This document shows, piece by piece, positions 1 through 64,000 of a stretch of DNA of 64,000 bases. The stretch's first letter is position 1, and the number at the start of each line of letters is the position of its first letter. The DNA comes from Acidobacteriota bacterium (GTDB lineage Bacteria; Acidobacteriota; Vicinamibacteria; Vicinamibacterales; UBA2999), in contig VFZN01000002.1 of the NCBI GenBank assembly GCA_016871195.1, positions 62,001 through 126,000 on the forward strand, in the 5' to 3' direction. The position numbers were made by a program, and so were the translations under genes. A model generated the notes under the pieces. That model had not been told where the DNA came from and made no database searches. It saw only the letters and a list, made by a program, of their open reading frames with translations.

Positions 1-12
1 TCGGGGAATCTC

Positions 13-1419
13 GTGCCTGTCTCTCTTGTCACCGTCTCGTACATCCTGGCCGGCCTGCTGTTCATCGTCAGCCTGGGCGGCCTCTCGGCGCAGACCACCG
101 CACGGCGCGGCAACCTCTACGGCATCCTGGGCATGCTGCTCGCGGTGCTGGCCACGGTGCTCGCCCCTCAGGTCACCAGCTACGGTCTGCTGATCGGCAT
201 GCTGGTCGTGGGCGGAGCCATCGGCGCGGTGCTTGCGGCGCGCGTCGAGATGACCGCTATGCCGCAGCTGGTTGCCATCCTGCACAGCTTTGTCGGCGCG
301 GCCGCCGTGCTCGTGGGCTTTGCCTCGCTGCTCGGCCCGTCGACCGGGCTCGCCGGTGCCGAAGCCCGCATCCATGAAGTGGAAATCTTCATCGGCGTCT
401 TCATCGGGGCCGTCACCTTCACCGGTTCAGTCATCGCATTCGGGAAGCTGCAGGGTGTCATCGCCAGCAAGCCCTTGCTGCTGCCCGGCCGCCATGTACT
501 CAACCTGGGGATGATTGCTACCTGCATCGTGCTGGCCATGCAGTTTGTCGGCGTGGAAGGCCCGGGGGGCCATCCACCCGTGATGCCGCTGGTGCTGTGC
601 GCCGGGCTCGCCGCGCTCGTGGGCATTCATCTGGTCATGGCGATTGGCGGCGCCGACATGCCGGTCGTCGTGTCGATGCTCAACAGCTATTCGGGCTGGG
701 CGGCGTCGGCCGCCGGCTTCATGCTGGCCAACGATCTGCTGATCATCACCGGTGCCCTCGTCGGCTCGAGCGGCGCCATTCTGAGCTACATCATGTGCGC
801 GGCCATGAACCGCTCGTTCCTGAGCGTCATTCTCGGCGGCTTCGGAGCGGCGGAAGGAGCCGCCCCGGCCGCCGGTGCCGCCCCCCAGGGCGAGGTCGTG
901 GCGATTACCGCCGCCGACACGGCCGACCTGCTGCGGCAGGCCTCGCGCGTCATCATCGTGCCCGGGTACGGCATGGCCGTGGCCCAGGCCCAGTATCCGC
1001 TCTACGAAATCACCAAACTGCTGCGCGAGCGCGGCGTCGAGGTGCGCTTTGCCATCCACCCGGTGGCCGGTCGCCTGCCCGGGCACATGAATGTGCTGCT
1101 GGCCGAGGCCAAGGTGCCCTACGACATCGTCCTTGAGATGGACGAGATCAACGACGACTTCCCCGAGACCGATGTCGTCATCGTCATCGGCGCCAACGAC
1201 ATCGTGAATCCTGGTGCGCTCGACGATCCGTCGAGCCCCATTTACGGCATGCCCGTGCTCGAGGTGTGGAAGGCCCGCACGAGCATCGTGCTCAAGCGCG
1301 GCATGGCCAGCGGCTATGCCGGCGTCGAGAACCCGCTGTTCTACCTCGGTAACACGCGCATGCTCTTCGGCGACGCGAAGAAGACCGTCGACGCCCTGCT
1401 GGCCGCGCTGCGCGACTGA
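13..1419 (+). CDS. pntB: NAD(P) transhydrogenase beta subunit
   Basis: Beta subunit of the membrane-bound proton-translocating transhydrogenase, which couples proton entry to hydride transfer from NADH to NADP+. The first ~275 residues are a run of hydrophobic helices (domain II). An Ala/Pro-rich linker leads into domain III, which binds NADP(H): GYGMAVAQ begins at residue 318, followed by [10 protein letters not shown] and [10 protein letters not shown], all hallmarks of the family. At 468 aa it matches the usual length, so it looks complete. The start is a GTG 12 bases into the window. The alpha-subunit gene is expected just upstream, outside the window. A hairpin follows the stop. Confidence 0.97.
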
Positions 1420-1432
1420 GGCGCGGCACCCG

Positions 1433-1459
1433 GCGACGGGCCGCGAACGGGCCCGTCGC
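1433..1459. terminator. Hairpin between convergent pntB and decarboxylase genes
   Basis: Perfect 10-bp inverted repeat (1433-1442 with 1450-1459, 7-base loop) in the 52-base gap between two convergent stops. It is GC-rich with no T-run on either side, so it is a plausible bidirectional stop or 3'-end stabiliser rather than a classical intrinsic terminator. Confidence 0.5.
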
Positions 1460-1471
1460 GCCCCCGATGCG

Positions 1472-2902
1472 TCAGGCCGTCGGCGCGTCGGGCTGCTCGG
1501 CGGCCGCGCGCATCGCCTTCCAGAGCGCCTCCACATGGATGCGCTCGGTCTGTTCTGCTCCGATCGAGACGCGCACCATCCAGTGCCCGTCGAGCAGCGC
1601 CGGCGTCAGATAGGCCGCACCCGACGCATTCACACGCTCGCACCACGCCAGGGTATGCCGGTCAAGCGCCTCGCCGGCGCACCCAGCCGGAATGTGCCGT
1701 ACGCACACCGTCTGCAGCGGCACCGGTGCCACGACATACCAGTCAGGGCACGTGCGCACCTGGGCATCGAGCCACCGTGCATGGTCGAGATCACGGCGCA
1801 GCCGCGCCTGCAGCCCTGAGACGCCCTGCTCGCGCATCAGGAACCACAGCTTGAGTGCACGGAACCGCCGCCCGAGGGGAATACCCCAGTCGCGATAGTT
1901 CGTCACACGATCATCGACCGCGGTGCGCAGATAGCTCGGGTTGGTCGACATGACGCGCACAAGATGCTGCGGGTCGCGCACGCAGTAGAGCGAACAGTCG
2001 AATGCCGCCCCGAGCCATTTGTGGGGATTGAGCACGAGCGAATCGGCGTGTTCCACCCCGGCCCACAGATGGCGGCACTCGGGCAGAATCATCGCCGACC
2101 CGGCCATCGCCGCGTCGACATGCATCCAGAGGCCATGGCCCCGTGCTACCTGCGCGATCGCTTCCAGGGGATCGCACGCGGTCGTCGAGGTCGAGCCGGT
2201 CGTGGCCACGACCGCGCATGGGTGCAGCCCCGCTGTACGATCGGCCTGCACCGCCGCCTCGAGCGCCTCGGGGTTCATGGCATACGTGGCATCGTGCGCC
2301 ACCACCCGCACATGCGCCCGCCCGAACCCGGCGAGCAGTGCGGCCTTGTCGACCGAGCTATGGCTGTGGGCCGAGACGTACACGACCAGCGGCGCCTCCT
2401 CAGCCTGCAGCCCGCCCCGGGTGGCGCCGAAGCCGGTGGTGCGCTCGCGCGCGCACAGCAGTGCCAGCAGGCTCGACGTCGAGGCTGTGTCCTGAATCAC
2501 GCCGTGCCACCCCTCGGCCAGGCCCAGCATCTGCCGCATCCAGTTGGTCGTCACTTCCTCGATTTCACTCAGGGCCGGGCTCGACTGCCAGGTGAGCCCC
2601 AGCACGCCAAGTCCGGTGCTGAGATAGTCACCGAGCACACTGGCGGGCAGGCCGTTGCACGGGAAATAGCCAAAGAACGACGGATGCTGCCAGTGCGTGA
2701 GCCCTGGCATCACCACGCGCTCGACATCGGCGAGCACCTGCGCAAACGGCTCGGGGTCGGCGGGCGGTGCCGCTGGTAGCATCGCCTTGATGTCACCCGG
2801 GGCGACCGTGGCGCGCACGGGCCGTGTGGCCACCTGGTCCCGATAGTCAGCCACCATGTCGACAATCGCGTGCCCGAAACGACGGAATTCCTCTGAAGTC
2901 AT
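1472..2902 (-). CDS. PLP-dependent aromatic-L-amino-acid decarboxylase family protein
   Basis: Group II pyridoxal-phosphate decarboxylase (DDC/tyrosine/tryptophan decarboxylase type) that would turn an aromatic L-amino acid into its amine and CO2. The family signature NPHKW is present, with the PLP lysine at about residue 295; HVDAA upstream holds the Asp that contacts the pyridine nitrogen. The N-terminus (MTSEEFRRFG) aligns with normal family starts and the 476-aa length is typical. The start at 2902 is preferred over an ATG at 2959 because a TATCAT -10 box lies 7 bases before it (leaderless). Exact substrate cannot be read from the sequence. Confidence 0.92.
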   Translation of the reverse strand: MTSEEFRRFGHAIVDMVADYRDQVATRPVRATVAPGDIKAMLPAAPPADPEPFAQVLADVERVVMPGLTHWQHPSFFGYFPCNGLPASVLGDYLSTGLGVLGLTWQSSPALSEIEEVTTNWMRQMLGLAEGWHGVIQDTASTSSLLALLCARERTTGFGATRGGLQAEEAPLVVYVSAHSHSSVDKAALLAGFGRAHVRVVAHDATYAMNPEALEAAVQADRTAGLHPCAVVATTGSTSTTACDPLEAIAQVARGHGLWMHVDAAMAGSAMILPECRHLWAGVEHADSLVLNPHKWLGAAFDCSLYCVRDPQHLVRVMSTNPSYLRTAVDDRVTNYRDWGIPLGRRFRALKLWFLMREQGVSGLQARLRRDLDHARWLDAQVRTCPDWYVVAPVPLQTVCVRHIPAGCAGEALDRHTLAWCERVNASGAAYLTPALLDGHWMVRVSIGAEQTERIHVEALWKAMRAAAEQPDAPTA

Positions 2903-2909
2903 GGCGCCC

Positions 2910-2915
2910 ATGATA
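2910..2915 (-). promoter_or_regulatory. -10 box, leaderless promoter of the decarboxylase
   Basis: TATCAT on the minus strand, 7 bases before the ATG at 2902; no ribosome-binding sequence lies between. Transcription would begin at or next to the start codon. Confidence 0.5.
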
Positions 2916-2984
2916 GGGGAAGGCGGGAAATTCGCTACGATGGGACGTTCTGACCCCATGACTGGTCAGGCGGGAGGAATCACC

Positions 2985-3641
2985 GTGAAGCAGATGACAT
3001 GGGCAGTGGTGGTGGCGGCAGGCCTGGCAGCCGCTGTGCATCTCGTGCAGGCACAGGGTGCGGCGCAGGCGGATGCGAAGATGAGCTTCTTCATCACGAG
3101 CGTGGGCTCGGGCAACGGGGCCAACCTGGGCGGCCTGGCGGGAGCGGATGCGCACTGCCAGAAGCTGGCCGGTGCCGTCGGGGCCGGCAGCAAGCAGTGG
3201 CGCGCCTACCTGAGCACGCAGGGCCCCAATGCCGTGCACGCCAAGGACCGCATCGGCGCGGGACCGTGGTTCAACAGCGAGGGCGTGCAGATCGCTGCGA
3301 GCGTGGCCGACCTGCACTCGGACAAGAATGGCCTGACCAAGGAAACGCAGCTTAACGAGAAGGGCCAGGTCGTCAACGGTCGTGGTGACACGCCGAATCA
3401 GCACGACATCCTCACGGGCTCGAATCTCGACGGCACGGCGTTCCCGGCCGGCGAAGACCACACGTGCAGCAACTGGACGAGCCAGGATGCCGGCTCGGCG
3501 CAGATGGGCCACCACGACCGCCAGGGCGGCGGCGCCAACCCCACGTCATGGAACAACGCACACGCCTCAAAGGGCTGCAGCCAGCCGAACCTGATTGCCA
3601 CGGGCGGCAACGGCTACTTCTACTGCTTCAACGCGAAGTAG
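2985..3641 (+). CDS. Secreted endostatin/lectin-fold-like protein (DUF1554-like)
   Basis: A 218-aa exported protein. It has a signal peptide with likely cleavage after ...VQAQG/AAQA around residues 20-25. The body resembles the collagenase NC10/endostatin-like (DUF1554) family: an FFITS start, a NLGGLAGADAHCQ motif with the first Cys, WRAYLS, then GPWFN, a Cys in HTCSNW and two Cys near the C-terminus (KGCSQ and YFYCF), presumably disulfide-paired. Function is unknown; such domains bind ligands in outer-membrane or secreted proteins. The start is GTG at 2985 because GGAGGAAT sits just upstream; a possible TACGAT -10 at 2936-2941 gives a ~37-base leader. An ATG at 2994 is an alternative. Confidence 0.75.
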   Translation: MKQMTWAVVVAAGLAAAVHLVQAQGAAQADAKMSFFITSVGSGNGANLGGLAGADAHCQKLAGAVGAGSKQWRAYLSTQGPNAVHAKDRIGAGPWFNSEGVQIAASVADLHSDKNGLTKETQLNEKGQVVNGRGDTPNQHDILTGSNLDGTAFPAGEDHTCSNWTSQDAGSAQMGHHDRQGGGANPTSWNNAHASKGCSQPNLIATGGNGYFYCFNAK

Positions 3642-3657
3642 CGCACACACGCGGCAT

Positions 3658-3679
3658 GGCCGGGGCTCGGGCTCCGGCC
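3658..3679. terminator. Hairpin between convergent genes
   Basis: Inverted repeat 3658-3666 with 3671-3679 (9 pairs, one G-U), 4-base loop, in the 88-base gap between two convergent genes. There is no T-run; probable transcription end or RNA stabiliser. Confidence 0.45.
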
Positions 3680-3729
3680 GTGTCACCTGGTGGGCGTCTG
3701 GCCCCGCACGCCCGCGACTGAGCCGCCGC

Positions 3730-5097
3730 TCAGCGTTCGACGGCCGGCACCATCGCCTGGTGCACCAGCGTCTGGAACTTGCTGCGAATGTCTGACGTGT
3801 TGGGCAGCTGGTTGATCATCAGCAGCATCACCAGGCGCCCCTCGGGATCGACGCGATACACCGACGAATAGGCGCCCGCCCATCCGAAGGCACCGGCCGG
3901 TTCGAGACCGTTGCCGCCCGTGCGGTCGGTCGTTTCAAAGCCCAGTCCCCAGCCCATTCCGCGCGTGCTGTAGATCGTGCCGATCTGATTGGTGGTCATC
4001 AGGGCCACGCTGCGCGGCGACAGCAGCCGCACGCCGTCAATCGCCCCGCCACGCCTCACCATCTCGAGAAACCGGCCGTAGTCGCGCGCCGTCGACACCA
4101 GGCCGGCACCGCCCGAGAAGCTGCGCCGCGCGCCCTCGGCGTAGTGGCCCTGCCCGCGCGGGCCCTCGGGCGCACGCACAAGCGAGCCGTCGGGCTCGCT
4201 GGCGTACACCGTCACCAGCCGCGCGCGCTTGTCCGCGGGCACAAAGAAGTGCGTGTCGCGCAGGCCCAGCGGCTCGAAAATACGGGTGCGGAAGAACACA
4301 TCAAGGGTCTGTCCCGAGGCCCGCTCGACCACACAGCCGAGAATATCGGTGTTGTAGCCATACACCCAGGCCTCGCCCGGCTGTGCATCAAACGGCAGCG
4401 TCGCCAGACGTTCCATGGTGTCGCAGATGGGCTCGGCCTTGTCGGCGGTATACCAGCCCATGCCAGCCGCGGGCCCGAGTCCCTTGGCCTCGTAGAGGCT
4501 CGCCAGTCGCGGCGTCGTGCCATACGAGATGCCTGCGGTATGTGTCAGCAGGTCGCTGATGGTGATCGCCCGTTTCGCAGGAACAATCGCAGCCGAGCCG
4601 TCGGGCCCCACGACACTGACCGAGGTCTTCGCGAACGCAGGAATGAATCGCGAGACCGGATCGGTGATGCCGATGCGCCCCTCTTCCACCAGCATCATGA
4701 TGGCCACGCTGGTGACAGCTTTGGTCTGGGACGCGATGCGGAACAGGCTGTCGGCCGTCATCGGCACTTTGGCTTCACGGTCACGCCAGCCGGCCGCCAC
4801 TTCGAGGGCCGGGACGCCGTCCTGCAGCACCAGCACCACCGCGCCGCCAATCTTCTGATCAGCCGCATACTGCTCGACCAGTTGGCGCAGCCGTCCCAGG
4901 CGCCCGGGGTCGAGCGTCAGGGTCGGTACCGCCGCGGTGTTCGCCGCGCGAGTCGCCGTCGTCGGACGGGCCACGGGACGGGCCCCAGGCGGCTGGACCG
5001 CCACGGGTGCGGATGCCGGCGCCTGAGCCGACATCGCGGGCCCCATAACGAGAGAGGCGAGGGTCAGCCCCGCTACGAGTGAAGCCACGGTGCGCAT
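3730..5097 (-). CDS. Serine hydrolase, beta-lactamase class C / EstB family
   Basis: Exported serine hydrolase of the PBP4*/class C beta-lactamase/esterase fold. A signal peptide (MRTVASLVAG..., cut near MSAQA) is followed by a Pro/Ala-rich linker to about residue 60. The nucleophile motif S-Q-T-K has Ser ~123 and Lys ~126, and the second motif is W-V-Y-G-Y-N with Tyr ~246. The C-terminal part carries the usual GWGLGFE and GAFGWAGAYSS segments. At 455 aa it fits esterases or D-aminopeptidases of the family better than true beta-lactamases, but the substrate is unknown. The start at 5097 is supported by TAAAGT 7 bases upstream. Confidence 0.9.
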   Translation of the reverse strand: MRTVASLVAGLTLASLVMGPAMSAQAPASAPVAVQPPGARPVARPTTATRAANTAAVPTLTLDPGRLGRLRQLVEQYAADQKIGGAVVLVLQDGVPALEVAAGWRDREAKVPMTADSLFRIASQTKAVTSVAIMMLVEEGRIGITDPVSRFIPAFAKTSVSVVGPDGSAAIVPAKRAITISDLLTHTAGISYGTTPRLASLYEAKGLGPAAGMGWYTADKAEPICDTMERLATLPFDAQPGEAWVYGYNTDILGCVVERASGQTLDVFFRTRIFEPLGLRDTHFFVPADKRARLVTVYASEPDGSLVRAPEGPRGQGHYAEGARRSFSGGAGLVSTARDYGRFLEMVRRGGAIDGVRLLSPRSVALMTTNQIGTIYSTRGMGWGLGFETTDRTGGNGLEPAGAFGWAGAYSSVYRVDPEGRLVMLLMINQLPNTSDIRSKFQTLVHQAMVPAVER

Positions 5098-5104
5098 GGC
5101 GCAT

Positions 5105-5110
5105 ACTTTA
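5105..5110 (-). promoter_or_regulatory. -10 box, leaderless promoter of serine hydrolase
   Basis: TAAAGT on the minus strand, 7 bases before the ATG at 5097, with no ribosome-binding site between. Confidence 0.5.
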
Positions 5111-5725
5111 CTTCGAACGCGCCGTCCTGAGAGACTTTTCCAGCTCGGTGGCCGCATGGCTCTTCACAATGATGCTAATGCGCCGGTTCCTCGGGTCGAG
5201 CGGATTGTCGGCCATGCGCTGCTCGAATGTACCGCTCAGGCCCCCGCTCAGCAGTGCCCGAGCACGGCTGCCCACGGTGTGCATCGGCGTGCCCGAGGTG
5301 AACTCGCCCAGCATTTCCACTTCCTTGCTGCGCTCCATCACCCGCTGATAGGTGTGCTCGAACTCGTCGAGGTCGAGCGGCTTCAGCACATAGTCAGCGG
5401 CCCCGACTCTGACCCCGAGAATCGCGGCCTCGAGCGACGCCTGGCTGGTCACAATCAGCACCTGCGACGTCGCGCGGGACTGGCGCGCCGCGTGCAGAAT
5501 GGCGAAGCCGTCGGCGTCGGGCAGGTTGAGTTCGGTCACGACCAGCCCGTAGCGTCCCCCCGACCGCTGCAGGGTGCCGATGGCCGTCCGGCCGTCGACG
5601 GCGGTCGTGATCCGCAACGACTGGCCCGCCATGAAGTCAGCCACCTGCTGTCGGGTCAGGTCGTCGGGGTCGACGACCAGCACCTGAAGGGGAACGGAAG
5701 GAGAGGGGCGCTGATCTTTAGGCAT
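5108..5725 (-). CDS. Receiver-domain protein with Glu at the phospho-acceptor site
   Basis: A CheY-like receiver of ~120 residues starting with LQVLVVDPDD, then a ~70-residue tail with no recognisable output domain. The acidic pocket is altered: the residue aligned with the phosphorylated Asp is Glu65 (in VVTELNLPDADGF), and one of the two N-terminal acidic residues is shifted by a Pro (D-P-D-D). The conserved Thr/Ser (VTSQ) and Lys (LKPLD) remain. Glu can mimic phosphorylation, so this may be a constitutively on or non-phosphorylated receiver. The tail contains RNRRISIIVK and ATELEKSLR, of unknown role. ATG at 5758 is an alternative start; 5725 is preferred because GGAG lies upstream. No kinase is adjacent. 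Confidence 0.8.
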   Translation of the reverse strand: MPKDQRPSPSVPLQVLVVDPDDLTRQQVADFMAGQSLRITTAVDGRTAIGTLQRSGGRYGLVVTELNLPDADGFAILHAARQSRATSQVLIVTSQASLEAAILGVRVGAADYVLKPLDLDEFEHTYQRVMERSKEVEMLGEFTSGTPMHTVGSRARALLSGGLSGTFEQRMADNPLDPRNRRISIIVKSHAATELEKSLRTARSK

Positions 5726-5829
5726 GGCGACGGAACGACTCTCCACCCTAATCGGCATGCCGCCGGAACTCTTGAGGCCGATAGGCGACCATGGCTGACA
5801 GTGATAGAGTCGGCGACGGAAACACCGAT

Positions 5830-6699
5830 ATGAGTGCCCTGCCCCCGCCCTGCCGCACCCTCGGTGCAGAGCTGGCTGCGGCCCGAGAGGCCAGCGGCCT
5901 GTCCGAGGAGGCGATGGCCGCCAGACTCCTGCTATCCAAGCGCCAGCTGGTCAGCCTCGAACAGGCAGAACTCATTGGCTTCTATGGCCTCTCGTATTAC
6001 CGCATGGCCTTGCGGAAATACGTGGACGCCGTCGGCCTTCCCATCGACCGCCTGCACCGCATCGACTGGTCCGGGGCCGACCCGGGTCGCATCTCGTCCC
6101 GTGGCGACGTGGGCGAACCCTCGGTCAGTTTTGACGATGACACCACGCGGTCGCGGCTGCCGGCCGCTGCGGCCGTGGCGCTCGTCGTCCTCTCGGCTGC
6201 CGGGTATCTCGTCTGGAGCAGCCGCCCCGACTGGCTGCCTCTGCAGACCGCGGCCATCAACGTCGCTGATCTGCCCTCCGCGCCACCGCAGGGGCTACCC
6301 CCGGCCGCACCCGAGTCTGTGCCTCCACCCTCTGACGAAGTGCCCGGCCTCGCACCCTCGGGCACGTCGGCCCTCGCGCCTGACGCCGACCTTCCTCCCC
6401 CACCGACTGAGCCAGTGCCGTTCAGTGCCCGCGACACCGACACCTCCCTTGAGGGCATTCGGGTCGCCGTCGGCAACAGCACCTGGGTCTTCGCACGCTT
6501 CGACGATAACGCCACGCTGGAACGCAGCATCGCCGGCGGAACCAGCCTCGACCTCGAACGCTTTCCCGTCTATCTGGCCGTGGGCTCAGCCGACGGTGTC
6601 ACACTCATCGTCAATGGGCGCCCTGTCTCCCTGACCCCATTCGCGCGCAACGGAGAAATTCGCCTGTCGCGCCAGGAACTGGCCACGCTGCGTCCCTGA
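5830..6699 (+). CDS. RodZ-like helix-turn-helix membrane protein
   Basis: A 289-aa RodZ/YmfM-type architecture. A cytoplasmic Xre-like HTH occupies residues ~10-70 (LGAELAAARE...LSEEAMAARLLLSKRQLVSLEQ). A linker, one transmembrane helix near residues 105-125 (AAVALVVLSAAGYLVW), a long Pro-rich periplasmic stretch and a C-terminal beta domain (DUF4115-like; NSTWVFARFDD...) follow. RodZ proteins anchor MreB and set cell shape; the role here is inferred from architecture only. An upstream in-frame ATG at 5791 exists; 5830 is chosen because a TAGAGT (5805-5810) and a GGAAA sequence precede it. Divergent from the receiver gene. Confidence 0.75.
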   Translation: MSALPPPCRTLGAELAAAREASGLSEEAMAARLLLSKRQLVSLEQAELIGFYGLSYYRMALRKYVDAVGLPIDRLHRIDWSGADPGRISSRGDVGEPSVSFDDDTTRSRLPAAAAVALVVLSAAGYLVWSSRPDWLPLQTAAINVADLPSAPPQGLPPAAPESVPPPSDEVPGLAPSGTSALAPDADLPPPPTEPVPFSARDTDTSLEGIRVAVGNSTWVFARFDDNATLERSIAGGTSLDLERFPVYLAVGSADGVTLIVNGRPVSLTPFARNGEIRLSRQELATLRP

Positions 6700-6742
6700 G
6701 GTCCCCGGGCGGCACGCCGAGGTGTGCCGCTGCCACTTTCCG

Positions 6743-6770
6743 TTGAAATTCCCCACGACGCGGCGACAAT
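6743..6770 (+). promoter_or_regulatory. Sigma-70-type promoter of amidohydrolase
   Basis: TTGAAA (6743-6748), a 16-base spacer, then GACAAT (6765-6770), only 5 bases before the ATG at 6776. It is the clearest -35/-10 pair found in the window and would produce an essentially leaderless mRNA. Confidence 0.6.
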
Positions 6771-6775
6771 TGGGC

Positions 6776-8488
6776 ATGCGTCTCGCCTTCCGCCTGCTGC
6801 TGCTCCCGGTCGCCGGCCTCCTCGGCTGCACCCCCTCAACACCACAGGTCTCGCCGGCCACCCTCCTCCTGCGCAACGGACACATCGTCACGATGGATCG
6901 GGATCGGCCCACCGCGCAGGCCCTCGCCGTCCGCAACGACCGCATCGTGGCCCTCGGGACGAATGAGGCTCTCGCCGTCTACGCGGGGCCGGAGACGACG
7001 GTGATCGACCTGGCCGGCCAGACTGCCGTGCCGGGCCTCATCGAGGGACATGGACACTTCCTCGCGCTCGGTCAGTCGCGCATGGTCCTCGACCTGATGG
7101 ACATGAAGAGCTACGACGAGATCGTGGCCGCCGTCGCAGCAGCCGCGAAGACCGCCGCACCAGGCACGTGGATTCAGGGCCGCGGCTGGCACCAGGAAAA
7201 ATGGTCTACCCCGCCCGTGCCTGCCGTCGAAGGCTTCCCTGTGCACGACGCCCTGAGCGCCGTAGCGCCAAACCACCCCGTCGTCCTCGAACATGCCAGC
7301 GGCCATGCCTTGCTGGCCAACGCCCGCGCGATGGCACTGGCGGGGGTGACATCCACCACGAAGGCGCCGGCGGGTGGTGACATCCTCATGGGACGCGGCG
7401 GGCAGCCCTCGGGCATCTTCCGAGAGACCGCCTCGGGCCTCATCGAACAGGCGCTCGAGCGCTGGCAGGCGTCCCGCACGCCCGAAGAACGCCGGGCCGA
7501 CATGCAGCGCCAGGTCACACTGGCCGCGCAGACGGCCATCGAACACGGCATCACCAGTTTTCAGGATGCCGGCAGTTCGTTCGAGACCGTGGCGCTCTTC
7601 AAGCAGATGGCCCGTGACGGACAACTGGGTGTGCGCCTGTGGGTGATGGTGCGCGATTCGAACGAGCGGCTCCGGGCCCGGCTGCCGCAGGAACGCGTCA
7701 TCGGCATGGCCGAACAGCGGCTAACGGTGGCCGCCATCAAGGTGACCGCCGACGGCGCACTCGGTTCGCGCGGCGCCTGGATGCTCGATCCCTACAGCGA
7801 TGCCCCGGGCAGCACCGGACTCAGCACCGTGCCCATGGCCCAGATTGCCGAGACCGCCACCATCGCGGCCGAGACGGAAACGCAGCTGGCCGTGCACGCC
7901 ATCGGTGATCGGGCTAACCGCGAAACACTCGATGTGTATGCGGCCGCCTTCCGCGCCCATCCAGAGCGCAGCGACTGGCGATGGCGGATCGAGCATGCAC
8001 AGCATGTGTCGCCCGCCGATGTGCCCCGCTTCGCGCAGCTGGGTGTGATTGCCTCGATGCAGGGGATTCACGCGACGTCCGATGCGCCCTATGTGCTGGC
8101 CCGGCTTGGCCCCGATCGCGCCGCCTCGGGGGCCTATATCTGGAAGACCTTCCTCGACGCCGGCGTCATCGTCAGCAATGGTACCGATGTGCCCGTCGAA
8201 CGCATCGACCCGATCGCCAACTTCCACGCCACCGTCACGCGGCGCACACGCGACGGGTCGGTGTTCTACGGCAACCAGCGCATGACGCGCGAGCAGGCGT
8301 TGCGGTCATACACATGGAATGCCGCGTATGCCGCACGCGAAGAGGCCATCAAGGGGTCGCTGTCGGTGGGCAAGCTGGCAGACATCACCGTGCTGTCACA
8401 GGACCTGCTGACCGTGCCTGATGACGCGCTGCTGAACACACGCGTGGTGAAGACGATCATCGGTGGAAAGGTTTTGTATGGATCATAG
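6776..8488 (+). CDS. Amidohydrolase family lipoprotein (YtcJ-like)
   Basis: Metal-dependent amidohydrolase of the YtcJ/'exoenzyme regulatory AepA' group, 570 aa. The N-terminus is a lipoprotein signal (LLLPVAGLLGC), so the enzyme is probably membrane-anchored outside the cytoplasm. Metal-binding motifs of the family are visible: EGHGH early, AVHAIGDRAN in the middle and SNGTDVP towards the end. The substrate is unknown. The start at 6776 gives a clean lipobox and matches the promoter. The 3' end overlaps the next gene by 11 bases, so the two are translated together. Confidence 0.9.
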   Translation: MRLAFRLLLLPVAGLLGCTPSTPQVSPATLLLRNGHIVTMDRDRPTAQALAVRNDRIVALGTNEALAVYAGPETTVIDLAGQTAVPGLIEGHGHFLALGQSRMVLDLMDMKSYDEIVAAVAAAAKTAAPGTWIQGRGWHQEKWSTPPVPAVEGFPVHDALSAVAPNHPVVLEHASGHALLANARAMALAGVTSTTKAPAGGDILMGRGGQPSGIFRETASGLIEQALERWQASRTPEERRADMQRQVTLAAQTAIEHGITSFQDAGSSFETVALFKQMARDGQLGVRLWVMVRDSNERLRARLPQERVIGMAEQRLTVAAIKVTADGALGSRGAWMLDPYSDAPGSTGLSTVPMAQIAETATIAAETETQLAVHAIGDRANRETLDVYAAAFRAHPERSDWRWRIEHAQHVSPADVPRFAQLGVIASMQGIHATSDAPYVLARLGPDRAASGAYIWKTFLDAGVIVSNGTDVPVERIDPIANFHATVTRRTRDGSVFYGNQRMTREQALRSYTWNAAYAAREEAIKGSLSVGKLADITVLSQDLLTVPDDALLNTRVVKTIIGGKVLYGS

Positions 8489-9542
8489 GCCCCGTGTACC
8501 GCTCGCCGTCCTGCCGACGCCCATCACCGACGCGGTGCGGCTGCGCGAGGCTCTGGGGGGCCCGGCACGCAGCCCCCGCATTCTGATCAAGCGGGACGAC
8601 CTGACCGGGCTCGGGCTCGGGGGCAACAAGGCGCGCAAGCTCGAGTATCTGGTGGCCGATGCCCTGGCCGCCGGGGCACACACGTTGATCACCACCGGGG
8701 CCGTGCAGTCGAATCACGCACGAATGACAGCGGCGGCGGCCCGCATCGCCGGCCTCCGGTGCATCCTCGTGCTCACCGCACACAGCGAGGCACCGGCCCT
8801 CGAAGGCAACTTCCTGCTCGATCACCTGTTCGGCGCCGAGATCCGTCTGGTACCGTCCACCGATCCCATGCTGGCGGTGGGCGATGATGCCCCGGTGGTG
8901 GCGCAGGCGGTGGCCGACGAGCAGGCCGCCGGGCGCGTGCCGTATGTGATTCCGGTGGGTGGCTCGAGTCCGGTGGGCACGCTCGGCTATGTGCAGGGCA
9001 CGGCCGAACTGGTGGCCCAGTTGCAGGCCCTGCAGATTGCGCCGTCGCGCCTCTACTACGCCAGCGGGTCACGAGGCACACAAGCAGGCCTCACGCTGGG
9101 GGCAAAGCTGAGCGACGCACCCTATCGTCTCTGGGGCGTGGCGGTCAGTGCCGGTGAACCCGAAAAAATTGAACGCGCCAGACGCGCGGCGAACGATGCG
9201 GCAGCACTGCTCGGCGTGGACACCCGCGTGACGCACGAGGATCTGTTCACCGAACAGGGCTTCATCGGCGAGGGTTACGGTATTCCCACCGCCGAGGGAC
9301 TCGACGCGATCGAGCTCCTCGCACAGACCGAAGCCATCCTGCTCGACCCGTGCTACACGTCCAAGGGGTGTGCGGCCCTGCTGCGGCACATCCGCCAGGG
9401 CGCGATCGGCCCGGACGAGACGGTGGTGTTCCTGCATACCGGCGGCGCCCCGGCGCTCTTCACGTCGCGCTATCGGCAACAGCGTGCTGAGACCGCAGCC
9501 GCAGGCAGGCCGACCGCGGACGAGTCCACGGGACCGCGTTAG
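8478..9542 (+). CDS. D-cysteine desulfhydrase / ACC deaminase family PLP enzyme
   Basis: Fold-type II PLP enzyme of the 1-aminocyclopropane-1-carboxylate deaminase/D-cysteine desulfhydrase family, 354 aa. The PLP lysine is Lys51 in LGLGGNKARKLEYL, followed by the QSNHARMTAAAA motif. The conserved IPVGGSSPVGTLGYV and LDPCYTSKG segments are also present. Members degrade D-cysteine or release ammonia from small amino acids; sequence alone does not separate them. The start at 8478 has GGAAAGG upstream, lying inside the amidohydrolase 3' end (11-base overlap, translational coupling). The stop overlaps the convergent lysE-type gene by 4 bases. Confidence 0.88.
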   Translation: MDHRPRVPLAVLPTPITDAVRLREALGGPARSPRILIKRDDLTGLGLGGNKARKLEYLVADALAAGAHTLITTGAVQSNHARMTAAAARIAGLRCILVLTAHSEAPALEGNFLLDHLFGAEIRLVPSTDPMLAVGDDAPVVAQAVADEQAAGRVPYVIPVGGSSPVGTLGYVQGTAELVAQLQALQIAPSRLYYASGSRGTQAGLTLGAKLSDAPYRLWGVAVSAGEPEKIERARRAANDAAALLGVDTRVTHEDLFTEQGFIGEGYGIPTAEGLDAIELLAQTEAILLDPCYTSKGCAALLRHIRQGAIGPDETVVFLHTGGAPALFTSRYRQQRAETAAAGRPTADESTGPR

Positions 9543-10189
9543 GGCAGCAGCTCAGCCCCGACACGCCACGAGAGCCACAGCATCGCGGTGCCGGTCAGCA
9601 CATCGAGTGTGCGGCCCACGTCCCTGCGGGCCACGATGCGTCGCAGCCCGTGGAAGGCCATCACCCAGGCCGAGTGGCACGCGAAGGCCATCGACACGTG
9701 CGACACCGCCAGCAGCGCATAGTAGCCGCGCGGCGGATTCGGGGGCACAAAGGTCGGCACGACCGCGAGATAGAAGCTGATGATGGCCGGGTTGAGCAGG
9801 TTGACGCCCACGGCCTCGAGAAAAGCCGTGCGATGCGGCCGGTCGGCACCCGCCGATGACACCTGGCGATCGGTGTCGAGCACCGCCGGGGCCAGCGTCC
9901 ACGACTGCGCCACGCGACGCAGGCTCGACACACCCAGCCACGCCAGATACAGCGCGCCTCCAAGCCTGATGACCGACAGCACGAACGGCCAGCGACCGAC
10001 GGCGACCCACAGCCCGAGCCCGGCGAGAGAGGCATGGGTCGCATTGGCCGCCGCAGCGCCGAACGCGGCGGCCAGTCCTGTGCGGTGTCCGCCGGCCAGT
10101 GTCTGGCGCACCACCACGGCGGTCGTGGCCCCCGGTGTCAGCACCAGCAGGGCCGTCACGCTCAGATAGGCCAGCAGCAGCGGCGTCAC
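9539..10189 (-). CDS. LysE/RhtB family amino acid exporter
   Basis: A 216-aa inner-membrane protein with about six hydrophobic helices. The N-terminus is typical of LysE/RhtB: LTPGATTAVVVRQTLAGGHRTGL, then ALYLAWLG and a late NPAIISFYLAVVPTF block corresponding to the family NPK segment. Predicted role is export of an amino acid or related metabolite. GTG at 10189 overlaps the ctaA stop (GTGA) with GGAGG a few bases upstream, so it is translated with ctaA. Confidence 0.85.
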   Translation of the reverse strand: MTPLLLAYLSVTALLVLTPGATTAVVVRQTLAGGHRTGLAAAFGAAAANATHASLAGLGLWVAVGRWPFVLSVIRLGGALYLAWLGVSSLRRVAQSWTLAPAVLDTDRQVSSAGADRPHRTAFLEAVGVNLLNPAIISFYLAVVPTFVPPNPPRGYYALLAVSHVSMAFACHSAWVMAFHGLRRIVARRDVGRTLDVLTGTAMLWLSWRVGAELLP

Positions 10190-11145
10190 CACGCCTCCGG
10201 GGCCGCCTCCCAGCGCACGACCAGCCACTGCACCAGCTGGGCGCCCATCAGCAGGCTCGCCAGGCTCAGGTGCAGCACCTGGGGTGCCGGCTGCAGCGCC
10301 ACGTAGGCCAGGCCGGCACCGAGCAGCGTCTGTGCCACGGCGAGGCCCACGACAATGTGCGTCCAGCGACGCACGAGTCGTTCATGCGTGTGGCGAGACC
10401 ACACGACCAGCAGCGACACCAGCGTCATCGATACCACGCCGAGTGAGAGCACGCGGTGGGCCCCGTCCCACCATCCCACCGTCGACAGCACCACGGCCCG
10501 TGCCACTCCGGCATCGAGTCCGTCATCGACGGCACCGCGCACCTGCGTCCCGAGCGCCACCTGCACATACGTCAGGACGATGGTGGCGGCAATGGTGAGG
10601 GCCAGCGTGCGGCGGTGTGCCGCCTCTTCGGGAGGCAGCGCGGCAGACGCGGCCTGCGGCCGACGGTACCAGGCGTAGGCCGTGGCGTACAGCAGCAGCT
10701 GCACGATCACGATGGCCACCACGAGGTGGGCGGTCACAATCCACGGGGCCAGCTCATGTGCGACCACGCGTCCGCCGAGCCAGCCCTCATAGCCGGTCAG
10801 CAGCAGTGCCGCCACCGACGGCCACCGGATGTGCCCTTCGCGACGGTGGTGTCGCCACGCGGACAGAACCGTGCCGAAGATGAAGAAGCCGACCGTCACG
10901 CCGAGCAGGCGATTGAGGTATTCGGTCCACATGAGCGTGGCATTGAACTGGTCGGCGGAAAACTGCGGCGGCAGCGCCTCGACCGACATCGGGGGAATCC
11001 ACGAGCCGAAACAGCGCGGCCAGTCGGGACAGCCGAGTCCGGCGCCCGAGGCCCTGACGAGGCTGCCCACCAGAATCAGCGCGTAGGTGAGCGCGGTCGT
11101 CCACAGTGCCAGCCGCATGAAGGGGGTGCGTGTCGTGCCAGCCAT
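10186..11145 (-). CDS. ctaA: Heme A synthase (COX15/CtaA)
   Basis: Converts heme O to heme A for aa3-type cytochrome oxidase in the inner membrane. The protein has ~8 hydrophobic helices, the N-terminal signature VGSLVRASGAGLGCPDWPRCFG, and conserved His residues in EYLNRLLG, VAHELAPW/TAHLVVA and DGAHRVLSLG. At 319 aa it is full length. The start at 11145 gives the normal short N-terminus; GATAAT lies 9 bases upstream, so the mRNA would have almost no leader. Implies an aerobic respiratory chain. The heme O synthase gene is not in the window. Confidence 0.93.
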   Translation of the reverse strand: MAGTTRTPFMRLALWTTALTYALILVGSLVRASGAGLGCPDWPRCFGSWIPPMSVEALPPQFSADQFNATLMWTEYLNRLLGVTVGFFIFGTVLSAWRHHRREGHIRWPSVAALLLTGYEGWLGGRVVAHELAPWIVTAHLVVAIVIVQLLLYATAYAWYRRPQAASAALPPEEAAHRRTLALTIAATIVLTYVQVALGTQVRGAVDDGLDAGVARAVVLSTVGWWDGAHRVLSLGVVSMTLVSLLVVWSRHTHERLVRRWTHIVVGLAVAQTLLGAGLAYVALQPAPQVLHLSLASLLMGAQLVQWLVVRWEAAPEAW

Positions 11146-11212
11146 CGCCCATCGATTATCCCCTGCCGGGCCTTCTGCTAGCATGGCGCCACCCTTTCAA
11201 GGAGTCTCCCCG

Positions 11213-12325
11213 ATGTCGACCCCGCTGACTCGTCGCCAGTTCGTGCAGACCGGTGCTGCCGCCGGCGCTGCGCTGACCGCCTCCACCCGACTGTTCGGTC
11301 AGGCCCCCGCCGTGCAGACCGGCATCAAGCCCGTCGTCATTGCCTCCGATAACGGCAATGTCTACCGCAATGGCGGGCCGAAGACCGGCGTGCAGCTGGC
11401 CTTCGACCTCATGACCGGCGGCACCGATGTGCTCGACGCGCTCATCGCCGGCGTCAATCTCTGCGAGCTCGACCCGGGAGACACCAGCGTTGGCTACGGT
11501 GGCCTGCCGAATGCCGATGGTGTGGTGCAGCTCGATTCGTGCTGCATGCACGGCCCCCGGAAGCAGGCCGGTGGCGTCTCGGGCATCGAGGGCGTCCGCA
11601 CGCCGTCGCTGGTGGCGCGCGCCGTGATGGATCAGACCGACCATCACCTGCTGACGGGTACTGGCGCGCAGGAGTTTGCACGGCGCCTCGGCTTCACCGT
11701 CGAAGGCGACCTCAATACGCCAACCTCGCGGAAGCTGTGGCTCGAGTGGAAGCGGCGCGTCGATCCCCAGCACTATCTCGACCCCGCACGACGCGGCGAC
11801 GCCGCGCTGGTCGCCGGCCTGTCGATGGTGCGCGACGGTCTCATCGATCCCAATCATTTCTGGGGCACGATCAACTGCGACGGCATCAACTCGCGCGGCG
11901 AGATCTGCGGCGTGACGACGACAAGCGGCATGGCGTGGAAGATTCCCGGGCGCGTGGGCGACTCGCCCATTCTCGGGGCCGGCCTCTATGTCGACGGCGA
12001 CGTCGGTGCCGCAGGATCGACCGGGCGTGGTGAGGCCAACCTCTACAACCTCTCGTCGTTCCTCATCGTCGAGCAGATGCGTCAGGGTCGATCTCCGAAG
12101 GATGCGGCCATGGAGGCGCTGCGGCGCGTGCAGAAGAACACCGTGGAGAAGCGGCTGCTGAACAGTCGCGGCCTGCCGAACTTCGGGCTCAACTTTTATG
12201 TGCTCAATACGCGTGGCCAGTGGGCAGCCGTGTCGATGTATCCCTCGAAGTTTGCCCTGTGCACCGAGAACGGTCCGCAGACGCTCGACACCGAACCGTT
12301 GTTCACCGGCGACCCGCTCGCGTGA
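11213..12325 (+). CDS. N4-(beta-N-acetylglucosaminyl)-L-asparaginase (isoaspartyl peptidase/asparaginase-like)
   Basis: N-terminal nucleophile hydrolase of the glycosylasparaginase type, which cleaves the GlcNAc-Asn bond of glycopeptides. A twin-arginine signal (LTRRQFVQTG) indicates export after folding. The mature part contains DVLDALIAGVNLCELDP, NADGVVQLD and MHGP. The likely autoproteolysis site is before a Thr in ICGVTTTSGMAWK, then GDSPILGAGLYVD and GSTGRGE, all typical. It is 370 aa long and starts at ATG 11213 with AAGGAG upstream. Fits the glycopeptide/peptide scavenging theme. Confidence 0.88.
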   Translation: MSTPLTRRQFVQTGAAAGAALTASTRLFGQAPAVQTGIKPVVIASDNGNVYRNGGPKTGVQLAFDLMTGGTDVLDALIAGVNLCELDPGDTSVGYGGLPNADGVVQLDSCCMHGPRKQAGGVSGIEGVRTPSLVARAVMDQTDHHLLTGTGAQEFARRLGFTVEGDLNTPTSRKLWLEWKRRVDPQHYLDPARRGDAALVAGLSMVRDGLIDPNHFWGTINCDGINSRGEICGVTTTSGMAWKIPGRVGDSPILGAGLYVDGDVGAAGSTGRGEANLYNLSSFLIVEQMRQGRSPKDAAMEALRRVQKNTVEKRLLNSRGLPNFGLNFYVLNTRGQWAAVSMYPSKFALCTENGPQTLDTEPLFTGDPLA

Positions 12326-12333
12326 TGACCGGG

Positions 12334-12357
12334 CCGGGTGCGTCACAGCGCATCCGG
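12334..12357. terminator. Hairpin between convergent genes
   Basis: Inverted repeat 12334-12342 with 12349-12357 (9 pairs, one G-U), 6-base loop, in the 38-base gap between two convergent stops; no T-run. Confidence 0.5.
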
Positions 12358-12363
12358 TCGCGA

Positions 12364-14087
12364 TCAGGGCTCCCGCCAGGCCCGTGTTTCCAGCAGGCGC
12401 CCGGCCGCCAGGTCGGCCGGGCGATCGATGGCGCGAGCGGGCAAGGCGGCGTGCCGCTGACGCACCAGCACTTCTTCCGACTGATCGAGCACCCACCACA
12501 CCTGCCAGCCGTCGCGCCGAGCGGCGGTCAGGGCGCGCTGCAGCGTGACCGTGTCGACCGCATCCCAGCGGATGATCGGCGCTGAGGTCAGGTGGCGCAT
12601 GGCGCCGCTCTGCTCGCCCGCCACCAGCACGGTGCGGCCCTCGAGTCGAGGGCGCAGTTCCTCGGCCAGGGCCGTCACGCGATTCGCCAGCGGCGTGAAC
12701 GCCCAGACCTCAAGCTGGCGTGCACGCCACGCCCCGGTGGCGAGCAGCACCGCCGCCAGTGTCAGCGTCCCGAGGGCCGCCTGGGGCCGTGTCAGTAGTG
12801 CCAGGATGCGCTGTGCCGCCCCTCCCGCTGCGGCAGCGAGCAGAGCCCACACGGGCAGCAGAAACCGCAGGTACGTCCAGCGCTCGAACGGTGCATAGAT
12901 GAGGTAGGCCGCGATCACACCCGCGGTAAAGCACACGAACGGCCACGCGTGCGATGGGCGTGCGTCATCCCCCGCAGGCAGGGCCATGCCCACGGCCACC
13001 ATCATGAGGGCGACCAGCATCGGCCACTCGGCCTCGAGCATCCACCCCGCATACAAGCCGATGTTGGTGGTGATGTAGGCAGCCGAGAACAGCTCGGCTG
13101 TTGTTCCGTAGCCCGACTGCAGAGGCGATCCATACCACTGCCACTGCAGGCCTGCGACCACAAGACCCGCCGCCACCACCCACAGGCGGCCACGCGTCGC
13201 CTGGCCCACGACGCCAGCACCCAGCATGGCAGCAGGGCGAGCGGCGCAAGGTTGGGCCTGATCAGCACGGCCAGCGCGGTCATGGCCCCGGTCTGCCCCG
13301 CATGCTGCCTGGCTGCACCGTGCCACGCCAGCGCCCACGCCGCAGCGGCAGGCACGTCGCTCATCACGCCGAGGGACTGATGCCACACGGTTGGCGAGGC
13401 GACGATCAGTGCGGCTGCCACGGCGCCGCCCGCGGCGCCTCCGGTCGTGCGTCCCAGAGCACCGGCCATCAGCACCAGCACCGCCGCCGCGCCGGCGGTC
13501 ACCAGTCGCGCCGCGGCATCACCGCCAATCGCCCACAGTGGAGCCATCAGCAGCGGCAGCCCTGCCGCATACGTCGGCACCTGCGCTGCGGGCATCAGTG
13601 CGGGGCGCCATCCCAGCGGCACACTCACCATGGGCACAGCGGGCCACTCCGGAATGCGCACCAGGTCATCAGCAAGATACAGATGTCCGTGGGCCCACAG
13701 GGCTGCCTGACTGAGATAGCCCGAGGCATCGGCCCCGGCGGGTGACGCCGTACCGAGCGACCACGTGCCGATCAGCATGCCGAGGGCCAACAGCTTCGGC
13801 AGGTGAACCAGGTGCCGGTCGAGTGTGTCGCCGCACATGTCGACATCACGTCGTACGGCACCGGCGCGGACCGCCAGCGTCATCCACAGCAGCACAAGGC
13901 CGCCGGCCACCCACAACGCGCCACGCGGCGAGCGCATCGACAGCCGCAGGCCCAGCAGCACGCCGGCCCCGCCGCCAGTGGTCGCGACCGTCAGCGCCGT
14001 CAGCAGTGCGACCAGCGCGGCCGCCAGCAGCCCCCTGCGCCAGCGATCAGCGCGGAGGAATCGTCCAGAAGAAGATGCGTCGGCCAT
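12364..14087 (-). pseudogene. Membrane glycosyltransferase (GT39-like) gene broken by a frameshift
   Basis: Two minus-strand frames make one protein. The N-terminal half (14087 to ~13200) has repeated hydrophobic helices and a DASGYLSQAALWAHG segment as in PMT/GT39-type membrane transferases, ending LIRPNLAPLALLP. The C-terminal half (from ~13230 to 12364) resumes with QWYGSPLQSGYG, a typical GT39-like continuation, more helices and a soluble tail. Joined, they give ~574 aa, a normal family length. The switch falls around 13190-13230, near a G/C run (plus-strand CCC about 13204-13207), so a one-base indel or sequencing error is equally possible. Last gene of the minus-strand operon; its start overlaps the methyltransferase by 41 bases. 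Confidence 0.75.
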
Positions 14088-14610
14088 CGACGGTCAGCGT
14101 CTGCTCCGGCTCCCACGCGCCCATGCGGAAGGCATGCGACACGATGCGCGTGCCTGGTTTCAGTTCACGGCGCAGCTTCGGCAGCAGGCGCTCGTTGATC
14201 GAATCGAGCAGATAGACGGTGACCACGGTCGCTTCGCCGAGCGGTTGCTGAAACAGGTCGCCCTGCACCGTCCGCACCTTGTCGCCGACGCCACTGCGGG
14301 CGATGTGTTCGTCGGCTTCGCGAATGCGCTCGGGATCGATGTCGATGCACACCCCGCGCGCCCCGAACTTCTTCGCCGCGGTGACCGGAATGCGCCCATC
14401 GCCGCAGCCGAGGTCGTACACCACATCGGCGCTGGTGACCTTCGCCAGCTGCAGCATGGCGTCCACCACGGCCATCGGTGTCGGCACGTAGATCACATCG
14501 GGCCGTTCAGGCGTGGCCGTCTGCGCGTGCGCCTGTGCGGCAGGCAACATCGACGCCGCCAGCAGCCAGGTCGCCACGAATGGCATCGGCATCAGGGAAC
14601 GCATGGTCAT
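14047..14610 (-). CDS. Exported SAM-dependent methyltransferase
   Basis: A 187-aa class I methyltransferase. The SAM-binding motif VVYDLGCGDGRIPV is followed by the acidic end of strand 2 (CIDIDPERI) and the motif VQGDLFQQ. An N-terminal hydrophobic segment ending AQAHAQ looks like a signal peptide, unusual for a SAM enzyme. Acidobacterial relatives often have this layout, and the substrate is unknown. The start ATG overlaps the exonuclease stop (ATGA at 14607-14610), indicating coupled translation. Confidence 0.85.
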   Translation of the reverse strand: MTMRSLMPMPFVATWLLAASMLPAAQAHAQTATPERPDVIYVPTPMAVVDAMLQLAKVTSADVVYDLGCGDGRIPVTAAKKFGARGVCIDIDPERIREADEHIARSGVGDKVRTVQGDLFQQPLGEATVVTVYLLDSINERLLPKLRRELKPGTRIVSHAFRMGAWEPEQTLTVDGRRIFFWTIPPR

Positions 14611-15410
14611 GACTCTGCTCCTGCAGCCGTGGGGTCGTGCGGCTCGCCGAGCGTCAGGGTCACCACCAGCGGCCCGTGATCGCTCGACCCGGTCTCGCGC
14701 AGCACGTCGCTGCGCGTGGCCAGTGCGGCCAGTTCCTGCGAGGCCAGCACATAGTCGATGCGCCAGCCGATGTTGCGCAGCTTCATCTGTCGCCAGGGCG
14801 GCCACCAGGTAAACAGCGCGTCGTTGTCGGGGTCGAGCGCACGACCGACGTCCACGAGTGCGTCGCTGAGCAGGGCCTCTATCAACCCGCGCTCGTCGGT
14901 GCGCGTGCCGATCTGCTGCGGGCGACGTTCCTTCGGGTGAATGTCGCGGTCGGTGCGCGCCACATTGAGATCGCCGCACAGCAGCACCGGACCCGCCTGT
15001 CGCCGGGTCTCGGCGGCCCAGGCCTGCAGGTCGCCGAGGAACCGCAGCTTGGCGTCATAGTCCTTCCCGCCATTGGGCACATACACCGACGCCAGCGTCA
15101 CCAGATGCGGCCCGATCGGCACCTGTGCGGTGACGATGCGCGTTTCGAAATCACAGGCGGGCACGTGCCAGCGCGGAGAGGTGGCGACGATCGACTTGCG
15201 GATCATCAGGGCGACGCCCGAATAGCCCTTGTGCCCGTGCCACACCGACCAGTACTCGGGATGGTGACGCAACGGTTCCGGCACCTGGTCGGGCTCGGCC
15301 TTCAGTTCCTGCAGGCAGACCAAATCGGGGCGCACGTCCGTCAGCCAGGCATCGACATCAGCCAGGCGCGCCCGCACGCCGTTCACGTTCCACGTGGCGA
15401 CTGTTACCAC
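14607..15410 (-). CDS. xth: Exodeoxyribonuclease III
   Basis: AP endonuclease/3'-5' exonuclease of the ExoIII/APE1 family acting in base excision repair. 267 aa. Motifs run in order: TWNVNGVRARL, LQELKAE (metal-binding Glu), YSGVALM, CGDLNVARTDRDIHPK, WRIDYVLAS and the final SSDHGPLV with the catalytic Asp-His. The start is GTG at 15410, overlapping the preceding gene's stop by 7 bases; complete. Confidence 0.95.
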   Translation of the reverse strand: MVTVATWNVNGVRARLADVDAWLTDVRPDLVCLQELKAEPDQVPEPLRHHPEYWSVWHGHKGYSGVALMIRKSIVATSPRWHVPACDFETRIVTAQVPIGPHLVTLASVYVPNGGKDYDAKLRFLGDLQAWAAETRRQAGPVLLCGDLNVARTDRDIHPKERRPQQIGTRTDERGLIEALLSDALVDVGRALDPDNDALFTWWPPWRQMKLRNIGWRIDYVLASQELAALATRSDVLRETGSSDHGPLVVTLTLGEPHDPTAAGAES

Positions 15411-16486
15411 GGCAGCGGTCCCGGTGCGTCGGGGGTGCGTCCGTCAAGCTCATCGTAGGCGCGATAGACGCCGTGGCTGAGGATGCCTGCTTCCCGAATC
15501 GTCGGATAGTGCTCGGCGTGCGACCGGAGGTCGATGCGCCGTGCCGCTTCCTCGGCACTGAGGCCCTCGGCGTGCAGCCGACGCACCTGCGCGAGGAAGT
15601 CACGGAGGTAGGCCTGGAAGTGGTCGATGCGTGCCTTTCCGGTCAATGCATCGCCATGCCCGGGCAGCACGGTCTCGAAGTCGAGCCCGCGCAGCGCATC
15701 AAGCGTCGTCAGCCAGTCGGCAAAGTAGCCGTCACCGAGATAGGCGGGCCCGGCCGTGAGCAGGTCTCCAGTCGCCACCAGGCGCTCGCGCGGCAGGTAG
15801 ACCACGAGGTCACCACCCGTGTGCCCGCGGCCCAGAAAGCGCAGGTGGATTTCGCGCGACCCGCGCGTCAGCACGAGGCGATCGCGCACGACGGTGGTGG
15901 GCGGCGTCGGCACAACCGCTCTGGTGGCGTCCAGATAGCGCTCCTGCGAGACCAGCTGCTGCTGCAGCGTGGCGCGGTCGGGGCCCTCGGGCGTCTGCGC
16001 GATGCGCGTGCGCAGCTGCTCTACCTGAGCCGGCAGCCCCCCGATGAACATGTCATACGACCGGCCCCGCATCGATGCTCCGCTGGCCAGCATGCGGCGC
16101 GTGAAATCGTGGCCGATGATCTCGACGCCGGAGCCATAGACCTGATTGCCGTGCGCATGATCCCAGTGGAAGTGCGTATTGATGACCACACGCACCGGCT
16201 TGGTGGTCAGGCGCCGTACCTGCCGCTGCAGCGCCTCGGCAGCCGCAGGCGTGCTGTGCGAATCAACCAGCACCACGTCATCCTCGTTGATGATGACGAC
16301 CGCGTTGCTGCCGACGGGCATCACGCCGGTGCCCACAGCGTGATACACGCCCTCTGCCACCCGCGTCAGTCGAAACGCGTCGCTCGCGGCAGACGGTTCC
16401 TGTGACTGCGGACGGGCCATCACACTGGTCGCCAGCACACCAGCCGCCAGCAGCGGCATCAGGGAACGAAAGGTCACGCCGCTCAT
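15404..16486 (-). CDS. Exported MBL-fold metallo-hydrolase
   Basis: Metallo-beta-lactamase-fold hydrolase, 360 aa, with a signal peptide (MSGVTFRSLMPLLAAGVLATSVMA). The zinc ligands are in NTHFHWDHAHGN; later ligands appear in FLGRGHTGGDLVVY and VLPGHGDA. The central insertion resembles class B3/SoxH-like exported hydrolases. The substrate is unknown. The ATG overlaps the upstream stop (ATGA, 16483-16486). Confidence 0.9.
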   Translation of the reverse strand: MSGVTFRSLMPLLAAGVLATSVMARPQSQEPSAASDAFRLTRVAEGVYHAVGTGVMPVGSNAVVIINEDDVVLVDSHSTPAAAEALQRQVRRLTTKPVRVVINTHFHWDHAHGNQVYGSGVEIIGHDFTRRMLASGASMRGRSYDMFIGGLPAQVEQLRTRIAQTPEGPDRATLQQQLVSQERYLDATRAVVPTPPTTVVRDRLVLTRGSREIHLRFLGRGHTGGDLVVYLPRERLVATGDLLTAGPAYLGDGYFADWLTTLDALRGLDFETVLPGHGDALTGKARIDHFQAYLRDFLAQVRRLHAEGLSAEEAARRIDLRSHAEHYPTIREAGILSHGVYRAYDELDGRTPDAPGPLPW

Positions 16487-17475
16487 GATAGAGTGTTCGC
16501 CGCTAGGTCAGCCAATGCGCGCAGGTCGGCATGGTGCAGCAGCAGCAGATCGGCCTGCCTGATCGCCCGCGTCAGTCGTGCCTGTGTGAGCGGCGCCTGC
16601 TCGGAGCCGCAGATCCGCGCCACTTCCCCCTGCAACACGTTCCGCGCCTGGGCCACCGAGGCGTCGACGAGCGCGACGCCCTCGCCGAGATGCAGCGCCC
16701 ACGACGCCACGACCCTGGCTGCCAGGTAGCGGCCGATCACGGTGTGCCAGGTGTGCCATCCAGTGAGGCCCCATCGCACCCAGGCCCCGGTCAGGTCAGC
16801 AGGCACGTACCACGCCGGCAGACCCGCCGGCACCGTGGCATACACAGCCGCGAGCGCAGCCGCATCAGGAGTCGGTGGCGTCTCGCACGCCGAGGCCGCC
16901 CACCGCCGCACGGCCTGCTGCTCCCACGCAGACACCTCGTTCCACTCCATGAGCCTCGGAGTACCCGCCCCCCCGGCGACCGGAGGCAGCGCCTCGCGCG
17001 CGTCGAGTCCCTCGGGCAGTCGTCCGTCGGGCAGCACAGGGTCGCCAGCGACAATCTCGAGCGACGCGTCTCGACTGAACAGAAGCGCCGCGGCCGTCGG
17101 GCAATAGTGCGACAGCGACACGTGCACGCCCCGCGGGTCGACCACCACGACAAAGGGAAAGTGCTCGCACGAGACCGGACGCGCGTCATGGACCAGGCAT
17201 CCGCGCCCCTGCGCGTGGAAGACGCACGCGCCGTCGGTGCGCTGCGCCAGCACACCGGCCACCTCATCCGGCGCCCCGCCCGGGGCCGGGGTCAGCCAGG
17301 TGATGCGCGTAGTGGTCAACGCCTCCGCACGCGCCGCCAGCCGCGGCTGCCGATGGCGTTCGACCGGAATAGCCCAGCCCGAGGTGCAGCAGACGCCGGA
17401 GTGTCCACACGCATACGCGGCGTGCAGCGCAAGCCGGAACGTCTGCACAGCCGCGTCAGGGCGTCGGTCGCACAC
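16483..17475 (-). CDS. Cys-cluster (YkgJ-like) metal-binding protein
   Basis: A 330-aa cytoplasmic-looking protein. The first ~120 residues contain a CxxxxxCC cluster (CGHSGVCC), then CVFHAQGRGCLVHDARPVSCEHFPF, the spacing seen in YkgJ/'zinc- or iron-chelating' domain proteins (UPF0153). The remaining ~200 residues are helical with no family I recognise. A metal-cofactor role is suggested, with no specific pathway. The GTG start at 17475 overlaps the M49 gene by 20 bases; alternative starts exist further in. Second gene of the six-gene operon. Confidence 0.8.
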   Translation of the reverse strand: MCDRRPDAAVQTFRLALHAAYACGHSGVCCTSGWAIPVERHRQPRLAARAEALTTTRITWLTPAPGGAPDEVAGVLAQRTDGACVFHAQGRGCLVHDARPVSCEHFPFVVVVDPRGVHVSLSHYCPTAAALLFSRDASLEIVAGDPVLPDGRLPEGLDAREALPPVAGGAGTPRLMEWNEVSAWEQQAVRRWAASACETPPTPDAAALAAVYATVPAGLPAWYVPADLTGAWVRWGLTGWHTWHTVIGRYLAARVVASWALHLGEGVALVDASVAQARNVLQGEVARICGSEQAPLTQARLTRAIRQADLLLLHHADLRALADLAANTLS

Positions 17476-19477
17476 CCGAGAACGACAGCATCTGCGCCGT
17501 CAGATCCATCGGATAGCTGATGGTCACGTCAGTGGTGCTGCCGTCCGCACCGCGAACCAGCGTCAGCACCGGCATCACAAATCCCGTGTACGACGGCAGA
17601 TTCAGCGCATCGACGCGCCGCACCACTTCGTCGCGCAGCGCCGGGTCGAACCGCACGCCATGCGCATCGAACAGGGCCTTGGCCGCCGCATAGTCGCCTT
17701 CCGACTTGATGCGCTGCACGTCGGCGAGCAGTGTGCCGACACCCGCCCTGAACGCCGCCGCGTCGACCATCACCAGGAAGGTCTTGCCGTCGCGGGTGCG
17801 CTGCTCGATGGCCTTCGTGTTGGCCATCAGCCACCGCACAATCATCTGGCGGTTGCGCATGTGGTCTTCCTCGATCTGGTTGCCCTCGCGAATGCGGCGC
17901 AGCTGCACCAGCGCATTCCGTGTGTATGACTCGTATTCGGCCTGCACCACGGCGGCCTGATCGGCGGCCGGAATGATGCCCAGTTCCACCAGTTTGGGAT
18001 CGGCAATGAAATACAGCCCCACGAGATCGGCCCGGCCCTCCTCGAGCGCCGAGAAATACTCCTTGATGTAGGCCTGCGGCGGCTCGGTCAGCCGCGCTGA
18101 CTGTCGACCCGATGCGTGCCCGATGACTTCGTGCATGTCGGTCGTGAGCGCACTGGCAAACTCCGCATGTCTGGCCGAGCGTGCGCCTTCCTCGGGCGTC
18201 CACACAAACTCATCGCGCATCGTCCCGGGTGTCGACTGGTTATAGGCTTCCACCACGTTCGACAACGCCACCGACTTGCTGCCGTACTGCTCGCGAATCG
18301 CCTGATCGTTGGGCAGATTGATGCCAATCGGCGTAACGGGACCCGAGTCGCCCGCTTCCACCACCACGTCGATCGCATTGGCCACAATGCCCTGCACATT
18401 GGGCTTGCGGTACTGCGCATCCCACGGCATGTGATCCTCGAACCACTGGGCCTGCGCAGCGATGGTCCTGATGCGCTGGGTCTTCTCCTGATTCACATAC
18501 GAGACGATGCCCTCCCAGCTGCCCTTGATGCCGCGGGCATCGAGATACACCTCGATGAACCCGTTGATGGTGTCAACCGGCGAGTTGTTGTCCTGCACCC
18601 ACGCGATGTCATAGGCCTCGCGGTCGCGCATCTCGCCCGTACGGTAGAACGTCACCAGCGCCGCCAGTGCCTTCGCCATCGCCGGCGTGGCAAACGGCTG
18701 CGCGGCTTCCAGATGGCGGATGATCTCGCGAATCTGCGGGCCATAGAGACCATCGGCCTTGTAGACCTCCTCGACGAGGCGGCCGTCGCGTTTCACCAGC
18801 CGCGAGTTGAGGCCGTACTGTTCGCGGAAGCCCGTGAGGTCGGCCATCGACACCCCCGAGTAGAGGTTGTTGGCGCTGGCCAGCAGCAGGTCCTGCCCCG
18901 GGGCCGGATTCTTGTTGGTCACAATCGGATCGACCGCCGGGTCGAAGAACATCGGTTGCAGCCGGGCGAGCAGCGCCTCGAGCGTTTCACCCTCGCGCGT
19001 CGCATAGCGCGCGCCCTGCCCCGCCGCTGCCGTCGCCGCCGCCCGCAGTGCCTCGGGCGTGCAGGTGAGCACGAACTTGCGCGCGGTCAGGTTGTTGTAC
19101 GGGCCATTGTTCAGCCAGAACAGCTTGGTATAGCGCGTAATTTCGGCGAGGGTCGCCGCCTCCACGGCCGAGGGATGCGCCACGATCTGCTCGAGCACGC
19201 CACGCATCTCGAGTGCGCGCGGATGCTTCTGGTCGATGTAGATGTCGCGCCCGGCCAGCACCGCCTGCGTAAGGTGATAGATGAGCGTCTTCTCGCGCAG
19301 GGGCAACGCCGAAAAGCCGTCGGCATACAACTGCACGACCGCGGCGTCGTCGACGCGCTCGAGCAGATAGCGGCGCTCAGTCGGTGCGGCAGGCGTCGCC
19401 GACGTGGACGGCGCGTCGGGCGTCGAGCATGCGGCCGAGAGCAGCAGAATCAGAGGAAGCAGAAGCGATGTGCGCAT
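17456..19477 (-). CDS. Lipoprotein peptidase of family M49 (dipeptidyl peptidase III-like)
   Basis: Zinc dipeptidyl-peptidase III-type enzyme, 673 aa, removing dipeptides from peptide N-termini. Family M49 is identified by the unusual HExxxH motif, here HEVIGH (His449, Glu450, His454). The third ligand region is LEEGRADLVGLYF about 25 residues later. A lipobox (LLLSAACS) anchors it to the membrane, so it works on extracytoplasmic peptides. The start at 19477 gives the proper lipoprotein signal. First gene of the operon running down to 12364. Confidence 0.93.
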   Translation of the reverse strand: MRTSLLLPLILLLSAACSTPDAPSTSATPAAPTERRYLLERVDDAAVVQLYADGFSALPLREKTLIYHLTQAVLAGRDIYIDQKHPRALEMRGVLEQIVAHPSAVEAATLAEITRYTKLFWLNNGPYNNLTARKFVLTCTPEALRAAATAAAGQGARYATREGETLEALLARLQPMFFDPAVDPIVTNKNPAPGQDLLLASANNLYSGVSMADLTGFREQYGLNSRLVKRDGRLVEEVYKADGLYGPQIREIIRHLEAAQPFATPAMAKALAALVTFYRTGEMRDREAYDIAWVQDNNSPVDTINGFIEVYLDARGIKGSWEGIVSYVNQEKTQRIRTIAAQAQWFEDHMPWDAQYRKPNVQGIVANAIDVVVEAGDSGPVTPIGINLPNDQAIREQYGSKSVALSNVVEAYNQSTPGTMRDEFVWTPEEGARSARHAEFASALTTDMHEVIGHASGRQSARLTEPPQAYIKEYFSALEEGRADLVGLYFIADPKLVELGIIPAADQAAVVQAEYESYTRNALVQLRRIREGNQIEEDHMRNRQMIVRWLMANTKAIEQRTRDGKTFLVMVDAAAFRAGVGTLLADVQRIKSEGDYAAAKALFDAHGVRFDPALRDEVVRRVDALNLPSYTGFVMPVLTLVRGADGSTTDVTISYPMDLTAQMLSFSGVRPTP

Positions 19478-19509
19478 GGAATCGAACCCTCGGTCACAAT
19501 AGGGCACGC

Positions 19510-20199
19510 ATGCCCTCCCCCACCATCGTCGTCGAAGCCTGCGTCTCGACCGTGGACGAGGCCGTGGCCGCGGAACAGGGCGGCGCCCGGCGCCTCGAAG
19601 TGTGCGCCCGCCCGGACGAACACGGCGTCACCCCCGATCCGCTGGTGCTGCACCAGATCCTCGCACGAGTCACCATTCCCGTGGTCGTGCTGATCCGCTG
19701 TCGACCCGGTGATTTTATCTACTCTGACGGGGAAATCGATCGGATGACCGGACAGGTGCAGCACGCCATGGCCAGGGGCGCCGAGGGCGTGGCCGTCGGG
19801 GCCGTGACGGCCGAGGGCACCATTCACCGGAAGGCCCTCGCCACGTGGGCGTGGGCGGCGCATCCCGGCAAGGTGACCTTCCATCGGGCCTTTGATGTGG
19901 TGCGTGATCAGGTGGCGGCGATCGATGACCTGTTCGATTACGGCGTGGCGCGCCTGCTGACATCGGGCGGGGCGCCCACCGCGGCCGAGGGCACTGCTGT
20001 GCTCCGGCGACTGGTCGAACAGGCAGGTACAGGCCTGACGGTGGTCGCGGCCGGCACAGTGCGCCCCCACTCGGTCGCACAGATCATGCGCGACACGGGC
20101 GTGCACGAGGTGCACGCGCGTCTCGCCTCGGAGGCAGACACGCGTGCCCTCGTCGATGCCGCGATCAGGGCTGGCGCGGGCTGGCCGCGGTCTCTCTGA
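19510..20199 (+). CDS. cutC: Copper homeostasis protein CutC family
   Basis: A 229-aa TIM-barrel protein of the CutC family. Recognised by VEACVSTVDEAVAAEQGGARRLEVCA at the start, IRCRPGDFIYSDGE, VTFHRAFDV and LTSGGAPTAAEG. CutC was first linked to copper tolerance in E. coli, but its biochemical role is unsettled. The start at 19510 follows a CACAAT (19495-19500) with no ribosome-binding sequence. Divergent from the M49 gene. The 3' end overlaps the convergent TPR gene by 35 bases. Confidence 0.93.
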   Translation: MPSPTIVVEACVSTVDEAVAAEQGGARRLEVCARPDEHGVTPDPLVLHQILARVTIPVVVLIRCRPGDFIYSDGEIDRMTGQVQHAMARGAEGVAVGAVTAEGTIHRKALATWAWAAHPGKVTFHRAFDVVRDQVAAIDDLFDYGVARLLTSGGAPTAAEGTAVLRRLVEQAGTGLTVVAAGTVRPHSVAQIMRDTGVHEVHARLASEADTRALVDAAIRAGAGWPRSL

Positions 20200-21013
20200 G
20201 CGTGTCGAGGCGGCTCTGCAGGCGCGGATTTTCCCCAAGCAGGGTAATGCCCGCCTCGAGGGCGGCCATCGCATCCGACGGCCGGCCCAGCTGTTCGTAG
20301 GCATCAGCCAGCAACGACACGCGGCGCGACACGGCGGCGCGATTGGCCGCCACAGGCACCACCCCGGTCAAGATGCGGAGCGCGGCCTCAGGCGCTTTCC
20401 GATCCACCAGCTGCGACTCGGCGGCCATCAGCTGCACCTCCACATCGGACGGGAACCGCTCGGCGAGCATGTCGGCGAGCGCCGCCGCCTGGTCGGCACG
20501 GCCCGCCTTCCGATCGGCCTGCGACTGATGATAGGCCCCTGCCACCAGCAGGCGCTCGACATCGCGCGGGTCACCGCTGCGGATGCCCACCCCTCCGGCG
20601 TACGCGTAGACGAGATCGCCGCCATGCTCACCGGCCTCGTAGACCATGAACAGGGCCATCAGACCGAAGGCCGCCGACGCGGCATGCACCAGGCGCACGC
20701 GGGGACTCCGGCGCAGGGCCAGTGCGGCCAGTTCGAGGGCCGCCACGACCAGCAGTGCGTTTCGGGCGCGCTCACCCCATTCCTCATGCTCGACGACGGC
20801 GGGACGCGCACCCGGCACGCGCTCGACCGGTCCGTGCGCATCGTCGCCCGACGTGACTGCAGCCACCGATGTCGCAGCCGCCACGATGATGAGCAGTGCC
20901 GCCGCCGGACCGGCAAACGGAACGCGACCGGTCAGTGACACCAGACGCAGCAGCACACCTACGACCGTGAGCGCAACAGTGAAGTGAACGATGATGGGGT
21001 GCAGTTCGGCCAT
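20165..21013 (-). CDS. DUF2231-like membrane protein with TPR-type C-terminus
   Basis: A 282-aa protein. The N-terminus, MAELHPIIVHFTVALTVVG, is typical of DUF2231 membrane proteins, with four hydrophobic helices up to ~residue 140 and an EHEEWGERARN segment between them. The last ~130 residues form TPR-like helix pairs (ADQAAALADMLAERFP..., PSDAMAALEAGITLLGE). It likely assembles a membrane-bound complex; function is otherwise unknown. A perfect TATAAT lies 6 bases before its ATG. Confidence 0.8.
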   Translation of the reverse strand: MAELHPIIVHFTVALTVVGVLLRLVSLTGRVPFAGPAAALLIIVAAATSVAAVTSGDDAHGPVERVPGARPAVVEHEEWGERARNALLVVAALELAALALRRSPRVRLVHAASAAFGLMALFMVYEAGEHGGDLVYAYAGGVGIRSGDPRDVERLLVAGAYHQSQADRKAGRADQAAALADMLAERFPSDVEVQLMAAESQLVDRKAPEAALRILTGVVPVAANRAAVSRRVSLLADAYEQLGRPSDAMAALEAGITLLGENPRLQSRLDTLRETAASPRQP

Positions 21014-21019
21014 CCGAAA

Positions 21020-21025
21020 ATTATA
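21020..21025 (-). promoter_or_regulatory. -10 box, leaderless promoter of DUF2231/TPR gene
   Basis: Consensus TATAAT on the minus strand, 6 bases before the ATG at 21013. It lies back to back with the TACACT of the divergent dehydrogenase gene. Confidence 0.65.
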
Positions 21026-21038
21026 CGGCCCGAAGCAT

Positions 21039-21044
21039 TACACT
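21039..21044 (+). promoter_or_regulatory. -10 box, leaderless promoter of the short-chain dehydrogenase
   Basis: TACACT, 6 bases before the ATG at 21051; no ribosome-binding site. Confidence 0.55.
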
Positions 21045-21050
21045 GCGCCC

Positions 21051-21800
21051 ATGTCAGCGTCCGTCATCGTCGTCACGGGTGCCAGCAGCGGCATCGGGGC
21101 TGCCACGGCCCGGCAGCTCTCCGGAGAGGGCCACACGGTCGTCCTGGTGGCCCGTCGGGGGGATGCGCTCGCGGCGGTTGCCCGGTCGTGCCCGGGCCCC
21201 ACGCATACCATCGTGGCCGACATGACCCGCAGGGACGATGCCGACCGCGTCGCCGCGTCGACGCTCGCACAGTCCGGCCGCATCGATGTGTGGGTCAACA
21301 ACGTCGGCCGCGGCATCACGCGGATGCCCTCGGCCCTCACGGCCGACGACATCCAGCACATGATGGACGTCAATGTGCTGACGGCCCTTTACGGCATGCA
21401 GGCGGTGCTGCCGCACTTCCGTGACCGTGGCACCGGCCACATCATCAACGTGTCGTCGATGCTCGGCCGGCTGCCCTATGCGCTGCCTCGTTCGGCGTAT
21501 ACAGCGGCCAAGCATTTCCTGAACGCCCTGACGATCATGATGCGCGACGAGATGCAGGCGACGCATCCCGGCATCCAGCTGACGCTGGTCTCGCCGGGCG
21601 TGGTCTACACCGATTTCGGCCTCAATGCCGAGCATGGCGGTGCCGACTCGCGCTCGTTCCCCGGGGGACAGCTGCCGGAGGACATCGCACGTGTCATCAG
21701 CCAGGCGATGGCGACGCGGGTGCCCGACCTCTATACGCGCGCAGGCGCCGCGGCCCAGGTGGCCGACTACTACGCGCGGCTCGGGGCCGATCCGGCATGA
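21051..21800 (+). CDS. Short-chain dehydrogenase/reductase
   Basis: Classical SDR of 249 aa. The cofactor motif is TGASSGIG (residues ~9-16), with NNVG (~82-85), catalytic Ser in NVSSMLG and the YxxxK pair in SAYTAAKH. NADP(H) preference is suggested by the basic RR after the second strand (VARRGD). The substrate is not predictable. The start at 21051 matches the family N-terminus and a -10 box 6 bases upstream. Immediately followed by a TonB-receptor remnant. Confidence 0.93.
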   Translation: MSASVIVVTGASSGIGAATARQLSGEGHTVVLVARRGDALAAVARSCPGPTHTIVADMTRRDDADRVAASTLAQSGRIDVWVNNVGRGITRMPSALTADDIQHMMDVNVLTALYGMQAVLPHFRDRGTGHIINVSSMLGRLPYALPRSAYTAAKHFLNALTIMMRDEMQATHPGIQLTLVSPGVVYTDFGLNAEHGGADSRSFPGGQLPEDIARVISQAMATRVPDLYTRAGAAAQVADYYARLGADPA

Positions 21801-21833
21801 CCGGGGCTTCTCGCAGGCCGTCACTCCACCAGC

Positions 21834-22091
21834 GTGATCACCGCCGGCACCATCGACGCCGAGGCGCAGAATGCGCGGCGGCAGGACAATATCACCGTGT
21901 TCGACATCCGTGTCGACAAGACCGTCACCCTGAAGGGCTCGCTGCGCCTGCGCCTGCTGGCCGATGCGTTCAGTATCACCAACAGCAACGCCGTCGAAAC
22001 CCGCACGGTCACCACGGGCACGGCCTTCCTGCGACCCACGGCCGTGCTGTCGCCGCGCACCTTTCGCGTCGGCGCACGCCTGACGTTCCAG
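21834..22091 (+). pseudogene. C-terminal remnant of an Oar-like TonB-dependent receptor
   Basis: The 86 codons read as the last part of an outer-membrane barrel. ITAGTIDAEAQNARRQDN, VFDIRVDKTV, DAFSITNSNAVET, TGTAFLRPTAVLSPRT and FRVGARLTF align segment by segment with the C-terminus of the complete Oar-like receptor in this window (VFDVRLDRTF, DFFNITNSSAAET, TGANYLRPANILGPRT, LRLGGRILW). No plug or barrel precedes it; it starts ~30 bases after the dehydrogenase stop, and the frame runs on past the homology. Dead fragment left by deletion or recombination. Confidence 0.8.
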
Positions 22092-22140
22092 TCACCCTCC
22101 AGACGGGGGCATGGCCCTTGGGTCATGCCCCTGTTGCGGC

Positions 22141-22971
22141 TCACCCCCGCCGCAGCATCGCCACATCCGACGCGGTCGTCACCCACATCCCCGACAACGT
22201 CGTCGCGCGTTCGGCCGCCTGCGTCCGCTGTCCCCGGTAGGTCGCCTGGAGCAGGGCCCGAAGCGTGTCGGGTTCGAACCACAACGTCTGCCGCACCCGC
22301 ACCTGTGCCTCGCAGTGGAAGCCATCGGCGTGGGCCTCGATGACCGCCGTCAGTCGTTCGCGGGTACTCCCGGCCCCGTGCAGGGCCTGCCGAAGCTCGT
22401 GCAGGTCGTCAGCCGCGGGCACGGCCACCACGAGGAGGCCGCCGGGCCGCAGCACACGGGCCGCCTCGGCCGGATGCCGGCGCGCGTGCAGCGACAGCGC
22501 CACCGTCACCGACTGGGCCTGCAGGGGCCAGTGGCGGTCGGCATTGGCCACCACGATGGTCGCCCCTGGCGCGCGACGGATGGCACGCCGTGCCACGTCG
22601 GTCGACAGGTCGATGCCCACCCGGATGCATGAACAGCCCTCGGCCAGACAGGCGAGCGTGTCGCCCGTGCCGCAGCCGACGTCGAGCAGCACCTCGTCGG
22701 CCGCGAGCCCCGCCTCGGCGGACACGCGGTCGCCCAGCCACTGGTTGAGCGCCCGCCCCACCCCCGCGGCGCCGAGGAAGGCGCGTGCGGCCACGGCCTC
22801 GGCCGGGTCACCGGGCTGGGCCGAGCGCCGATCCTGCGGCTGCAGGAGGTTCACGTAGCCCTCGCGCGCCACGTCAAAGCTGTGCCCGTGGGTGCACCGC
22901 CAGGTGCGCCCCTGAGACTCGAGAGAGGCCCCGCAGGTGCGGACGCTGCACTGCAGCGGTGCCGATGTCAT
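22141..22971 (-). CDS. rlmA: 23S rRNA (guanine-N1)-methyltransferase, RlmA family
   Basis: A 276-aa enzyme with the RlmA/TlrB layout. An N-terminal zinc ribbon (Cys8, Cys13, Cys26 and His30 region, in TWRCTHGHSFDVAREGYVNLL) precedes a Rossmann methyltransferase with LLDVGCGTGDTLA. The EGYVNLLQPQ and PGDPAEAVAARAFL segments are specific to this group, which methylates G745/G748 in 23S rRNA helix 35. Start ATG 22971 has TACGAT 6 bases upstream. Divergent from ychF. Confidence 0.85.
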   Translation of the reverse strand: MTSAPLQCSVRTCGASLESQGRTWRCTHGHSFDVAREGYVNLLQPQDRRSAQPGDPAEAVAARAFLGAAGVGRALNQWLGDRVSAEAGLAADEVLLDVGCGTGDTLACLAEGCSCIRVGIDLSTDVARRAIRRAPGATIVVANADRHWPLQAQSVTVALSLHARRHPAEAARVLRPGGLLVVAVPAADDLHELRQALHGAGSTRERLTAVIEAHADGFHCEAQVRVRQTLWFEPDTLRALLQATYRGQRTQAAERATTLSGMWVTTASDVAMLRRG

Positions 22972-22977
22972 TCGCCG

Positions 22978-22983
22978 ATCGTA
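22978..22983 (-). promoter_or_regulatory. -10 box, leaderless promoter of rlmA-like gene
   Basis: TACGAT on the minus strand, 6 bases before the ATG at 22971. Confidence 0.5.
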
Positions 22984-23009
22984 TCGCGGCCGCGCTATCC
23001 TGTACGACT

Positions 23010-24113
23010 ATGCTGCGCGCCGGAATCGTCGGTCTGCCCAATGTCGGCAAGTCGACCCTCTTCAATGCCGTCACCCGAACCCGCAAGGCCGAGGCGGCCA
23101 ACTATCCCTTCTGCACCATCGATCCGAACGTCGGGATAGTCACCGTGCCCGATGCACGCCTCGCCGTGCTCAAGGCCATCGCGAAGACCTCGGTGGTCAT
23201 TCCCGCCGCTATCGAGTTTGTCGACATCGCCGGCCTCGTGAAGGGCGCCAGTCAGGGGGAGGGGCTGGGGAACAAGTTCCTCACTCACATCCGCGAAGTC
23301 GACGCTATCGTCCAGGTGGTGCGCTGCTTCGAGGATGACGACGTGCATCACGTGTCGGGCACCGTCGACCCGGTGCGCGACATCGAGGTCATCAACACCG
23401 AGCTGATGCTCGCCGATCTCGATTCGGCGACGCGGAAACGGGAACGCGTGGCCAAGGACGCCAAGCGGGGTGACAAGGACGCGCAGGCCGAAGAGGCCGT
23501 GCTCAACAAGCTCATCGAGGCACTGGAGGCCGGTCGTCCGGCGCTGACGGTCGACTTGACGGCAGACGAGCGTGCCATTGCCCGCCAGTGCTTCCTCCTG
23601 AGCGACAAGCCGACGATCTTCGCCTGCAACGTGCGCGACAGCGAACTGGCCACGGCCGATGCCAATCCCTATGTGCAGCGCGTGCGCGATTATGTGCGCA
23701 CGCATCTGTCGTGCGAGGCCGTCGTCATCTCGGCGCAGATCGAGAGCGAGCTCATCGACCTCAGCGAAGAGGAAGGCATGGCCTTCCTCCAGGAACTCGG
23801 CGTGCGCGAAAGCGGCGTCGGCGCCCTGATCCGCGCGACCTATCACCTGCTCGGCCTGCAGACCTACTTCACTGCGGGCGAAAAGGAAGTGCGCGCCTGG
23901 ACGATTCACGTCGGCGACACGGCCCCGAAGGCGGCCGGCGTCATCCACTCTGATTTCGAGCGCGGCTTCATCAAGGCCGAGACCGTGGCCTATGACGACC
24001 TCGTCGCCTGTGGTTCGGTCGCCGCCGCTAGGGAAAAGGGCCTCTACCGGATGGAAGGCAAAGAGTATGTCGTGAAAGACGGCGACGTGCTGGTGTTCAA
24101 GTTCAACGTCTGA
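23010..24113 (+). CDS. ychF: Redox-regulated ribosome-binding ATPase YchF (Obg family)
   Basis: Conserved P-loop protein of the Obg/YchF group that binds ribosomes and hydrolyses ATP. The P-loop is GLPNVGKSTLFNAV (residues ~8-21) with the hydrophobic residue at the catalytic position typical of HAS-NTPases. DIAGLVKGASQGEGLGNKFL is the G3 region, FACNVRDSE stands where Ras-type proteins have NKxD, and a C-terminal TGS domain (TYFTAGEKEVRAWTIH) follows. 367 aa, complete. A TATCCT at 22996-23001 lies 8 bases before the ATG. Confidence 0.97.
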   Translation: MLRAGIVGLPNVGKSTLFNAVTRTRKAEAANYPFCTIDPNVGIVTVPDARLAVLKAIAKTSVVIPAAIEFVDIAGLVKGASQGEGLGNKFLTHIREVDAIVQVVRCFEDDDVHHVSGTVDPVRDIEVINTELMLADLDSATRKRERVAKDAKRGDKDAQAEEAVLNKLIEALEAGRPALTVDLTADERAIARQCFLLSDKPTIFACNVRDSELATADANPYVQRVRDYVRTHLSCEAVVISAQIESELIDLSEEEGMAFLQELGVRESGVGALIRATYHLLGLQTYFTAGEKEVRAWTIHVGDTAPKAAGVIHSDFERGFIKAETVAYDDLVACGSVAAAREKGLYRMEGKEYVVKDGDVLVFKFNV

Positions 24114-24118
24114 CGTCT

Positions 24119-24135
24119 CTCACCCTAGTGGTGAG
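24119..24135. terminator. Small hairpin between convergent ychF and ABC gene
   Basis: Inverted repeat 24119-24124 with 24130-24135 (6 bp, 5-base loop) in the 48-base convergent gap; weak candidate transcription end. Confidence 0.3.
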
Positions 24136-24161
24136 CGACCCGGCAACCATCATTCCGCCCG

Positions 24162-24971
24162 CTAGGACGCGCGTCGCCTGGCGTCGGGATCGAGTGAGGG
24201 AATCGAGGCCAGCAGCTGCTGCGTATAGGGGTGGGCTGGCCGCTCGAAGAGCTCGGCCGTCGGGCCCACCTCGACCAGCCGGCCCTGGTGCATCACCCCC
24301 ACCCGCGTGGCAATGTGCCGCACCAGCCGCAGGTCATGCGCAATGAACAGATACGTCAGGCCGAGCCTGGCCTGCAGGTCCATCAGCAGGTTGATGACCT
24401 GCGCCTGAATCGAGACATCGAGGGCCGAGACCGGCTCATCGGCGACCAGAAACTTCGGCTCGAGTGCCAGCGCGCGCGCCAGCCCCAGCCGCTGCCGCTG
24501 CCCGCCGCTGAACTCGTGCGGGTATCGGCTCATGTGCGCGGCATCGAGCCCGACCAGCGCCAGCAGCTCGGCCACACGATCACGACGCGAGGCCGACGAC
24601 CCTACGCGATGAATCTCGAGGGGCTCGGCCACGATGGCGCCCGCCCGCATCCGCGGGTTGAGCGACGTGTACGGGTCCTGGAAGACCATCTGCATGTCGC
24701 GGCGTGCCGCCCGCAGGCGCTTTGGCGGAAAGGCCAGCACATCCTCGCCGTCGAACCGCACGGCTCCACTGGTCGGCTCGGTCAGCCGCAGCACGCAGCG
24801 CCCCGTGGTGCTCTTGCCGCTGCCCGACTCACCCACGAGGGCAAAGGTCTCGCCGGGCGCAATCGCGAACGACACGTCCTCGACCGCCCGCACGGTGTGC
24901 GGCGGCCGCAGCCAGCCGCGTCGCGTCACAAAGTGTTTCGACAGGCCCGCGACCTCGAGCAGGGGTGTCAT
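24162..24971 (-). CDS. Oligopeptide/dipeptide ABC transporter ATP-binding protein (DppF/OppF-like)
   Basis: Second ATPase of the peptide importer, 269 aa. Walker A is [11 protein letters not shown], the Q-loop/[11 protein letters not shown] segment is typical of OppF/DppF, the ABC signature is [10 protein letters not shown] and Walker B is [11 protein letters not shown]; the C-terminus has the HPYTQQLL tail. The start overlaps the stop of the DppD-like gene (ATGA, 24968-24971). Confidence 0.93.
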
Positions 24972-25975
24972 GCGCGCGCCTCCGCCTGGCCATCGGCTGC
25001 CGCCGGCACATCGCCCGTGTAGAGATGGCAGGTCACACGCCGCGATTCCGTGAGCAACACCTCACGGGGTCGCACCGTCGAACAGCCAGGCCGCGCCTCG
25101 CGGCACCGCGGAGCAAAGGCACACCCCTCGGGGCGGGCATCTGGCGAGGGCACGGTGCCATCAATCGCACGCAGGCGCTGCCCCGGGGTGCCCCCGGGCA
25201 TCGACTCGAGCAGTCCCCGTGTGTAGGGATGCGCCGGCGACTGCAGCACATCGCGCACAGGCCCCTGCTCGACAATGCGGCCGGCATACATGACGGCGAC
25301 GCGGTCGGCCATCTCGGCGATGACGCCGAAATCGTGCGTAATCAGCAGCAGACCGAGGCCCGACTCGCGCTGCAGCGACCGCAGCAGCTCGAGCATCGCC
25401 GCCTGCACCGTCACGTCGAGCGCCGTCGTGGGCTCATCGGCAATCAGCAGCGGAGGACCGCACGCCAGCGCGATGGCCAGCATCGCCCGCTGCCGCATAC
25501 CGCCCGACAATTCGTGCGGATAACTGTCGACTTGCCGCTCGGGATCGCTGAGACGCACGGCTCGCAGCAGATCGATCGCCCGCGCACGCGCCTCGGCGCC
25601 GCGCGCCAGGCCATGGACCTCGAGCGCCTCCACGATATGCGCCCCGATCCGCATGATGGGGTTGAGCGCCGCCATCGGCTCCTGAAACACCACGCCGATC
25701 TCGGCCCCACGCACACGGCATAACTCGGCGTCGCTCAGCGCCAGCAGGTCGCGATCGCCGAACAGCACCCGCCCAGCCGTCACGCGCCCCGGAGGCGCGA
25801 CCAGCTGAATCAGCGAGAATGCCGTCACCGATTTACCGCTGCCCGACTCGCCGACCAGCCCCAGCGTTTCGCCGCGGCGCACCGCGAACGACACGTCATC
25901 GACCGCGGTGAACCGAAAGCCCGGCAGGTGGAATTCGGTGGTCAGTCCTTCGACCGACAGCAGCAGGTCAGACAT
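24968..25975 (-). CDS. Oligopeptide/dipeptide ABC transporter ATP-binding protein (DppD/OppD-like)
   Basis: First ATPase of the peptide importer, 335 aa. Walker A is [11 protein letters not shown], the Q-loop area is [12 protein letters not shown], the signature is [10 protein letters not shown] and Walker B is [11 protein letters not shown]. The C-terminal extension has the Cys residues (CAFAPRC..., PGCS, VTCHLY) that bind a [4Fe-4S] cluster in OppD/DppD proteins. The start at 25975 gives the normal [12 protein letters not shown]-terminus; a TTACACT lies ~20 bases upstream, so this pair of genes probably has its own promoter. Confidence 0.93.
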
Positions 25976-26077
25976 ACGCCAGTGCGACGCCCCGAGTGTA
26001 ATCCAGACCTGCAGGTGTGCGCGCCCCGGGGCGTCCCCGCATGACAGTCTGCCGCCGATGTGACATCCTGAGCGCCG

Positions 26078-27127
26078 ATGGCGACGCTGACCAACCGGCC
26101 GCACGGCGGCTTCCACTCGACGCTCGAGCACGATCACCCGTATCTGTTCCTCGATTCGTGCATGCAGATCTGGCCCGATGCCGACTTTGCCTCGACCCAT
26201 CTGCACGGCGTCACGGCCTACGGCGTGACGGCCTTCGAGCCGCATGATTCATTCGAACAGGCCGTCGAGCAGATGATGTTCTGGCACCTCACGGCCAGGC
26301 GCCACCCGAACCTGCTGGTAGCCAAGTCGGTCGACGACATCCGCCAGGCCAAGCGCGACCGTCGGGCCGCCCTCGTCCTCTTCGCGCAAGGCGGCGACTT
26401 TATCGGGTGGAAGCTGCACCGCGTCGAAGCGATGTATCGCCTGGGCCTTCGGGTCATGATTCCCGCCTACAACCGCACCAATCACCTGTGCGACGGCATC
26501 CTCGACCAGACCGACGGAGGCCTCAGCCGCTTCGGCGCCGCCGTCGTCGACGAGTGCAACCGGCTGGGCCTCGTGCTCGACTGCACGCACCTCGGCCACC
26601 GCTCGAGTCTCGACATCATCGACCGCAGCGCCTCGCCCGTCATCTTCAGCCACTCGAATCCGAAGGCCCTCGCGGACAATCCGCGCAATATCACCGACGA
26701 GCAAATCGGCGCCTGCCTGCGGCGTGGGGGCATCATCGGCTGTGTGGCGTGGGGACCGCTGGTCATGCGCAAGGGGACGACGCACTGGCCCACGCTCGAT
26801 GAGTTCATTGCGTGCATCGATCACGTGGCGCAGATGGCCGGCACAGCCGATCAGATCGGCATCGCCACCGACATGTCACTCGGCAGCTATCCCCCGCATG
26901 GCAGTGACCCCTGGGGCGAGCCCCGCTATGTGTCGATTTCCGAAGAGTACGGCCGGCATGTCACCTCCGACATCCGGTCGCACCAGCGCGCGCTCGACGG
27001 CTTCCACGACTATGCGCAGATCGCCGACGTCGCCGGCCGGCTGCTGCAGCGCGGCTATACCGATGCGCAGGTGCACGGCCTGCTGGGCGGCAATTACCTG
27101 CGGCTGTTCGAACAGCTCTGGTCGTAG
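26078..27127 (+). CDS. Membrane dipeptidase (family M19)
   Basis: Zinc dipeptidase of the renal dipeptidase family, 349 aa, cleaving dipeptides (often with a D-residue at the C-terminal side). The C-terminal half carries LVLDCTHLGHRSSLD and IFSHSNPKAL, which supply the metal-binding His residues, then IGIATDMSLG with the late Asp. The usual N-terminal H-x-D is not obvious (HDHPYLFLDSCMQIW is the nearest), so the first site may differ. No signal peptide. It sits on the opposite strand, splitting the peptide-transporter genes into two blocks, and its product probably acts on imported dipeptides. Confidence 0.85.
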   Translation: MATLTNRPHGGFHSTLEHDHPYLFLDSCMQIWPDADFASTHLHGVTAYGVTAFEPHDSFEQAVEQMMFWHLTARRHPNLLVAKSVDDIRQAKRDRRAALVLFAQGGDFIGWKLHRVEAMYRLGLRVMIPAYNRTNHLCDGILDQTDGGLSRFGAAVVDECNRLGLVLDCTHLGHRSSLDIIDRSASPVIFSHSNPKALADNPRNITDEQIGACLRRGGIIGCVAWGPLVMRKGTTHWPTLDEFIACIDHVAQMAGTADQIGIATDMSLGSYPPHGSDPWGEPRYVSISEEYGRHVTSDIRSHQRALDGFHDYAQIADVAGRLLQRGYTDAQVHGLLGGNYLRLFEQLWS

Positions 27128-27148
27128 CCAGCGCTCGCCCCTGGCGTG

Positions 27149-27988
27149 TCAGCGCTTCGGGTCGAGGGCATCGCGCAGGCCGTCGCCCACCAGCGAGAAG
27201 CTGAGGGCGACGAGCGTAATCGCAACCCCAGGCGCGAAGGCGCCGAGCGGGGCCGTGCGCGTGAGGTCGCGTCCGCGACTCAGCATCGCCCCCCACTCAG
27301 GCTCGGGCGGCTGCACCCCGAGCCCGAGAAACGACAGCCCCGACGCCACCAGCACAGCCTTGCCCAGCAGCACGGTCGTCTGTGCCACCACGGGCGACAC
27401 ACACAGCGGCCACACATGCTTCCTGATAATCCACAGCGTCGATGCCCCCAGTGCACGCGCGGCCACCACGCTGTCGCGCCCGACGGCCGTCAGCGCTGAC
27501 GCCCGCACCACGCGCGCGCATGTGGGCACGGCATAGGCGGCCACAGCCACCAGTGTGCTGCCGGTCCCCGGGCCCAGCGCGGCGATCACGGCGATGGCGA
27601 GCAGAATATCCGGAAACGACAGCAGCACATCGACGAGCCACACAATCGCCCGGTCAGTCCACCCGCCAGCCCACGCGGCCGCGAGGCCCAGCGTGGCACC
27701 GATCGCGAGCGCGCTGAGCACGCCCCCCACACTCAGCAGCAGCGACACGCGTGCCCCGAACAGCAGGCGACTGAGTGTGTCACGCCCCAACTGGTCAGTG
27801 CCAAGCGGATGCATCGCCGAGGGTCCGGCAAAATTGTTCGCCAGATCCACCACCAGCGGGTCGTACGGTGCCAGCCACGGCGCACCGATCGCGGCAATCA
27901 CCACAAGGCCGAGACACACCGCCCCGGCGACAGCCGCGCGATGCCGCAGGAACCGTGCGGGTGCACCCGTGCCTGCGCGGGCCGTCAT
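27149..27988 (-). CDS. Peptide ABC transporter permease (DppC-like)
   Basis: Second permease, 279 aa, about six membrane helices. The DppC/OppC signature HPLGTDQLGRDTLSRLLFGARVSL lies after the first helix. The EAA-type loop (VVAARALGASTLWIIRKHVWP) contacts the ATPases. Its ATG overlaps the DppB-like stop (27985-27988). Confidence 0.94.
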   Translation of the reverse strand: MTARAGTGAPARFLRHRAAVAGAVCLGLVVIAAIGAPWLAPYDPLVVDLANNFAGPSAMHPLGTDQLGRDTLSRLLFGARVSLLLSVGGVLSALAIGATLGLAAAWAGGWTDRAIVWLVDVLLSFPDILLAIAVIAALGPGTGSTLVAVAAYAVPTCARVVRASALTAVGRDSVVAARALGASTLWIIRKHVWPLCVSPVVAQTTVLLGKAVLVASGLSFLGLGVQPPEPEWGAMLSRGRDLTRTAPLGAFAPGVAITLVALSFSLVGDGLRDALDPKR

Positions 27989-28899
27989 GTGCGCAGCCTC
28001 GGATCAAGCCTCGCCGCCAGCACATCGGTTGCGGCATTGATCAGCACGTAACTGGTGGCCACGACCAGCACACCGCCCTGAATCATCGGAAAGTCACGGG
28101 CCACCACCGCGTCAACCATCATGCGGCCGAGCCCGGGAATGGCAAACACACTCTCGACCAGTACGGTGCCGGCCAGCAGGCCGCCGATGCGCAGGCCCAG
28201 CACCGTCGCGATGGGAACGGCCGCATTGCCCAGCGCATGACGCCACAGCATGCGACGGCTGCTCACGCCCCGTGCCCGCGCCGCACGCAGAAATTCGTCA
28301 CCGAGCACATCGAGCAGTGTCGCCCGCGTCATGCGCGCCACCTCGCCTGCCGATTGCAGTCCCAGTGTCAGCACCGGCAGCACGAAGTGCCTTGGCGTGG
28401 CCGCGCCAATGGCTGGCAGCCAGCCCAGCCACACGGCCATCACCAGCATCAGCATCAGGGCCAGCCAGTACGACGGCGTCGACACGGCCACCAGCGTCAG
28501 CGTCATCACGACGTGATCGAGCCATCGCTGATGCCGCACGGCAGCCACGACACCTGCCGTCACCCCGACAAGCGCCGCCAGCACCACACTGGCCACACTC
28601 AGCAGCAGCGTGTACGGCATGCGCGCCGCAACTTCCTCGATTACGGGGCGACCCGTTCTGATCGACACGCCGAAATCACCACGCAGCGTGCGCGACAGAA
28701 ACGCGCCAAACTGTTCGTGCAGCGGACGGTTGAGGCCCAGCGACTCCCGAATCGCGGCCACTGTCTCCGGGCTCGCATCGAGTCCGGCCGCAATTGCCGC
28801 CGGGTCGCCGGGAATGGCGTGCATGATGAGGAACACCAGCACCGACACCCCGAGCAGCGTCGGCACAGTACGCAGCACGGCGGCCGCGGCATGCCGCAC
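27985..28899 (-). CDS. Peptide ABC transporter permease (DppB-like)
   Basis: First permease, 304 aa. It begins with the DppB/OppB type sequence VPTLLGVSVLVFLIMHAIPGDPA, then LNRPLHEQFGAFL and GDFGVSIRTGRPV. The EAA loop FLRAARARGVSSRRMLWRHALGN is present. Two bases separate it from the end of the solute-binding protein gene upstream, so it is co-transcribed. Confidence 0.95.
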   Translation of the reverse strand: MRHAAAAVLRTVPTLLGVSVLVFLIMHAIPGDPAAIAAGLDASPETVAAIRESLGLNRPLHEQFGAFLSRTLRGDFGVSIRTGRPVIEEVAARMPYTLLLSVASVVLAALVGVTAGVVAAVRHQRWLDHVVMTLTLVAVSTPSYWLALMLMLVMAVWLGWLPAIGAATPRHFVLPVLTLGLQSAGEVARMTRATLLDVLGDEFLRAARARGVSSRRMLWRHALGNAAVPIATVLGLRIGGLLAGTVLVESVFAIPGLGRMMVDAVVARDFPMIQGGVLVVATSYVLINAATDVLAARLDPRLRT

Positions 28900-28901
28900 G
28901 C

Positions 28902-30476
28902 CTAGCGCACCACCGCGCGCTCGAAGGTCACGACCCCCAGCGCCGACGGCGACAGGTCACTCACCCCTCGGCGCGAGGCGATGACGTAGTAGTTGTCGTA
29001 CATCCAAATGGCGCCGGGGTCTTCCAGATAGACAATCTCCTGCGCCCGACGATAGAGCGCCTGACGACGTGCAGCATCGGTCTCCCGCATGGCCGCCGTG
29101 ATCACATCATCAAACTCGGCATTCGAGTAATAGCCGTAATTGTTTTCGTTGGTCGGCGCTGTCTGGAAGATTGGACGCAGCCCCCAGTCGGCGTCAGCGG
29201 TTGAGGCGCCGGCGCCCATGATGAACAGCTCCTGCGGATTCTTTTCTGGAGGAAGGCCAGCCCAGAACTGCACCATCGTCGCCCAGTCATGCACCTGAAT
29301 GGTCGACACAATACCCACGTCGCGCAGCTGCGCGGCGATGGCTTCAGCCAGTTCCACGCCCATCGGATAACGAGGTGTCGTCGCAATCTTCAGGGGAAAC
29401 CCGTTCGGGTGACCGGCCTCGGCCAGCAGCTGCCGCGCCTTCTCTAGGTCGCGCGCGATCTCGCCGAGGGGCGCATAGCCGCGCATGATGGGGGTCAGCG
29501 CACTCGTCGACGGGGTCGCAAATCCCTGCACCAGCTGATCGACGATGGCCCGGCGATCGATGGCCAGTGATATGGCCTGGCGCACGCGCCGGTCATTGAG
29601 CGGTGGCTTCGTCACATTGAAGCGGAACTGCTGGGCACCGATGCTCACCGTCTTGGTCACGGCGATCGCAGGCGACGCCCCCAGCCGGTCGAGCTCGGGA
29701 GGCGGCACGCGCGAGATGACGTCGACATCACCAGCCTCGAGGGCGAGCACGCGTGCCGCGCCTTCGGGAATGGGCCGATACACAATGCGCCGGGTCGGTG
29801 GCGTCAGGCGCCAGTGCTGCTCGACGCGCTCGAGCACCAGTTCCTGGTCGCGCTTCCAGCTGATCACACGATAGGGACCGGTGCCCACCGTCGACGTCGC
29901 GGTCGTGCCGAAGGCCGCGCCGTGGGTGGCCATCGCTGCCGGGCTGAGAATGGTCGACGAAATGTGCGCGATGGTCGGCTCGAAGGCGCCGAATGGATAT
30001 TTCGTGACGAAGCGCACCGTGAAATCGTCAACGGCTTCCACGCGGTCGAGCATGACGAACAGCGACAGCCGTTTGTGCTTCTGTGCCGGATCGAGCACGC
30101 GGGCAAACGAAACCCGCACGGCCTCGGCATTAAACGGGCTGCCGTCATGGAACGTCACCCCACGGCGCAGGTGGAAGGTCCACGTGATGCCGTCAGACTC
30201 CACGTTCCACCGCTCGGCCAGGCGACCGACGATGTTCATCTGGTCGTCGAAGCCGAGCAGCCCTTCGAAGACCATGCCAATCACCTGATCGGATTCGGTG
30301 TCGGTGGTGTTGTGCGGGTCGAGCGTCGTGGCATCGGCTGGCGCTGAAAACACGAGCGTGTCGCGCGGGGCCGTGGCCTCGGGCGCCTGCCCCCTGCCGC
30401 CGCAGCCGATGCCGGCAGCAGCCAGCGCCAGCAGCGCGACAACGGTCGCGGCGTGCGGCAGACGATTGTTACTCAT
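28902..30476 (-). CDS. Peptide ABC transporter substrate-binding lipoprotein (family 5)
   Basis: Extracytoplasmic solute-binding protein of the DppA/OppA family, 524 aa. It carries a lipobox ending GIGCGG (Cys ~25). Family 5 features include DTLVFSAPADATTLDPHNTTD, the WTFHLRRGVTFHDGSPFNAEAV signature and the late FNVTKPPLNDRRVRQAISLAIDR. It captures peptides (or similar) and delivers them to the permeases. The start at 30476 overlaps the aspartoacylase-like stop (ATGA). Confidence 0.93.
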   Translation of the reverse strand: MSNNRLPHAATVVALLALAAAGIGCGGRGQAPEATAPRDTLVFSAPADATTLDPHNTTDTESDQVIGMVFEGLLGFDDQMNIVGRLAERWNVESDGITWTFHLRRGVTFHDGSPFNAEAVRVSFARVLDPAQKHKRLSLFVMLDRVEAVDDFTVRFVTKYPFGAFEPTIAHISSTILSPAAMATHGAAFGTTATSTVGTGPYRVISWKRDQELVLERVEQHWRLTPPTRRIVYRPIPEGAARVLALEAGDVDVISRVPPPELDRLGASPAIAVTKTVSIGAQQFRFNVTKPPLNDRRVRQAISLAIDRRAIVDQLVQGFATPSTSALTPIMRGYAPLGEIARDLEKARQLLAEAGHPNGFPLKIATTPRYPMGVELAEAIAAQLRDVGIVSTIQVHDWATMVQFWAGLPPEKNPQELFIMGAGASTADADWGLRPIFQTAPTNENNYGYYSNAEFDDVITAAMRETDAARRQALYRRAQEIVYLEDPGAIWMYDNYYVIASRRGVSDLSPSALGVVTFERAVVR

Positions 30477-31501
30477 GCCGTCACCCACCGCGTGCGTCCG
30501 TCCTCGAGGCTGGCGACGCCGTACGCCCAGCCTCCCGGACGCACCATGTGCGCACGACACGCATAGAAGAGCACGCCGCGGCCCGGGCACCGCACCTCAT
30601 CGACAACGGCGAACGTCTGCGGATCAACGATACGCGCCATCAGTTCACCCGGAGCGACCTCGGTCAACTGCCGATCGAGATCCACAAGCGGCTCGAGATA
30701 TCCTCCGGCCTTCGGACCGACGCGCCAGTAATCGTGCACTTCCAGATAGCGAGAGAGCGACGGCACCTCGCCGTCGAGCATGCCGAGGTGACGCATAACG
30801 CCCACAGTCCCCGTCAGGTTCTGTTCAATCCATTCCGCTTCGCGCGCGACCCCCCAGCCGAGTCCTCCCACTTCAGCGACGATGCCCGGAATGCCGAACT
30901 GCTCGCCGGCGTACCCCAGCGAAGTACGCGGCCCGCGCAGCCCCGAGTGAATCGTCAGGCAGTGCACCACAGGAAAACCGTACGCCAGCGCCATGGCGCG
31001 GCTTTGCGACGACACATCGGCCCGTGTGAAGTCGGTCACATAGCTCACATCGGCCATCGTCGCACCCCACCCGCCGACGTGATAGTCGATGATGGCGTGC
31101 GACTGGCGCATCAGGTGATCGGCAATCGCGCGCGTCACCTGATTGCTCAGCCACTGATACGGCCCGCCGAAGGTGCGGTTGGCGTCAGGTTCGTCGGCGT
31201 TGTCGAGGATGCAGCGGCTGTCGGTCAGAAACGCCACCGGGTTGGCGACGGGCACGGCGAGCACAGCGCCGCGGAGCGTCGCAGGGTCGAGCCGGGCCAC
31301 CAGCTCGCGGAGAATGAGCGCCGAGAACCACTCGTTGCCGTGCAGCATCGAGAGCAGCAGCAGCGTGGGACCGTCGTGGGCGCCGGCCACCACGTGTGTC
31401 GGAATCGTGACCGGGCCTGTGAGATCGTGCGCCACAGGTACATGGACCACCTGATGTGTCCCCGCCTGCACGCGTGTGCCAGCCAGCTGAATTTCAGGCA
31501 T
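30473..31501 (-). CDS. Succinylglutamate desuccinylase/aspartoacylase (AstE/AspA) family protein
   Basis: Zinc carboxypeptidase-like deacylase, 342 aa. Metal-binding HGNEWFSA (HxxE) is followed by DANRTFGG (substrate-binding NR pair) and IDYHVGG with the third His. Family members remove acyl groups from N-acyl amino acids or act on small amides. It heads the peptide-transporter operon (stop overlaps the substrate-binding gene), suggesting the imported compound is, or becomes, N-acylated. The start at 31501 is set by TATAAT 7 bases upstream. Confidence 0.87.
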   Translation of the reverse strand: MPEIQLAGTRVQAGTHQVVHVPVAHDLTGPVTIPTHVVAGAHDGPTLLLLSMLHGNEWFSALILRELVARLDPATLRGAVLAVPVANPVAFLTDSRCILDNADEPDANRTFGGPYQWLSNQVTRAIADHLMRQSHAIIDYHVGGWGATMADVSYVTDFTRADVSSQSRAMALAYGFPVVHCLTIHSGLRGPRTSLGYAGEQFGIPGIVAEVGGLGWGVAREAEWIEQNLTGTVGVMRHLGMLDGEVPSLSRYLEVHDYWRVGPKAGGYLEPLVDLDRQLTEVAPGELMARIVDPQTFAVVDEVRCPGRGVLFYACRAHMVRPGGWAYGVASLEDGRTRWVTA

Positions 31502-31508
31502 GCGCGGA

Positions 31509-31514
31509 ATTATA
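31509..31514 (-). promoter_or_regulatory. -10 box, leaderless promoter of the peptide-transport operon
   Basis: Consensus TATAAT on the minus strand, 7 bases before ATG 31501; no Shine-Dalgarno sequence. Confidence 0.65.
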
Positions 31515-31633
31515 CGGGTTCTGCTGGACCCAGCCTGCACACGCCGCCCTTCGCACTGCGCGGCCGGTGGCCGATGCGAAACTCTGCCCGTGGCACAGCC
31601 GGCCCTGCCAGCGACGTCGTCCCCCGAGCATGC

Positions 31634-31681
31634 CGACGGCTTGACCGTCGCAAAGGCCGCAGCCATCGACGTCGAAGGCCG
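31634..31681. repeat. Degenerate copy of the tex 3' end
   Basis: These 48 bases match 38 of 48 with the end of tex (31741-31788), offset 107 bases. On the minus strand it can be read RPSTSMAAAFATVKPSA against RPATSMAAAFARVKPTP in Tex. Lies in the 233-base gap between tex and the transport operon, where I see no gene. Confidence 0.6.
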
Positions 31682-31734
31682 CGCCTGCGGCGCTGGTGGT
31701 TCGCATTGCTCGCGGCTGCCGCCCGCGGCCGTGC

Positions 31735-34053
31735 CTACGGCGTCGGCTTGACCCTGGCGAACGCAGCGGCCATCGACGTGGCGGGCCGTGACGGCGGCGC
31801 CGGCCGCTCGTGACGATCGCGGCGCGGCCCTCCACCAGGGGCCGACGGCCGTGCACCGGCCTCGCGTGGCTGACGTTCAATCACCGCCTGCCGCTTCATC
31901 GTCAGCGAGACGCAGTGACGCTTGAGATCGACCTCGAGCACGGTGACCGTGACGATCTGCCCGGCCTTCACCACATCGTGCGGATCCTTCACAAAGCGAT
32001 CGGCCAGCTGCGACACATGCACCAGCCCGTCCTGATGAACGCCGATGTCGACGAACGCACCGAAGTTGGCCACGTTGGTCACGACACCTTCGAGCGGCAT
32101 GCCGGGCACCAGATCAGACAGCGCATGCACACCGTCCCTGAACACGGCCGTGCGGAACTCGGGCCGCGGATCGCGCCCCGGCTTCTCGAGCTCGCGCAGG
32201 ATGTCGCGCTCCGTCGGTTCGCCGAACTGCGCATCGACAAACTCGGCAGGCCGCAGCGCCTTGAGCGTGTCGGCACGGCCAATCAGCTCGCGTGGCGCCA
32301 CGCCCGCACGCGCCGCCATGCGCTCGACCACAGGATAGGCCTCGGGATGCACCGCCGAGGCGTCGAGCGGATTGTCGCCCTGCATGATCCGCAGAAAGCC
32401 CGCCGCCTGCTGGAACGTGCGCTCGCCGATGCGTGGCACCTCGAGGAGTGCCTGCCTCGTGCGGAACGGTCCGTGCGCGTCCCGGTGGGCGACGATGTTG
32501 CGGACCAGCGATTCCGACAGACCCGAGATGCGCGTCAGCAGCGGCGCCGAGGCCGTGTTCACGTCGGCTCCGACGGCATTCACGCAGTCTTCCACCACGG
32601 CATTAAGCGTGCGCGCCAGCTGCACCTGACTCACGTCGTACTGATACTGCCCAACACCGATGGCTTTCGGTTCGATGCGCACCAGCTCGGCGAGCGGATC
32701 CTGCAGACGACGGGCAATGGAAATGGCCCCGCGCAGCGACACATCGACCGTGGGAAACTCCTGCGAGGCGAGCGGCGACGCCGAGTAGACCGAGGCCCCG
32801 GCTTCCGACACCATCACTTTGGTCAGGCCCGCCTCGGGATACTGCGAAAGAAGGGCTCCCACGAGGGCGTCGGTTTCCCTCGACGCCGTGCCGTTGCCGA
32901 TGGCAATCAGGCTGACACGGTGCCTGGCGCAGAGGGCCGCCAGTGTTCGCAGTGCCCCTTCCCGATCATTGCGTGGTTCGTGCGGGAACACCGTGGCCGT
33001 GTCGAGCAGACGGCCCGTCGCGTCGACCACGGCCACCTTCACCCCGGTGCGAATGCCGGGATCAAGCCCCATCGTCACGCGCGGACCGGCGGGGGCGGCA
33101 AGCAGCAGATCGCGCAGGTTCCTGCCGAACACCTGAATCGCTTCCGCCTCAGCAGCCTCACGAATGCGCTGCTCGGCTTCGAGCTCGAGGTGAATCGCCA
33201 GCTTGAACTTCCACGTCCACCGCACAGTTTCGCGCAGCCAGGCATCGGCCGGACGTCGACGGTCTTCGACGCCGACGCGCGCCGCGATCCGCCGCTCGGG
33301 TTCAGCGGGTGTGCCGGCCGGCAGCCCTTCGTCGGGAAGCACCACCCCGAGGCGCAGCACCCCTTCGTTGCGGCCGCGCAGCAGGGCCAGCGCACGATGC
33401 GACGGCGCCTTCGCCATCGGCTCGCTGGCGGCGAAGTAATCAGAGAACCTCACGCCTTCGTCTTCCTTGCCCGGCACTACGGTCGACCGCCATTCGGCTT
33501 TCTGCCACAGCAGGTCGCGCAGCGTGCCCAGCAATTCGGCATCCTCGGCCCACTGCTCGACCAGAATCCAGCGGGCCCCCTCGAGCGCTGCCGCCACATC
33601 AGGTACACCAGCCTCGGCATTCACATAGGCAGCCGCCGCAGCCTCGGGTTGCTGCGCCGGATCGCTGTAGAGGGTCTGTGCCAGCGGCTCAAGGCCCGCG
33701 TCGCGCGCAATCTGTCCGCGCGTGCGCCGCTTGGGCTTGTAGGGCAGATAGAGGTCCTCCAGCCGCGCCTTGGTGTCAGCCGCACGCACCAGCGTCTCGA
33801 GTTCCGGCGTCAGCTTGCCCTGCTCCCCGATGCCCTTCAGCACGGTCGCGCGACGGTCCTCGAGTTCACGCAGATAGCCCAGCTACTCTTCCAGCGTCCG
33901 CAGCTGCACATCGTCGAGGCCACCGGTCGCCTCCTTGCGATAGCGGGCGATGAACGGCACGGTGGCCTTGTCGTTGAGCAGGGCAATGGCCGCATCGACC
34001 TGACGGACCTGCACCGACAGCTGGTCAGCAAAGCGTTGGGCAATGGATGTCAT
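31735..34053 (-). pseudogene. tex: RNA-binding transcription accessory protein Tex with an in-frame amber codon
   Basis: Tex/YhgF homologue: N-terminal HTH-like domain, YqgF/RuvX-like domain, helix-hairpin-helix region and a C-terminal S1 RNA-binding domain (LEGVVTNVANFGAFVDIGVHQDGLVHVSQL). Reading from ATG 34053 gives [10 protein letters not shown]..., [19 protein letters not shown], exactly the Tex N-terminus. Codon 57 is TAG (33883-33885), within LEE-stop-LGYLRELEDRR, where relatives have Arg or a similar residue. The frame then continues to 31735 for a normal total of 772 codons. A GTG at 33843 could restart a 702-aa protein lacking the N-terminal domain. Either a nonsense mutation, a sequencing error or readthrough; TAG is an ordinary stop elsewhere in the window. 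Confidence 0.85.
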
Positions 34054-34130
34054 ACGCGGAAAAACACTGAGGGAAAAAGTGCCGGGCGGCGTGAAGGAAA
34101 TCAGTCTACCATCTGACGGATGGAGGCCCG

Positions 34131-35255
34131 ATGATCCGCTCCCGCGTGCTGCTGTGCTCCCTGATCGTGCTGACGGCGTCTGTGGCGTCGGCGCAGTTCC
34201 GTGCCACGGACGGCGTCACCATCGACGCCCTGGGCGATCCGCAATATTCGACGTTTTCCCTCTGTGCCATCGACCCGGCGACCGGGCAGTCGGGGGCGGC
34301 CGTCACGACGCGCGTGCCCTTCGTGGGCCGTGCCGTGCCGTGGGTGCGCGCCGGTGTGGGCGCGGTCTGCACGCAGGCTTCGACGATGGTCGAGTATGGC
34401 GTGAAGGGGCTTGACCTGATGGCGAAGGGCGTGGCGCCAGCCGATGCCATCTCGCAGCTGCTGTCGACCGACGCGAACCGCGAGTCGCGGCAGCTCGGCA
34501 TGATTGACATGCAGGGGCGGGCGGCCGCGCACTCGGGCCGCAACAACGGTGACTGGGCCGGCAGCCGGCAGGGGCGCCACTACACCGTGCAGGCCAACAT
34601 CATGGTGGGGCCCGAAGTCGTAGAGGCCGTGGCCACCACCTTCGAGGCCCTCGAGTCAACGGGACTGCCGCTCGCCGAACGCATGATTCTGGCAATGGAA
34701 GCCGGACAGCAGAAGGGCGGTGACCGCCGCTGGGGCAACCTGCAGTCGGCGGCGATCAAGATTGCCGACCCGAAGGATCCTGGTCGCGGTGGCGATTACA
34801 TCAGCCTCGCCATCGAGGTCGGCGAGCATGCCGAGCCGGTGGGTGAGATGAAGCGCATTTACTACACCACCGGGCGTCGGCTGGGCTATCGCACCTTCTC
34901 ACGCATTGAAGGCGCTGATGTCATCGAGCTGAAGCGCATGCTGCATGCGCTCGGCTACTGGCGTCCGTCGCTGGCGCAGTTTGCCGAGGCGCCTGTGATG
35001 AATGCGCAGGCCAATCAGGCACTGCGGCAGTCGAACCCGGCCGCGTTCGAGCAGGCCCAGACCGAGGCACGGCGGGCCGCAGCCGCCTATCAGCAGGACT
35101 ACGCGCGGTTTGATGAAGAGACCGTGGCCGCCGTCGACAAGTTTCGCGAAGATCAGCGCCTCAACTATGCCGGCACGCCACCGGGGCTGGTCGACGAGCG
35201 GCTCGTCCAGGCGCTGCGGCGTGCTTACTTCGCCAGGCCGAGGCCGCAGCGCTGA
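34131..35255 (+). CDS. Exported DUF1028 protein with C-terminal peptidoglycan-binding-like domain
   Basis: A 374-aa protein with a signal peptide ([21 protein letters not shown]). The DUF1028 domain is [22 protein letters not shown], through [11 protein letters not shown] and [14 protein letters not shown], an Ntn-hydrolase-like fold. The last ~110 residues ([17 protein letters not shown]..., [16 protein letters not shown]) resemble the putative peptidoglycan-binding domain often attached to DUF1028. Its enzyme activity is not established. A GGAGG precedes ATG 34131. Divergent from tex. Confidence 0.87.
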
Positions 35256-35316
35256 CCGGCGGCGAGGCCGCGAGAGGTGTGCGCCTGCACGACCACCGAT
35301 TGAACGCTGAACGCCC

Positions 35317-36375
35317 ATGACGCACACCGCCCGACCGATGGCCGCGGCACTGCTGGCCGCGACGACGATTGCGCTCGTCGTGAATGCGGTGCTGCAGGTG
35401 CTGGTCGACGCGGTGTCGATTCGCGCATTCGGCAGCGGCACCCCGTGGTGGGTGGTGGCCGAACTCCCGGTGCGCGGACGCTGGGTCGTGGCGGCTGCGC
35501 TGCTGTGGCTTGTCAGCCCGGTGTTCGATGACAGCCAGCCTGCGACCTCACGAACAGGTACGGCGCGCACCGATCTCGACACAGAGGTCGCGCGCGCGGC
35601 GGTGTGGACACGGGTTGGCACGGCCGTCATGCTGCTGCCGCTTGTCTGGGCCACCGCCTCGTGGCTCATCGTCGCGACGCGCATTACCCTGGCGGGTTCG
35701 TGGGATATCGAGGGCCGCAGCCTGCTGTCTTCCGAATACTACCAGCGCATGGCCATCGACTGGCTGCCCTGGCTGATGGCTGGGGTCACCATGCGTCGGC
35801 TGGCGACGCACATTCACGTGCGCAACGCACCCGCGTATTCAGGCATCCTAGGAACTATGCCGTCACCCGTTCCAGTCAAGGTGTTCAACGCACAGGGTCA
35901 GCTGGTCGGCCCGTTCGAGTTCGCGCGCGTCGTACGCACGGAGGCCGAGTGGATCGCCAGGCTGACGCCCGAGCAGTACCGCGTCACCCGCACACATGGC
36001 ACCGAGCGACCGTTCTGTGGCACCCTGCTCGACAACAAGCGCCACGGCGTCTACTCGTGCATCTGTTGCGGGCTGCCGCTGTTCTCGTCACTGGCCAAGT
36101 TCGACTCGGGCACCGGCTGGCCCAGTTTCTTCGAACCGGTCGCCGATGAGAACGTCGCCACAAAGCGCGACACCAGCTACGGCATGGTGCGGGTCGAGAT
36201 TCTGTGTGCGCGCTGCGATGCGCACCTGGGCCACGTGTTTCCGGACGGTCCGGCGCCGACACATCAGCGGCACTGCGTCAATTCCGAATCCCTGCAGTTC
36301 ACCGATGTCGATCAGCTGGCGTCGCTTGCGGATCCGGCACTGCCAGCACCAGCAGCCCCCCCAGCAGCACCGTAG
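35317..36375 (+). CDS. msrB: Peptide-methionine (R)-S-oxide reductase MsrB fused to a membrane domain
   Basis: The C-terminal ~165 residues are a complete Msr[66 protein letters not shown] (two CxxC zinc pairs) and [11 protein letters not shown] with the likely catalytic Cys320. The first ~180 residues form three to four hydrophobic helices (near 8-30, 45-65, 95-120 and 145-160) of no family I recognise, so the reductase is anchored to the inner membrane. An internal ATG at 35857 (residue 181) could also start a soluble form. The 3' end overlaps the convergent MFS gene by 77 bases. Confidence 0.88.
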
Positions 36376-37588
36376 CCCCGACGGCCAGCAGCGCACTGGT
36401 GAAACCCTCGCTCGACGCCCGCAGTGCCCCCACGAGCGACGGCCCCACAAACCCGCCGATGTTGCCCACCGAGTTGATGAGGGCAATGCCGGCGGCCGCG
36501 CCGGCACCCGACACAAACGATGTCGCCAGCGTCCAGAAGGGGCCGAACATCGAGGCCAGGCCGAGCATGGCCACCGACAGGAAGAACAGCGACAGCCACA
36601 CGCCCTGCACCCACGCGGTCGCCGCGAACCCGAGGGCACTGACAAGGGCCGCCGCGGCAATGTGCCGGCGTCGCTCGCCGGTGGCGTCCGAGTGCCGGGC
36701 CGCCGCGACCATGCCGATCGCCCCGGCGACGTAGGGCACGGCGCTCAGCAGGCCAATCTGGAAGGGCGTGCCGGGAAACTGCGCCTGCAGAATCTGCGGA
36801 AGGAAGAATCCGAACGCATAGAGAGCCACGGGCACCACAAAGTACACACAGGCCAGCACCCAGAGCCATCGGTGGGTGAAGACGCCTCGCAGTCCGTGCG
36901 TCTCACTGGGATGCTGGCGCTGCTCGTCGGCCACCGCGTCGAGCAGGGCCTGCTGCTGCGTTGGAGACAGCCACGTTGCATCGGCCGGCGTATCGGGCAA
37001 CCAGCGCCACACCACAAGGCCCAGCAGGGCCGCCGGCACGCCTTCCAGCACGAACATCCACTGCCAGCCCGCGAGGCCCCCAGCGCCGTCCAGACCGAGC
37101 AGGGCACCCGAGATGGGACCGCCCACGATGCCGGCCGTCACGGTGGCAGTCATGAATGTGGCAATCGTGCGGGCGCGCTCGCGGGCCGGCACCCAGCGCG
37201 TGAGGTAGTAGATGATGCCCGGGAAAAACCCGGCCTCGGCTGCGCCCAGCAGGAAGCGCAGCGCGTAGAACGACACCGGTCCGGTCACCAGCATCGTCGC
37301 GGCCGAGACGAGGCCCCAGGTCACCATGATGCGTGCAATCCAGCGACGGGCACCGACGCGGGCGAGGATCAGGTTGCTGGGAATTTCGAAGGCGGTATAG
37401 CTCAGGAAGAAGATGCCCGCCCCGAGACCGTAGACCGCCGACGACAGGCCCAGCGCCGCATTCATCTGCAGGGCGGCGAAGCCGATATTGATGCGATCGA
37501 GATACGCAAAAATGTAGAGCAGGAAGAGGAACGGCACCAGCCGCCGTCGCACGGCGCGGGCGGCCTCGTCCACGACGGCGGCAGGCAT
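36299..37588 (-). CDS. MFS transporter, anion:cation symporter (phthalate/tartrate-like) family
   Basis: A 429-aa twelve-helix transporter. Hallmarks of the ACS family are [23 protein letters not shown] after helix 1, [22 protein letters not shown] between helices 2 and 3, and [23 protein letters not shown]. Likely imports an organic acid by proton symport. ATG 37588 is preferred over 37600 because TATGCT lies 7 bases upstream. The last 77 bases lie antisense to the msrB end. Confidence 0.9.
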
Positions 37589-37595
37589 CGGCTTT

Positions 37596-37601
37596 AGCAT
37601 A
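37596..37601 (-). promoter_or_regulatory. -10 box, leaderless promoter of the MFS gene
   Basis: TATGCT on the minus strand, 7 bases before the ATG at 37588. Confidence 0.4.
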
Positions 37602-37772
37602 TCGCTGCGCTGTCGCTGTGCGACCTGCCCAGTCCCATGGTGACGAGCCAAACCTGCGTCGCCTCCTGAGAATTCCTGGCCCCTGGGGGGCATGAGCGCC
37701 GGGCGCAGTCGAGGAAGCGATGCCGTCGCGCACGCCCGCGCGCACGTTGCGGTCGCGCGAGAGTGGCCCCGT

Positions 37773-38423
37773 TCAGGTCACCAGTCCATTCCGGACGGCA
37801 AACAGCACGAGTCCTGCCGTATTGCGCACGTCGAGCTTCTGCATGAGGCGCGCCCGATGAGTCTCGACGGTCGCGGGCGAGATGCTCAGCACCCCAGCCG
37901 CATCCTTGTTGCTGAACCCTTCGGCAACCAACTGAAGCACCGCCCGCTCGCGCGGCGTCAGCACGTCAAGTCGCGTATCGGGAGCGGGCTGGCCACCGCG
38001 CCGGACAAGACCATCCACCAGCGTCGCTGAGACGGCCGGACTGACAAATGTCCGCCCCTGCGTGACCGCATCAAGTGCCTGCAGCAGTTCGACGACGCCC
38101 GAACTCTTGGTGACATAGGCCGATGCGCCGGCCTTGAGGGCACGGGTCACGTACGTCTCTTCTGCATGGGCCGACAGCATCACGATATGTGTGGCCGCCT
38201 TCTGCTGTGTCAGTTCGCGGGCCGCGTCGATGCCGTTCATGCGCGGCATCACGATGTCGAGCACCAGAACATCGGGCGCAAGTGTGGTGACGCGTTCGAC
38301 GGCGTCGATGCCGTCGCCAGCCTCTCCGACGACGGTGTATCCCGGGACGTCATCGAGCAGCCGCGCGAGCCCTTCGCGGAACAGCGTGTGGTCATCGGCC
38401 AGCACCAGCCTGATGTCAGGCAT
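37773..38423 (-). CDS. NarL/FixJ-type response regulator
   Basis: A 216-aa two-domain regulator. The receiver has Asp10/Asp11, phospho-acceptor Asp56 (VLVLDIVMP), SAHAE and VTKSSG. A LuxR-type HTH (LTPRERAVLQLVAEGFSNKDAAGVLSISPATVETHRARLMQKL) binds DNA. No histidine kinase gene is adjacent, so it is an orphan here; its partner must be encoded elsewhere. The start at 38423 gives the standard MPDIRLVLADDH N-terminus. Confidence 0.93.
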   Translation of the reverse strand: MPDIRLVLADDHTLFREGLARLLDDVPGYTVVGEAGDGIDAVERVTTLAPDVLVLDIVMPRMNGIDAARELTQQKAATHIVMLSAHAEETYVTRALKAGASAYVTKSSGVVELLQALDAVTQGRTFVSPAVSATLVDGLVRRGGQPAPDTRLDVLTPRERAVLQLVAEGFSNKDAAGVLSISPATVETHRARLMQKLDVRNTAGLVLFAVRNGLVT

Positions 38424-38725
38424 GGCGACAGGCTCCGTGGCTGCAGGCCGGTGTGCGCACACCGTGGCGGACCATGCGCAACCGCCTGAGCGGCTGGCCC
38501 GTGAGGAGATCGGCGTGTCTGATCAGGGTGCCGAACCACTCGACGAGGCGACAGGCAGGTGCGAGGGCCGCTGCGCCGATGGTGACGTAGACGGCACTAA
38601 GGTGTTGTGGGACCCATGGCGTCTGACCGACTCCGCGGCGGTCTCGTGCGTGATCCGACCTGTGACTCGACGCGGTGCGCAGGCTCGACACGCCCGCCAT
38701 GCTACTGCTGATTGGGTCGGAAGAC

Positions 38726-38761
38726 AAAAAGAGCGGGAGGCCGAGGAGAAGGCCTCCCGCT
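38726..38761 (-). terminator. Intrinsic terminator of the TonB receptor gene
   Basis: Perfect 11-bp inverted repeat (38751-38761 with 38732-38742, 8-base loop) followed on the minus strand by CTTTTTG. It lies ~120 bases after the receptor stop and is the only classical Rho-independent terminator seen in the window. Confidence 0.85.
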
Positions 38762-38796
38762 GCAATGGCCCCCGAGCGGGGACCCGTGTCTGTGCA

Positions 38797-38816
38797 GGGT
38801 CACCTGACGGTGACCC
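38797..38816. repeat. Short perfect inverted repeat downstream of the receptor gene
   Basis: 8-bp arms (38797-38804, 38809-38816) around a 4-base loop, between the receptor stop and its terminator; may be an extra 3'-end hairpin. Confidence 0.4.
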
Positions 38817-38879
38817 GGTCGTGCGTCGTTCGGCCCTGTGACCGCCCGAGGGGCGGCCACAGGATACCGGACGAGGTGT

Positions 38880-41735
38880 TTACCAGAGGATGCGGCCACC
38901 CAGGCGGAGGGTGCGCGGACCGAGGATGTTCGCCGGACGCAGGTAGTTCGCACCTGTCGTCGTGGTGATCGTTTCAGCGGCACTGCTGTTGGTGATGTTG
39001 AAGAAGTCGAGGAAGCCACGGAACTTCAAGCGGTTACCGAAGTTGAAGGTGCGGTCCAGGCGGACGTCGAACACCCAGATGTTGTCGTTACGGTTGGCGT
39101 TGGCAGCAGTAGCGAAGTAGCTCAGGCCGGGGATGATCAGACCGAACGGGTTGCCGGCCGTCGACGGCACGGCGATCACCCGGGCGAAGTTTGCACCCGA
39201 CTGATGACGCATGACCGGCGAGATCCGGATGCCGAGAGGCGCATCGTAGCTACCCGTCAGCTTGACGCTCCAGAACGAGGTCTTGACCTGACCCGGTGCG
39301 TTGGGATGCTGGTTGCTGCTGCCCGTCACGCCTGTCTGGAAATCATTCAGCCAGGTGTAGGCGGCACCGCCCTGAGCGGACCACTTGTTGCCGTAGCGCT
39401 TGTTGAACGAGAACTCGGCCGTGTCATAGCGCGACTGGCGGTCAGGAATGTTCGAGACCCACGAGGTGACAGGGAAGTTCGCGGCCTGCGCCGACGGAAG
39501 GCCGAGCAGGTTCAGGACGTCATCGTCGGCGCTGTTGAGCACGCCATCGAGTCCGGGCCCGCGCCATGTGAAGGGCACGGTGTAGGCCGAGGCGGGGCGG
39601 TCCCGATTCCACTGGCCCCACAACTGGTCTTCCGTTTTGAACACGTAGCCGGCGCGCACGCCCAGCACGTCAGTCAGCTGCTGTTCGAAGAACAGGCTGG
39701 CTTCGTGCGTGAAGGGCTGCTTGATGCCGTTATCGAACCGGACCGCACCGGCGAGCGCGTTCGAGAGGAGAGCCCCCTGTTCACCCGTGTCGAAGCGACG
39801 GTTGCCGTTCGTGTCATTCCACTGGTAGGTGATGGTCTTCGACGCCTGGTTGGGGTTGGCGCTGCCGCCGAGGCCCACGCCGGGGTTGTGCCAGAAGAGG
39901 CCATAGTTGGCCTTCAGCACGGACCGACCGGTGCCAGAGAAGTCATACGTGGCACCGATGCGGGGCGCGAAGCCGTTCCACGTGTAGAGATTGGTCTGGG
40001 CGAAGGTCTGCGCCGGAATGGTCACGGGGCCGTTGGTGCCACCGAGCTGCTGCTGTTCGGGCAGGAAGCCCGAGTAGCGGTCCCAGCGGGCGCCGAGGTT
40101 CATCGTGAGGCGGCCGACGTTCCAGGTGTCGGTGAAGAACAGGCCCGTCACGTTGAGCTTCGAGATCGAGAACAGCTCCTCACGCGCATCGAGCGAGTTC
40201 ACCTTGGTGGCCGTCGGGAAGGCAAACGTCACCTGGTTGCTCACGCCGTTGTTGTAGACGAGGTCGCGATTGCCGCCGAAGCGCTCCTGGTAGCCTTCCC
40301 AGCCCGTCTCGAACAGCTGCTCGCCACCGAACTTGAAGGTGTGCGTACCGGCGTTCGTCGTGTCGAGGAAGTAGGTCGCCGCGCCGGTGATTTGCTTGCG
40401 CTGGCGGTCGAGCTGCCACTGCTGGTGCGTGCCCTCAACGACGCCGAGGCCCGCATCGCGCCAGTGGAAGCCGGCGCTGCCGTTCGCCGACAGCGGGAAG
40501 TAGTAGCCAAACTCACCGTAGCGGGCTTCGACATACAGCTTGTCATTGATCGTCGAGTTCCACTCGCCCTTGTAGACCCAGCTGCCCGAGTTCTGCTTGT
40601 TGGTCTGCTGGGCATCGGTGTAGATATAGGTGCCGTACGGGAGGCGGTTCGGCATCAACTTCTGGCCCCACTGGTAATAGCCGATGATCTTGTTCTTCGG
40701 GTTCACCTGGTAGGTGAGCTTGCCGATGGGGTTCCAGAGCTTGGTGTTTGAGGTCAGGCTGGCCAGCGGGCCCGTGAAGTTGGGCTGCGCCACCGCGTTG
40801 AACTGCTCGCGGTAGGTGCCGAACCACCACAGCTTGTCCTTGACGACCGGGCCGCCCATGTTGATGGCGCGGTCGTAGTAGGTGCTGATTTCGTTGCTGC
40901 CCTTGCGGATACCGCGCGCGATGACCGCATCGGGGATGTTCGACGACTGCAGCGAGTTGTTGTACCAGTCGTAGTACAGCTCGCCCGAGAACATGTTGCC
41001 GCCCGACTTGGTGATGAACTGGCTCTGCACGCCGGGGTTCGGCATTTCCGCGCCCTGGCCGGTCGTGCCGAGGAAGGCTTCGTCAATCGACGAGTAGTCG
41101 AAGTAGAAACCCGCACCGCCCGTGCCTTCCGTCGTGTTGATGCCCTCGATGAGCACGCGCACCTGACCGCTGAGGCCGTAGGCCGAGTAGCCCGTCTGGG
41201 TGCCGGCGCGGTTGCCGCCGACGTCGATGCGGGTCATCTGCACCGCCGGGGTCACCGCCAGCAGCGCCCACATGTCACGTCCGTTCGGAATCGACCGCAG
41301 CTCTTCCACCTTGAAGTTCTGCTGAATGCGCGTCGCCGACGTGTCAATCACGGGCGAGGCGCCGGTGACCGTCACGGTTTCCTGCAGCGTGGCGAGCGTC
41401 AGCTCGACGTTGAGGTTGGCCGTGAAGCCCAGCGAGATTTGCACGCCCTCACGCTTGAGCGTGTTGAAGCCGGCCAGTTCGTACGAGACGGTGTACACGC
41501 CCGGGGGCACCGCAGGGAAGCGGTAGTTGCCCGTTTCGGACGTCACGGTGGTCTGCTGACCCAGCATCGCCGGGCTGGTCGCCGAGACCGTCACGCCGGG
41601 AAGCACTGCTCCCTGCGCGTCAGCCACGCGGCCCTGAATGGTACCGGTGGTGCTCGCACCGCCGCCCTGTGCCCACGCGCTGACCGCCAGCGCACCCCAC
41701 ATCAGTAGAACAAGCCCCGCCTTGGGGAACGTCAT
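38880..41735 (-). CDS. Oar-like TonB-dependent receptor with carboxypeptidase-regulatory domain
   Basis: Outer-membrane protein of 951 aa. It has a signal peptide (through AVSAWAQ) and a CarboxypepD_reg-like Ig-fold domain at ~25-110 (IQGRVADAQGAVLPGVTVSATS ... YELAGFNTLKREGV). A plug domain starts near ATRIQQNFKVEELRSIPNGRDMW, and a long beta-barrel ends DIFF-type ITNSSAAET...LGGRILW. These Oar-like receptors are highly amplified in Acidobacteria and are thought to take up polymers or peptides with TonB. No SusD partner is nearby. The start at 41735 has GAGGAGG directly upstream. It ends in an intrinsic terminator. Confidence 0.93.
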   Translation of the reverse strand: MTFPKAGLVLLMWGALAVSAWAQGGGASTTGTIQGRVADAQGAVLPGVTVSATSPAMLGQQTTVTSETGNYRFPAVPPGVYTVSYELAGFNTLKREGVQISLGFTANLNVELTLATLQETVTVTGASPVIDTSATRIQQNFKVEELRSIPNGRDMWALLAVTPAVQMTRIDVGGNRAGTQTGYSAYGLSGQVRVLIEGINTTEGTGGAGFYFDYSSIDEAFLGTTGQGAEMPNPGVQSQFITKSGGNMFSGELYYDWYNNSLQSSNIPDAVIARGIRKGSNEISTYYDRAINMGGPVVKDKLWWFGTYREQFNAVAQPNFTGPLASLTSNTKLWNPIGKLTYQVNPKNKIIGYYQWGQKLMPNRLPYGTYIYTDAQQTNKQNSGSWVYKGEWNSTINDKLYVEARYGEFGYYFPLSANGSAGFHWRDAGLGVVEGTHQQWQLDRQRKQITGAATYFLDTTNAGTHTFKFGGEQLFETGWEGYQERFGGNRDLVYNNGVSNQVTFAFPTATKVNSLDAREELFSISKLNVTGLFFTDTWNVGRLTMNLGARWDRYSGFLPEQQQLGGTNGPVTIPAQTFAQTNLYTWNGFAPRIGATYDFSGTGRSVLKANYGLFWHNPGVGLGGSANPNQASKTITYQWNDTNGNRRFDTGEQGALLSNALAGAVRFDNGIKQPFTHEASLFFEQQLTDVLGVRAGYVFKTEDQLWGQWNRDRPASAYTVPFTWRGPGLDGVLNSADDDVLNLLGLPSAQAANFPVTSWVSNIPDRQSRYDTAEFSFNKRYGNKWSAQGGAAYTWLNDFQTGVTGSSNQHPNAPGQVKTSFWSVKLTGSYDAPLGIRISPVMRHQSGANFARVIAVPSTAGNPFGLIIPGLSYFATAANANRNDNIWVFDVRLDRTFNFGNRLKFRGFLDFFNITNSSAAETITTTTGANYLRPANILGPRTLRLGGRILW

Positions 41736-41755
41736 GTCATCCTCCTCACGTTGCC

Positions 41756-41809
41756 GGTCGCGCGACCAGAACACTCGTACACAGGCCTAGCCAATGGACC
41801 GAATGGTCC
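41756..41809. promoter_or_regulatory. Palindromes in the leader of the TonB receptor gene
   Basis: A perfect 12-base palindrome, GGTCGCGCGACC (41756-41767), lies just before the ribosome-binding site. An inverted repeat GGACC-GAAT-GGTCC (41796-41809) lies further up. Candidate operator or leader RNA structures; the palindromes are real, the role is a guess. Confidence 0.3.
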
Positions 41810-41859
41810 CGAACTACACAGAAACACGCCTCGGAATTTTCAACCGTTGAGTGACGCCG

Positions 41860-41925
41860 TGGCAATACAAAGTAGTTGGTATTTACGAGTAGCTATTAAT
41901 TATTATTTCGCTGGATTGCCCAGTC
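41860..41925. promoter_or_regulatory. AT-rich divergent promoter region
   Basis: The most AT-rich stretch in the window (TATTAATTATTATTT and nearby), between the divergent TonB receptor and methyltransferase genes. It is likely a promoter/UP-element or regulator-binding zone; I cannot assign exact boxes. Confidence 0.4.
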
Positions 41926-41948
41926 CCGCTACCGTTCCCGTACTCACC

Positions 41949-42749
41949 ATGGCCGCTGACGTCGCCTCGACCGCCCGCACCTACGACCTCGCTGCCGACC
42001 ACTTCGACCAGCTGCCGTTCTGGCATACGTTCGGCGAGCGCACCGTGGCCGCCCTCGGGCTCACCCCGGGCCTCACCGTGGTCGACCTCTGCTGCGGCAC
42101 CGGGGCCTCGGCCCTACCCGCCGCCCGGGCCGTCGGCCCCACCGGTCGGGTGACCGGCGTCGACATCAGCCCCGGCCTCATCGCCGTGGCCCGCACCCGG
42201 GCCGCCCAGGCCGGACTGCACCAGGCGACCTTCGAGTGCACCGATGTCACGCACGTCGACCAGCCGCCGGCCAGCGTCGACGCGGTAATCGCAGTCTTCG
42301 GGTTGTTCTTTGTCGACGACATGCCCGCTCTGCTGCGCCGGGCCTGGCACTGGCTCGCCCCCGGGGGGGCGATGGCCATCACCACCTGGGGCGATCAGGT
42401 GCTCGCGCCCGGTGAAGACTGGTTCTGGGAGGCGGCGCGACGCGAGCAACCCGGCATCGCTACCGCCGGTCACGCGGCCCGCCTCAACACCCCCGACAAG
42501 CTGCGCCAGGTCTTCGCCGACGCGGGCCTGCCTCAACCCTCGATCACCCCCGACCGCTGGGAGATGCCCCTCGAATCTCCAGTGGCGTTCTGGCCTGTCA
42601 TTCTGGGCACAAGCAACCGCCGCACCCTCGAAGCACTGTCGCCCGACGCCCAGGCCCGCGTCCGTGCCGAGGTCACCGCCCGACTCGATGCCGCCCGGGT
42701 GTCGGCGCTGACGCTCGAGGTGTTCTACGCCGTCGCCCGGCGGTGCTGA
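41949..42749 (+). CDS. Class I SAM-dependent methyltransferase (UbiE-like)
   Basis: A 266-aa methyltransferase. SAM motif I is VVDLCCGTGASALPAA, the strand-2 acidic residue is in VTGVDISPGLI, and motif III is LRRAWHWLAPGGAMAIT. Similar to UbiE/MenG-type small-molecule methyltransferases, but the substrate is unknown. The start at 41949 suits the family. A TACCGT ~14 bases upstream would give a leader of only a few bases. Divergent from the TonB receptor. Confidence 0.88.
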   Translation: MAADVASTARTYDLAADHFDQLPFWHTFGERTVAALGLTPGLTVVDLCCGTGASALPAARAVGPTGRVTGVDISPGLIAVARTRAAQAGLHQATFECTDVTHVDQPPASVDAVIAVFGLFFVDDMPALLRRAWHWLAPGGAMAITTWGDQVLAPGEDWFWEAARREQPGIATAGHAARLNTPDKLRQVFADAGLPQPSITPDRWEMPLESPVAFWPVILGTSNRRTLEALSPDAQARVRAEVTARLDAARVSALTLEVFYAVARRC

Positions 42750-42967
42750 GCCCCCGCATCGCCCCAGCTCACTCGCCACGCCTGGGTCTCGGCCCTGGCG
42801 CTCGCGATTCCCTCCGCGCGCGTGCCGCGTGTCACCGGCGACGATCTGCAGACCGCGACTCAGCGAGAAGCCATCCGCGTGCGAGCCGCGCGTCCGAGCC
42901 GGTCGGGAGCCCCTGCCGACGCGCGCCCCCTCAGACACGCCGTCCGCCACCGCACTCCTCGGGACAT

Positions 42968-44581
42968 TCACCGCAGCGGCGGGGCCGAGGCAGGCGGTCG
43001 CCGATGTCGCGTGGCCTCCTCATAGGCCGCGCCCAGTTGGAACAGCGTCGCCTCATCCCACGGACGGCCGAAAAACGTCAGGCCCGCCGGCAGCTGCCCG
43101 CCCCGCGTGTAACCCATCGGCACCTGCAGTGCAGGAAAGCCCGTGGTCGGCGAGAACAGCTGGCTGTTGTCGCCGTGAGGCGTGTTCAGGTCACCGATGA
43201 GCCGCGGCGGGTTGCTCCACGTCGGATACACGAAGGCATCAAGTCTGAGCCGCGTCATCGTCTCGAGCACGGCGTCGCGCATCCGCGCACGATAGGCCCG
43301 GTCCGCCTCGCACTCCGGCGTGTCGGGCCCGTGCGCCGGGCCCTGCTCGGTCTGCTCGAGCTGCCGCCGCACCGAGGGATGAAAGCGCCCCGAGGCCACA
43401 ATCTCGCTGAGGCTCTTCACCGGCACCCGGTCACCGTGGCTCGCCAGATAGCGGTTGATGTCGTACTTGAAGCCGCCACAGGGCTCCATCCCCTGCGGAC
43501 GCCTGATGGCCGAGAGGCCCTCCACCGTCGCCGGGTCGACGACCACCGCTCCCGCACGCTCGAGATCAGCCAGGGCCTGCCGGAACACCGCCACGGCCTC
43601 GGCATCCATGTCGGGCCGTTCATACGCCTGCCGCAGCACACCGATGCGCGCCCCTTTCAGCCCGTCCGCCCGCAGGCCCGCCACATAGTCGGGCACGGGG
43701 TGGCTCTGTGCGGCGCGCGTCACCGGATCGTCGGGATCGTTTCCCGCCACCACCTGAAACACCCGCGCCACATCCTCGACCGTGCGTCCCATGGGACCGG
43801 CAATATCGGCCCACAGGTTGAGCGGCATCACCCCCGCCCGGCTCGTCAGCCCCATCGTCGAGCGCATGCCGACCAGCGCCTGATGCGACGAGGGTCCGCG
43901 AATCGAGTTGCCGGTGTCACTGCCGAGGCCAATCAGGCCGAAGTTCGCGGCGACCGCCGCTGCGGTGCCGCCGCTCGACCCGGCCGTCACGCGGTCGAGG
44001 GCATAGGGATTCTTCGTGTAGCCCGGCAGAATCGAGCTCACGGTTTCGTACGGCGTAAACGCCCACTCGGCCATGTTCGACTTGGCCAGCACCAGCGCCC
44101 CGGCCGCCTTCACGCGAGCCACCTGAAAGGCATCCTTCACCGACACGAATCCCGCCAGCGCCAGCGACCCGTTGGTCGACGGCAGGTCGCGCGTCTCGAA
44201 GTTGTCCTTCACAATCATCGGCACGCAGTGCAGCGCGCCCATCGACTCGCCCGCCCGGCGGCGTGCATCGAGCGCCCGGGCCTCGTCCACCACCCGCGGG
44301 TTGACCAGCACCAGCGCATTGATGGCCGGGCCCTGCTTGTCATACGCCTCGATGCGGCGCAGGTAGTACTGCACCAGCGCCTCGCACGTCAGTCGGCCGG
44401 CCCGCATCTCTCCGTGGACGGCCGCAATGGTGGTTTCCTCGATGGGCACGGGTGTCGGCAACTGTCGCTCAGCCCCGGCAACCCCAGGGGCCGGCCCGAC
44501 CCCAGCCAGGCCCGCCACCAGCCCGACAGCCACCAGCGTCCCCGCCACCCACCGCCTACCGCACCTGTTCCTGCTCTGCAT
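42968..44581 (-). CDS. Exported amidase (amidase signature family)
   Basis: Amidase of the AS family, 537 aa, with a signal peptide. The Ser-cisSer-Lys triad is visible: Lys in VPMIVKDNFET, the cis-Ser in DRVTAGSSGGTAAAV and the nucleophile Ser in GSDTGNSIRGPSS. It hydrolyses a carboxamide outside the cytoplasm; the substrate is unknown. The start at 44581 is preferred to 44590 because TAGAGT lies exactly 7 bases before it. Divergent from the M20 peptidase. Confidence 0.93.
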   Translation of the reverse strand: MQSRNRCGRRWVAGTLVAVGLVAGLAGVGPAPGVAGAERQLPTPVPIEETTIAAVHGEMRAGRLTCEALVQYYLRRIEAYDKQGPAINALVLVNPRVVDEARALDARRRAGESMGALHCVPMIVKDNFETRDLPSTNGSLALAGFVSVKDAFQVARVKAAGALVLAKSNMAEWAFTPYETVSSILPGYTKNPYALDRVTAGSSGGTAAAVAANFGLIGLGSDTGNSIRGPSSHQALVGMRSTMGLTSRAGVMPLNLWADIAGPMGRTVEDVARVFQVVAGNDPDDPVTRAAQSHPVPDYVAGLRADGLKGARIGVLRQAYERPDMDAEAVAVFRQALADLERAGAVVVDPATVEGLSAIRRPQGMEPCGGFKYDINRYLASHGDRVPVKSLSEIVASGRFHPSVRRQLEQTEQGPAHGPDTPECEADRAYRARMRDAVLETMTRLRLDAFVYPTWSNPPRLIGDLNTPHGDNSQLFSPTTGFPALQVPMGYTRGGQLPAGLTFFGRPWDEATLFQLGAAYEEATRHRRPPASAPPLR

Positions 44582-44588
44582 GCGCCCC

Positions 44589-44594
44589 ACTCTA
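44589..44594 (-). promoter_or_regulatory. -10 box, leaderless promoter of the amidase
   Basis: TAGAGT on the minus strand, 7 bases before ATG 44581. It sits 24 bases from the M20 gene's -10 on the other strand, so the two promoters overlap. Confidence 0.5.
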
Positions 44595-44618
44595 CACCGC
44601 CGGCGCGGCCCCCTCTGC

Positions 44619-44624
44619 TAACAT
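44619..44624 (+). promoter_or_regulatory. -10 box, leaderless promoter of the M20 peptidase
   Basis: TAACAT, 7 bases before ATG 44632, no ribosome-binding site. Confidence 0.5.
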
Positions 44625-44631
44625 CCGCGCT

Positions 44632-46038
44632 ATGCGCTCTCTCGTCCTCGCCCTCGTGCTCACCACCACGACCCTGCAGGCGTCACAGCCCCCGGCCGCC
44701 CCCGACTGGACGACGCTCGATGCGGAAACGCTCGCGCACTTCCAGGCCATTGTCCGCATGGACACCACCGACCCGCCCGGCGGCGAAAAGCCGGTGGCCG
44801 ACTATCTCGTCGGCGTGCTGCGGAAGGAGGGCATCGAGGTGCAGACCTTCGAGCTCGAACCCGGCCGCACCAACGTGGTCGCGCGACTCAAGGGCACAGG
44901 CGCGAAGAAGCCGCTGCTGCTGATGGCCCACACCGACACGGTGAACGTCGATGCGAAGAAGTGGTCGTACCCGCCCTTCAGCGCCGAGCGGAATAGTGGC
45001 TACATCTACGGACGCGGCACGATCGACGACAAAGATAACGTCGTCGCCTCGCTCATGACGATGGTGATGCTCAAGCGGCGGAATGTGCCGCTGACCCGTG
45101 ACGTGATCTTCCTGGCGGAAGCCGGCGAGGAAGGCACCACGCGCGTCGGCATCAACTTCATGGTCGAGCGGCACTACGGCGCCATCGATGCCGAATACTG
45201 CCTGGCCGAGGGTGGCAGCGTCACGCGCACCGGCGGGCAGGTCAAGTTTGCTTCGGTGCAGACGCTCGAGAAGATTCCCCGTGCCCTCTCGGTGACTGCG
45301 CGTGGCCCGGCCGGTCACGGGTCGGTGCCGCTCGAGAACAACGCCGTCGCGCGCCTCGGTGAGGCCGTCGGCGCCATTGCCACCTGGACACCGCCGATTC
45401 GCCTCAACGAAACCACCGCGTCCTACTTCAAGCGCCTCGCCGGCATCTCGTCGCCCGAGGAAGCGGCACGCTACCGCGACATCCTGAGCCCTGACCCGAA
45501 CGTCAGCGGACCGGCCGACCGGTACTTTCGGAAGAACGAGCCGCGCCACTGGTCGACGCTGCGCACGTCACTGTCGCCCACGATCATTCAGGGGGGCTAT
45601 CGCGTCAATGTGATTCCCTCGGAAGCCACCGCCACCATCGACGTGCGCACCACGCCCGATGAAGACCCGGCGAAGTTCCTCGAACTGGTGCGCCAGGTCG
45701 TCAACGACGAGAACGTCACGGTCGAGTGGGCCGCGCGCGATGTGCGGCCCGGCACCGGCAACGCCAACCTGTCGTCCGATGCCTTCCGCGCCATCGAAGC
45801 CAACCTCACGCGCCACTACCAAGCCGTCACCCTGCCGACGATGAGCACCGGGGCCACCGACATGGCCTACCTGCGCGCGAAGGGCATGCAGTGCTACGGC
45901 GTGGGCCCGGCCACGGACACCGAAGACGGGCCCCTCGGCTTCGGCGCGCACAGCGATCAGGAACGCATCCTCGAAAGCGAGCTGTATCGCTTTGTGCATT
46001 TCCTCTGGGATACCGTCAACGACATCGCGGCGCGCTGA
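44632..46038 (+). CDS. Exported M20 family metallopeptidase
   Basis: Zinc exopeptidase of the ArgE/DapE/carboxypeptidase G2 family, 468 aa, with a short signal peptide (cut near LQASQ). Metal ligands are in LLMAHTDTVNVD, YGRGTIDDKDN and FLAEAGEEG (catalytic Glu followed by the ligand Glu), with late His in FGAHSDQERI. The dimerisation domain insert (RGPAGHGSVPLENNAV) is present. Likely releases C-terminal amino acids from peptides in the periplasm. Followed after 12 bases by the S9 peptidase, so they form an operon. Confidence 0.94.
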   Translation: MRSLVLALVLTTTTLQASQPPAAPDWTTLDAETLAHFQAIVRMDTTDPPGGEKPVADYLVGVLRKEGIEVQTFELEPGRTNVVARLKGTGAKKPLLLMAHTDTVNVDAKKWSYPPFSAERNSGYIYGRGTIDDKDNVVASLMTMVMLKRRNVPLTRDVIFLAEAGEEGTTRVGINFMVERHYGAIDAEYCLAEGGSVTRTGGQVKFASVQTLEKIPRALSVTARGPAGHGSVPLENNAVARLGEAVGAIATWTPPIRLNETTASYFKRLAGISSPEEAARYRDILSPDPNVSGPADRYFRKNEPRHWSTLRTSLSPTIIQGGYRVNVIPSEATATIDVRTTPDEDPAKFLELVRQVVNDENVTVEWAARDVRPGTGNANLSSDAFRAIEANLTRHYQAVTLPTMSTGATDMAYLRAKGMQCYGVGPATDTEDGPLGFGAHSDQERILESELYRFVHFLWDTVNDIAAR

Positions 46039-46050
46039 GGATTCCGCATC

Positions 46051-48195
46051 ATGCGTCTCACGCCTCTGACTCTGCCCCTCGCCGTTATGACCCTCGTGTC
46101 CTGTGGTCCCGTGCAACCGACTCCGCCACCCATCACCTATCCGCCCACGGCGAAAGGCGATGTCATCGACACGTATCACGGCACGCAGGTGCCCGATCCG
46201 TATCGCTGGATGGAAGACCTCGACGCCACGGCCGTCGCCGAGTGGGTCGCGGCCCAGAATGCGGTCACCGATCCCTATCTCGCGGCGCTGCCGCTGCGCA
46301 CCTCGCTCAACGCGCGCCTCACCGAGCTCTGGAACTACCAGCGCGTCGGCCTGCCCACGCGCGAAGGCGGCACGTACTTCTACGCGAAGAACACCGGACT
46401 GCAGCGCCAGTCGGTGCTCTACACACGCACGGCCCTCGACGCCGAGCCGACGGTCGCCCTCGACCCCAACGTCATTTCTCCGGATGGCACGACGTCACTC
46501 GCGCAGTATGCGCCGTCGCCCGACGCCGCGCACCTCGCCTACGCCCTGTCGGAAGGCGGCGCCGACTGGCAGACGCTCAAGGTGCGGAACCTCGCATCAG
46601 GGCAGGATCTGCCGGACGAGGTGAGGTGGATGCGCTTCTCAGGCCTGTCGTGGACGAAGGACAGCAAGGGCTTCTTCTACTCACGCTATCCCGAGCCACC
46701 GAAAAACAAGGTGCTCGAAGCGGCCCTCTCCGGTCAGGCCCTGTACTACCATCGCATTGGCACGCCCCAGAGCGACGATGTGCTCGTCTACGAGCGGAAG
46801 GACCTTGCCTCGTGGCTCATCAACGGTCTGGTGACCGAAGACGGTCGCTATCTGCTCATCACGATGGCCGAAGGGTCGGGCAACCAGAATCGCCTGTATT
46901 ACGCCGACCTCGGCACGGGCCGGGTCCCGAACCTCTCCGCACCCGTGCGTCCGCTCATCGAGACGGACGATGCCGAGTTTGCGCCGATCGGGAACCGAGG
47001 CAGCGTGCTGTATCTGCGGTCGGATAAGGACGCCCCGAACCGCCGCGTCATCGCCATCGACGTTACCAACCCGGCCCCCTCGGCGTGGATGACCATTGTC
47101 CCCGAGCAGAAAGAAGCGCTCGAAGCCGTCGCGCTCATCGGCGGGCGCATCGTCGCCCAGTATCTGGTCGATGTGCAAAGCCGCCTGACACTCTTCGGCC
47201 TCGATGGTGCGCCGCAGGGGGACATCGCCCTGCCGGGCGTCGGCACCGTGGCCGGACTCAGCGGCCGCGAGGATGCCCCGGATATCTGGTACGGCTTCAG
47301 CGCGCCCCTGACGCCATCCACCGTGTATCGCTACGACCCCGACACGCGGCAGTCGCAGGCGTTCGAGGCACCGACCGCCCCCATCGATCCGTCGCGCTAC
47401 GAAACGCGTGCGCTCTTCGCCACATCGAAGGACGGCACGCGGGTGCCGTTTTTCCTGACCGCACGCAAGGACCTGCCCACCGATGGCAGCAACCCGACGA
47501 TGCTGTACGGCTACGGCGGTTTCTCGATTTCCACGACGCCCACGTATCGCGCCGACGTGCCGGCCTGGCTCGAACTGGGCGGCGTCTGGGTGACCGTCAG
47601 CATGCGCGGCGGAGCGGAATACGGTGAGGCCTGGCATCAGGCGGGCATGCTCGATCGCAAGCAGAACGTGTTTGACGACTTCATCGCCGTCGCCGAGCAT
47701 CTGATTGCGGAGAAGATCACGTCACCGGCGAGGCTCGGTGTGATGGGGGGCTCGAACGGCGGACTCCTCGTCGGCGCGGTCGTCAACCAGCGGCCTGACC
47801 TGTATGCCGTGGCACTGCCGGCCGTCGGCGTGATGGACATGCTGCGCTACGAGCGTTTCACGGGCGGCCGGTTCTGGGTGAGTGAATACGGCTCAGCGCA
47901 GAATGCCGCGCAGTTCCCGTTCCTCATCAAGTACTCGCCGGTGCAGAACGTCAAGGCCGGCACGTGCTATCCCGCCACGCTGGTGACGACGGCCGACCAC
48001 GATGACCGCGTGGTGCCGAGTCACTCGTTCAAGTATGCCGCTGCGCTGCAGGCCGCGCAGTCATGCCCGCGTCCCACGCTGATCAGGGTCGAGGTGTCGG
48101 GGTCGCACGGCTATCGTCCCACCGACAAGCTCATTGCCGAGCGTGCCGACCAGTGGGCGTTTGCCGCGGAGGCCATGGGCATCAGGGGACAGTGA
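46051..48195 (+). CDS. Prolyl oligopeptidase family (S9A) lipoprotein
   Basis: Serine peptidase of 714 aa with an N-terminal lipobox (VMTLVSCGP). A seven-bladed propeller occupies the first two-thirds. The C-terminal hydrolase domain has the nucleophile in GVMGGSNGGLLVG (Ser568), the Asp in DHDDRVVP (~651) and the His in PSHSFKYA (658). PYRWMEDLD at the N-terminus is typical of S9A. It cleaves short peptides after proline and acts at the membrane exterior. The 3' end overlaps the convergent M12B-like gene by 14 bases. Confidence 0.95.
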   Translation: MRLTPLTLPLAVMTLVSCGPVQPTPPPITYPPTAKGDVIDTYHGTQVPDPYRWMEDLDATAVAEWVAAQNAVTDPYLAALPLRTSLNARLTELWNYQRVGLPTREGGTYFYAKNTGLQRQSVLYTRTALDAEPTVALDPNVISPDGTTSLAQYAPSPDAAHLAYALSEGGADWQTLKVRNLASGQDLPDEVRWMRFSGLSWTKDSKGFFYSRYPEPPKNKVLEAALSGQALYYHRIGTPQSDDVLVYERKDLASWLINGLVTEDGRYLLITMAEGSGNQNRLYYADLGTGRVPNLSAPVRPLIETDDAEFAPIGNRGSVLYLRSDKDAPNRRVIAIDVTNPAPSAWMTIVPEQKEALEAVALIGGRIVAQYLVDVQSRLTLFGLDGAPQGDIALPGVGTVAGLSGREDAPDIWYGFSAPLTPSTVYRYDPDTRQSQAFEAPTAPIDPSRYETRALFATSKDGTRVPFFLTARKDLPTDGSNPTMLYGYGGFSISTTPTYRADVPAWLELGGVWVTVSMRGGAEYGEAWHQAGMLDRKQNVFDDFIAVAEHLIAEKITSPARLGVMGGSNGGLLVGAVVNQRPDLYAVALPAVGVMDMLRYERFTGGRFWVSEYGSAQNAAQFPFLIKYSPVQNVKAGTCYPATLVTTADHDDRVVPSHSFKYAAALQAAQSCPRPTLIRVEVSGSHGYRPTDKLIAERADQWAFAAEAMGIRGQ

Positions 48196-50383
48196 CGCGC
48201 AGTTCGTTCGAGACTGCACCGCGTCCGCACGCCGTGTCGGCCAGCACCCTGATGAAGTAGGTGCCCGAGCCCACCTGGGCATCGAGCTGCGTGGTCAGCC
48301 CGATCGGGCCGCCGTAGAAAGACGATGACCCGGACGTAGGGCCGGCCTGGATGGTGAAGCCGGTCACCGATGCACCGGCGGGCGTGTTCCAGCGCAGGCT
48401 GATCAATCCGTTCACCAGTCCGCCTGACAGCACGGGAGCCGCCGTGCAGGACGCGATCGTAAAGGACGCCTCGGGAGAGAGCCCGCCGGCACCCGCCACG
48501 CTCTGTGCGAACACTCGTGCGTAGTAGGTGCCGGGGGTGAGGTCACCGGCGACCGAAGTCACAACGCCCACCGGGCCGCTGAAGATGTTCGACGCGCCCG
48601 GGGCTGTGCCCACCTGCACGACATAGGTCGTCGGCATCCCGCCCTCCGTAGGCGTATTCCAGAACAGCGACACGCGGCCACCGACGGTCGTCGCTGCCAT
48701 GCCCGACGGTGCCCCGGGCACGCCACCGACGCGCGCAGACACTTCGCTGCTTATCGTGCCGTTTCCACCAGCGTTCCGGCCGAAGACGCGCAGGAAATAC
48801 GTGCCACTACCCACGGGCCCGGACACGGCGGTCAGCTGACCGACGGTGTTGTCAAACAGGTTGGATGCTCCCGACGCCGTACCGGCCTGCACCCAGTAGT
48901 CCGTCACGGGCTGCCCCGTCGCAGGCGGTTCCCACGACAGAAACAGGGTGTTGCCGGCGGCACTGGCGGCGACATTGCGGGGGGCCCCGGGCACGGACGT
49001 CGTCAGCGACTGACGGAAGCTGGCCACGGTGGCAAACGCCTCCTGCTGTGACCGGGCGTTGTTCTGCTGGGCCGTGCCCGTGACCGCGCCGAACTCGGCG
49101 GTGGTCACCTGCGGGTTCGACAGGTTCAGCACGCGCGCCGTGCTGCCGGTCGGGCACACGTAGGCCATGATCGACCGGAACTGCGGCGCACTCCCGCCGC
49201 ATCGCTTGTACCCGAAGCTGTAGGCACGGAAGGAATCTGTCGGCAGACCATCCGGGAAATCCTCGAGTGAATGTTCATTGCCGAAGTTGTGCCCAATCTC
49301 GTGCGTAAATGTGTACTGCGCCAGACACGTGCGCGCCGTCACGCCGTGGGCAAACGACACAGCGGGACCCAGCCATGCGATGCCGCATGTGCCCTGAACG
49401 ACATTCGCCACAATCAAATGCATCAGGTCAGCACCGGTCGTGTTCCGCATCGTCGCGACAGCCGCGGAGTTGGTGAAGTTCCTGAGATCGTCGAGCATGT
49501 CGCTCGTGCTCTGCACCAGCGGCGTCTCCGACATACCGACGAGCCGCACGCGCCCGGCCATGCCGCTGCGGCTGTAGGCCGTGTTCGAGTTGGCGATGGC
49601 GGCCGCGACTTCGGCCTGCATGAGGGCCGTGCTGCCGGCGTTCACGCGCGCCTGCGCGGTGTAGTAGACGTAGATGTCGACCAGCGGCTCGCCGTCGCGT
49701 GAGACGTCACCCGCGGCCCGCACCGCAGCAGCGGCCTCGGCGCGCGCGCGTGCCTGCAGCACGTCGCTCGCCGAGAGACTGACAGCGCCGCTTCCTGAGT
49801 CGGCGGCCAGCGGATCGGGCCAGGCCGGATCTGCGGCGGGCACATCACGGGCGCGCTCATTCTGCCGCACCGGCGGTGCCTCGCGGCCAAAGGTTGAGGC
49901 ATCGAGCTCACTCACCTCGACGATGCCTCCAGTGCCCGAGAGCTGGAACAGCCGACCGCCCGTCTGCACGACACCGGTCAGCACATCGTCTTTCCACGTG
50001 AGGGCCACGTGACTGCTGCCCTCGCCAGCGACGTGTCCGACCCAGGTGTCAAAGCCCTGACTGGTCGACTCGGTGCGTTCGACGTCGGCCTCCACCGCCA
50101 CATCATCGAAGAGTGCCAGTGACAGCGATGCTGCAGGACCGCGATCAGATGAGGCGAGCGCATCAGCCAGACGGTCGAACCGCACGCGCCACGCCTGACT
50201 GCGCTCGACTCTCGGTCCGCCGTCAGTGCGCTCACGGGCCGGTCTCGACGCAGGCAGCACGTTCCCGGTGAGTGGCTCAAACACGTCGAGCCGCCCCTGC
50301 GCCGAGGCCGATGGCGGCAGCAGCAGGCACAGCATCACCAGACCCGAGACTCCGAGGCTCACAGCACGGCGGCGCGGCATCAT
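48182..50383 (-). CDS. Secreted reprolysin-like metalloprotease with three fibronectin III-like repeats
   Basis: A 733-aa secreted protease. A signal peptide (ends PPSASAQG), a propeptide-like region to ~210, then a metzincin domain with the full zinc motif HEIGHNFGNEH (His361, Glu362, His365, His371) and a later Met-turn (SIMAYVCP) follow. Three consecutive ~90-residue Fn3-like repeats fill the C-terminal third, each with a W-x-P-P/W-N-T-P segment, xVQ(A/V)GT and GTYxxRV. Likely degrades proteins outside the cell. The start at 50383 is chosen because CACACT lies 6 bases upstream. Confidence 0.9.
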   Translation of the reverse strand: MMPRRRAVSLGVSGLVMLCLLLPPSASAQGRLDVFEPLTGNVLPASRPARERTDGGPRVERSQAWRVRFDRLADALASSDRGPAASLSLALFDDVAVEADVERTESTSQGFDTWVGHVAGEGSSHVALTWKDDVLTGVVQTGGRLFQLSGTGGIVEVSELDASTFGREAPPVRQNERARDVPAADPAWPDPLAADSGSGAVSLSASDVLQARARAEAAAAVRAAGDVSRDGEPLVDIYVYYTAQARVNAGSTALMQAEVAAAIANSNTAYSRSGMAGRVRLVGMSETPLVQSTSDMLDDLRNFTNSAAVATMRNTTGADLMHLIVANVVQGTCGIAWLGPAVSFAHGVTARTCLAQYTFTHEIGHNFGNEHSLEDFPDGLPTDSFRAYSFGYKRCGGSAPQFRSIMAYVCPTGSTARVLNLSNPQVTTAEFGAVTGTAQQNNARSQQEAFATVASFRQSLTTSVPGAPRNVAASAAGNTLFLSWEPPATGQPVTDYWVQAGTASGASNLFDNTVGQLTAVSGPVGSGTYFLRVFGRNAGGNGTISSEVSARVGGVPGAPSGMAATTVGGRVSLFWNTPTEGGMPTTYVVQVGTAPGASNIFSGPVGVVTSVAGDLTPGTYYARVFAQSVAGAGGLSPEASFTIASCTAAPVLSGGLVNGLISLRWNTPAGASVTGFTIQAGPTSGSSSFYGGPIGLTTQLDAQVGSGTYFIRVLADTACGRGAVSNELRVTVP

Positions 50384-50389
50384 CCATGC

Positions 50390-50395
50390 AGTGTG
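50390..50395 (-). promoter_or_regulatory. -10 box, leaderless promoter of the metalloprotease
   Basis: CACACT on the minus strand, 6 bases before ATG 50383; weaker match than the others. Confidence 0.35.
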
Positions 50396-50441
50396 CCCCA
50401 TCTGACGATATTTCCGCCACACGGATCCCGGCTCAACGTGT

Positions 50442-50474
50442 TCTCACGGTGGTCTCATGCCGTCGTGATACAAC
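50442..50474 (+). promoter_or_regulatory. Direct repeats and -10 box upstream of the czc operon
   Basis: TCTCA occurs at 50442-50446 and 50453-50457, an 11-base period, as expected for an OmpR-family regulator. TACAAC (50469-50474) lies 9 bases before the ATG of the first efflux gene. The repeats take the place of a -35 element, so the promoter may depend on the regulator encoded at the operon's 3' end. Confidence 0.35.
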
Positions 50475-50483
50475 CCGGGTGCC

Positions 50484-51722
50484 ATGACCTTCCGACTCGG
50501 CTTCCTCGTAGTAGTGGCGATGACAGCTCTGTGGGTGATTCCGTCCGGGGTGAGCGCACAGCCGGCCCCCGCGGCCCTGACGCTGTCAGATGCCCTGACG
50601 CGGGCGCGCCGCGAGGCCCCGGAACTGGCCGCCAGCCAGGCACGCATCGAGGCCGCGCGTCTGGCCGTGCCCGAGGCCGGCCGCTGGCTCAATCCGACCG
50701 CCGAGTTCCGCGCCGAGAATATGCTCTCCGGGGTGTCGCGGACGCGACTGCCCCTCGATGTCTTCGCCGAAGTCACACAGGTCGTTGAACTCGGCGGCAA
50801 GCGCGCCGCCCGGCAGCGCCTTGCCGATGCGGGTCGGGCCTCGGAAGAGGCGGCCCAGCCGCTCATCTGGCTGGCGGTGCAGCGCCAGGTCATCGCCGAC
50901 TATCTCGACGCCCTGCGCCACCGCGATCGCACCGCCACCCATGAGGCCCAGCGCACGGACCTGACCGAAGCCGTACGGGTGCTCGACCGTCGCGTGACGG
51001 TGGGCGTCACGGCCGAAGCCGAACTGCTGCGCATGCGCACCGAACTGGCCCGCGCCACGGTCGAGGCCACGCGCAGCGGCATCACGGCGCGGCGCGCCCT
51101 CTCACTGCTCGCCGCACGCACCGGGGCCGAGGTCGGCCTCGAGGCGCTCTCGATGCCCGGCATGCCTGTGCTGCCAGACACCACAGTCGACGCCGCTCTC
51201 GAGCGACGACCCGATGTGCTGGCGGCGCGGCAGACGGTCAACACCTCCGTACAGATTCTGCGCCTTGAAGATGCGCGACGTGTGCCCGACCCTGCGGTCA
51301 ATGCCGGCTACAAGCGCACGGCCGGGTTCGACACGGCCCTCATGACCTTCACCCTGCCGCTGCCACTCTTCAACCGCAACCAGGCCGCGCGCACGCTGGC
51401 CCTCGGTGCGGTCAACAGCGCCCGTCAGGAACTGGCGGCCACCGAACGTCGCGCCCGCGGTGAAGTCACCGCGACGCGCCTCGTGGCCGAGCGGCTCATC
51501 GCCCATGCCCGCGAGCTGCAGACCACCCTCGTGGCGCCCGCGCTTGCCGCTCGCGATGCCGCCCGTGCTGCCTTCGCCTCGGGGGCGCTGGATGTGATGC
51601 GCCTGGTCGACGCCGAGCGTGTCTACACCGACGCCCGACTGGTTACGCTCGAAATTGAGGTCGATGCCCTCGCCGCTGCCATCGAGGCCCGGCTGTCGGC
51701 TGGAGAGGATCCGCTGCCATGA
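50484..51722 (+). CDS. czcC: Outer-membrane channel of heavy-metal RND efflux (CzcC/TolC family)
   Basis: A 412-aa TolC-family protein with a signal peptide (ends SGVSAQ). The two outer-membrane-efflux repeats are rich in heptad helices (LSDALTRARREAPELAASQARIEAARL; later AVNSARQELAATERRARGEV). The sequence EVTQVVELGGKRAARQRLA is characteristic of CzcC/CusC-like members. It forms the exit duct of the CBA pump. Its stop overlaps the next start (ATGA). Confidence 0.92.
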   Translation: MTFRLGFLVVVAMTALWVIPSGVSAQPAPAALTLSDALTRARREAPELAASQARIEAARLAVPEAGRWLNPTAEFRAENMLSGVSRTRLPLDVFAEVTQVVELGGKRAARQRLADAGRASEEAAQPLIWLAVQRQVIADYLDALRHRDRTATHEAQRTDLTEAVRVLDRRVTVGVTAEAELLRMRTELARATVEATRSGITARRALSLLAARTGAEVGLEALSMPGMPVLPDTTVDAALERRPDVLAARQTVNTSVQILRLEDARRVPDPAVNAGYKRTAGFDTALMTFTLPLPLFNRNQAARTLALGAVNSARQELAATERRARGEVTATRLVAERLIAHARELQTTLVAPALAARDAARAAFASGALDVMRLVDAERVYTDARLVTLEIEVDALAAAIEARLSAGEDPLP

Positions 51723-52930
51723 CATACCCGCTGACCCGCACCGCCCTGGCCCTGGCCCTGGCCCTGATCGGCCTCACCGTCGCCTGCGGAGGCGGAGGCG
51801 TGGCCGACACGGAGACCGACACCCCGAACGCCAGTGCCCCGCGCACCTCGGTCGACGTGAGCGAGGCCGATGCCACCGCCGCCGGCATCACCGCTGCCGC
51901 CGTGCGCCTCATCGAACGCAGTGAACCTCTCACCGTTCCGGGTACGGTCGGGTTCGACGAACGGCGCGTTGCCCGCATCGGCGCACGCGTCGAGGGCGTC
52001 GTCGACGATGTGCGGGTGCAGGTGGGTGAACGGGTAACGGCAGGGGCAGTGCTGGCACACCTGCACAGCCACGCCACGCACGACGCCTGGGCCGCCTACT
52101 TCACCGCCATCAGCGGACGCCGCCGCAGCGAGACCGGGCTGGCCTATGCGCGCACGGCCGAATCGCGGGCGGCACAGCTCGTCAGGGACAAGGCTCTGTC
52201 GCCCCAGGAACTCGAACGGGCACAGACCGAGCGACAGGCCGCCGAACAGGCCCTGCGCGCGGCGCAGGCGGAAGTCACGCGCACCGAACAGGAACTGCGC
52301 CACTACGACATCGTGCCGCGCGAAGATGCCGACCCGGTCACCAACGACGAAGTGCCAGTCACGGCGCCGATCGCCGGTTCGGTGATCGAGCGCCTGATCA
52401 CGCCGGGGGCCGCCGTCACGCCCGGTACACCGCTGCTTGTCGTCGCCGATCTCAGCCGGCTGTGGATCACCGCAGAGATCGACGAGGCCCGCATCGGCCG
52501 CATCGTCACGGGACGTGAGGTGACGATCACCACGCCGGCCTATCCCGGCGAATCATTCACGGGCACGCTGGCCGCCGTCGGCGATGTCATCAATCCAGAG
52601 ACACGCCGCGTCACCCTGCGCATCGAGGTGCCGAATGCCGATCGGCGCCTCAAGCCGCAGATGTTCGTGACCCTCACACTCGGGGCCTCAGCCCCGCGTC
52701 GCGTGGCCGTGGTGCCCTCCGCTGCCGTGCAGTCCCTGGAAGGGGAAACCGTAGTGTTCGTCCGCGCCGCGCCCAACCGCTACGACCGCCGGTCGGTGCG
52801 CGTCGGCACCGATCTCAACGGCGAAATCGAAATTGTCGACGGCCTGCGCGAGGGCGACATGGTCGCGACCACCGGGGCCTTCCTGCTCAAGTCCGAGCTG
52901 TCGAAGCCCGCCGGCGGCGAGGAGGAATAG
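51719..52930 (+). CDS. czcB: Periplasmic adaptor of heavy-metal RND efflux (CzcB family)
   Basis: Membrane-fusion protein, 403 aa, with an N-terminal lipoprotein/signal segment (LIGLTVACGGG). Order: barrel-sandwich half (GTVGFDERRVARIGARVEGVVDDVRVQVGERV), a coiled-coil hairpin (ARTAESRAAQLVRDK...ALRAAQAEVTRTEQEL), the second lipoyl half (VTAPIAGSVIERLITPGAAV), a beta-barrel and a membrane-proximal domain. Links the inner-membrane pump to CzcC. It carries no His-rich N-terminal extension, so metal specificity is unclear. Confidence 0.92.
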   Translation: MTYPLTRTALALALALIGLTVACGGGGVADTETDTPNASAPRTSVDVSEADATAAGITAAAVRLIERSEPLTVPGTVGFDERRVARIGARVEGVVDDVRVQVGERVTAGAVLAHLHSHATHDAWAAYFTAISGRRRSETGLAYARTAESRAAQLVRDKALSPQELERAQTERQAAEQALRAAQAEVTRTEQELRHYDIVPREDADPVTNDEVPVTAPIAGSVIERLITPGAAVTPGTPLLVVADLSRLWITAEIDEARIGRIVTGREVTITTPAYPGESFTGTLAAVGDVINPETRRVTLRIEVPNADRRLKPQMFVTLTLGASAPRRVAVVPSAAVQSLEGETVVFVRAAPNRYDRRSVRVGTDLNGEIEIVDGLREGDMVATTGAFLLKSELSKPAGGEEE

Positions 52931-52931
52931 C

Positions 52932-55900
52932 GTGGGCCTCGTCGAGCGCTTCGTCAACGCGACCCTCGGCCAGCGCGCCTTCGTGCTGCTGGCGCTGGCC
53001 ATGCTGATTGTGACCGGCGTCTTCGCGTTCCGCGATCTGTCGGTGGAAGCCTTTCCCGACCTGACGAACAATCAGGTCGTCGTCATCACCGAGGCGCCCA
53101 GCCTGGCGGCCACCGAGGTCGAGCAGCGGGTCTCGTATCCGATCGAGACGGTGCTCATGGGCGTGCCCGGTGCGCAGGAGGTGCGATCACTCTCGAAGTT
53201 CGGGTTGTCGATCGTCACCGTTGTGTTCCGTGACGATGTGGCCACCTATTTTGCGCGCCAGCTGGTGACCGAACGGCTGGCCGATGTGCGGTCGCGCATC
53301 CCCGAGGGCCTGCAGCCCGTGCTCGGCCCGGTCGCCACGGCCTTCGGCGAAATCTACCAGTATGTCGTCACCGGCGAGGGCATCGACCCGATGGTGGCCA
53401 AGACGACGCACGACTGGGACATCCGCAACCGGTTGCGCTCGATCACGGGCGTGAGCGAGATCAATTCGTGGGGTGGCCTGACCAAACAGTTTCAGGTGAT
53501 CGTCGACCCGGTGCGGCTCGAGAAGCACGGGCTGGCGCTCGGCGACGTGCTGCAGGCCGTGGCTGACAGCAACCAGTCGTTCAGTGGAGGCTTCATCGAG
53601 TATCAGTCGGAACGCTACACCGTGCGCGGCGTCGGCCTGCTCACGGGGCTGTCCGACCTCGAGCGGGTCGTGCTCAAGTCGCCCGGCGGCAGCCCGGTGC
53701 TGCTGCGTGATGTCGCTACCATCACCGTGGCGCCGATGCCCCGCAACGGTGCCGTCACACGCAACGGCCAGGGTGAAGTGGTGGGGGGCATGGTCATCAT
53801 GCTCAAGGGCGAAAATGCCCTCGACCTGTCAGACCGCGTGCGCGCACGTATGGACGATATCGCCGCGTCGCTGCCTCAGGGCATGCGCATCGAAAAGTTC
53901 TATGACCAGCGTGATGTCATCGACCGCACCACGGCAACGCTCACCGGAAACCTGCTCGAGGGCAGCCTGCTCGTGGTGGTCGTGCTGTTCTTCTTCCTGC
54001 GCGACGTGCGGGCCGCCCTCATCGTCGCGGCCGTCATCCCTTTGTCGATGCTCGTCGGCTTCATCGGCATGCGCCTGTTCGGCGTCTCGGCCAACCTCAT
54101 GTCGCTCGGCGCCATCGACTTCGGCCTGCTGGTCGATGGCGCCGTCGTGATGATGGAGAACTTTGTCAGGCGCCGGTCGCACGTCGGCGATCGGCTGGCA
54201 CACGCCGCCGGCGAGCATGCCGCGGAGGCCCGCCTCGCGCTGTTCCGCGGCGCGGCCATCGAAGTGGCACGCCCCGTGCTGTTCGGCGTGCTCATCATCA
54301 TCGCGGTCTACCTGCCGATCTTCACGCTCAAGGGGCTCGAGGGGAAGATGTTCCGCCCCATGGCCATCACGGTCTGCTCGGCACTCTTCGGGTCGCTGCT
54401 GCTGTCGCTGACCGGCGTGCCCGTCGTCTCGTCGTTCCTGCTGCGGCTGGAGGGCCACCATGCCGAGGAGCCCTGGTTCGTCCGCGTGCGCCAGGCCTAC
54501 GAGCGCCTGCTCGCCGGCTGCATGCGCCGCAGCGCGGCGACGGTCGCCACCGCGCTGGTCGTCGTCTCGGTGGCGCTCGCGTCGGTGCCGTTCCTGGGCA
54601 CCGAGTTCATGCCGAAGCTCGACGAAGGGTCCATCCTGATCGAAACGCGCAAGCTGCCCTCGGTCTCGCTCGAAGAATCGGTGGCCATCTCGACGCGCGT
54701 CGAGCAGATCCTGCTCCGCGACTTCAAGGAGGTCTCGCAGATCGTCACCAAGATGGGCCGCCCTGACCTGGCGACCGAGGCCATGGGCATCTATCAGGGT
54801 GACGTGTATGTGCTGCTGCATTCGGAAGACTCGTGGGAAAGCGGACGCACCAAGGAGGCCCTGATCGACGCCATGGCCGCCTCGCTCGCGCACGTGCCCG
54901 GGCTGTCGGTCAACTTCACCCAGCCGATGGCGATGCGCCTCGACGAGGTCGTGTCCGGCATCAAGGCCGACGTGGCCGTCAAGGTCTTCGGGCCCGACTC
55001 GGCGGTGCTCGAGCGCATCGGCGCGCAGGTGCTCTCGGTGGTCGAGGGGGTCAGCGGGGCCGCCGATGCACAGGTCGAAATCCTGTCGGGAGCCGCCCAG
55101 CTCGAGATCACGCTCGACCGCGACGCCATTGCCCGCTACGGCCTGCACGTCACCGATGTCCAGGAGGTGGTCGAAGCCGCGATCGGGGGCCGTCGCGCCA
55201 GCGAGCTGCTCGATGGGGCGCGCCGCTTTCCGATTGTGATCCGCTATCCCGCTGGCGCACGCGAAAGCGCCGAGACCATCGGCGCCCTGACGGTGACCGC
55301 CCCCGGCGGTGCACGCGTGCCGCTGAGCCGGCTCGCCCGCATCCGTCTTGCGGCAACCCCCGAAGCCGTCACCCACGAGAATGCCGAGAAGCGCCTCGTC
55401 GTCCAGACCAACGTGCGCGGTCGCGACGTCGGCAGCTTCGTGGCCGAGGCGCAGCGCCGTCTCGCCACCGAGATCACCATCCCGTCGGGCTACTACATCA
55501 CCTGGGGCGGCCAGTTCGAGAACCAGCAGCGCGCCACGGCGCGACTGGCAATCGTGGTGCCGCTGTCGCTGGCCATCATCTTTCTGCTGCTGATGGTCAC
55601 CTTCGGCAAGGTGCGCTGGTCGCTGCTGATCTTGCTCAACGTGCCGTTTGCGGCCGTGGGCGGCATCGCCGCGCTGTGGCTGCGCCAGCTCAATCTCAAC
55701 CTGTCGGCGTCGGTGGGTTTCATCGCGCTCTTCGGCGTCGCGGTGCTCAACGGGGTGGTGATGCTCGCGGCCATCAAGGCCCTGCGCGAAGAGGAAGGGC
55801 TTGACGTGCACGCCGCCACCCTCGCGGGCGCCGCCACCCGGCTCAAGCCCGTGCTGATGACCGCCACGGTCGCGGCCATCGGCTTCATGCCCATGATGCT

Positions 55901-56057
55901 GTCGCAGGGGGCCGGTGCCGAGGTGCAGCGTCCCCTGGCCACCGTCGTCGTCGGGGGCATCATCACGTCGACCCTGCTGACGCTGATTGTGCTGCCCACG
56001 GTGTACGACATGATGGAACGGCGCATCGCCCGTCGCGAGGCGCGGACGACCCCCTGA
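52932..56057 (+). CDS. czcA: Heavy-metal efflux RND pump (CzcA/CusA family)
   Basis: Proton-driven inner-membrane pump of 1041 aa with twelve helices and two large periplasmic loops. The HME-RND signature in helix 4, DFGLLVDGAVVMMEN (Asp396, Asp402), identifies metal transport rather than drug transport. Other family blocks are FPDLTNNQVVVITEAPSLAATEVEQ, INSWGGLTKQF and RFPIVIRYP. Cation specificity (Co/Zn/Cd against Cu/Ag) is not assigned. The start is GTG 52932 with GGAGGAA just upstream, one base after the adaptor stop. Confidence 0.95.
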   Translation: MGLVERFVNATLGQRAFVLLALAMLIVTGVFAFRDLSVEAFPDLTNNQVVVITEAPSLAATEVEQRVSYPIETVLMGVPGAQEVRSLSKFGLSIVTVVFRDDVATYFARQLVTERLADVRSRIPEGLQPVLGPVATAFGEIYQYVVTGEGIDPMVAKTTHDWDIRNRLRSITGVSEINSWGGLTKQFQVIVDPVRLEKHGLALGDVLQAVADSNQSFSGGFIEYQSERYTVRGVGLLTGLSDLERVVLKSPGGSPVLLRDVATITVAPMPRNGAVTRNGQGEVVGGMVIMLKGENALDLSDRVRARMDDIAASLPQGMRIEKFYDQRDVIDRTTATLTGNLLEGSLLVVVVLFFFLRDVRAALIVAAVIPLSMLVGFIGMRLFGVSANLMSLGAIDFGLLVDGAVVMMENFVRRRSHVGDRLAHAAGEHAAEARLALFRGAAIEVARPVLFGVLIIIAVYLPIFTLKGLEGKMFRPMAITVCSALFGSLLLSLTGVPVVSSFLLRLEGHHAEEPWFVRVRQAYERLLAGCMRRSAATVATALVVVSVALASVPFLGTEFMPKLDEGSILIETRKLPSVSLEESVAISTRVEQILLRDFKEVSQIVTKMGRPDLATEAMGIYQGDVYVLLHSEDSWESGRTKEALIDAMAASLAHVPGLSVNFTQPMAMRLDEVVSGIKADVAVKVFGPDSAVLERIGAQVLSVVEGVSGAADAQVEILSGAAQLEITLDRDAIARYGLHVTDVQEVVEAAIGGRRASELLDGARRFPIVIRYPAGARESAETIGALTVTAPGGARVPLSRLARIRLAATPEAVTHENAEKRLVVQTNVRGRDVGSFVAEAQRRLATEITIPSGYYITWGGQFENQQRATARLAIVVPLSLAIIFLLLMVTFGKVRWSLLILLNVPFAAVGGIAALWLRQLNLNLSASVGFIALFGVAVLNGVVMLAAIKALREEEGLDVHAATLAGAATRLKPVLMTATVAAIGFMPMMLSQGAGAEVQRPLATVVVGGIITSTLLTLIVLPTVYDMMERRIARREARTTP

Positions 56058-56061
56058 CCTC

Positions 56062-56748
56062 ATGCGCATACTCGTCGTCGAGGACGACCCGGAGATCAGC
56101 CGCTTTCTCATCCGCGGCCTCACGGAAGAGCATCACAGCGTGGTGCTGCGTACCGACGGCCACGATGTGGCCGCACTGGTCGCCGCCGACGAGTTCGATG
56201 CCATCGTGCTCGATATCATGCTGCCTGGCCAGGACGGGTTTGCCGTCTGCCGGGCCGTGCGCCACGCAGGCCTCGACACGCCCATCATCATGGTGACGGC
56301 GCGCGATGATGTGCGCGACCGCGTGACGGGTCTCGATGAAGGCGCCGACGATTACCTGACCAAGCCCTTTGCCTTCGATGAGCTGCTCGCACGCCTCAGG
56401 GCACTCGCCCGGCGGGGACGCACGCGGCACCTGACGCACCTGCTGCACTATGGCCCGCTCACCGTCGACCCGGTGGCCCACACCGTCGCCGTCGACGGCT
56501 ACGCGCTGCCGCTGACCGCCACCGAATACCGGCTGGCCAAGTTCCTCGTGCGGCGCGCCGAGGCCATCGTCACGCGCGACCAGCTCGCGCAGCATGTGTG
56601 GGGCGGCGCCTACGACCCGCTGTCGAACAACGCCGATGTGTATGTGGGCTACCTCCGCCGCAAGCTGCAGGCCCACACCGCAGACCCGCTGATTCACACC
56701 GTGCGCGGGCTCGGCTATATGCTCAAGCGGCAGGTCCCGGCCTCATGA
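56062..56748 (+). CDS. OmpR-family response regulator of the metal efflux operon
   Basis: A 228-aa regulator. The receiver has Glu7-Asp8-Asp9, the phospho-acceptor Asp51 (IVLDIMLPGQDGF), VTARDD and TKPFAFDELLAR. The winged-helix C-terminus ends NNADVYVGYLRRKLQ...VRGLGYMLKR. Similar to CzcR/CusR. It lies 4 bases after the pump gene and overlaps the kinase by 4 bases, so it is co-expressed with the pump and probably activates this operon. Confidence 0.94.
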   Translation: MRILVVEDDPEISRFLIRGLTEEHHSVVLRTDGHDVAALVAADEFDAIVLDIMLPGQDGFAVCRAVRHAGLDTPIIMVTARDDVRDRVTGLDEGADDYLTKPFAFDELLARLRALARRGRTRHLTHLLHYGPLTVDPVAHTVAVDGYALPLTATEYRLAKFLVRRAEAIVTRDQLAQHVWGGAYDPLSNNADVYVGYLRRKLQAHTADPLIHTVRGLGYMLKRQVPAS

Positions 56749-58196
56749 TCCATCCCGCGTGGCCCACCGGATTCCGTGCCCGCCTGACGCTGCGCTGGAC
56801 GATCGCCGCCGGTGCACTCATCGGCCTGGCCAACATCGCCATCTATGCGGCTGCGCACACCTACGTCTACCGTTGGTTTGACCACAACGTGCGCACCATC
56901 GGCGCAACGGAAGCCGCGTCATCGACGGACGGCAGCGAAGGCGTCCACCTGCACGAGCGCGCCTTCGATCAGCTCGAGGGCGGCGCGTTCACGGAAAAGT
57001 TTGTGCAGATCTACGATCGGCGGGGCCGACTCGTGCTGGCCTCGTCGGCGCTCGGGCCTGACAGCACCACACTGCCGCCCGCGACACTTGCCGACGCGTT
57101 TACCGGACGGACGCCGATGCTCTGGGTGCGTGTCCTGGGCCGCAACGCGCGCGTGGTGGTGCTCACCGAAACGCGCGATGCCGACGCCTATGCTATCGCC
57201 GTCGGTCTGTTCGCCGACGATGTGCAGGACGGGCTGGCCAGTCTGGCGTGGCTGCTGCTGGGGGTCTGGCTCGTGTCTATCGCAGCGACGTCGGCGATTG
57301 GCGCCTCACTGGCCTCGCAGGCGCTCGACCCGGTGGCGCGCATCACCGACCGCGCCGCCTGGATTGCCCGGGGCAACTTCGACGCGCGCCTCGACCTGCC
57401 GACCGTGCAGGACGAGCTGGGCCGCATGACACAGCTGCTCAACTCGATGCTCGATCGGCTGCAGCACGCGGTCGAAGCCAATCGCCGCTTTGCCGCGGAT
57501 GCCTCGCACGAGCTGCGGGGACCGCTGACGGCCATGGCCGGCGAGCTGGATGTGGCCCTGAGACATCCGCGTACTGCAAAGAGCTATGCCGAGACGCTAC
57601 AGCATGTGCGCGGCCGCGTCGCATCGCTGACCGAGCTGACGGAAGACCTCATTCTGCTCGTACGTTCGCAGGAAGGGTCACGCGATGTGGTGCTGCGCGA
57701 GGTTGCGCTGACGCCCCTCATCACCGACGCCTTTGCTAGGGTCAGCCCGCTGGCCGAGGCACGCAGCGTACGGCTGTCTCACGACATTCCGGACGGCGTG
57801 CACCTCTACGCCGACCCCGCCCTCATCACCCGCGTCCTCGACAACGTGATCGCCAACGCGGTGCTCTACAACCGCGACCAGGGAGACGTGCGCGTGTCGA
57901 CCCGCGTGGACGAGCCCGAGGGCGACGCGTGGGCCACGCCGCTCGTCATCGTCGAGGTGTCAGACACGGGCGCGGGCATTCCCGCCGACGAACAGGAACG
58001 GATTTTCACGCGTTTTCACAGGCTCGACCAGTCGCGCGCGCGGCATACCGGCGGCAGCGGACTCGGACTCGCCATCTGCCGGGAGGTGCTGGGCCTGCTC
58101 GGCGGCAGCATCCGCGTGGCTCGCAGCGACGCGACCGGCACCACGCTCGAAGTGCGCATGCCCGGCGTCATACTGCCCGTCACTGCGACCGTCTGA
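56745..58196 (+). CDS. Sensor histidine kinase of the metal efflux operon
   Basis: A 483-aa membrane kinase. TM helix 1 is ~18-38, a periplasmic sensor loop of ~120 residues (40-160) follows, then TM2 ~165-190 and a HAMP domain (PVARITDRAAWIARGNFDARLDL). The phospho-accepting His255 is in ADASHELRGPL, and the ATPase domain ends SDTGAGIPADEQERIFTRF and GGSGLGLAIC. The H-box has Arg-Gly in place of the common Lys-Thr. CzcS/CusS-like; the loop presumably senses the metal. Confidence 0.93.
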   Translation: MIHPAWPTGFRARLTLRWTIAAGALIGLANIAIYAAAHTYVYRWFDHNVRTIGATEAASSTDGSEGVHLHERAFDQLEGGAFTEKFVQIYDRRGRLVLASSALGPDSTTLPPATLADAFTGRTPMLWVRVLGRNARVVVLTETRDADAYAIAVGLFADDVQDGLASLAWLLLGVWLVSIAATSAIGASLASQALDPVARITDRAAWIARGNFDARLDLPTVQDELGRMTQLLNSMLDRLQHAVEANRRFAADASHELRGPLTAMAGELDVALRHPRTAKSYAETLQHVRGRVASLTELTEDLILLVRSQEGSRDVVLREVALTPLITDAFARVSPLAEARSVRLSHDIPDGVHLYADPALITRVLDNVIANAVLYNRDQGDVRVSTRVDEPEGDAWATPLVIVEVSDTGAGIPADEQERIFTRFHRLDQSRARHTGGSGLGLAICREVLGLLGGSIRVARSDATGTTLEVRMPGVILPVTATV

Positions 58197-58268
58197 CTCG
58201 CCGCATCCACACCCGTACAGAAGTATTACAGTCACGCGGCGGCCGCCTTGCTACCGTTTGGCGTATCT

Positions 58269-59141
58269 ATGGAACGCTTCGACGCTGCTCGTATCTATGG
58301 TCGCCGGTTCTCGAACGGAATCAACTGGGGCACCAGCATCGCCATGGCGGCGTATCACGTGGGGGCGGCCGCCGCGCTCTTTTTCTGGGACAGCGGTGCG
58401 TTCCTCGTCGCTGCCCTGCTGTATTACGTGTCCCTCAGCTGGGGCATCGGGATGGGCTACCACCGCCTCCTGACCCATCGGGGATACAAGACGCCTCGGT
58501 GGGTGGAGTACTTCCTGACCCTCTGCGGAATGCTGGCCCTCGAGGGTGGCCCCATTTTCTGGGTGTCGACTCACCGCATTCACCACCAGCACTCGGACCA
58601 CGACGGTGATCCCCACACGCCGCACGAAGGCACCTACTGGGCGCACGTCGGCTGGGTCCTCAGCGGCCGTTCGCTGCATCACGATGCGGACATGCTGAGC
58701 CGGTATGCCCCCGACCTGGCTAGAAATCCGGTCCATGTGGCCTTCACGCGCTGGCACTGGATACCCCAGGTCGTGGTCGGACTGTTGCTGCTGGGGCTGG
58801 GTGGCGTGCCATATCTGCTGTGGGGTACGTTTTTCCGCACCACATTCGGTCTCCACGCCACATGGCTGGTCAACTCGGCGAGCCACCTCTGGGGTTCGCG
58901 CCGGTTCCAGACGCGCGATGACTCGAGAAACAACTGGTGGGTGGCGTTGCTCAGCTGGGGCGAAGGCTGGCACAACAACCATCACGCGCATCCGGTATCG
59001 GCCCGTCACGGGCTGGCCTGGTACGAACTCGACATGAATTACCTGGCCATCCGGGTGCTGGCGATGCTGGGTCTGGTCTGGGACGTCAAAGTTGCCCGGC
59101 TTGACGGCGACCGTGCCGACGAGGCGCGCGCCGCAGCCTAG
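58269..59141 (+). CDS. Acyl-CoA/acyl-lipid delta-9-type fatty acid desaturase
   Basis: Integral-membrane di-iron desaturase, 290 aa. All three His boxes are present: HRLLTH (65-70), HRIHH (102-106) and HNNHH (235-239), with about four membrane helices. WGIGMGYHRLLTHRGYKTP and FWVSTHRIHHQHSD are typical of stearoyl-CoA-type desaturases that introduce a cis double bond to keep membranes fluid. ATG 58269 is chosen; a TACCGT at 58252-58257 gives a leader of only ~5 bases. Immediately upstream of a kinase/regulator pair. Confidence 0.94.
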   Translation: MERFDAARIYGRRFSNGINWGTSIAMAAYHVGAAAALFFWDSGAFLVAALLYYVSLSWGIGMGYHRLLTHRGYKTPRWVEYFLTLCGMLALEGGPIFWVSTHRIHHQHSDHDGDPHTPHEGTYWAHVGWVLSGRSLHHDADMLSRYAPDLARNPVHVAFTRWHWIPQVVVGLLLLGLGGVPYLLWGTFFRTTFGLHATWLVNSASHLWGSRRFQTRDDSRNNWWVALLSWGEGWHNNHHAHPVSARHGLAWYELDMNYLAIRVLAMLGLVWDVKVARLDGDRADEARAAA

Positions 59142-59219
59142 CAGGGACGGGCAACGGCCGTGGCAGGCACCGCACCGTGGCCCCATTCTCCGGGGAACCG
59201 ACCCACACCCGATCTCTGG

Positions 59220-59225
59220 TACCGT
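59220..59225 (+). promoter_or_regulatory. -10 box, leaderless promoter of the kinase gene
   Basis: TACCGT, 6 bases before the GTG start at 59232; no ribosome-binding sequence. Confidence 0.5.
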
Positions 59226-59231
59226 GGGCGG

Positions 59232-60137
59232 GTGAGCACGTTCCCCGGCCGCCAGACGGCCACCGCCGTCTTCATCGCCCTCTGCGTCATCCTCGTCGCC
59301 GCCGCCATCTCACTCAACGTGGGGTGGATTCTCGTGAATGGCCGGCGCGTGCTGCCGCTGGTGCTCGGCATCCTGGCGTTCATGTTGATCATCGCCGGGC
59401 TGGTGGTCTTCACGGTGTTTCTCATTCGCGAAATCAGGCGCAACGATCAGCACGACGCCTTCATCAACGCCGTCACCCACGAACTCAAGACGCCCATCGC
59501 CTCGATTCGCCTCTACCTGGAAACCCTGCAGGCCCGAGACGTCAGCGAGGAGCAGCGGCGCACCTTCTATCAGGTGATGCTGTCCGACACCGACCGCCTG
59601 CAGCGCACCGTCGAGGAAGTGCTCAAGGCCGGCGCGGCCGGCCAGAAGGGCCGCTATGCCCAGCGCGCTCCGGTCGACCTGGCCACGCTCGCGCGCGAGT
59701 GCGTCGACACCGCACGACTCCGCCATCGCCTGCCCGACTCGGCGGTCGCCCTCGACCTCCAGGTGGTAGGACCCGCAGCCACCATCGTCGGGGATGCCGA
59801 CGACCTGCGAACCGCGCTGTCGAACCTGCTCGATAACGCCGTGAAGTATTCGCCCGACGGCGTCATGGTACGCGTCGATGTCTCGGCACCGGATGCCGAA
59901 CACGTGCGGGTGCGGGTGCACGATCAGGGCGTCGGCATTCCGCCGTCGCAGCTGACGCGCATCTTCAACCGGTTCTACCGCTTCCAGATGAAGCAGTACT
60001 CGGTCAAGGGCACCGGCCTCGGGCTCTTCCTGGTACGGGCCATCGCCCGGCAGCACGGTGGCAAGGTCACCGCCAGCAGCCAGGGCGCCGGCACCGGATC
60101 GACCTTCACCCTCGAACTGCCCCGCACCCACGCATGA
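59232..60137 (+). CDS. Intramembrane-sensing sensor histidine kinase
   Basis: A 301-aa kinase with a minimal sensor. TM1 (~11-35) and TM2 (~40-66) are joined by only about four residues (NGRR), so there is no periplasmic domain and no HAMP. Phospho-accepting His83 is in NAVTHELKTPIASI, then N-box NLLDNAVKYSPDG and G-boxes DQGVGIPPSQL and KGTGLGLFLV. Kinases of this shape sense within or next to the membrane. It follows the desaturase by 90 bases and overlaps its regulator by 4 bases. The GTG start is set by a -10 box 6 bases upstream. Confidence 0.9.
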   Translation: MSTFPGRQTATAVFIALCVILVAAAISLNVGWILVNGRRVLPLVLGILAFMLIIAGLVVFTVFLIREIRRNDQHDAFINAVTHELKTPIASIRLYLETLQARDVSEEQRRTFYQVMLSDTDRLQRTVEEVLKAGAAGQKGRYAQRAPVDLATLARECVDTARLRHRLPDSAVALDLQVVGPAATIVGDADDLRTALSNLLDNAVKYSPDGVMVRVDVSAPDAEHVRVRVHDQGVGIPPSQLTRIFNRFYRFQMKQYSVKGTGLGLFLVRAIARQHGGKVTASSQGAGTGSTFTLELPRTHA

Positions 60138-60886
60138 GCCACCTCTTCGTCGTCGAGGACGAGCATCACCTCGCCGAAGGCCTGCGCTTCAATCTGGAAG
60201 CCGACGGCTACGCCGTCATGGTCGAAGACAACGGCACCCGTGCCCTCCAGCGCCTGATCGCCGCCGGCGACTCGGTCGATGCGGTGATCCTCGATGTCAT
60301 GCTGCCGGGCCTCAGCGGATTCGAAGTCGTGCGAGGCATGCGCGACGCGGGACTCTACACGCCGGTGCTCATGCTGACGGCCCGCGGCCGGTCTGAAGAC
60401 GTGCTGCAGGGGTTCGAGGCCGGTGCCGACGACTATCTGCCCAAGCCATTCGAGCTGGCGATTCTGCTGGCCCGTGTCCGGGGATTGCTCCGCCGGCGAC
60501 AGTGGGCACAGCGCGCGCAGGTCGAGGGCGGCCGGCATGCCGTGATGACCTTCCATGGACGCACGCTCGATCTCGATGCGCTGGAATTGCGGGTGGGCCC
60601 CACCACGCATCACCTGACGCAGATGGAATCGGACCTGCTCGCTTACCTGATTCGGAATGCCGGCAGGGCCGTCTCGCGCAAGGCGATTCTCGAGGATGTG
60701 TGGGCCCTGCGCGAAGACACCGATACCCGGGCCATCGACAACTTCATCGTGCGGCTGCGCCGCTATATCGAAGACGACCCCGGTGATCCCGCCCTGCTGC
60801 TCACCGTCAGGGGCATCGGGTACAAGCTGATGCCCGACGACCCGACGGCAGCGGTCACTGCAGCGCCAGCAGCAGGAACGCCGTAA
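60134..60886 (+). CDS. OmpR-family response regulator
   Basis: A 250-aa regulator paired with the preceding kinase. Glu8-Asp9 and the phospho-acceptor Asp54 (VILDVMLPGLSGFE), LTARGRSED and LPKPFELAILLARV are all standard. The winged-helix domain ends RAIDNFIVRLRRYIEDDP...VRGIGYKLMP. Targets are unknown, with the neighbouring desaturase the obvious candidate. The last 32 bases lie antisense to the end of the phytase-like gene. Confidence 0.93.
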   Translation: MSHLFVVEDEHHLAEGLRFNLEADGYAVMVEDNGTRALQRLIAAGDSVDAVILDVMLPGLSGFEVVRGMRDAGLYTPVLMLTARGRSEDVLQGFEAGADDYLPKPFELAILLARVRGLLRRRQWAQRAQVEGGRHAVMTFHGRTLDLDALELRVGPTTHHLTQMESDLLAYLIRNAGRAVSRKAILEDVWALREDTDTRAIDNFIVRLRRYIEDDPGDPALLLTVRGIGYKLMPDDPTAAVTAAPAAGTP

Positions 60887-62081
60887 CCTGCGTCTGACGG
60901 AAGTTGTCGTCAGAGACCACGATCACCGTGCGGCGCCCATCGGGCAGACGCGGTCCCTCGGCCATGCCTTCGAAATTGTCGAGCAGCGCCAGCGGCGCGG
61001 GCAGCGACGCACGCACCGTGTCGAGGTCGAGCACCAGCCGCTTCGACACGGCACGCACGCCAGTCGCCTCCCGCAGCGACCGGCCAGACACATCGTCCGC
61101 ACCGTCGACACGCACGTCGAAGATCTGAATCACGTTCCTGACGCGGCGTGTTTCGGGATTGATGAGGCACGCGCGCTCGAGTGACAGCAGGCGGTCGGCG
61201 TCGAGGGCCAGCAACTCGACGAGGCCCAGCTCGCCATCGTCGCAAATCGCCCCGAAGCCCTCGCGCAGCGGCGTGGCGTCGAGAGGATAGGCCCACTGCC
61301 GGCCCATGCGCCAGCCCCCGTCCGATGGCTGCCACTCGACCAGCCGTGACAGCCCCCCCTGCCCGCCGCCGAATGGCCGCCCATTCCGCACCGACGCCGG
61401 CGCATCGCGGTAGAGCGGCTGCTCAAGCCCGGCCACCAGGCGCCCATCGGGCCAGCGGGCCAGCGCCTCGGCACCCTGGTTGTCCCGCACGCCGCCCGCC
61501 GTCTCACCCAGGTCGAACGGTGCCCCCCACGGCACCACCTGCGACACCACCGCGTCCGCAGCGAACATCAGGAACGATGTCGGCCAGTCGCCCGTCACCC
61601 GCCCGCGGCCAGAGACCGCAGCCGACGCCCCTGCGGGCGGCTGAAAGCGGTGCCCTTCCTCCGTGGCCACAAACCGGCCATCACCCAGCGCGACGATGGC
61701 CTCGAGGTCGGCGTGCTGCACAAGCCGGGCATCGACGCCCGGGCCCGCGACTGTCGGCGTGACCGATACAGGTGCCACCTGCAGGCGTCCGTTCCACTGG
61801 ATGTCGAACCACGCGATGCGCGACAGCGCCCCGTCGTCAATAACCGCCGCGTAGCGACCCGAGCGCGGGTCGCGCGTCAGTCCGGAGAGGCTGCCGATGA
61901 CCTCGGCGCGGCCACTGCCGCCCGGCGTGCTCGGCCAGACGACGGCGTCGACCAGCGTGAGGGAGGGTGGTGCCACGGGAACGGCAGCGCGCGTCTGCCT
62001 GGGGGCGCATGACACCGTCAGCAGGGCCCCCAGCAGCGCCGCGGTCAGGGCCCGTGTTCGTGGCACAATCCTCAGACGCAC
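60855..62081 (-). CDS. Phytase-like (esterase-like activity of phytase) lipoprotein
   Basis: A 408-aa lipoprotein (lipobox LLTVSCAP) with a phytase-like beta-propeller domain. Landmarks are EVIGSLSGLTRDPRSGRYAAVIDDG, HADLEAIVALGDGRFVATEEGHR, NQGAEALARWPDGRLVAGLEQP and the end NFEGMAEGPRLPDGRRTVIVVSDDNF, which are diagnostic of this family. Activity on a phosphate ester is suggested by the family name but unproven. The start is GTG 62081; a second GTG 15 bases in is possible. Divergent from the DinB gene. Confidence 0.85.
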   Translation of the reverse strand: MRLRIVPRTRALTAALLGALLTVSCAPRQTRAAVPVAPPSLTLVDAVVWPSTPGGSGRAEVIGSLSGLTRDPRSGRYAAVIDDGALSRIAWFDIQWNGRLQVAPVSVTPTVAGPGVDARLVQHADLEAIVALGDGRFVATEEGHRFQPPAGASAAVSGRGRVTGDWPTSFLMFAADAVVSQVVPWGAPFDLGETAGGVRDNQGAEALARWPDGRLVAGLEQPLYRDAPASVRNGRPFGGGQGGLSRLVEWQPSDGGWRMGRQWAYPLDATPLREGFGAICDDGELGLVELLALDADRLLSLERACLINPETRRVRNVIQIFDVRVDGADDVSGRSLREATGVRAVSKRLVLDLDTVRASLPAPLALLDNFEGMAEGPRLPDGRRTVIVVSDDNFRQTQVTAFLLLALQ

Positions 62082-62105
62082 GTGTTCGCGTTTCCCAAGG
62101 AGCTC

Positions 62106-62633
62106 ATGATGACACGCCTGCTGTCGTTCACTGCCGCCGCGCTGCTGCTGGCTACCGTTGCCTCAGCCCAGACCCCGGCCAACCCGATGACCACATCCAT
62201 CGCTGCGGGATTCCGTGGCCTCAAGGGCAACCTGGCCAAGACGGCCGAAAAGGTGCCCGAGGACGTGTACAGCTTCAAGCCCACCCCCGATGTGCGGTCG
62301 TTCGGCCAGCTCATCGGTCACATTGCCGACTCGCAGTTCGGCCTGTGCGCGACGGCCGCCGGAGAGAAGCCCGCACAGTCGGGCATCGAGAAGACGGTGA
62401 CCACCAAGGCCGGGCTCGTGAAAGCCCTCAACGATTCCATCGCCTACTGCGATGCCGTGATGGAAAAGATGAACGACACATCCGGCATGGACGTGACCAA
62501 GTTCTTCCTCGGGCCGTCGACGAAACTCGGCGTGCTGGCCTTCAACACCGCGCACAGCTACGAGCATTACGGCAACCTCGTCACCTACATGCGCCTGAAG
62601 GGCATCGTCCCGCCCTCCTCCGGCGGCAACTGA
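62106..62633 (+). CDS. Exported DinB-family four-helix protein
   Basis: A 175-aa protein with a signal peptide (ends VASAQT) and a DinB/DUF664 four-helix bundle. The metal-type His residues are in LIGHIADSQFG and HSYEHYGNLVTYMR. DinB-like proteins include thiol-dependent transferases, but exported ones are uncharacterised. AAGGAG lies just upstream; ATG 62109 is equally likely as the start. A strong hairpin follows. Confidence 0.87.
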   Translation: MMTRLLSFTAAALLLATVASAQTPANPMTTSIAAGFRGLKGNLAKTAEKVPEDVYSFKPTPDVRSFGQLIGHIADSQFGLCATAAGEKPAQSGIEKTVTTKAGLVKALNDSIAYCDAVMEKMNDTSGMDVTKFFLGPSTKLGVLAFNTAHSYEHYGNLVTYMRLKGIVPPSSGGN

Positions 62634-62640
62634 CACCGCG

Positions 62641-62671
62641 ACCGCCCGGGGCCTCCGTCGCCCCGGGCGGT
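62641..62671 (+). terminator. Strong hairpin after the DinB gene
   Basis: Perfect 11-bp GC-rich stem (62641-62651 with 62661-62671), 9-base loop, 8 bases after the stop and 2 bases before the next gene's -10 box. No T-run follows. Confidence 0.6.
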
Positions 62672-62673
62672 GC

Positions 62674-62679
62674 TACCAT
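62674..62679 (+). promoter_or_regulatory. -10 box, leaderless promoter of the PEGA gene
   Basis: TACCAT, 7 bases before the GTG start at 62687. Confidence 0.5.
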
Positions 62680-62686
62680 TTGAGGC

Positions 62687-63469
62687 GTGAGAGCTGCCCT
62701 CATCGCTGGTGCCGCACTCGTGCTCGCTGCGGGTGCCTATTTCTTTCTGACACGCGAACCGGCCCAGCCGGCCGAAGAAGCGCCCGTCGCCGAGACGCGA
62801 CCGGCACCGGTGGCCAGACCCGCCCCGCCAACGGCGAAGGCCCCCGAACCGGAACGCGAGTCTACACGCCCAGCGCCCCGTCGCCGCAACGAACCCGACG
62901 ACACCGAGCCGACGCCGGCGGCCCCGGCCGCCCCCGCTGCTGCCACCACTGCTACGCTGGTGCTTGGCAGTGACGTCCCGGGCGCTTCCGTCTTCATTAA
63001 TCGCGAGTACGTCGGCATCACACCGCTGCGTCTGGCCGATCTGGAACCCGGGTCGAAGCAGATCAAGCTCACCGCCGAAGGCTACGAAGGCATCGAGCGC
63101 GTCGTCGACCTGACACTGGGCACCAATGACGTGTCGATGCGCTTCAAGGAAGTGCGGCTCAACAAGCGGCAGGCCGTGTCGCACAAACACGGCATGGGTG
63201 GCGGCTGCGAGGGCACCCTGATCGCGACGCTCGACGGGCTCACCTACGAAACGACCAACAAGAGCGATGCCTTCAAGCTGACGTACGACCAGATCGAGAC
63301 GTTCACGGTCGACTATCTCGAGAAGAATCTTCGGGTGAAGCAGAAGGGCGGCAAGACCTGGAACTTCACCGACCGCAATGCCGCCAATGCCGATGCGCTG
63401 TTCGTCCTGCATCGGGACGTCGAGGCCGCCCGCAAGAAGCTCGCCCAGGGCTACGCGCCCGTTCGATAG
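62687..63469 (+). CDS. PEGA-domain membrane-anchored protein
   Basis: A 260-aa protein. One N-terminal membrane helix/signal (AALIAGAALVLAAGAYFF) and a Pro/Ala/Glu-rich linker (~25-85) precede a PEGA domain (TLVLGSDVPGASVFINREYVGITPLRLADLEPG, ending IKLTAEGYEGIERVVDL). A ~100-residue C-terminal part (KHGMGGGCEGTLIATLDGL..., FTVDYLEKNLRVKQKGGKTWNF) looks like a PH-type/GRAM-like domain seen in acidobacterial proteins. Function is unknown. GTG 62687 is supported by the TACCAT box. Confidence 0.8.
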   Translation: MRAALIAGAALVLAAGAYFFLTREPAQPAEEAPVAETRPAPVARPAPPTAKAPEPERESTRPAPRRRNEPDDTEPTPAAPAAPAAATTATLVLGSDVPGASVFINREYVGITPLRLADLEPGSKQIKLTAEGYEGIERVVDLTLGTNDVSMRFKEVRLNKRQAVSHKHGMGGGCEGTLIATLDGLTYETTNKSDAFKLTYDQIETFTVDYLEKNLRVKQKGGKTWNFTDRNAANADALFVLHRDVEAARKKLAQGYAPVR

Positions 63470-63497
63470 CCACCGCCTGATCGGCGGGAAACCGGTC

Positions 63498-63503
63498 TAT
63501 AGT
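63498..63503 (+). promoter_or_regulatory. -10 box, leaderless promoter of htpX
   Basis: TATAGT, 6 bases before ATG 63510; no ribosome-binding site. Confidence 0.6.
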
Positions 63504-63509
63504 GGATCT

Positions 63510-64000
63510 ATGAAAAGAATTCTGCTGTTCATGGTAACCAACCTGGCCATCATGCTGACGCTGTCGCTCGTGCTCAGCCTGCTGGGCATCACAGGCGGCG
63601 GTGGGCTTGACGGCCTGCTGGTGTTCTGTCTGTTCTGGGGCATGGGCGGGGCGTTCCTGTCCCTGCAGATCTCCCGCTTCATGGCTAAGCGCGCGATGGG
63701 CGTCGAGCTTGTCGATGGCCGCACGGGCCACGCAGACCTCGACTGGCTGCACGCCACGGTCCGGCAACTGGTCGACCGCTCGGGCCTGCCGATGCCCGAG
63801 GTGGGCTACTACGAGTCGCCCGAGGTCAACGCCTTCGCCACCGGCCCCAGCCGCAGCCGCAGCCTTGTGGCGGTGTCCACGGGCCTGCTGCGCACGATGA
63901 GCCGCGACGAAGTAGAAGGGGTGCTGGCGCACGAAGTGGCGCACATCCAGAACGGGGACATGGTGACCATGACGCTCATCCAGGGCGTGGTCAATGCCTT
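63510..64000 (+). CDS. htpX: Protease HtpX (family M48), truncated by the window edge
   Basis: The first 163 codons of a membrane zinc protease that degrades misfolded membrane proteins. It begins MKRILLFMVTNLAIM with two hydrophobic helices (~4-24 and 34-53). ISRFMAKRAMGV, SPEVNAFATGPSRSRSLVAVSTGLL and the zinc motif LAHEVAHIQNGDM are all standard HtpX segments. The open frame runs past the window end with no stop, so the C-terminus is missing only because of the boundary. Confidence 0.95.
   Translation, partial: MKRILLFMVTNLAIMLTLSLVLSLLGITGGGGLDGLLVFCLFWGMGGAFLSLQISRFMAKRAMGVELVDGRTGHADLDWLHATVRQLVDRSGLPMPEVGYYESPEVNAFATGPSRSRSLVAVSTGLLRTMSRDEVEGVLAHEVAHIQNGDMVTMTLIQGVVNA

Follow-up and report, generated by a model that had tools for sequence, protein, structure and literature searches.

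A conserved desaturase, two-helix histidine kinase, and OmpR-type regulator form a candidate membrane-homeostasis circuit in Acidobacteriota

In Bacillus subtilis, the DesK/DesR-des system, which belongs with the HisKA_3/LuxR-type systems, joins a membrane kinase without an extracytoplasmic sensor domain to a regulator for one desaturase. The Hik33 system of Synechocystis has two transmembrane (TM) helices and an OmpR-type regulator, and OmpR-type partners are likewise found with the kinases BceS/NsaS and SaeS. DesK spans the membrane with five TM helices (PMC8534201), and polar residues where its TM1 begins form a "sunken buoy" (PMC6879721). Hik33-Rre26/RpaB (NblS) is believed to detect how rigid the membrane becomes when cells cool (PMC3264485), and the RpaB box, HLR1, is a TTACA-type direct repeat (PMC6331805). 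In BceS/NsaS and SaeS, a very short extracytoplasmic link connects the two TM helices, and WalK carries an extracellular PAS domain, a HAMP domain, and a cytoplasmic PAS domain (PMC8534201); the consensus operator of WalR is TGTWAH-N5-TGTWAH (PMC4168254). In the literature searched, no paper was found on how Acidobacteriota sense the state of their membranes.

The window analyzed here, a stretch of 64,000 nucleotides from an Acidobacteriota genome, contains a trio of desaturase, kinase, and regulator genes (Table 1), of which no earlier description was found in the literature searched, although such an absence is no proof. Open reading frame calls and Pfam searches confirmed the genes named in the preliminary description, i.e., a complete three-His-box desaturase, a kinase, and an OmpR-type regulator, all on the forward strand. 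The start of the regulator overlaps the stop of the kinase by 4 nt. Directly upstream, positions 50484 to 58196 encode an outer membrane efflux protein, an AcrB/CzcA-type RND pump, and a CopRS/CztRS-like two-component pair, which together are probably a heavy-metal efflux cluster. We rejected the trio as part of this cluster, since the efflux genes are mostly not conserved with it. Convergent to the regulator, a phytase-like gene (esterase-like activity of phytase; 60855 to 62081, reverse strand) is conserved no further than the genus and some relatives.

Table 1. Positions of the trio and of its predicted promoter elements in the window
Feature	Position	Strand	Length	Remarks
Predicted regulator box GTACAGAAGTATTACAG	58215..58231	+		Direct repeat TTACA(G), 11-bp period
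Extended -10-like element TGCTACCGT	58249..58257	+		17 bp past box; no -35 at normal spacing
Membrane fatty-acid desaturase	58269..59141	+	290 aa	Acyl-CoA desaturase/SCD1-like family; ORF call and Pfam
Intramembrane-sensing histidine kinase	59232..60137	+	301 aa	H83 in VTHELKTP; best start GTG 59232
Kinase TM hairpin	59247..59429	+		TM1 residues 6-36, 4-residue turn, TM2 residues 41-66
OmpR/PhoB-type response regulator	60134..60886	+	250 aa	Phospho-acceptor D54

The desaturase was assigned to FA_desaturase by Pfam (5e-22), and its profile matched the solved acyl-CoA desaturases 4ymk (5e-42) and 4zyo (1e-39). Its histidine boxes HRLxTH, HRxHHQ, and HNNHH were invariant among 18 homologues; three such boxes and an integral-membrane FA_desaturase domain, as found here, are the features of membrane acyl desaturases (SCD1/DesC-like). 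The regulator comprises Response_reg (5e-24) and Trans_reg_C (3e-22) domains, and its phospho-acceptor was invariant in the alignment.

In the kinase, Pfam detected HisKA (PF00512; 1e-12) and HATPase_c (2e-30) and found no HAMP, HisKA_3, PAS, or sensor domain; GAF and periplasmic domains are absent as well. The lack of HAMP is informative because the adjacent kinase (56598 to 58196) scored HAMP in the identical run. An AlphaFold model of moderate confidence (18 aligned sequences; mean pLDDT 76, TM blocks 59 to 76) showed the first helix and the turn followed by a single unbroken helix of residues 41 to 101, in which TM2 runs into the phospho-acceptor helix. Model and domain search thus agreed with the previously proposed topology of two TM helices joined by about four residues, with neither a sensor domain nor HAMP. 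This is the defining anatomy of intramembrane-sensing histidine kinases (two TM helices, a very short extracytoplasmic linker, and no sensor domain), and the layout was kept in 41 aligned kinases. A possible start at 59160 was set aside in favor of the GTG start. Conserved TM columns were A25, L28, N29, and W32 in TM1 and G46, F50, I54, G56, T61, and L64 in TM2, as well as E67 just past TM2; Asn29, Trp32, Gly46, Gly56, and Thr61 were invariant or nearly so. Mean pairwise identity was 61% for the TM region, 69% for DHp, and 67% for CA, so that conservation of the TM region comes close to that of the catalytic core, although conservation by itself is silent on what is sensed.

Kinase orthologues were found in 43 of 59 relatives. 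Order-level comparison was based on 40 kinase loci with room upstream (window included), 39 of which had a desaturase upstream on the same strand; L051 was the exception, and in L055 one gene was inserted between the two. The regulator followed directly after the kinase in nearly all of these loci. L047 stops at a contig edge, and L052 (G041) has desaturase, kinase, and box together with no regulator adjoining the kinase; here, the regulator should be located elsewhere in the genome. In a phylum-wide sample, 41 of 199 genomes carried the kinase, each as a single copy, and in 39 of the 41 a desaturase of the family lay no more than 4 kb upstream on the same strand (immediately adjacent in 29). 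The two exceptions were G127, with kinase and desaturases on separate contigs and the kinase ∼1 kb from its contig end, and G120, with the weakest kinase match and neither an adjoining desaturase nor the box. Among named genomes, including Terriglobia, Bryobacterales, and Pyrinomonadaceae, all 11 Acidobacteriota loci at 48 to 69% kinase identity fit the arrangement (L099 is cut by a contig edge). The genes that separate desaturase from kinase in some Terriglobia were unrelated to one another from genome to genome, and genes farther from the trio varied between genera. Weaker kinase matches (≤42% identity, mostly from other phyla) had a desaturase in the fetched flank in only one case, a planctomycete with the gene order kinase-regulator-desaturase; at this locus (L108, 4366 to 7321), the desaturase is preceded by a related repeat, TTGACAGAACTTTGACA. 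The arrangement of the trio is far beyond chance, because it recurs across the phylum yet is nearly absent beside the weaker kinase matches. The conservation in relatives anticipated by the preliminary description was thereby found. We also looked for the contrary pattern, a kinase regularly without a desaturase or next to an unrelated conserved transporter, and did not encounter it.

A search for a shared repeat upstream of the desaturase, likewise suggested beforehand, yielded the box, a 17-bp direct repeat TTACAG-N5-TTACAG (consensus KKACAnAAsTnTTACA). It was present within 3 mismatches and in one orientation in all 38 order-level desaturase promoters, and within 2 mismatches in 27 of 28 desaturase promoters elsewhere in the phylum, always pointing toward the desaturase gene. 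For comparison, 39 of 2,000 random 300-bp segments from the same loci reached ≤2 mismatches, some of which overlap true sites. No consensus sigma-70 promoter was found at the desaturase, and among the 38 order-level promoters, 32 had a 17-bp spacer between the box and TGNTA and 3 had an 18-bp spacer. From the missing -35 element and the fixed distance between box and extended -10, we infer that the regulator at the box would take the place of the -35. The box as an ordinary -35 was rejected, because 20 bp and not ∼17 bp separate the end of the second TTACAG from the -10 hexamer and because the box is a repeat whose occurrence follows the kinase. A desaturase start at 58248 was set aside because it abuts the -10. 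In the window, only 11 bases separate the end of the -10 hexamer (58257) from the ATG (58269), which suggests that the desaturase mRNA may be nearly leaderless; the distance from box to start is 60 to 180 bp in other families. Two boxes ∼40 bp apart in one desaturase promoter were observed at G241:C38:68937-68991 and G104:C3:509619-509676, and a tandem desaturase pair behind a single box was observed in two genomes from another class of the phylum (L183 and L205).

Allowing up to 2 mismatches, the box pattern had a single match in the window's genome, and it was absent at the two other desaturases of that genome. The exact pattern matched 37 times in the 59 relatives, compared to 2 matches for a reversed control. 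Within the 199-genome sample, the box was found in 37 of 41 genomes with the kinase versus 12 of 158 without it (Fisher, 3e-25), and several kinase genomes without an exact match had a near match at the desaturase. Conversely, the box was absent from the desaturases of five genomes that have a close desaturase and no kinase. The genome G058 has no desaturase beside the kinase, yet a desaturase 37 kb away bears the box, and so does a second copy of the desaturase in G029. Extra matches were few and near the background of kinase-less genomes, leaving a broad regulon unsupported. In three relatives (L200, 942; L201, 904; L202, 3898), the box lies before, but points away from, a gene for a B12-binding radical SAM protein that weakly resembles lipid-modifying radical SAM enzymes, those for hopanoids among them. 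A fused gene for acetyl-CoA carboxylase carboxyltransferase (accD-accA-like) has a match ∼180 bp ahead of it (L204, 3984; G042), possibly a second lipid target or chance, and one further match (L209, 1085; G194) is beside a divergent second, different-looking desaturase-like gene.

The system resembles DesK/DesR in combining a membrane kinase without an extracytoplasmic sensor domain with a regulator for one desaturase, control of which is predicted here. It differs in having two TM helices, a HisKA domain, an OmpR/PhoB-type regulator, and another DNA box, so that the initial view of a common logic built from different families held up (HisKA, not HisKA_3; OmpR type, not LuxR type). Membership in the DesK/DesR system was rejected on kinase type (not HisKA_3), TM count (two), and regulator type (not LuxR/NarL); a parallel between the "sunken buoy" of DesK and TM1 of the window kinase is tempting as an analogy. 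The further suggestion of an independent system stood relative to DesK but not in general, since Hik33-Rre26/RpaB of cyanobacteria provides an OmpR-type precedent for a response to membrane rigidity and cold. Hik33-Rre26, the nearest such precedent, is alike in its two TM helices and OmpR-type regulator; however, Hik33 has HAMP and PAS domains and serves many cold and light genes, whereas both domains are missing from the window kinase, whose system has essentially a single target. HLR1 sites, for example TTACAATCGTTTACAA, come close to the window box yet differ from it in spacing and sequence. In contrast to BceS/NsaS and SaeS, which have transporter or accessory protein partners and envelope-stress or virulence targets, the constant partner of the window kinase is a desaturase: at the conserved loci, no ABC transporter or other conserved accessory protein was found nearby, and the only constant neighbors were desaturase and regulator. 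With WalKR/VicRK, the regulator class matches, and the box, which reads TGTAAT-N5-TGTAA on the opposite strand, fits the WalR operator. This fit, like the TTACA half-sites of HLR1, is expected for the OmpR/PhoB regulator class. WalK, however, is a multidomain kinase with a cell wall regulon, whereas the window kinase consists, in 301 aa, of a catalytic core without HAMP or PAS.

We propose that the trio constitutes a dedicated membrane-homeostasis circuit, a reading that we consider likely as a whole. The kinase dimer, a TM hairpin fused straight to the DHp/catalytic core, would read the order, thickness, or unsaturation of the bilayer and phosphorylate the OmpR-type regulator. The phosphorylated regulator would bind the TTACAG-N5-TTACAG box, substituting for the absent -35, and, as promoter anatomy and comparative genomics suggest, activate the desaturase promoter. 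Double bonds added to acyl chains by the desaturase would render the membrane fluid and thus close a negative feedback loop.

The steps of this circuit differ in strength. Control of the desaturase by the regulator through the box is very probable from the sequence data, with the proviso that another PhoB-class regulator could recognize an identical half-site. That the trio is merely an inherited or chance neighborhood devoid of regulatory meaning is hardly credible: gene distances do fit vertical descent, but the trio persists while flanking genes change between genera, the planctomycete has a different gene order, the box stays with the desaturase when this is separated from the kinase (G058), and the association of box and kinase contradicts such a reading. 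Chance neighborhood was rejected on conservation together with the box. The promoter anatomy makes activation a good deal more probable than repression. OmpR/PhoB-class regulators such as RpaB can repress from the core promoter (PMC6331805), and the signal would then lift repression of the desaturase; this is unlikely here, where no -35 lies at normal spacing and the box occupies an activator-replacement position at fixed spacing to the extended -10.

For a kinase without any sensor domain, the membrane itself is the simplest input, and we lean toward a bilayer property sensed in the TM hairpin as its own input, although a lipophilic molecule or some other membrane protein may be what the kinase reads. 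A different envelope or nutrient signal (antimicrobials, phosphate, oxygen) might also drive the kinase, with the desaturase merely its effector. The catalytic half scored best against PnpS/PhoR-type models, albeit far under their cut-offs, and RegX3 and MtrA were the closest solved relatives of the regulator. Yet PAS, GAF, and periplasmic domains are all missing from the kinase, genes for phosphate functions or transporters are not conserved alongside it, and essentially one box target per genome, a desaturase, is narrow for a general stress system, which makes such a cue improbable. The desaturase protein or its membrane neighborhood might instead be a co-sensor, the kinase being blind alone and reading occupancy or activity of the enzyme by contact, similar to BceS. 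Reliance on accessory membrane proteins is frequent among intramembrane kinases (PMC8534201), and the desaturase, itself integral to the membrane, is almost always encoded right beside the kinase. In addition, distances for desaturase and kinase are closely correlated (r = 0.91). We nevertheless judge co-sensing quite improbable, as the transcriptional link via the box already accounts for the linkage and as the distances of all three genes correlate, as predicted by shared descent. Returning to the bilayer-sensing circuit, its strongest form, a phylum-wide, one-target fluidity thermostat in which the bare two-helix hairpin alone reads bilayer order or thickness, is tentative and falls a little short of an even chance; the Asn29/Trp32 pair near one end of TM1 is possibly the route of such a reading.

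Acidobacteriota are abundant in soil. The circuit proposed for them is simple, with one sensor, one regulator, essentially one promoter, and a precise predicted operator, and therefore lends itself to direct testing. Were sensing to reside in the TM hairpin alone, the hairpin would offer a minimal model of how a protein reads bilayer properties, and the kinase, as a solution parallel to DesK, would perhaps be the smallest among lipid-order sensor kinases.
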